This document shows positions 1 to 21,598 of a stretch of DNA of 21,598 nt, in pieces (the first letter of the stretch is position 1; each line of letters starts with the position of its first letter). The translations under genes were made by a program, and so were the position numbers. This DNA comes from a virus: IMG/VR virus record IMGVR_UViG_3300022214_000020, positions 1 through 21,598 of that record. The stretch is one strand, 5' to 3'. The notes beneath the pieces are model-generated. The model saw only the letters and a list, made by a program, of their open reading frames with translations. It ran no database searches and was not told where the DNA came from.

Positions 1-14
1 TACCCCCCGTTTAT

Positions 15-64
15 ATAATAATAAAATTGTGACATCAAATGTGGTGACACAATTTTATTATTAT
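15..64. repeat. Perfect 17-bp inverted repeat overlapping a start codon
   Basis: The arms at 15-31 (ATAATAATAAAATTGTG) and 48-64 are exact reverse complements, separated by 16 bases; the symmetry resumes after one mismatch inside. The right arm takes in the first two bases of the ATG at 63. In RNA this would be a long AT-rich stem that buries the start codon of the protease gene; in DNA it would be a large operator-like palindrome. There is no GC-rich stem or clean T-run downstream, so it does not look like a normal intrinsic terminator. The role is inferred only. Confidence 0.8.
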
Positions 65-1160
65 GACAAAACCCTCTTTCAATCCTTCCAATATCAGATG
101 GCTCAAAAGCCAACCCTTTGCACTGCATCTCCATAAAGATCAGATCGATAAAGAAAAAGGCATCCTGCATGATGTTGTAATGTGCCAAACAGGCCCAGCA
201 AAAGGGCATGGTGTGTATTTAGAGCAGGATTTTATCAATAGCCTGGTGGCTTATGACGTGGAGCATTTTAGTGAAAAAGGACTAAAGGCCCGTTTTGGTC
301 ATCCCTCAATGAGTGACACCACAATGGGCACTCAGTTGGGAGTATTTAAAAACTTCAGAACCAGGGACAACCAGGCAATTGCTGACCTGCATTTGTTGGA
401 GAGCTCTAATGTTTCCCCAACAAAGCCGGGGATGAAAAACTGGATTTTATCAATGGCCTCTGAAAAACCTGACTTTATCATGATGAGTATTGCTTTTAAA
501 GACGATGGCTATTATCAATATAATGATGAAGGGGAAAAGGTGGATGCATTTGATGATGATGGTCAGTTGAAATACAACGACAGAGAAATCTTTGTGACGC
601 TGGGAGAGCATTTTTATACGGATATGGTAGAACAAGGAGCGGCAACGGATTCTCTTTTCTCTGCTGAGTTTAATAAAGACAAATTTGCTGTCCAGGCTGT
701 TGAATTCCTTCAGGAAAATCCTGAAATCCATGACTTTTTGAAAGCCAATCCACAAAAACTAACAGAGTTTGCTGAAAAGGCAGGCATACCTGCTCCCAAC
801 GCAGAAGTGGTTAAGAGTAAAACCCTTTTAGAGCAGATAAAACAATTATTCACGGCCTCAGAAAAAGAGGAACCTAAACCGGAAATAGACCTCACGCAGT
901 ATGTTTCATTGAATGAACATAACTCAGAGATAGCTCTCTATGAGGAAAATATAGAAAGGCTTTCCGGTCATATAGATCAATTGACAGCTGATCATCAAAA
1001 CGAAATCCTAATCCGAGACAATCGAATCAAAGAACTGGAAGAAAAGCACCGTGCAGAGGTTACACAGATTCCTTTAGAATCTGCAGCTCCTGCTGCCACT
1101 GCTGCATATCTTCTTGACACAAATACACAAAAAGCAATTCAAAAACAACAGAAAAAATAA
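63..1160 (+). CDS. Prohead protease with C-terminal scaffold region
   Basis: A 365-residue protein placed directly before the major capsid gene. The N-terminal half (about residues 15-200) looks like a phage head maturation protease: a GHP motif (His80) followed by a G-x-x-x-G-V-F-K-N segment (about 89-97) and a hydrophobic strand ending in MMS (Ser142). This matches the His/Ser layout of the DUF2213/prohead protease type, although I cannot confirm the catalytic set. From about residue 240 it becomes charged and low in hydrophobics, with a likely coiled coil at about 285-335 and an Ala-rich end, as expected of a scaffold domain that guides capsid assembly and is then cut away. It is 6 bases from the capsid gene, so co-transcribed. 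The start codon lies in the arm of the inverted repeat at 15-64 and no Shine-Dalgarno is visible. The protease-scaffold fusion is inferred from layout; the family call is from motif recognition. Confidence 0.72.
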   Translation: MTKPSFNPSNIRWLKSQPFALHLHKDQIDKEKGILHDVVMCQTGPAKGHGVYLEQDFINSLVAYDVEHFSEKGLKARFGHPSMSDTTMGTQLGVFKNFRTRDNQAIADLHLLESSNVSPTKPGMKNWILSMASEKPDFIMMSIAFKDDGYYQYNDEGEKVDAFDDDGQLKYNDREIFVTLGEHFYTDMVEQGAATDSLFSAEFNKDKFAVQAVEFLQENPEIHDFLKANPQKLTEFAEKAGIPAPNAEVVKSKTLLEQIKQLFTASEKEEPKPEIDLTQYVSLNEHNSEIALYEENIERLSGHIDQLTADHQNEILIRDNRIKELEEKHRAEVTQIPLESAAPAATAAYLLDTNTQKAIQKQQKK

Positions 1161-1166
1161 CCAATC

Positions 1167-2111
1167 ATGGCTGAAAGTTTTAAAAATACCGATGTAACCG
1201 CTTTACAGGCTTATGTCCGTGAATACCAGGATGAATTGATGGGGCTTTCCCTTCGCGGAGCACCATCTTTAAAATATTTTACTCCTTATGCTGATGTAAA
1301 GGGGCAATTGATCATTACCTGGGATGAAATCCAGGACATTGTACAGCGTTTTGCTGCAACATTTGTGGGTGTGGCTGATGCGTATGAAACGCACCCTGCC
1401 ACAATCAGCTCCAAAGCACACAAAGCGGAGATGTCCATCACTCCAAAACTGGACTGGGGGAATTACCGTGCATATTTGACCAAGGAGGGTGTTTCTGCCA
1501 CCGACTGGCCATATTCCCGTTACGTAATGGAAAAGGCATCCAAGAAAATTGCAACCCAAAAGGAGTTTGACCAAATATTTGCCGGTGTTGAAAACGGCGG
1601 TGGAACCGATGCGGTGGATATGTTTGACGGTTTGTTGCAATTGGTTGCTGATGCAGTAGTTGCCACAACCTTGACAGAGGTCACAACAGGTGTAATCACC
1701 GCAGGCAACGTGATTGCAAACGTGGAACTGATGGACGATTCTTTTGATGAAGAATACAGGGAGGAAAATATGGTAATGCTAGCCAGCCCTTCAGTATTCC
1801 GGCTGTATCGCAGAGCGTACCGTCTGGCAGCAGGCTATCATCCCGGCAATCCGGATACCGATGCCATTAATGAGATCGTATTGGATGGATCATCTACGAA
1901 GATGGTAAGCTGCCCAGGACTGGGAGCATCACAGCGGTTGATCCTGACTCCTGAGCGAAACCTATACTACGCATATTGGGCAGATGAAAATGCAGATATG
2001 TGGGAATTTGAACAAAACCACAGGACCATTGATATGTGGTGTGATTATTGGTTTGGAGCAGGCTTCATTATTGTTGATGATCGCATCATCAAAGTAAATG
2101 ACCAGGCGTAA
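1167..2111 (+). CDS. Major capsid protein, HK97-like
   Basis: A 314-residue soluble protein immediately downstream of the protease/scaffold gene, the usual place for the major capsid protein. Its size fits, and the composition (even, acidic, aromatic-rich strands such as the one ending in MWCDYWFGAGFIIVDDRI near the C-terminus, with no signal or membrane segment) suits an HK97-fold shell protein. A central stretch, EENMVMLASPSVFRLYRRAY at about 200-220, resembles the helix and strand seen in the A-domain region of such proteins. I do not see an obvious proteolysis site. The call rests mainly on gene order and general appearance; an encapsulin-like or other shell protein is the only reasonable alternative. 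Confidence 0.72.
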   Translation: MAESFKNTDVTALQAYVREYQDELMGLSLRGAPSLKYFTPYADVKGQLIITWDEIQDIVQRFAATFVGVADAYETHPATISSKAHKAEMSITPKLDWGNYRAYLTKEGVSATDWPYSRYVMEKASKKIATQKEFDQIFAGVENGGGTDAVDMFDGLLQLVADAVVATTLTEVTTGVITAGNVIANVELMDDSFDEEYREENMVMLASPSVFRLYRRAYRLAAGYHPGNPDTDAINEIVLDGSSTKMVSCPGLGASQRLILTPERNLYYAYWADENADMWEFEQNHRTIDMWCDYWFGAGFIIVDDRIIKVNDQA

Positions 2112-2156
2112 TCCAGGCAAAAAGCAATAAATTCTTAAACCTATAACTGAAATATA

Positions 2157-2384
2157 ATGGCAGGCAAAAAGAAGCGATTCACAACAACAGAGGAAACCGA
2201 TCAAAGGCAGAAGTCTATCCCTAAAACTACTTTTGAGGTAGAAGGGAAAAAGTACAAGTTTATTCGGTATCAGTATATCAATACTTCCGGTAAAACGATT
2301 ACTGCAGAGGCTGCTTTAAATGATCTGGCTGAGTTGGAGAGACTGGTTCAGATTGAATCAGGTGTCATTTCGCTTGCTAAATAG
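2157..2384 (+). CDS. Small basic protein of the head gene cluster
   Basis: A 75-residue protein between the capsid gene and a putative tail or decoration protein. The first 20 residues are basic and hydrophilic (MAGKKKRFTTTEE); the middle has a beta-type pattern (FEVEGKKYKFIRYQYI) and the end an amphipathic helix (ALNDLAELERLVQIESG). I do not recognise the family. The context of co-oriented structural genes suggests a minor head or head-completion protein, but no function can be read from the sequence. The ATG follows an A-rich stretch, normal for Bacteroidetes translation starts. Confidence 0.6.
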   Translation: MAGKKKRFTTTEETDQRQKSIPKTTFEVEGKKYKFIRYQYINTSGKTITAEAALNDLAELERLVQIESGVISLAK

Positions 2385-2424
2385 TTGAACAAACTCAATT
2401 GATTTAAAATTTAAATAAATAATT

Positions 2425-2952
2425 ATGGCTGGTGTATTTGATTTAACGGCGTGTGGCGCGTTAGGAGCAATTACCAAACATTGCGGAGCGGTTGCAAAAT
2501 TCACTCCAAACTCTCTCTATATTGCTGAGGCAGCTGATATAGAAAGTATTCCCGCTCCAGGCGCAGGTACAAAAACAATCACTACGGACATCGTAATGGA
2601 TGCCACTAAATTCTTTTTTCAGTGGGTCACAGTCCAGACAGGTGCAGTACTTTCCAGGGAGCCGGTAGGAACAAAAGGCACTCAGAGCTTTAAAAATACA
2701 GTGACGTTTTACCTCCCTGTTTTGCGATCAGTGGTTTTGGAAGAGCTTGACAATGTTCTGAATGATCAGTTTGTTTTGATAGTACCAGACAGTGAGGGAG
2801 TACTTTGGTTATGTGGAACTGCTTACTCTCCTGCAATGGTTTCAGAGGGAGGCATTCAGGCAGTGATGGATGGAGAGCAAAACGGCACCACAATCACGTT
2901 TGAATGGTACGGACCGCTGTATATTTATCAGGGCGCAATCACAACATCCTAA
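2425..2952 (+). CDS. Putative structural protein, tail-tube or decoration type
   Basis: A 175-residue protein with alternating polar/hydrophobic beta strands (for example TVTFYLPVLRSVVLEELDNV at about 91-110, QFVLIVPDSEGVLWLCG at about 115-131, TTITFEWYGPLYIYQGA at the end) and a small Gly/Ala-rich N-terminus with two Cys. There is no signal peptide or membrane helix. This beta-rich build, with a central loop and a strand pair before the end, is typical of phage tail-tube proteins but also of head decoration proteins. It lies in the head cluster and far from the tape measure gene at 15801, which makes the tail assignment less secure. Upstream spacing is about 40 bases with an AT-rich leader. 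Confidence 0.5.
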   Translation: MAGVFDLTACGALGAITKHCGAVAKFTPNSLYIAEAADIESIPAPGAGTKTITTDIVMDATKFFFQWVTVQTGAVLSREPVGTKGTQSFKNTVTFYLPVLRSVVLEELDNVLNDQFVLIVPDSEGVLWLCGTAYSPAMVSEGGIQAVMDGEQNGTTITFEWYGPLYIYQGAITTS

Positions 2953-2958
2953 TTAACT

Positions 2959-3177
2959 ATGGCAAAGAAAACAAACAATCAGCCTGATTTGCCCAATGTT
3001 TCAAACTATGAGTTTGTTGGTAAAAATTCAGGAGGCAATGGGATGCTGCTGGGGAACGTCAGGCTGAAATGGGCCACCATTACGGATGTAAGAATCGAAC
3101 AGCTTTTGACGCTTGACAATGAGCTATGGAGTCGTTACTGGAAGAAAAAGAAAAGCTCATCAATTAAAGAGGATTAG
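2959..3177 (+). CDS. Small uncharacterised structural-cluster protein
   Basis: A 72-residue protein starting 6 bases after the preceding stop codon and ending just before a terminator. It has a polar N-terminus, a central segment (MLLGNVRLKWATITDVRIEQLL) and a very basic/aromatic tail (WSRYWKKKKSSSIKED). No family is recognised. As the last gene before the terminator at 3209-3240 it belongs to the same transcription unit as the capsid genes, so a role in the virion or its assembly is the natural guess, without direct evidence. Confidence 0.55.
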   Translation: MAKKTNNQPDLPNVSNYEFVGKNSGGNGMLLGNVRLKWATITDVRIEQLLTLDNELWSRYWKKKKSSSIKED

Positions 3178-3208
3178 AAATAGTAAATAACAATTCGGTT
3201 TACGGTTA

Positions 3209-3240
3209 AAAAAGCCATGCTCTCAGGAGTGTGGCTTTTT
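3209..3240 (+). terminator. Intrinsic terminator closing the capsid operon
   Basis: The stem AAAAAGCCA (3209-3217) pairs exactly with TGGCTTTTT (3232-3240), with further weak pairing inside a 14-base loop, and a T/G-rich tract continues after it. It sits 31 bases after the stop of the 72-residue gene. The A/T-symmetric stem could work in both directions, but only rightward genes flank it. Confidence 0.85.
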
Positions 3241-3287
3241 GTGTTTGTGTCCTATTTTAGACAGAACAACCCTCATAAGTTGCGGGC

Positions 3288-4007
3288 ATGGAAACAAACC
3301 CAATCGTAAACTGGCTGGAAACCTACCGATCTTATAAGCCGGGAGTAGAACTGTTTAGGACTTATGGTATTGAAAAATATCCAAAGATTTTTGAATTGGT
3401 AAGCAGGGGAAATTATCCCGGCAATCGGGAACTCCTGGAACACCACCTGAAACTATTGGCCAAAGAAATCCAGCTCATTGATTATGTACCCGAAAAGGCG
3501 GCTCCAACGGTATCTGTTGATTATGAACCCGTTCATAAAGAAATCAAAACAGATCAGGCGGAGGTGCCCGGTGCAGCCATCGCTGCATTTAGCAACCTCA
3601 ACAAAGAAATCAGCGAAAGCCTGAGAAAAAGGATGCAACTGTCTCAAAGCTTTCACGACTGCTCCACAGATTATGAAAGGAGCCTGGTATGTGATTCAAT
3701 CGATGTGGTAAACGATCACCTGACAGACCTCAACAGCAAAAAAGAATATTTTGATATCAATGGCAAAATGCCTCCGGAGGTGGATGACTCTTTTAAATTA
3801 GCGACAACGGAGGATGGACTGGCTATCCAGCAAAATAGAAAACATTCTTACAAACTGAAAGTAAAGCGCGCCATTGAGGAAATGCTGCTCTATGAGGAGG
3901 GGCATAGAAAGCGCCGTAAACTACATGAAAAACAGCAACTATACAAACAACTATTATCCGAAATCGAAAGTATAAAAAATGCCCGTAAAAAAATTAAAGG
4001 AGAGTGA
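3288..4007 (+). CDS. Uncharacterised helical protein upstream of terminase genes
   Basis: A 239-residue protein, probably all helical and rich in charged residues, with a likely coiled coil in the last 50 residues (YEEGHRKRRKLHEKQQLYKQ and onward). The N-terminus (about 1-75) carries aromatic residues (NWLETYRSYKPGVELFRTYG). No catalytic motif, signal peptide or membrane segment is visible. It overlaps the next gene by 29 bases, indicating translational coupling to the terminase genes, so a DNA packaging or head role is plausible. I do not recognise a named family. It begins about 47 bases after the terminator at 3209-3240, so a promoter might lie there, but none matching the Bacteroidetes consensus was found. 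Confidence 0.6.
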   Translation: METNPIVNWLETYRSYKPGVELFRTYGIEKYPKIFELVSRGNYPGNRELLEHHLKLLAKEIQLIDYVPEKAAPTVSVDYEPVHKEIKTDQAEVPGAAIAAFSNLNKEISESLRKRMQLSQSFHDCSTDYERSLVCDSIDVVNDHLTDLNSKKEYFDINGKMPPEVDDSFKLATTEDGLAIQQNRKHSYKLKVKRAIEEMLLYEEGHRKRRKLHEKQQLYKQLLSEIESIKNARKKIKGE

Positions 4008-4512
4008 CCTGGAGATTGTTCTAACGAGTGAACAGGAAAAGGCTTCCAGCCGTGCAGAGCGTATCCGCCTGCATTTTGAAACCAATGTGCACATTAGCGA
4101 CAGTGATCTGCAATACTATCTAAAACTTGAGCAGGTATTTAATTTTGCATTTGGTTATGATCGCACCAACCAAGTCTGCAGGCTTATTGAAACCCGGTTC
4201 CGGATACACAAACGGCAGGCGCTTCAAATGCTGGAGGATTGCCAAATTGTATTTGGTCAGTTCTTTGAAATAAAGAAAAAGGCCAAAAGATACCTTCAGG
4301 AAATCAGGCTAAACCACCTCTATCAAATGGCTATGGCAAAAGAGGACATTGAACAGTGCAGGCTCATCGACGGGGAGATCAACCGGCTTTATAACCTTTA
4401 CGATGACTCAATGGATTATATCGATAACCACGGCAGGGAACTCCCTAAAATCACCATGTCATCTGATCCGCAACTATTAAATCAGCCCGATTATGAAGAA
4501 GAAGAAGAGTAA
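3979..4512 (+). CDS. Putative terminase small subunit
   Basis: A 177-residue protein overlapping both its neighbours: 29 bases with the gene before and 20 bases with the large terminase gene after. It is helical and charged. A segment at about residues 58-90 (RTNQVCRLIETRFRIHKRQA, then LQMLEDCQIVFG) resembles the DNA-binding helices of small terminases; a long helix follows, then a flexible acidic tail ending in EEEEE. Small terminases recognise the packaging site and hand DNA to the motor, and they are usually encoded directly before the large subunit, as here. The identification is therefore mainly from context; the helix-turn-helix reading is by eye. Confidence 0.55.
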   Translation: MPVKKLKESDLEIVLTSEQEKASSRAERIRLHFETNVHISDSDLQYYLKLEQVFNFAFGYDRTNQVCRLIETRFRIHKRQALQMLEDCQIVFGQFFEIKKKAKRYLQEIRLNHLYQMAMAKEDIEQCRLIDGEINRLYNLYDDSMDYIDNHGRELPKITMSSDPQLLNQPDYEEEEE

Positions 4513-6007
4513 AGCTGTAAAGGAGATTTATTATAATCCAAAACAAATAGAATTCTTAAACACTACTGGTAAGGTGGTGAAAGTGTTTAAAGGTGGTCGA
4601 GGATCCGGAAAGACCAGGATCATACCAGAGGATATATTGCTGAGAGCTTCTGAGTTGCCACGGGCCAGGATATTTCTTGCCTCTTATACTTATGATCAGA
4701 TTTATGACAACATAGTACCTGACATCCATGATGTATTTAAAGAGCACGGACTTATTGAGGGCAGGGATTACGTTGTGGATAAAAGGCCTCCGGATAGTTT
4801 TATTAAACCATATAAAAAGATTGAAAAATACAACCGCAGCCTGAGCCTGTTCAATGGGTTTTCTGTGCAGTTTGTATCCCTGGGCCGCTATCCCGGATTG
4901 GTCAGGGGCCGCTCTTTTGATGGTGGTATATTGGATGAGGCACTGTTAATTAATGAGGATACCATGAGCAGCATCCTGCTGCCTACTCAAAGAGGTTTGG
5001 ATCATTGGAGAAATAATCCATATTGGAAGATGCTGAGTATTTACACCTCTCATCCACGTAAACCGGAGTCAATGTGGATCCTGCAATATAAAAAGCTGGC
5101 AGCGCAACTGCCCTGGAAATATTTCTACATGGAGGCCACGGCATATGATAACATTGAGGTGCTTGGCCAGGACTATATTGATGACCTGGAGCAGACCATG
5201 AACTTTGTGGACTTCTCCATAGAGGTGATGAACACTCCGGTGAGGGATATCCCCAGCATGTTTTATTACAGATTTAATGTTGAGAAACACACCTACCGGT
5301 ATGACTTTGAGCTGGATGGCCGTGTTAAAATAGAATCAAAAGTGAGTGGCAGGGATACAGATATAAATGCTCCTTTTGATGTCAGTTTTGATTTTGGCGG
5401 CAGATACTCCTGTATGAGTGTATCCCAGACTCGTGGCAATACGGAATACTTTGTCAATGAGTTTGACACCAACAACATTACAGATGCAGAGAAGAAATCA
5501 GGCGTAGTCAAAAAGCTCCCGCATATTGTGGCAGACTTCTGTGGGTATTACCAGACACACCACAGTAAACATGTGAACATCTGGGGAGATCGAACAGGAA
5601 CACACCAGGCTGTGGTGGATGAATACACCTACTATGAAACTATCCAGGGATTACTCTCTGAGTTGGGATGGACCTCTACCATGATGATTGACAGCAGCAA
5701 CGATGGCCTGCATAAAAGCCGATGGTTTTTAATGAATGAGTGTTTTGCTGAGGCAAGTGATGACCTGCCCCGTATCAGGATAAATGCCAACCGCTGCCCA
5801 AACCTGATATCCTCTCTGTCAAATACCCGCATCACTGACGACTTTAAGAAGGATAAAAAGGATGAGCGCAACATCAAGTTTAATCAATCAACGGCTCCAC
5901 ACCTCAGCGACACCTTTGACAACAAGCTATTCAAGAAGTATGCACACCTGCTCACTGATTCCTTCAGCACAGGATCTCACCTGGACAATTCACTGACCAT
6001 CATCTGA
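4493..6007 (+). CDS. terL: Terminase large subunit (packaging ATPase/nuclease)
   Basis: A 504-residue protein of standard length for a large terminase, the motor that cuts concatemeric phage DNA and pumps it into the prohead. The N-terminal ATPase shows a Walker A motif GGRGSGKT at residues 34-41 and a Walker B-like GGILDEA at 144-150, with acidic Asp/Glu at the end. The C-terminal RNase H-like nuclease has three plausible acidic positions: SFDFGG (Asp300), WGDRTG (Asp366) and HLSDTFDN (about 470-477). The basic N-terminus (MKKKKSK) is encoded inside the end of the preceding gene, so the overlap is 20 bases; the next in-frame Met lies beyond the Walker A motif, which supports this start. A gap of 211 bases follows. 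Whether packaging is by headful or site-specific cutting cannot be told from the sequence. Confidence 0.93.
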   Translation: MKKKKSKAVKEIYYNPKQIEFLNTTGKVVKVFKGGRGSGKTRIIPEDILLRASELPRARIFLASYTYDQIYDNIVPDIHDVFKEHGLIEGRDYVVDKRPPDSFIKPYKKIEKYNRSLSLFNGFSVQFVSLGRYPGLVRGRSFDGGILDEALLINEDTMSSILLPTQRGLDHWRNNPYWKMLSIYTSHPRKPESMWILQYKKLAAQLPWKYFYMEATAYDNIEVLGQDYIDDLEQTMNFVDFSIEVMNTPVRDIPSMFYYRFNVEKHTYRYDFELDGRVKIESKVSGRDTDINAPFDVSFDFGGRYSCMSVSQTRGNTEYFVNEFDTNNITDAEKKSGVVKKLPHIVADFCGYYQTHHSKHVNIWGDRTGTHQAVVDEYTYYETIQGLLSELGWTSTMMIDSSNDGLHKSRWFLMNECFAEASDDLPRIRINANRCPNLISSLSNTRITDDFKKDKKDERNIKFNQSTAPHLSDTFDNKLFKKYAHLLTDSFSTGSHLDNSLTII

Positions 6008-6218
6008 CCATTCATATATTAACAGTTTTTTCCCGGCTCGATGTCTAAAAAGAAAAGCCGCGCCGTAACTCTTAGGAGGCCGGTGCTTATAGATTTTTAT
6101 TAAATCGGTCTATAAGTAATTGATTTTTATCAAATTAAATAAATTCATATATCACCTGTTTTTGCTTTTTATTATTGTCCTATTAAGGAAAATCTGATGT
6201 TCTTAATATTGTCTAACA
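6008..6218. other. Intergenic region with two AT-rich hairpins
   Basis: This 211-base gap after the terminase gene holds two adjacent stem-loops. The first pairs CTTATAGA (6086-6093) with TCTATAAG (6109-6116) and has an inner ATTT/AAAT pairing. The second pairs TTGAT (6120-6124) with ATCAA (6129-6133). Both contain ATTTTTAT in the loop region, so they look like related copies. No Bacteroidetes-type promoter with correct spacing is seen. A 20-codon frame at 6041-6103 starts inside the gap and runs into the first hairpin; I do not count it as a gene. Confidence 0.5.
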
Positions 6219-6557
6219 ATGTTGAAAGATATCCACATATCAGAGGTTTTGGCGCAAATGGAGATACCAGCACAAGGGGGTAAACAAAACGTTTTTTCTG
6301 TTTCTTTTGTAAGGGACAATAAAACAAAAAGTGGTGACCGCGGATCAATCAAAAAAGTAAACCAGGCAATCAAAGGCCCGCGCCCTTTTATCTCCACCTC
6401 TCCAAAGTCAATTGCATCCGGAGGAAAAAAATGGCTGCACAAAGATAAAAACACTATCCCCTTGATTGACATGGAAACAGGCGATCCCTGTACACCAAAA
6501 TTCACTCATTTATTAACCTTCAATGGTAAAAAAATTAGGCACTATGGCGCGGAGTGA
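6219..6557 (+). CDS. Uncharacterised small protein before the portal gene
   Basis: A 112-residue basic protein, mostly polar and probably beta-rich, with several Ser/Lys/Gly-rich loops (for example TKSGDRGSIKKVNQAIKG and SPKSIASGGKKW). No signal peptide, membrane helix or known motif is visible. Its end overlaps the start of the portal gene (by 35 bases from the first portal ATG, 14 from the second), so the two are probably translated together. It could be a minor virion or assembly protein; nothing in the sequence decides. Confidence 0.55.
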   Translation: MLKDIHISEVLAQMEIPAQGGKQNVFSVSFVRDNKTKSGDRGSIKKVNQAIKGPRPFISTSPKSIASGGKKWLHKDKNTIPLIDMETGDPCTPKFTHLLTFNGKKIRHYGAE

Positions 6558-7869
6558 CAATACGTTCCAAAGAAAAACAACTGATGAGGTTGTTTTAGTT
6601 AACGGCGGTCAGGCTGTGATCCTGTTTGAGGGAGTGAGGGAAGACAGGTGTATCACTACGGGCATCGTACATGTTGGAGATAAGGATTATAACATTGCAC
6701 TTTGGGGAAAAAATAACACCCTGCCAGCAGAGAGAGAGCTGTTGATATCCAACAACAACATAGTACCTCAGCTGATAGCCACAAAAAGAAACATCATACT
6801 AGGTAATGGCCTTATGGCCTATAAAGAAATGTTTGAAGATGGCAAAAGGAGAATTGAACGGCTTGAGATGCCTACACAAATCAGCGACTGGTTGGAAAAA
6901 AACGAAATCGAAACAGAGTACCTGCCAACCGGTGCAAAAAACCTCATCATCCACTCTCATGTATATTCTGAGGGCACCCGAAACGGAAAAGATGAGATCG
7001 ACTCTTTAAAAGCTCACGAGTGTCTGTATGTAAGGGCACAGATACAGGACAAAAATGGCCGCATCCCAGGATATTACATCAAAAGCTTTTGGGGGAAAAA
7101 CAACCGTTACCGAAACAACGGAAACGAAACACCGCCTGTGTTTATCCCGGCTTACAATAAAGAAGAGAAGCAGGCAAAGTTTATGATTGACTGCGCTGAT
7201 AAGTTGCTGGGAGGTCCTTATTATTACGCCCCGCTTTGGGAGGGCGCAACTGAGTGGATAAAAACAGCTAACTGCATTCCAACATTCCACCTTTCCAATC
7301 TGCAAAACGGTTATAATATCCGCTACCTGATCAGGGTGCCTGAGGATTATTACCTACGATCCCTAAGTGATCAAAAAAGATCATCAAAAGATGCAGCAAA
7401 ACATGAAGCAGAGGCAAAACAGGCATTTGTTGACACAGTAAACTCATTTTTCCAGGGAGCAGAAAACGCAGGGAAAGCCATGATCACCGCAAAGTATCTG
7501 GCCAATCACATGCAAAAAGAGTTTTCCGGAATCGAAATAATCCCCCTTGATGTCAATCTACAGGATACTGCAATGCTTTCTTTGTTTGAAAGCAGCAACT
7601 CTGCAAACACCAGCTCTCACGGCACTCCGCCGGCACTGGCAGGAATAGCCACCGGCGCAAAGATGACATCAGGCAGTGAGATCAGAAACCTTTATCACTT
7701 TTACCAATTGACAGTGGCACCCTCTCCGCGCAAATTATTGTTGAAGCCAATCAATATTGCTATCCAATCCTTTTTTAAGGATACGGCTATAAAGATTGGG
7801 TTTATTGATACTGAGCTGGTGACTACTGATGAAAATCAACATGGTAAACAAAATGCAACAACAGTATGA
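6523..7869 (+). CDS. Portal protein
   Basis: A 448-residue protein in the position expected for the portal, the dodecameric ring through which DNA enters and to which the tail joins. Features typical of phage portals are a central aromatic/Gly-rich region (about 180-240), a long helical stretch at about 280-330, and a late motif PPALAGIATGAKMTSGSEI (about 369-387), which resembles the conserved segment before the long clip/stem helix of portal proteins. It overlaps the next gene by ATGA. There are two candidate starts: 6523, or the ATG at 6544, which gives a less basic, more ordinary N-terminus (MARSDNTFQRK) and a shorter overlap. I give the longer form, but the shorter one is equally credible. 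Confidence 0.75.
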   Translation: MVKKLGTMARSDNTFQRKTTDEVVLVNGGQAVILFEGVREDRCITTGIVHVGDKDYNIALWGKNNTLPAERELLISNNNIVPQLIATKRNIILGNGLMAYKEMFEDGKRRIERLEMPTQISDWLEKNEIETEYLPTGAKNLIIHSHVYSEGTRNGKDEIDSLKAHECLYVRAQIQDKNGRIPGYYIKSFWGKNNRYRNNGNETPPVFIPAYNKEEKQAKFMIDCADKLLGGPYYYAPLWEGATEWIKTANCIPTFHLSNLQNGYNIRYLIRVPEDYYLRSLSDQKRSSKDAAKHEAEAKQAFVDTVNSFFQGAENAGKAMITAKYLANHMQKEFSGIEIIPLDVNLQDTAMLSLFESSNSANTSSHGTPPALAGIATGAKMTSGSEIRNLYHFYQLTVAPSPRKLLLKPINIAIQSFFKDTAIKIGFIDTELVTTDENQHGKQNATTV

Positions 7870-8957
7870 GCCTATTCAGAGTAATCACCGGTACAACATA
7901 TGAAGATGCAGGAGTGAAGGATACTGATTTTAAACTGTTTTATCCTGCCGTCAATCGCAACATGGCATGGGCCACGCTGGAACCATACGTCAAACAGGCT
8001 GAAGAGTGCTTTATTGCCCCGTGGATATCAGATGCGTTTTACCAGGAGGTGGAGCTTTGTTATCTGGATTTACCAAAAACAGAGGTTATAGCGCTTTGTA
8101 ACCCTGCCGGATTTTATAAAACAAAGATCGAATCCATCCCTGTCAAAGATTTGGTGGTGTATTATCTCAGGATAGCCTCTGCATATTATACGATTTATGC
8201 AGCCATGCCGCATTTAAATATGAGGATAGGTGATGCGGGGCTACTGGAAACCAATCCATCAGATGCCCTGCCTGTTCGCCAATGGGTTTATAATGATACG
8301 CGCTGGGCTGCTTTAAAGACAGGATACAAATACCTGGACAAAGCTTTGGCTTTGATGGAATCAGAAATTGAGTCAGGTTCTCCTGAGTTTGAAAAATACA
8401 AACTCTCCACAGCTTACACGGTATCCAAAGAGCTGCTGATCCCCAACGCATCCACAATGGACAAATATATGAACATCCAGGGATCCCGAAGGGCTTACAT
8501 TGGTCTAAGGCCCTACATCCTTAAATCTGAAAAGTTATATATCAGCCCTTTCTTGATGGAAATGTATGATGAGATAAAAACACAGCACACTTCCGGAGCA
8601 TTGACTGCTGCAAACGCTTTACTTTTGGGATATATCCAGCCGCTGCTGGCAGAATACACCATCATTGAAGCTACTCCGGAAATCAACCTGATCAACCAAG
8701 GTGACGGATGGAAAGTGATTGACACCACCGATGGCATGACCATGAGCAAAGATTCCTACAAAGAAGCTATCCAGCACCTGATCACCAAGGCGGCACAAAA
8801 TGCAGATTATTACAAAGCTGAACTGGAGCGGTTTCTTTACGCAAATATTACAGACTATCCGACTTTTGAGACATCGGATGCCAACAAAGACAAAGATGCT
8901 ACAACTACAAGTACTATCTGTGTAAACAACAGTAAAACCGGGGCGGCATTTATTTAA
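7866..8957 (+). CDS. Connector-like protein with two similar halves (DUF6712-like)
   Basis: A 363-residue protein coupled to the portal gene by an ATGA overlap. It appears to be built from two related halves. The first (about 35-170) begins LEPYVKQAEECFIAPWIS; the second (about 210-345) begins LRPYILKSEKLYISPFLM. Each continues with a helix and then a segment of Tyr/Ala-rich helices. The first half carries HLNMRIGDAGLLETNPSDAL, which resembles the DUF6712 family found in Bacteroidetes phages. Location next to the portal suggests a head-tail connector or adaptor. The family name is recalled from similarity of appearance and not tested; the internal duplication is seen directly but is weak outside the starts of the two halves. 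Confidence 0.55.
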   Translation: MSLFRVITGTTYEDAGVKDTDFKLFYPAVNRNMAWATLEPYVKQAEECFIAPWISDAFYQEVELCYLDLPKTEVIALCNPAGFYKTKIESIPVKDLVVYYLRIASAYYTIYAAMPHLNMRIGDAGLLETNPSDALPVRQWVYNDTRWAALKTGYKYLDKALALMESEIESGSPEFEKYKLSTAYTVSKELLIPNASTMDKYMNIQGSRRAYIGLRPYILKSEKLYISPFLMEMYDEIKTQHTSGALTAANALLLGYIQPLLAEYTIIEATPEINLINQGDGWKVIDTTDGMTMSKDSYKEAIQHLITKAAQNADYYKAELERFLYANITDYPTFETSDANKDKDATTTSTICVNNSKTGAAFI

Positions 8958-8972
8958 TTAGATATAATACCC

Positions 8973-9266
8973 ATGAGTGACGATAAAAGAGAACCAATGT
9001 TCAACAAAGATATTTGGATTGAAATGGCGGAAACCCTTGTAAAACAAGGGCCTACTGTGGTGTTATTGGCAGCTATTGCCTTTGTTTTTTGGAATAAAGC
9101 AGAGGAATCAAATAAGTTTGTGATTGATTTATTATTACAGGAGCGCACTGAAATGAGGGATGTCATCAAAGACAACACCAGGGCAATGGAGGAAAACATT
9201 AAAATCATTCAGAAAGTGACCGAGACAATTAATTATCATCACCGCGATGATCCCCGCAAAAAATAA
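8973..9266 (+). CDS. Single-span membrane protein, holin-like (BhlA/UviB type layout)
   Basis: A 97-residue protein with one clear transmembrane helix at about residues 25-42 (TVVLLAAIAFVFWNKAEE), followed by a charged amphipathic or coiled-coil segment (about 50-85) and a basic His/Arg/Lys tail. One membrane helix near the N-terminus followed by a charged helix is the plan of the BhlA/UviB holin group. It starts the small-protein block that also includes another membrane protein and a spanin-like protein, which supports a role in lysis. A general small phage membrane protein is the alternative. No endolysin is visible next to it. Confidence 0.5.
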   Translation: MSDDKREPMFNKDIWIEMAETLVKQGPTVVLLAAIAFVFWNKAEESNKFVIDLLLQERTEMRDVIKDNTRAMEENIKIIQKVTETINYHHRDDPRKK

Positions 9267-9297
9267 TATTTATTCATTATTCACATAATCCATTAAA

Positions 9298-9522
9298 ATG
9301 AACCAGGACAAATTTTTAACAACGATCAAAGGATATAAAAAACTAGGCACACTCATTCTCACGGTTCTGATTGCCCTTTTTGGACAGCAGGCTGGCATCG
9401 ATGAGGAAACAATCACACTGGTCACCGGTGCCGGTATGTCGTTCATGGTTGGACAGGGCATTGCTGACAGTGGAAGCAAACAGAGTGAGTATGTACCTAA
9501 TCCTAAAATTCAAAAACTATGA
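9298..9522 (+). CDS. Small membrane protein, possible second holin component
   Basis: A 74-residue protein with two hydrophobic stretches: about 16-30 (LGTLILTVLIALFGQ) and about 40-56 (TLVTGAGMSFMVGQGIA), separated by a short acidic turn, and a polar C-terminus. This two-helix hairpin is common among small holins and holin-associated proteins. It overlaps the following gene by ATGA and follows the holin-like gene by 31 bases. No specific family is recognised. Confidence 0.5.
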   Translation: MNQDKFLTTIKGYKKLGTLILTVLIALFGQQAGIDEETITLVTGAGMSFMVGQGIADSGSKQSEYVPNPKIQKL

Positions 9523-10301
9523 AAATATTTGGAAAACAAATCAATATACCCGCTCTAAATTTTGAGCGTATTATTACATGGAGCGTAATTTTGGCGCTTA
9601 TCATCTCCATCTTTTCTATTTCTAAGTGCAAAAAGCATGACGTTACCTGGGAGGATTGTGAGGAATTTGCCGTCAGTTACGCGGATACTGCTTACCTGGC
9701 AGAGCTGGAGGAGGCAATGATATCCTACAGTAAACAAATTGACAATATGCCAAAGGGAGATACCCTGGTCAGGGTGGATACCTTTTATAAAAACCACACC
9801 ACATTTGTCAAAACATGGTATGCATGGAAAGCTGCTGAGGATACAAATAAACGATTGCTCTCAAAACTGGAAGAGGCTCAGGAGAAAAACAGCCAGATGA
9901 CCAAAGAGCTGTTTGAAAAACAAGGTGGAGCTTTTGTCGAAACGGTTCCTGTTGAAAAAGAACTGCCAATTGTAGAAACCATTAAAAAGGATTCCTCTGA
10001 TAATTTTGATTTTGAAGCAAGGATTTTATCCAGCGGTAATCTGATTTTTTATGAGCATAATATTGAGGTACATCCAGATATCATCAGAATCAATGTCGTA
10101 GGGCCCACGGAATACATTACCAAAAAGAACACTTTGGGCATCGCTGCCGGTGTAATTTATTTTGATAGCAGGACAATGTATTTCCCGGCCACACTTCGCT
10201 ACGGTCGCAAATGGTGGAGCATTGAAGCTGGTCCCGTGTTTAACGACAATTTTAAAATAGATGGCGGGGAGGCAAAGATTGGTGCAGAAATAAAATTTTA
10301 A
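9519..10301 (+). CDS. Membrane-anchored periplasmic protein, candidate spanin
   Basis: A 260-residue protein with three parts. There is a basic N-terminus and a membrane anchor at about residues 19-36 (ITWSVILALIISIFSISK), a long polar/helical region to about 165 with a likely coiled coil at about 105-135 (NKRLLSKLEEAQEKNSQMTK), and a C-terminal 90 residues of short amphipathic beta strands ending in IGAEIKF, an aromatic final residue reminiscent of outer-membrane strands. A protein anchored in the inner membrane that reaches across the periplasm is what a spanin does during lysis of Gram-negative cells. It lies right after two holin-like genes. Resemblance to the DUF6808 group is possible but untested. 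An alternative is a host-surface modifying protein. Confidence 0.5.
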   Translation: MKIFGKQINIPALNFERIITWSVILALIISIFSISKCKKHDVTWEDCEEFAVSYADTAYLAELEEAMISYSKQIDNMPKGDTLVRVDTFYKNHTTFVKTWYAWKAAEDTNKRLLSKLEEAQEKNSQMTKELFEKQGGAFVETVPVEKELPIVETIKKDSSDNFDFEARILSSGNLIFYEHNIEVHPDIIRINVVGPTEYITKKNTLGIAAGVIYFDSRTMYFPATLRYGRKWWSIEAGPVFNDNFKIDGGEAKIGAEIKF

Positions 10302-10305
10302 TCAA

Positions 10306-10554
10306 ATGGCTTTAATCGCAACGGACAAGGTTTTTAATATGAAACAGCAGATGAGGAAAAAGCGTGTGATGCTGCTCACAGATGAATGTACTCACCTTGT
10401 CAGGGAGCTGGCTGACCTGCCGAGAGAGGAATATAAAAGGGGGCGCTGGTGGCAAATCAGAAAACGCCTGAAGGATATCCGGAAAGAATTATCCAGCCTC
10501 GCCACATTTCCCCCACTCGACTCAGGGGAACAAAAAGAAATAAATTTTGCTTGA
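10306..10554 (+). CDS. Small basic helical protein, unknown
   Basis: An 82-residue protein, strongly basic in its middle (MRKKRVMLLTDECT and EEYKRGRWWQIRKRLKDIRK), likely two helices, with a Pro-rich acidic tail. It begins 5 bases after the spanin-like gene and is the last gene before the promoter at 10559, so it ends the lysis-region transcript. No known motif is present; a nucleic-acid binding or capsid-associated role is possible from charge alone. Confidence 0.55.
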   Translation: MALIATDKVFNMKQQMRKKRVMLLTDECTHLVRELADLPREEYKRGRWWQIRKRLKDIRKELSSLATFPPLDSGEQKEINFA

Positions 10555-10558
10555 TGTG

Positions 10559-10606
10559 ATAATTTTATTTGCATAAATGTAAAATTATTATTACATTTGT
10601 TTCAGG
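10559..10606 (+). promoter_or_regulatory. Bacteroidetes promoter P1 with shared operator
   Basis: The -33 TTTG is at 10568-10571 and the -7 TACATTTG at 10592-10599, separated by exactly 20 bases, a full match to the Bacteroidetes consensus. Between and over them lies TGTAAAATTATTATTACA (10578-10595), a TGTAA-N8-TTACA dyad. The wider element ATAATTTTA (10559-10567) and TAAAATTAT (10580-10588) forms another perfect 9-bp inverted repeat. Transcription would begin near 10605 and drive the cassette starting at 10769. The same arrangement recurs at 13778-13809 (leftward) and 19280-19310 (rightward). Confidence 0.85.
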
Positions 10607-10660
10607 TTAAATTAACAAAAAAAGCTGATTGTGAAAATTTCAGCTCAAAGTAGATTCTCT

Positions 10661-10701
10661 AAAGAGGGGAAATGTTAAAAGTAACCGCTCCCCTCTTTTT
10701 T
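10661..10701 (+). terminator. Leader terminator 1 in front of the membrane-protein cassette
   Basis: The stem AAAGAGGGGA (10661-10670) pairs exactly with TCCCCTCTTT (10689-10698), followed by a T-run to 10701. It lies after promoter P1 and before the first gene at 10769, so most transcripts should stop after about 95 bases unless antitermination occurs. Upstream, at 10623-10645, a small stem AGCTGA/TCAGCT precedes it. Together they could make a short structured RNA. Confidence 0.85.
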
Positions 10702-10720
10702 AAATTCGTTTCAATCCTTA

Positions 10721-10748
10721 CCTCCATCATACAGGTGGAGGCTTTTTT
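10721..10748 (+). terminator. Leader terminator 2 in front of the membrane-protein cassette
   Basis: A second stem, CCTCCA (10721-10726) with TGGAGG (10736-10741), is followed by C and six T. It is only 20 bases after the first terminator and about 20 bases before the start codon at 10769. A tandem pair in one leader is unusual and suggests deliberate attenuation, or alternatively a backstop for the preceding operon. Confidence 0.7.
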
Positions 10749-10768
10749 AAACCGTAAACCTGAATACT

Positions 10769-11335
10769 ATGACAACCGATAACATGATACGCAAAGCCGT
10801 ACAACAACTCACCAATTTTGCACCGGCGGCACTCCTGCTGGCACTCCTGATCTGTTTTATTTATGTGGGAGTGATGCAGCATGAGTTTTACTTTGCACAG
10901 TTTAAGGACGTGGCAACCTCAAAGGCTACATTTATCGCCATATTTATCCCCGTTGCTATTCAAACCATCAGGGCTTCCACACTTCTCTCCTCTGCAAATG
11001 CATTTTCCAATGGTAAGTTTTGGAGCGGTGCTTTCATTTTTCTGATGAGTGTGGGTGTGGCTTATTTTGAACACTTTGAGGCCAATTCAATGGCTATGTA
11101 TTGGTCTGCCTCTACTGGCAATGACCCGGAAGCATACAGACTACTACTTCGCTTTACCATATGGATTACCATACCGCTTGAGATGGCGCTTGCTTTTATC
11201 TATGGCTCAGAAGCAAAGCAAAACGAACCGGAGGAACACGAATCAGAGAAAAAGGCCATTGATGAATTGGTGGCAAAGGCCAACCAAAGGACAACATCTA
11301 CCAACGGAATTACCGCTCTTTCGGGAAACTATTAG
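10769..11335 (+). CDS. Four-helix membrane protein, first gene of the cassette
   Basis: A 188-residue integral membrane protein with hydrophobic segments at about 17-37, 52-72, 84-102 and 127-146, and a charged cytoplasmic-type tail (EPEEHESEKKAIDELVAKAN). No signal peptide cut site or enzyme motif is visible. It is the first of six genes under promoter P1 and its stop codon overlaps the GTG start of the next gene (TAGTG). The family is not recognised. A role in the host inner membrane, such as superinfection exclusion or signalling to a partner encoded nearby, is conceivable but unsupported by motifs. Confidence 0.65.
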   Translation: MTTDNMIRKAVQQLTNFAPAALLLALLICFIYVGVMQHEFYFAQFKDVATSKATFIAIFIPVAIQTIRASTLLSSANAFSNGKFWSGAFIFLMSVGVAYFEHFEANSMAMYWSASTGNDPEAYRLLLRFTIWITIPLEMALAFIYGSEAKQNEPEEHESEKKAIDELVAKANQRTTSTNGITALSGNY

Positions 11336-11781
11336 TGCCTCTCCCTGAGGGGCATCCTATCATCAGAGAGGTCATCCTGAACCGGAACGCAATTGAGGCT
11401 TTAAACGAAAAGCTTGATACAATCTTAAAGGAATTTGACGGAAGGGAGAAAACTGTGGAGAAAACTGTGATGCTTGTGCCACAAGCGTCACAGCCTCCAC
11501 AGCCAAAACTAAAAGTAGTGAAAAACGCTCCCGAAATTTTGAAATTAAAAAAGGATATCAGTACCTATTACCCTCGCACTTTGAAACAAACATCAGAGCC
11601 AAAAACCAGAGAGGATAATTTATTAAAGGTGCAAAAATGGGCTGATGTCCTTTTTAAAGAACATGGCATCCGGGCAGTATTTAATCCAGATGATCCCAAC
11701 AAAAAAAGAGTGGAATATCTGCCAATCGATGCAAAGACGATAATCTCAATATCTCAAAACCGTTTGGAGCGCTCTGTGTAG
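11335..11781 (+). CDS. Soluble protein coupled to the membrane protein, unknown
   Basis: A 148-residue soluble protein that starts with GTG inside the previous stop codon (TAGTG), which indicates translational coupling. The next ATG in frame would remove about 45 residues, including a well-formed helix (VILNRNAIEALNEKLDTILK), so GTG is preferred. A Pro/Gln/Lys-rich linker (about 50-65) separates that helix from a C-terminal domain (about 85-148) with QKWADVLFKEHGIRAVFN and ending in an alternating strand/helix pattern. The two-part build suggests a partner-binding helix and a small globular domain. No family recognised. Confidence 0.6.
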   Translation: MPLPEGHPIIREVILNRNAIEALNEKLDTILKEFDGREKTVEKTVMLVPQASQPPQPKLKVVKNAPEILKLKKDISTYYPRTLKQTSEPKTREDNLLKVQKWADVLFKEHGIRAVFNPDDPNKKRVEYLPIDAKTIISISQNRLERSV

Positions 11782-11825
11782 GGGTTTCAGCATAGAGCCT
11801 CCAACTTTTTAAAAAACCATATCCC

Positions 11826-12143
11826 ATGCAACAACAACATTACAAGTATCAAAACGATTACAGATTGTACCTTATCATAGCACTAATGATCATTATTGGA
11901 GCAGTAAGCAAACACAGCCCATCCACCGAAAAGATTGTCCAGGCAAGCCACCAGCAGGGTGGAGTAGTGGTAGAAACACAGATGATTGTCATGTACTTGG
12001 CAGCAGTAGTATTGATCCTGATCATTGGCTTTCAGTCCCTGCATTTTTACATTGAGTCCAAAAAGGTTTCATCGGACGGGCACTGGGAGAAGCACAAAAG
12101 AATCAGCCTGCAACCGGAGGTGTTTGATCACACACAAGCCTGA
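11826..12143 (+). CDS. Two-span small membrane protein
   Basis: A 105-residue protein with a short polar N-terminus rich in Gln and His, a first membrane helix at about 13-27 (RLYLIIALMIIIGAV), a short extra-membrane loop (about 28-50), a second helix at about 53-73 (MIVMYLAAVVLILIIGFQSL) and a basic tail. It starts 44 bases after the previous gene. No family is recognised. Its hydrophobic pattern resembles small phage membrane proteins of unknown role. Confidence 0.6.
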   Translation: MQQQHYKYQNDYRLYLIIALMIIIGAVSKHSPSTEKIVQASHQQGGVVVETQMIVMYLAAVVLILIIGFQSLHFYIESKKVSSDGHWEKHKRISLQPEVFDHTQA

Positions 12144-12169
12144 ATTTTTTAATAAAATCCTTATAAACA

Positions 12170-12406
12170 ATGGAAAACAAAAAATCATCATTTTTGGCAC
12201 AATGGGGTGCTATGCTGACCTTCTTGATCATCATCACAATCGGGGCGCTGGTGACCTGGGGAGTAGCAGGAGTTAAATACGAATGGATTGAAGGGCAGGA
12301 AATTATTGTCAGGGAAGGAAGCGCCATAAAGGGCATCCTGATGATGGCAGGTACATTGGTCATAGCCTTTTTATTAGCAAAGACCGTATCAAACAGGGTA
12401 ATATGA
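12170..12406 (+). CDS. Two-span small membrane protein
   Basis: A 78-residue protein with membrane helices at about 12-33 (WGAMLTFLIIITIGALVTWG onward) and about 52-70 (AIKGILMMAGTLVIAFLLA), joined by a short charged loop with EWIEGQEIIVREG. Its stop codon overlaps the next start (ATGA). Size and pattern resemble the preceding 105-residue protein, though no residue-level similarity is obvious. Function unknown; part of the same cassette. Confidence 0.6.
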   Translation: MENKKSSFLAQWGAMLTFLIIITIGALVTWGVAGVKYEWIEGQEIIVREGSAIKGILMMAGTLVIAFLLAKTVSNRVI

Positions 12407-12813
12407 TTTTGACTTTGATGGTAAAAACACTCCTGTTCCTCATGGCAGGGGTGTTTAATTCCCTGATGGACAAGCTGCAATTTCATTACGATACCAGTAT
12501 TTTCCCTCAAAAGGAAGAGAAACTACTGGGGAAAGGAGAGCGGTTCTGGAATCCAAAATACACAGCAGAAAACAAAAACAGGTTTAAAAACAAGTACCTC
12601 CGTTTGCTGTTTCGAACAGCACTGATTTGGACTACAGACCCCTGGCACTTTTTCCAGTTCATGATGCTCAATTGTTTTACATTGGCAGCGCTGCCAGCCT
12701 CAGCACATCCTTTTTGGACTTTTATCATTGTACGGGCAGCATTTTCGGCAGGGTTCACTTTATTTTTTCACTATCTTTTAATTAAAAACAGGAGTCATGG
12801 AAATAGATTATAG
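12403..12813 (+). CDS. Membrane protein of a type common in Bacteroidetes phages
   Basis: A 136-residue protein with a hydrophobic N-terminal helix (about 1-20), a polar middle containing DKLQFHYDTSIF and RFWNPKYTAENKNRFKNKY, and further hydrophobic segments at about 80-100 and 105-130 around TTDPWHFFQF. The W-N-P-K and D-x-W-H-F-F-Q pattern looks like a family I have met in Bacteroidetes genomes without an assigned function. Start overlaps the previous stop by ATGA, and the end overlaps the next gene by 17 bases, so it is tightly coupled on both sides. Confidence 0.6.
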   Translation: MILTLMVKTLLFLMAGVFNSLMDKLQFHYDTSIFPQKEEKLLGKGERFWNPKYTAENKNRFKNKYLRLLFRTALIWTTDPWHFFQFMMLNCFTLAALPASAHPFWTFIIVRAAFSAGFTLFFHYLLIKNRSHGNRL

Positions 12814-13255
12814 CATTGACCACACCAAACCACAATCAAAAATAGAAGATGCTGCCGCGAGGATGGCCCTTGATGCACTCCGGTCAGCACAGAGCGAGTT
12901 GGCAATCCTGGCCAACCATATCCACAACGAACGGAAAAAGATTGTAGATTGCTCATTTTTGCTGGAGGCGGATTTTGAGCTGTGCGAACAGCTTGGATTT
13001 GAACCCGGAAGCGAGGCAGCATACATGACCGTTTGCGTAAAACCCTATCTGGATTATCTCAGGAATCTGGTAAAAGAGGATCGATCCGGTACTATAACTC
13101 CATTTCTCCCGTTCCCTCAATTGGTGACACAGATGATTGAGTCAAGGGATAATGCCACAGAGCTGGCAATATTGTCGATCGTAAAAGATAGCGGTGGATT
13201 GTACTCAGAGGATGAGGCGGAATGCATGGAGAAAGTCTATCAATCAAAAATTTAA
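12797..13255 (+). CDS. Soluble helical protein, last gene of the cassette
   Basis: A 152-residue soluble protein whose start lies 17 bases inside the preceding gene. It is predicted largely helical, with an early amphipathic helix (ARMALDALRSAQSELAILAN) and scattered acidic residues; no membrane segment, signal or catalytic motif. It is the last gene before the strong terminator at 13304. Not recognised. As the soluble end of an otherwise membrane-protein cassette, it may interact with one of those proteins at the membrane. Confidence 0.6.
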   Translation: MEIDYSIDHTKPQSKIEDAAARMALDALRSAQSELAILANHIHNERKKIVDCSFLLEADFELCEQLGFEPGSEAAYMTVCVKPYLDYLRNLVKEDRSGTITPFLPFPQLVTQMIESRDNATELAILSIVKDSGGLYSEDEAECMEKVYQSKI

Positions 13256-13303
13256 TCATTCATTAAAGCGTTTTCGAAATTCTGATTTTTGGTGTTAACA
13301 ATT

Positions 13304-13340
13304 AGGTGCTCCCCCATACAGGGAGCACCTTCTTTTGTTT
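13304..13340 (+). terminator. Strong intrinsic terminator ending the rightward cassette
   Basis: AGGTGCTCCC (13304-13313) and GGGAGCACCT (13321-13330) are exact reverse complements with a 7-base loop, followed by a T-rich tract (TTCTTTTGTTT). On the other strand no T-run follows the stem, so it mainly ends rightward transcription; the leftward gene at 13340-13603 converges on it and may share the stem as its 3' end. Confidence 0.9.
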
Positions 13341-13603
13341 CAATGCTGCAGTGAAGGGTTTACAGCGTGGATGGCTCCGAATACCTCCCTCAGATTGTTC
13401 ATTAGAAAAAGGCTATCCTGCATTTCCTTAAGATAGGAGGGGTCTTCAATGTTGTAAAACTGCGGAATGGCATCTCCTGCCTGCTGGCATCGGGCGCTTA
13501 GCTCTCCGAAACTGCCGCCTGTATCATGTATAAATTGGAATAATGGCCCTAGATCATAGCTGTGGCCGTCGTGTGGGTTGGTGACTAGAATTGATTCTGA
13601 CAT
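13340..13603 (-). CDS. Small protein, paralogue of the gene at 18980-19255
   Basis: An 87-residue protein, acidic/neutral and without membrane or signal segments. Residues about 5-78 align without gaps to the 91-residue protein encoded at 18980-19255; by my count about 35 of 74 positions are identical, including ILV, NP-DG, YD, PLF, QAGD-IPQ and LR--F-AI. The conserved pattern suggests a small globular domain with a strand/turn start and a helical end. Function unknown. The gene is read leftward from its own promoter (13778-13809) behind a long leader (13604-13770) with interlocking inverted repeats, the last of which runs into its ATG, so expression is probably tightly controlled. It ends against the terminator at 13304. 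Confidence 0.7.
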   Translation of the reverse strand: MSESILVTNPHDGHSYDLGPLFQFIHDTGGSFGELSARCQQAGDAIPQFYNIEDPSYLKEMQDSLFLMNNLREVFGAIHAVNPSLQH

Positions 13604-13703
13604 TGGTGGTTGAGTTTAAATGAAAAAATACGGAGTAGCACCTCACTCAACCACCAAGTTGAACCGCAATGTGTAAACACAGAGACAGGCCGAGGGCTAC
13701 TCC
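13603..13703 (-). promoter_or_regulatory. Leader with interlocking inverted repeats (possible RNA switch or operators)
   Basis: In the leftward transcript four arms follow each other. A is GGAGTAGC (13703-13696), B is TTGGTGGTTGAGT (13657-13645), A' is GCTACTCC (13639-13632) directly followed by GTATTTTTTC, and B' is ACTCAACCACCAA (13615-13603), whose last base is the A of the ATG. A pairs with A' (8 bp, terminator-like with its T-run) and B with B' (13 bp, covering the translation start). A further copy, TCAACCACCAA, lies near the expected 5' end (13771-13761) and can pair with B over 11 bp. The order A-B-A'-B' permits a pseudoknot or mutually exclusive stems. The same repeats could instead be protein-binding operators in DNA. 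Confidence 0.7.
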
Positions 13704-13770
13704 TTTTCTTGTTTTGACCTAAATGATAATTTTGATTGATGAATACACATTATTGTTCGTTTGGTGGTTG

Positions 13771-13809
13771 AACACCGCAAATGTAATAACAATTTTACAG
13801 CCGTGCAAT
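13771..13809 (-). promoter_or_regulatory. Bacteroidetes promoter P2 (leftward) with shared operator
   Basis: Read leftward: ATTG at 13809-13806 (one base off the -33 TTTG), 20 bases, then TACATTTG at 13785-13778. It includes TGTAAAATTGTTATTACA (13799-13782), the same 18-base dyad found in promoters at 10578-10595 and 19290-19307. Expected start of transcription is around 13772. It would drive only the small gene at 13603-13340. Confidence 0.75.
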
Positions 13810-13827
13810 AGTTACGCGGTGGTGTAT

Positions 13828-13857
13828 AAAAAAAGCCGTGACATTTGTGCCACGGCC
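13828..13857 (-). terminator. Intrinsic terminator of the leftward antirepressor operon
   Basis: On the minus strand, GCCGTG (13856-13851) pairs with CACGGC (13840-13835) around a 10-base loop, followed by seven T (13834-13828). It lies 29 bases past the stop of the 183-residue antirepressor gene and just before promoter P2, cleanly separating the two leftward units. Confidence 0.88.
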
Positions 13858-13885
13858 ATCTTCACGTTTTATGAAAAATTAAAGC

Positions 13886-14437
13886 CTAATTCATTTCAGG
13901 AAAAGGTAGAGCGGTTTGGGCTGTGAACCGTTTTGCCCTTACATCTTCAATGGTGTGCTCTACCTGCTTGAGTTTCTTTTTCAAATCGTTTACTTTTTGT
14001 GAAGCTTCTTCCATCTCATTTAATAACCCGATTTTCATTTCAATTAATTCCAGTTCGTATCTGTTTTCTTCCTGGTAAACTTCAACGAGTTTATACATTT
14101 CGAGCATTTGGGCACGAAGCCATACCATAAAGGCGTGTTGCTTTTTAATAGAGCCCTCTTTTCGACTTCTTTCGGATATGCTGGAAAGCCATGAAAGTAC
14201 ATCAAAAATCGGAAGACAGTTCATGTTTCTGACCTTATTATCGGCTGAACTACCCCTCCCTATGGTATATAGTTGACCGTAATATGGGTGGTTTTTTAAC
14301 CAACTGTCTTGCTTTTGAAAGTTCACATCAATGACCGTGCAAATCGTTTTTACGGGGATCATTCGGTGGCCTTCTTCGATTGGGCAAGGAATAGTCAATT
14401 CGTTGTAAGAAAGAGAATTTAGACTTAAATTTTTCAT
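13886..14437 (-). CDS. Phage antirepressor, P22_AR_N-type with coiled-coil tail
   Basis: A 183-residue protein. The first 110 residues resemble the P22 antirepressor N-terminal domain: IPVKTICTVIDVN, then DSWLKN-HPYYGQ (about 43-54), then NCLPIFDVLSWLSSI (about 73-87). After that comes a helical region and a clear coiled coil with heptad-like Leu/Glu/Lys pattern at about 120-165. Such proteins bind and inactivate a phage repressor or otherwise control the lysis/lysogeny choice. The gene is leftward and 5 bases behind the 124-residue gene upstream of it, so they form one operon. The segment 14207-14310 inside it has a diverged DNA copy at 14971-15074. The target repressor is not seen in the window. 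Confidence 0.75.
   Translation of the reverse strand: MKNLSLNSLSYNELTIPCPIEEGHRMIPVKTICTVIDVNFQKQDSWLKNHPYYGQLYTIGRGSSADNKVRNMNCLPIFDVLSWLSSISERSRKEGSIKKQHAFMVWLRAQMLEMYKLVEVYQEENRYELELIEMKIGLLNEMEEASQKVNDLKKKLKQVEHTIEDVRAKRFTAQTALPFPEMN
14207..14310. repeat. Segment of the antirepressor gene duplicated at 14971-15074
   Basis: This 104-base stretch and the 104-base stretch at 14971-15074 share three identical blocks in the same order: AATCGGAAGACAGTT at the left end, AGTTGACCGTAATAT in the middle, TTTTTTAACCAACTGTCTT at the right end. Between the blocks they differ strongly, with two single-base length changes that cancel out. Here it is coding (about residues 43-79 of the 183-residue protein, minus strand); the other copy is not in an intact gene. 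Confidence 0.85.
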
Positions 14438-14442
14438 GACGT

Positions 14443-14817
14443 TTAAATTTTGAGTTTATTATTATTTAATTTGTTAGCAAGAACTTCGTAACATTCCTTT
14501 TTGAATTTGATTAGTTGTTCGCTATTGGAGTTAATTTGAAACATCCATCCATAGAAGTAAAACTCTGGCAAACTAACCATTAACCTGAGTTTATTATCAG
14601 CCGCAATCATTTTTTTGAGTGCCCTTGCTTTTGAAAGCACCGGATCTTTTAGCAATGTTTCATGTAAGCTATTCCAGTCTACTTCAAGAGCTTCGCAAAT
14701 TGGTTTTAAAGCGATCCACCAGGTATCCCCAATCAGGAGGAAATACATTTCGTGGCCGTTAAATTCGAGAAATTTTTTAGAGGAATCGCTTGGAGTGTTG
14801 TTGCTTTTTTTGGGCAT
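14443..14817 (-). CDS. Short phage antirepressor-like protein (P22_AR_N domain)
   Basis: A 124-residue protein with a polar Ser/Lys-rich start and then a domain of the P22 antirepressor N-terminal type: WWIALKPICEALEVDWNSLH (about 34-53), LLKDPVLSK, then VSLPEFYFYGWMFQIN (about 86-101). These correspond to the usual D-x-x-x-Q...L..DP... and CLP-x-x-x-x-x-W-L positions. It is the first gene of a leftward two-gene operon with the 183-residue antirepressor. It lacks the coiled coil, so it may act alone as a DNA-binding module or pair with the longer protein. A palindrome (14843-14858) and a hairpin with a T-run (14877-14905) lie directly upstream and may regulate it. Confidence 0.7.
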   Translation of the reverse strand: MPKKSNNTPSDSSKKFLEFNGHEMYFLLIGDTWWIALKPICEALEVDWNSLHETLLKDPVLSKARALKKMIAADNKLRLMVSLPEFYFYGWMFQINSNSEQLIKFKKECYEVLANKLNNNKLKI

Positions 14818-14842
14818 GGTTTACAAATTTTGGTCATTAAAT

Positions 14843-14858
14843 TTGACTAATGAGTCAA
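14843..14858. promoter_or_regulatory. Operator-like palindrome upstream of the antirepressor operon
   Basis: TTGACT (14843-14848) and AGTCAA (14853-14858) are exact inverted repeats spaced by four bases, 26 bases upstream of the ATG of the leftward 124-residue gene. Such a short symmetric site suits a dimeric repressor. No binding protein is identified in the window. Confidence 0.45.
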
Positions 14859-14876
14859 TATCATTTGCAAATTAAT

Positions 14877-14905
14877 AAAAAAACCGCAACCAAGAAAGGC
14901 CACGG
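14877..14905 (-). terminator. Weak terminator-like hairpin in the antirepressor leader
   Basis: On the minus strand CCGTGGCC (14905-14898) can pair with GGTTGCGG (14891-14884) using three G-U pairs, followed by seven T (14883-14877). On the plus strand the same pairing fails at the wobble positions, so the structure favours leftward RNA. It lies 60 bases before the start of the antirepressor operon and may attenuate it. Confidence 0.45.
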
Positions 14906-14933
14906 CTTATATTTAATAATCAAAATTTGCAAT

Positions 14934-14971
14934 AGCAAGATACGAAATTATTTCTTTTCTTGCTGATATTA
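14934..14971 (+). other. Stem-loop followed by GATATTA
   Basis: AGCAAGA (14934-14940) pairs exactly with TCTTGCT (14958-14964) and is followed at once by GATATTA (14965-14971). The stem plus RATATT arrangement resembles the modules in front of the four genes at the right end of the window, though the upstream TAATGTT-like box is missing here and the nearest rightward gene is about 250 bases away. Confidence 0.35.
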
Positions 14972-14973
14972 AT

Positions 14974-15078
14974 CGGAAGACAGTTGGTTGTGCGCTCTCT
15001 GTTATCAGCGTCAACTACCCCCCCTAGTGGGGGGTAGTTGACCGTAATATTTGTATTTTTTAACCAACTGTCTTTCCG
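14974..15078. repeat. Large nested palindrome
   Basis: Outer arms: CGGAAGACAGTTGGTT (14974-14989) and AACCAACTGTCTTTCCG (15062-15078), 16 pairs with a single bulged T. Inner arms: GTCAACTACCCCCC (15010-15023) and GGGGGGTAGTTGAC (15029-15042), 14 perfect pairs with a 5-base loop. A T-rich stretch (15051-15061) follows the inner stem. The inner stem is much more stable than anything nearby and is degenerate in the coding copy at 14207-14310. It could end rightward transcription, serve as a recombination or replication structure, or be the trace of the antirepressor fragment. Confidence 0.85.
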
Positions 15079-15135
15079 AAAAACATCCTGTCCTATAAAG
15101 CCACTTTCAGGGATAATAAATTGCCATAGAAAATA

Positions 15136-15207
15136 GCTCCTGAGAATTCAACAGCCGTAGATCGCATCAGTTTGTTTACAAATAATCGATTCTCAGGGGC
15201 ATTTTTT
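15136..15207 (+). terminator. Terminator-like long-range hairpin before the tail genes
   Basis: GCTCCTGAGAAT (15136-15147) pairs with ATTCTCAGGGGC (15189-15200), 12 pairs with one G-U, around a 41-base loop, followed by ATTTTTT. It lies only 18 bases before the ATG at 15226. As the leftward genes precede it, it is either an attenuator of the tail operon or a barrier to stray rightward transcripts. No consensus promoter was found upstream. Confidence 0.6.
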
Positions 15208-15225
15208 CCACTCAAACCCGCTGTT

Positions 15226-15786
15226 ATGGCACAGATCGATCAACAATTTGTAAAAATGATGGATGGTATTGCAAAAGCCTGGGGATTGGAGCTGTTGCAA
15301 AAAATGATCGCTAACGTACAGCGCCAAAAATTGACCACCACCAAACAACTCCTTTCCTCCCTTTCACAGGAAACAAGATCACAGTTTGAGCAGGCCATCA
15401 CTACTATTGCATTTGGCTTTGAGGAATATGGCCGCTATTTCGATATGAAATCCAATCGATGGAGTAAACAACCTCCCATTGAGGATATCATCAAATGGGT
15501 AACGGAGAGGGGAGTGGGCTCATTTGGAGCAGATCCATCTCCCAACAAAATCAAAGCTAAAAGCACTCAGCGCCGGATCAATGAAATTGCATGGGGAATA
15601 TCCCGCAAAAGATTGCGAAACCATAAATGGAAACAGCGGCCATGGTTTCAATCTACCTTTTACAAAGCCATCAACGCATTGCAGGAGGAGCTGCTGTTAG
15701 GTTTTCAGGATCGCACCATTGAAGCCATCAAAGAAAGCTTATCAGGACGGCTGCAACGCGGAGGCACAACGGGCACATTTATTTAA
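15226..15786 (+). CDS. Tail-region protein preceding the tape measure gene
   Basis: A 186-residue basic protein starting at the ATG at 15226; the frame extends back to a TTG at 15172, but that lies in the loop of a hairpin and is unlikely to be used. It is helical, with EEYGRYFDMKSNRWSKQPPI (about 62-81) and RRINEIAWGISRKRLRNHKW (about 115-135) as the most characteristic parts. The position directly before the tape measure gene suggests a tail completion or assembly protein, where tail chaperones or neck proteins are often encoded, but I see no slippery site for a chaperone frameshift. Family not recognised with certainty. Confidence 0.6.
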   Translation: MAQIDQQFVKMMDGIAKAWGLELLQKMIANVQRQKLTTTKQLLSSLSQETRSQFEQAITTIAFGFEEYGRYFDMKSNRWSKQPPIEDIIKWVTERGVGSFGADPSPNKIKAKSTQRRINEIAWGISRKRLRNHKWKQRPWFQSTFYKAINALQEELLLGFQDRTIEAIKESLSGRLQRGGTTGTFI

Positions 15787-15800
15787 AATAAAAAACAAAA

Positions 15801-18545
15801 ATGGCTGTTAGAAGAGATTCCATACAAATCGATGTACAAATAAAAGCGGATCAGGGTGTCAGGCAGTTCCAGGCCCTTACTGATGATGGCAAAAAATTAA
15901 CAAATCAATTAAACGCCCTTGAAAAGGCTGGTAAAAAGAATACTGCAGAGTATAAAAAAACAGCAGATGAGTTGGCTAAAGTCAATAGGCAAATGGCTGA
16001 GCTGGGTGGCAAAGGGGCAACGCTTGGGCAATTGACGGGCAGGGCCAGAACCCTAAATAATGAAATCAAATCTTTGGCACCCGGAACTAACCGCTTTATT
16101 GAGGCCACAAAAGAACTAACCGGCGTTAAAAACCGGATGTCTGAAATACGGCAACAAACTTCAAACGTATCAGGCGGGTTAAATTCACTGAGAGTGGGAA
16201 CGGTTGCAGCCATTGGTGCTATTGGTTTAGCGTTTTCCAAAGTCAGTCAGCTTTTCAGTGAAACGATCCGGCTGTATGACGTTCAGGCCAAAGCAGATGC
16301 ACAACTTCAGGCGGCCTTGAAATCTACAGGAGAGGTGGCAGGCCGTACATTTGAACAGCTTTCAAAACAGGCAGATGATCTCCAAAAGAAAACCCTTTTT
16401 GGCGATGAGGCCACTCAGGGCGCACAATCCCTTCTGCTGACATTTACAAATGTCAGGGAAGAGATATTTGACAGGACAGTGCCAACGATACTGGACTTGG
16501 CTACTGCTATGAAAACTGACCTGCAATCTGCTACTGTCCAGGTAGGCAAAGCCCTCAACGATCCCATAAAAGGATTGGCTGGATTGAGTAAAGCAGGAAT
16601 TCAATTTAGTGACGATCAAAAGAAAACAATCACAGCGCTGGTTGAAACGGGCAAGGTGGCAGAAGCACAAACGCTGATTTTAAAAGAACTGGAAACACAG
16701 TTTGGAGGATCTGCAGAAGCTGCTGCTAAAGCCGGTTCCGGTGGCCTTACACAGTTTATTAATCGGGTTAATGACATCAAAGAGCTGATTGGAAAGGCCT
16801 TAATCCCTGTGATCAATCTATTAAGCAGGGCTGCAGAGCCATTTATTGAACTGCTGGAGCGATTCCTGGATATTCCGGTTTCCGAAAAACTTAAAGATGA
16901 GCAGGCTGAGTTTAATACCCTCACCAAGGCTTTAATTAATAATACTGACAATCAGGAAATCAGGAACAGTTTAATAAAAGAACTGCAATCAAAGTACCCT
17001 CAATACATTAAAAACATTAACCTTGAAACGGCCTCCATTGCAGAGCTGGAGGGTTTGTTGGCAGATGTAAACAAAGAATTTGCGAAGAAAATCATCCTGC
17101 AGGAGCAGGAGGAAAAGCTTTCTGATATTACACGCGAGCGCTTAAAATTGACAAAACTGCAAATACAAGCAGAGAAAGCACTGGCCGACGGCAGGCAGTT
17201 GTTTTTTGCGGGTGGATCAATTTCTCCTGAAAAACAATTAGAGAGTTTAGCGGCTAGAATGGCAGACGTGGATGAGGATTTTCAAAAAGCACTTAATGAG
17301 CAAAACACCTTGTTGAATCGATTTGGAATAATACAGGGGGAGGTTTCCGGAAAACAAAAGATAATAATTGAAGATACCGAGGAGGAAACCGATAAAACTA
17401 AAGAATCAACCAAAGCCACAAAAGAGAAAACTAAAAGTTTAGCGGAGCAATTAGCTATTATCAAACAAGCTGAAATCGAAAAACAAAAGCAGGAGGTTGC
17501 TGCAACAAAAAGGGCAGCCAGTGGATTCTCAGGAGGTTTTGTTGATGCAGGGGCATTCCCCAGCGACTCAAGCGATGCGGATATTATTGAGCAACGAAAA
17601 ATTGATTTTGAGCTAGAGCAGGAGTTACTGAAAGAAAATTTTTTCAATTCATTGATTACGGAGCAGGAGTATCAGGATCAGCTGTATCAGCTTCAACAAA
17701 CAGCCCTTCAGCGCCGCTTGGATGCCATGAAAATAGCTGGACAGGAGCAAAGCCTGGAAGGTGTAAAAATACAAAATGAAATCCTTGAAAATCAGCGTAA
17801 GCATGAAGACGAACGCACTAAACTGGTTGAAAAATCAGCGGAATTGCGCTCCAAGGCCGAACAAATGGTCTATGATGTATTTTCTGGTTTGGTGGGACAA
17901 ACTATTGAACTTTTAGGGGCAGATGAAGATGCAAGGAAAAAGAATGCAGGCTTAATAAAAGCACTTTCAGCTGGAAAGATAATAGCGGACGGATTCCAGG
18001 AGATTCAATCCATTTGGGCAACTGCCAATGCAAACCCTTCAAATATTTTATTCCCGGGCTCCGGTACACTCATAGCGGGTGTAAAAACAGCAGCAGCGGC
18101 AATCAGGACCGCAACGGCCCTCCAAAAAGTCAGCTCTATTGGTTTTTATGGAGGAGGACATACCGGAAACAATGCTTTATTTAACGACAAACAAGGCCGG
18201 GGCATCGTTGGAGGTGTCCACAAAAACGAATGGGTGGCTCCTGAATGGATGACCCAAAACCCAAATTACAGCTCAATGATCAACTATCTGGAGACAGCCC
18301 GACAAAGAGGATTTAAAGAGGGAGGTTTTACCAGCTCTAACACCACGCCATCTATCGACGCAGCAACATTGTCACCATCAGGAAACCAGCCGTCCAGCAT
18401 AGCCGGAGATCTGCTGAGGATGTTTATAGAAAGCAATAATCGGCTCAATAAGACTATACAGGAAAAAGATTTCAATATTAAATCTGGTCAGTTGGTGGAT
18501 GCTTTGGACAAAGAATCGTCCCTAAATGCAGCCGCTGAGTTCTAA
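15801..18545 (+). CDS. Tail tape measure protein
   Basis: A 914-residue protein, the longest in the window. It starts with a helical, Lys/Glu/Ala-rich region; a hydrophobic helix follows at about 130-150 (VGTVAAIGAIGLAFSKVSQL). Then comes the core typical of tape measure proteins (PTILDLATAMKTDLQSATVQ and VGKALNDPIKGLAGLSKAGI, about 225-265), and long coiled-coil stretches to about residue 690. The C-terminus has a conserved-looking Gly-rich region (GFYGGGHTGNN, GGVHKNEWVAPEWM, about 785-815). Tape measure proteins set tail length at roughly 0.15 nm per residue, giving a tail near 135 nm, and support genome ejection. It follows the preceding gene by 14 bases. Confidence 0.92.
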   Translation: MAVRRDSIQIDVQIKADQGVRQFQALTDDGKKLTNQLNALEKAGKKNTAEYKKTADELAKVNRQMAELGGKGATLGQLTGRARTLNNEIKSLAPGTNRFIEATKELTGVKNRMSEIRQQTSNVSGGLNSLRVGTVAAIGAIGLAFSKVSQLFSETIRLYDVQAKADAQLQAALKSTGEVAGRTFEQLSKQADDLQKKTLFGDEATQGAQSLLLTFTNVREEIFDRTVPTILDLATAMKTDLQSATVQVGKALNDPIKGLAGLSKAGIQFSDDQKKTITALVETGKVAEAQTLILKELETQFGGSAEAAAKAGSGGLTQFINRVNDIKELIGKALIPVINLLSRAAEPFIELLERFLDIPVSEKLKDEQAEFNTLTKALINNTDNQEIRNSLIKELQSKYPQYIKNINLETASIAELEGLLADVNKEFAKKIILQEQEEKLSDITRERLKLTKLQIQAEKALADGRQLFFAGGSISPEKQLESLAARMADVDEDFQKALNEQNTLLNRFGIIQGEVSGKQKIIIEDTEEETDKTKESTKATKEKTKSLAEQLAIIKQAEIEKQKQEVAATKRAASGFSGGFVDAGAFPSDSSDADIIEQRKIDFELEQELLKENFFNSLITEQEYQDQLYQLQQTALQRRLDAMKIAGQEQSLEGVKIQNEILENQRKHEDERTKLVEKSAELRSKAEQMVYDVFSGLVGQTIELLGADEDARKKNAGLIKALSAGKIIADGFQEIQSIWATANANPSNILFPGSGTLIAGVKTAAAAIRTATALQKVSSIGFYGGGHTGNNALFNDKQGRGIVGGVHKNEWVAPEWMTQNPNYSSMINYLETARQRGFKEGGFTSSNTTPSIDAATLSPSGNQPSSIAGDLLRMFIESNNRLNKTIQEKDFNIKSGQLVDALDKESSLNAAAEF

Positions 18546-18556
18546 AATCTATACCT

Positions 18557-18892
18557 ATGAAACACTATTTTATTTTTTTTATCCTTGTTTTTTTGCCTGC
18601 ATTTTCATCAGCACAGGTGTTTTTTGACAAATCAAAAACCTATATGGTGAAAACCGATGCAGTGATTATTCCCTCTCTTCACTTTGGATACGCCATGCAG
18701 CGCGGGGAGTTTATTGCCAAAAACAACCAATGGGAAAGCGTCAGTTTTAATGAATTGGTCCCTGAGATTTACCTGGGCTGCCAACTCCTTGCTGATGGCT
18801 GGATGGTTGGAATACATTACGGATTTCTGCAAAAATCTATATTGCTTGGCGGTGGAGTGGTTTTGCCGGTTAAATTAAAGACTAAAAAATAA
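18557..18892 (+). CDS. Small secreted protein, probably beta-rich
   Basis: A 111-residue protein with a standard signal peptide: Lys near the start, a hydrophobic core (YFIFFILVFLPAF) and a probable cut after SSA at about residue 19 (SSA-QVF). The mature part is about 92 residues with alternating strands (AVIIPSLHFGYAM, PEIYLGCQLLADGWMVGIHY, LLGGGVVLPVKLK) similar to pieces of an outer-membrane beta barrel. It starts 11 bases after the tape measure gene. Export of a phage-encoded periplasmic or outer-membrane protein suggests host-surface alteration or lysis, but no family is recognised. Confidence 0.6.
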   Translation: MKHYFIFFILVFLPAFSSAQVFFDKSKTYMVKTDAVIIPSLHFGYAMQRGEFIAKNNQWESVSFNELVPEIYLGCQLLADGWMVGIHYGFLQKSILLGGGVVLPVKLKTKK

Positions 18893-18979
18893 ACAAGGGG
18901 GTGGTAATATCATTGTTATTAATTATATTTAACCGTTTCACTCTCCATTATTAATTCTAGTCACCAAAACCATCTTAAA

Positions 18980-19255
18980 ATGAAACGAGAGCAAACCACC
19001 CCGCGTATTTTGGTATTAAACCCTTATGACGGCAAGCATTACGATGTTACCCCGCTATTCGAGTACCTAAAAAAAGAAAAAACAACATTTAAAGAATTAT
19101 CCATTGACTGCCTGCAAGCCGGAGACACCATTCCACAGATCATAAATCCCGATCACACGGCCCATCTCCGCAATGTTCAAAACAGCCTTCACCTGCTTGC
19201 AGGACTAAGGGACACATTCAAGGCAATCAAGCACATTCCCAATAAAACTGGTTAA
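18980..19255 (+). CDS. Small protein, paralogue of the leftward gene at 13340-13603
   Basis: A 91-residue soluble protein. Residues about 10-83 align without gaps to the 87-residue protein encoded leftward at 13340-13603, with conserved NP-DG--YD--PLF near the start, QAGD-IPQ in the middle and LR--F-AI near the end (about 35 of 74 identical by eye). No membrane, signal or enzymatic motif is seen. It ends 16 bases before promoter P3; its own upstream region (18893-18979) holds no recognisable promoter or hairpin, only two TTATTAATT repeats. Function unknown. Confidence 0.7.
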   Translation: MKREQTTPRILVLNPYDGKHYDVTPLFEYLKKEKTTFKELSIDCLQAGDTIPQIINPDHTAHLRNVQNSLHLLAGLRDTFKAIKHIPNKTG

Positions 19256-19270
19256 TATTTGCTTTTTATG

Positions 19271-19317
19271 ATAATATTATTTGCATATGTGTAAATATAT
19301 TATTACATTGCGGCAGC
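19271..19317 (+). promoter_or_regulatory. Bacteroidetes-type promoter P3 with shared operator
   Basis: TTTG at 19280-19283, 20 bases, then TACATTG (19304-19310), one T short of the -7 consensus. TGTAAATATATTATTACA (19290-19307) is the third copy of the TGTAA-N8-TTACA dyad. The match to promoter P1 extends upstream: GATAATnTTATTTGCATA is common to both. It would transcribe the accessory genes from 19481 onward. Confidence 0.75.
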
Positions 19318-19342
19318 TGATAATACTTTATAGGAATGTGAC

Positions 19343-19376
19343 AACGGCAGGAGTGGAGGCGCTTTTGCCGTTTTTT
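19343..19376 (+). terminator. Leader terminator after promoter P3
   Basis: AACGGCA (19343-19349) pairs exactly with TGCCGTT (19366-19372), followed by a run of T to 19376. It is about 60 bases past the expected start of transcription and over 100 bases before the first gene, so transcription must pass it or stop, giving a short RNA. The arrangement repeats that of promoter P1. Confidence 0.85.
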
Positions 19377-19385
19377 GATTGCTGA

Positions 19386-19453
19386 TAATGTTTCATGTGG
19401 ACACGCAGCGATAAGCTTAGAGGGTTTGAAGATTGCCGTGTTCCACAATATTA
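19386..19453 (+). promoter_or_regulatory. Composite intergenic module 1: box, stem-loop, RATATT box
   Basis: TAATGTTTCA (19386-19395), then a stem GTGGACACG (19397-19405) with CGTGTTCCAC (19437-19446, one bulged base), then AATATTA (19447-19453), then the ATG at 19481. The left arm and loop start (GTGGACACGCAGCG) closely match module 3 at 20142. Confidence 0.7.
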
Positions 19454-19480
19454 GACGACTTTTTTAAAATTAACTAAACA

Positions 19481-19798
19481 ATGAAAGGAAAATATTTAAT
19501 AACGACAGATTCGTGGTTTATTGCTCCAGATGGTGGCCAATATCAAGCCGTATGGGGTGACGTTGAAATTGTTCAGGATAGTTTTTTGGGTATTAAAACT
19601 AATAGTAGGTCTTCGAATTGGTTTGCCAAGGTCGGCAACAAAGAAGATCATGTGATAATATCAGGTTGCCAGATTCATTATGCAATAAAATGCAATAGTA
19701 AACCAAATGTTGGAATGTCGCCATGTTGGACTGAAAATGACGGCAAAATTGTTCAATATAAATCGCCATGTAAAATATATTTTCCCGATGTCGACTAA
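19481..19798 (+). CDS. Small protein with four cysteines, unknown
   Basis: A 105-residue protein with mixed polar/beta character and no membrane segment. The C-terminal half has four Cys (SGCQIHYAIKCNSKP, MSPCWTEN, YKSPCKIYF) that could bind a metal or form a fold core. The first part contains TTDSWFIAPDGGQYQAVWGD. No family recognised. It is the first gene after promoter P3 and its leader terminator, and the first of four genes preceded by the same stem-loop module, which suggests an accessory set with shared control. The AT-rich codon use here and in the next three genes is stronger than in the structural genes. Confidence 0.6.
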   Translation: MKGKYLITTDSWFIAPDGGQYQAVWGDVEIVQDSFLGIKTNSRSSNWFAKVGNKEDHVIISGCQIHYAIKCNSKPNVGMSPCWTENDGKIVQYKSPCKIYFPDVD

Positions 19799-19840
19799 TG
19801 TTCCAGATCTACCCGCCGGAATGGACGGGTAGCTGATATT
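19796..19840 (+). promoter_or_regulatory. Composite intergenic module 2
   Basis: TAATGTTCCA (19796-19805) starts on the stop codon of the preceding gene, then the stem CTACCCG (19809-19815) with CGGGTAG (19826-19832), then GATATT (19835-19840), then the ATG at 19875. The nearby TTGGTGGCTG (from 19839) resembles the repeat unit in the leader of the gene at 13603. Confidence 0.6.
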
Positions 19841-19874
19841 GGTGGCTGTATTTATTCACGTAAAAATAAAAATT

Positions 19875-20126
19875 ATGGATAATTTAAAAGGCAGAAATGG
19901 ACTAGCAAATTTAAAAGAATACAATGACCTTAAAAAAGCTAGTATTGGCTCTAAGTATAATCACAAAGGGGATGATACAGAATTTGTAGTGGCTGGATTT
20001 TGCGGATCAGACGGTATTTTACATCCTACGTTTGAAATTGCTAGAGATAAAAACGAGGGCGAAATAATTCGAATTGTTAATTCAAGGAATGGAATGAGTA
20101 GGTTAGAAGATGTGTTTTTTTTATAG
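19875..20126 (+). CDS. Small polar protein, unknown
   Basis: An 83-residue protein counted from the ATG at 19875; the frame extends upstream to a TTG at 19839, but that would place the start right behind the stem-loop and add a hydrophobic run out of character. The protein has KGRNGLANLKEYNDLKKASI near the start, then DTEFVVAGFCGSDGILHPTF and a charged helical end. No family recognised. It sits 76 bases after the preceding gene with the stem-loop module between. Confidence 0.55.
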   Translation: MDNLKGRNGLANLKEYNDLKKASIGSKYNHKGDDTEFVVAGFCGSDGILHPTFEIARDKNEGEIIRIVNSRNGMSRLEDVFFL

Positions 20127-20130
20127 CCAC

Positions 20131-20185
20131 TAATGTTCAAAGTGGAGACGCTGCGAAGACTTGAGTAGCGTTTTCCACGATATTA
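20131..20185 (+). promoter_or_regulatory. Composite intergenic module 3
   Basis: TAATGTTCAA (20131-20140), then the stem GTGGA-g-ACGCT (20142-20152) with AGCGT-tt-TCCAC (20167-20178), then GATATTA (20179-20185), then the ATG at 20218. The left arm and following bases (GTGGAGACGCTGCGA) are near-identical to module 1. Confidence 0.7.
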
Positions 20186-20217
20186 TAAAACGTGCATTGT
20201 TTGGCAAAAAAAAGAAC

Positions 20218-20721
20218 ATGGACTTATTTAATATAAACGATAACGGAGCAATATTTTCGGATGATGCCGATAGGGAATATAGATATTCGCTTTGGAGAAT
20301 TTGGGATGACAATTTACCAATGATAATGTTTATTGGGTTAAACCCATCCACTGCTAATGAAATTACAGATGATCCCACAATTCGTAGAGTTAAAAAATTT
20401 GCCAGTGATTGGGGGTATGGCGGAGTTTACATGCTCAATTTATTTGCTTATGTAACTCCATATCCAGAAGAATTAAGCAAATGCAACGATCCGGTTGCAG
20501 ACAACGACTTACATTTAAAACTGTTTGGTGAAATTTGCGATGAAATAATATTTGCATGGGGATCATTTGACGAAGCCAAAGAACGAGCAAAAAAAGTAAT
20601 TCAGATGTTCCCGAAAGCAAAAGCATTGATTATAAATAAAGACGGAACGCCACGCCATCCCCTTTACGTTAAAGGCGACACAATACCAGTTCCCTATGCG
20701 GGTTGGCTGCATGTTTTATAA
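20218..20721 (+). CDS. DUF1643 family protein
   Basis: A 167-residue protein counted from the ATG at 20218; the frame extends to a TTG at 20161 that lies inside the stem-loop and is unlikely. It has the landmarks of DUF1643: MFIGLNPSTANEITDDPTIR near residues 39-58, then GYGGVYMLNLFAY, then a WGS segment (IIFAWGSFDEAKERAKK) and a C-terminal GTPRHPLYV. This family is common on phages and mobile elements, and its biochemical role is not established to my knowledge. Here it is between an unknown gene and a PP-loop enzyme, each behind its own stem-loop module. Confidence 0.85.
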   Translation: MDLFNINDNGAIFSDDADREYRYSLWRIWDDNLPMIMFIGLNPSTANEITDDPTIRRVKKFASDWGYGGVYMLNLFAYVTPYPEELSKCNDPVADNDLHLKLFGEICDEIIFAWGSFDEAKERAKKVIQMFPKAKALIINKDGTPRHPLYVKGDTIPVPYAGWLHVL

Positions 20722-20766
20722 TGGTAAACTATATCCGCATTTTTAATTGGCGGATATAGAATATTA
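20719..20766 (+). promoter_or_regulatory. Composite intergenic module 4
   Basis: TAATGGTAAA (20719-20728, starting on the stop codon), directly followed by the stem CTATATCCGC (20729-20738) with GCGGATATAG (20750-20759), 10 perfect pairs, then AATATTA (20760-20766), then the ATG at 20807. A run of eight T (20779-20786 region) follows, so it might also work as an inefficient terminator. Confidence 0.65.
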
Positions 20767-20806
20767 TAAGTAGTTTGTTTTTTTTGAGTTTAGCAAAAAT
20801 TAACCA

Positions 20807-21598
20807 ATGCAATTAGATTTTTTTGAAGTTTTACAAGATGTTGATTATTCAGATAAGCGGGTGATGCTTGGTTTGTCTGGTGGTATCAATTCGGCGGCTG
20901 CATTGGCTTATTTAGCTACAAAGGTAGATAGAAAGCCAGATGAAATATATTTGTTTTACGCTCACTTTGTCGAACATTCTGGCGATACTGAAAAGTTTGT
21001 TTTGTCTTGTGTCGAATATGCAAAAAAGCACTTTGAAAAAGTTCATTACGAACAAACGAATAATTCAGTAATTGAGTTTTTTAGAAAGTCTAAAATGATT
21101 CCACAACCGAAAGTAACACCATGTACCAGAATATTAAAGATTGAGCCAATTGTGGAATTTATGGCTAAATATAAAATTGACGTTGATATTGTTGGATATG
21201 TCCGCACAGAATGGAAAAGGATAAACAGGCAATTAGACAGGGGCATTACAAACAAAGATTATTTAATCAGGCACTTGTCAGATGAAGATTGTTTTTCATT
21301 GGTTAAAAGCGAAATAGGTTGGTTTCCTGAAATCTATAAATTAAAATGGAACGATCCGAGGATAAAAGAAGCTTTGGAAATTTGGGGTAAGGAATTACAC
21401 CCGATTCAATATAATACAATTAAAAAATATTCAGATCAGGGTTATAATAATATGCGCGTCACTTATCGAGTATTTAAACATAACAATTGTCTACCCTGTA
21501 AAAATATGCACCAATGGGAAATATTTTTAATTAGAATTTTTTACTGGCAGTATTACGAGAACGCTATGAATTTAGCCAACGAATTAAATGGTTATTGG
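20807..21598 (+). CDS. PP-loop enzyme, PAPS reductase-like (cut by window edge)
   Basis: An open frame of 264 codons from the ATG at 20807 to the last base of the window, so the C-terminus is missing. Near the N-terminus GLSGGINSAAALAYL (about 22-36) is a PP-loop, the ATP pyrophosphatase signature (SGGxDS), here with Asn where Asp is usual. Further on, HFVEHSGDTEKF, TPCTRILK (about 104-111) and HNNCLPCKNMHQW (about 224-236) match the general plan of the PAPS reductase/PP-loop group found in phages, with paired Cys that may bind metal or carry sulfur. Possible roles are sulfur transfer to nucleic acids or nucleotide modification; the substrate cannot be told. It follows the DUF1643 gene behind the fourth stem-loop module. 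Confidence 0.75.
   Translation, partial: MQLDFFEVLQDVDYSDKRVMLGLSGGINSAAALAYLATKVDRKPDEIYLFYAHFVEHSGDTEKFVLSCVEYAKKHFEKVHYEQTNNSVIEFFRKSKMIPQPKVTPCTRILKIEPIVEFMAKYKIDVDIVGYVRTEWKRINRQLDRGITNKDYLIRHLSDEDCFSLVKSEIGWFPEIYKLKWNDPRIKEALEIWGKELHPIQYNTIKKYSDQGYNNMRVTYRVFKHNNCLPCKNMHQWEIFLIRIFYWQYYENAMNLANELNGYW

Follow-up and report, generated by a model that had tools for sequence, protein, structure and literature searches.

The DNA analysed here (hereafter the window) spans an entire IMG/VR record, which is labelled as virus and is 21,598 bases long. Since terminase, portal and tape measure proteins are among its open reading frames (Pfam/PHROGs), the fragment is part of a tailed phage. Its portal protein is distantly related (23‒25%) to those of Duneviridae of Cellulophaga and Flavobacterium and is also related to proteins encoded in Bacteroidota genomes, and a consensus scan revealed a promoter of the Bacteroidota form TTTG-N20-TAnnTTTG at 10568. 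This promoter and the kinship of the portal protein make a host within the Bacteroidota very probable. Four accessory genes lie on the plus strand. Gene 1 (19481‒19798, 105 aa; phrog_22562) has no assigned function, and gene 2 (19875‒20126, 83 aa) is an orphan, with no match in Pfam, PHROGs or a tblastn search of phage records. Gene 3 (20218‒20721) encodes a DUF1643 protein (Pfam E = 1e-39, in a scan begun at 20221). Gene 4 (20807‒21598), inside which the 3' end of the record falls, encodes a PAPS-reductase/ATP-pyrophosphatase-like protein (phrog_424); apart from PAPS reductases, it has a weak match to SspD, from the SspABCD defence system (E = 1e-8). The GC content of the four genes is 33‒38%, against 44% for the terminase and tape measure genes, and by this AT-richness they look acquired.

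Four copies of a hairpin module, M1 to M4, occupy four successive gene junctions, all on the plus strand, exactly where a first-pass annotation of this DNA had placed them: M1 at 19386‒19453, M2 at 19796‒19841, M3 at 20131‒20185 and M4 at 20719‒20766. M2 and M4 start on the TAA stop codons of genes 1 and 3, respectively, so that the first box stands on the preceding stop codon in two cases, as had been claimed, and M3 lies 4 nt past the TAG stop codon of gene 2 (distances to the upstream stop of 0, 4 and 0 nt in M2, M3 and M4). From the module end to the next start codon there are 27, 33, 32 and 40 nt for M1 to M4; measured from the RATATT(A) box, the distances are 34, 40, 39 and 47 nt, in agreement with the 34‒47 originally given. 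Most other junctions of this phage consist of abutting or overlapping genes. The homologues of gene 1 in Ficleduovirus, Nekkelsvirus, Cellubavirus and Cebadecemvirus lie 1‒6 nt from the upstream gene, which leaves no space for a module, and the hairpin is absent from the sequence that we read upstream of the gene 4 homologues in two other records, L026 and L027. Since homologues of genes 1 and 4 occur without it, the hairpin goes with the arrangement in this phage and not with the genes themselves.

The module had been described as a box, a stem and a second box in series. Both boxes and the stem are present, but the boxes are not separate elements: TAATGTT and RATATTA are complementary to each other, with standard pairs in 27 of the 28 cells of the four-module alignment, and the module is therefore read best as one continuous hairpin with the boxes as its closing stem. 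This closing stem of seven pairs (TAATGTT / AATATTA in M1) is followed by a bulge YMA(N) of 3‒4 nt on the 5' side only and then by the inner stem, which is GTGGACACG with a bulged T in M1. The bulged T in the 3' arm is common to M1 and M3, which also have the sequence GTGGAnACGCnGCGA in common, as the first-pass annotation noted. CGC stands at positions 19‒21 in M1‒M3 and at 18‒20 in M4, which is one nucleotide shorter there. The weakest case is M4, with one mismatch in its 5' box; its membership rests on the boxes, a perfect 10-bp stem and its position. The closing stem of M4 can be extended to 20716‒20769.

These features are unlikely to have arisen by chance. The combination of the box pair and a stable inner stem occurs four times in the window and never in 200 dinucleotide shuffles, in which the box pair alone turns up 0.35 times per window. 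When the inner parts were compared with their own shuffles, the fractions folding equally well corresponded to p = 0.039, 0.012, 0.001 and <0.001 for M1 to M4. A blind search for repeated closed hairpins in 885 kb of phage and bacterial DNA, including the window, returned groups of at least three nowhere but in the window and at GC-rich loci, where matches of this kind come cheaply. The repeated hairpin is thus real and well-defined, in one phage fragment. A different repeat of 49 nt (76%) is found at 14248‒14296 and 15013‒15061; one copy falls within a minus-strand coding gene, and the other, noncoding copy is a near-perfect palindrome, TCAACTACCCCCCC-TAGTG-GGGGGGTAGTTGA.

In the four-module alignment, 96.6% of the cells are paired, compared with at most 59% for slid versions. 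The inner stem contains four pairs with changes on both sides, and its covariation score of 0.448 (shuffled mean 0.170) was reached by none of 500 shuffles. Thus, the proposal that structure is conserved where sequence is not holds for the inner stem; it fails for the closing stem, which is nearly invariant and, with no double change, beyond the reach of a covariation test. Support for the closing stem is indirect: pair 5-64 is G.U in all four modules, and pairs 1-68 and 7-62 differ between modules only as U-A to U.G. The computed probability of the closing-stem pairs in M1‒M3 is mostly about 0.5‒0.9 in the plus-strand RNA, against at most 0.07 in the minus-strand RNA and at most 0.19 in either DNA strand. 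Since its pairing depends on G.U wobbles, the closing stem is not expected to form in antisense RNA or in either strand of DNA, and its restriction to sense RNA favours a role at the level of the message over that of a promoter or recombination site. The modules are probably a sense-RNA element of the operon. The same computations give a closing-stem probability of 0.05 for M4 alone and 0.46 in its flanking context, and with 60 nt of flank added, rival pairings reduce the closing stems of M1 and M3 to about 0.12. Given these low values, the closing stem may need the help of a protein, or the boxes may be recognised as sequence.

A candidate array promoter, TTTG-N20-TACATTGC with a degenerate -7 element, is located on the plus strand at 19281‒19311, within a 57-nt repeat; its counterpart, 82% alike, carries the perfect Bacteroidota promoter at 10568, which the consensus scan picks while missing the degenerate copy. 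Between the candidate promoter and M1 lies an intrinsic terminator on the plus strand (19343‒19376), a 13-pair stem followed by TTTT. It contains AGTGGAGGCGC, close to AGTGGAGACGC of M3, and is possibly a rearranged module. A promoter-like element, TTTGCA...TGTAAA...TTATTACATT, on the Bacteroidota TTTG / TAnnTTTG plan, occurs three times (10541‒10602, plus; 13776‒13808, minus; 19253‒19311, plus). Similar small proteins, ILVTNPHDGHSYDLGPLF and ILVLNPYDGKHYDVTPLF, are encoded at 13340‒13603 (minus) and 18980‒19255 (plus), each adjoining one such element; for the protein at 18980‒19255, Pfam, PHROGs and phage records gave no match. As read from the sequence, terminators apparently also intervene between the promoters at 10568 and 13807 and their genes, and this promoter-then-terminator order at three elements suggests attenuation or antitermination.

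At the modules themselves, the consensus scan found no Bacteroidota promoter TTTG-N18-21-TAnnTTTG on the plus strand, and sigma-70-like matches are no more frequent than in shuffles. This is consistent with one shared transcript, and a single transcript across the array would be the simplest reading. We rejected the module as a host promoter for want of a consensus on the plus strand, as an intrinsic terminator (a GC-rich stem running directly into a T run) because no module is among the terminator-like sites listed, and as a tRNA-like element. In Rfam 15, the window has no match at the gathering score, and nothing sensible appears in the region at E values up to 10.

The search for relatives elsewhere yielded no further member. 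The strict M1/M3 pattern has two matches in IMG/VR, both due to chance. When relaxed box patterns were run against IMG/VR and 84,980 genomes, the matches listed were all due to chance, and none of those fetched folds alike. A covariance model (R1) applied to related viral records, named phages and about 1,100 Bacteroidota genomes, with stricter filters in searches of more than 40 genomes, gave no credible match at low power; its two best matches (30 and 29 bits) turned out to be a perfect palindrome whose ends differ and a site with poor pairing. A terminase profile search of genome contigs revealed no relatives, and blastn of M1 and M3 against phages returned nothing meaningful. In the Bacteroidota genome L220, positions 756‒801 form a palindrome, GAATAATGTAGAGACGCA-TAATTA-TGCGTCTCTACATTATTC, with an M3-like inner stem and different ends, which is probably an unrelated intergenic repeat. 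In a leave-one-out trial, the model of M1‒M3 recovered M4 at only 12.1 bits (E = 1.3), and the negative searches accordingly have low power for members as divergent as M4. The first-pass annotation had named a lack of further copies in related phages as evidence against its proposal; none has been found so far, in searches of this weak power. We know of no repeated intercistronic hairpin of such a plan in phages of Bacteroidota.

The best-studied parallel is the early operon of phage T7. All five T7 RNase III sites (R0.3, R0.5, R1, R1.1 and R1.3) fold as hairpins in our computations, and, with what we take to be their cut positions, four of them are cut 27‒35 nt ahead of the next start. R1.1, a 60-nt hairpin that has an asymmetric internal loop and comes from between genes 1.0 and 1.1, is cut by RNase III (PMC6121014). 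Like these sites, the modules are several intercistronic hairpins per operon, with an asymmetric bulge and the next start about 30 nt on. Unlike them, they lack T7-type sequence signals, their inner stem is not conserved in sequence, their bulge is one-sided (3‒4 nt in the 5' arm, versus 4/5 nt in R1.1), and their cleavage is only putative. Because plan and spacing resemble the T7 sites, we prefer intercistronic mRNA processing or insulation as the role of the modules, a tentative choice held with somewhat less than even confidence and based on anatomy and analogy. Among the four options of the first-pass annotation, the promoter is disfavoured, given the missing plus-strand consensus, sigma-70-like matches at shuffle level and conservation at the RNA level; processing, translation control and a protein-binding RNA are all still compatible, and processing or insulation fits the anatomy best.

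According to the processing reading, the modules would form a single family of hairpins that act in cis within the sense transcript of this Bacteroidota tailed phage's accessory operon. Every hairpin fills its intergenic gap, beginning at the upstream stop codon and leaving a leader of 27‒40 nt. A double-strand RNase of the RNase III type, from the host or the phage, would cut at or near the asymmetric bulge; alternatively, the hairpin may block 3'-5' decay and not be cut. The outcome would be one message per gene, its 3' end protected and its leader short and A-rich. The repetition and position of the hairpin, the compensatory inner-stem changes and, by computation, the sense-RNA polarity of the closing stem are observed; that the hairpins are transcribed, cut or bound at all, and by what, we infer. 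Several points weigh against processing. The total helix of a module is about 16‒19 bp, short for RNase III (about 20 bp in a T7-type site), and its AU-rich closing stem is weak, hardly forming in isolated M4 and losing to competing pairings in M1 and M3 once flanks are added. The near-invariant boxes are more like a sequence-recognised site than a generic RNase III substrate, and the missing T7-type signals and the one-sided bulge also count against it, as does the failure of the low-power searches to find a member in another phage.

The main rival is a protein-bound regulatory hairpin, in which a phage RNA-binding protein would read the closing stem and the YMA bulge and jointly control translation, stability or antitermination of the accessory genes. 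The invariant parts, namely the closing stem, the bulge A and the CGC about 9 nt up the stem, set in otherwise variable sequence, are typical of a protein-recognised hairpin, and the terminators that follow the candidate array promoter and, apparently, those at 10568 and 13807 would suit antitermination. However, we identified no candidate for such a protein in the fragment, the start codons are 27‒40 nt away and thus too distant for simple blocking of the start, and a single antitermination site per transcript would be enough; we regard this reading as rather unlikely. A peptide-based control, in which TAATG couples an ORF of 8‒12 codons to the upstream stop so that ribosomes open or close the hairpin, is more doubtful. 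The ATG within TAATG does open a short ORF in all four modules (MFHVDTQR, MFQIYPPEWTGS, MFKVETLRRLE and MVNYIRIFNWRI), and in M2 and M4 the TAA does terminate the upstream gene, but with TAATG given, ORFs of such a length are not uncommon (about 0.09 for all four by a rough estimate), the peptides have little in common, and a short ORF would not need the 3' box, which is also conserved. ESAS of cluster K mycobacteriophages are likewise repeated inverted repeats with a variable spacer, upstream of the starts of non-structural genes; they are 17-bp repeats with a consensus and a spacer of mostly 4‒13 bp, and they go with a 13-bp SAS located at the start codon (PMC3203893). The modules resemble them as repeated inverted repeats before start codons within one phage, but their arms vary between copies, only the ends are fixed, and the 13-bp SAS repeat (GGGATAGGAGCCC) was not seen on reading the module leaders.

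Readings at the DNA level are improbable. As a phage-specific promoter or DNA operator with the palindromic half-sites TAATGTT / TAATATY, the module would explain why the boxes are near inverted repeats and why one precedes every gene of the array, but the half-site spacing ranges from 32 to 54 bp, the stems between the half-sites vary in sequence yet stay paired, and no host-type promoter consensus is present there on the plus strand; of all the readings we give this one the least credence. Phages are known to carry arrays of integron attC sites (PMC9892861), and the modules resemble such attC or CALIN arrays in having a folded site after each accessory gene, one orientation and unrelated genes. 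However, neither GTTRRRY nor RYYYAAC matches any module with 10 nt of flank, in either orientation, and the structure favours the top strand as RNA, whereas attC folds in the bottom strand; there, the G.U pairs of the closing stem turn into A.C mismatches, and the computed fold, as DNA or RNA, retains the inner stem and loses the closing stem. Membership of the integron attC sites was rejected on the missing R boxes and this lost closing stem. An integron-like cassette array with non-attC recombination sites, its unit being a gene plus a hairpin and read from the promoter upstream of M1, would fit the four unrelated low-GC genes in one orientation with a candidate promoter just upstream, the attachment of each hairpin to the preceding gene's 3' end, and the homologues of genes 1 and 4 that lack the hairpin in other phages. 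Against it, no integron integrase or recombinase was noticed among the fragment ORFs scanned, and no second array with other genes was found. We consider such an array improbable, and it is similarly doubtful that gain, loss or shuffling of units, each made up of a gene with its 3' hairpin, takes place through sites unrelated to attC.

Gene control in Bacteroidota phages has been little studied. If the cassette reading were true, phages would have a further, new way of gathering accessory genes. If the preferred reading of mRNA processing is true, this phage would split its accessory operon into single-gene messages in a T7-like manner that arose independently.
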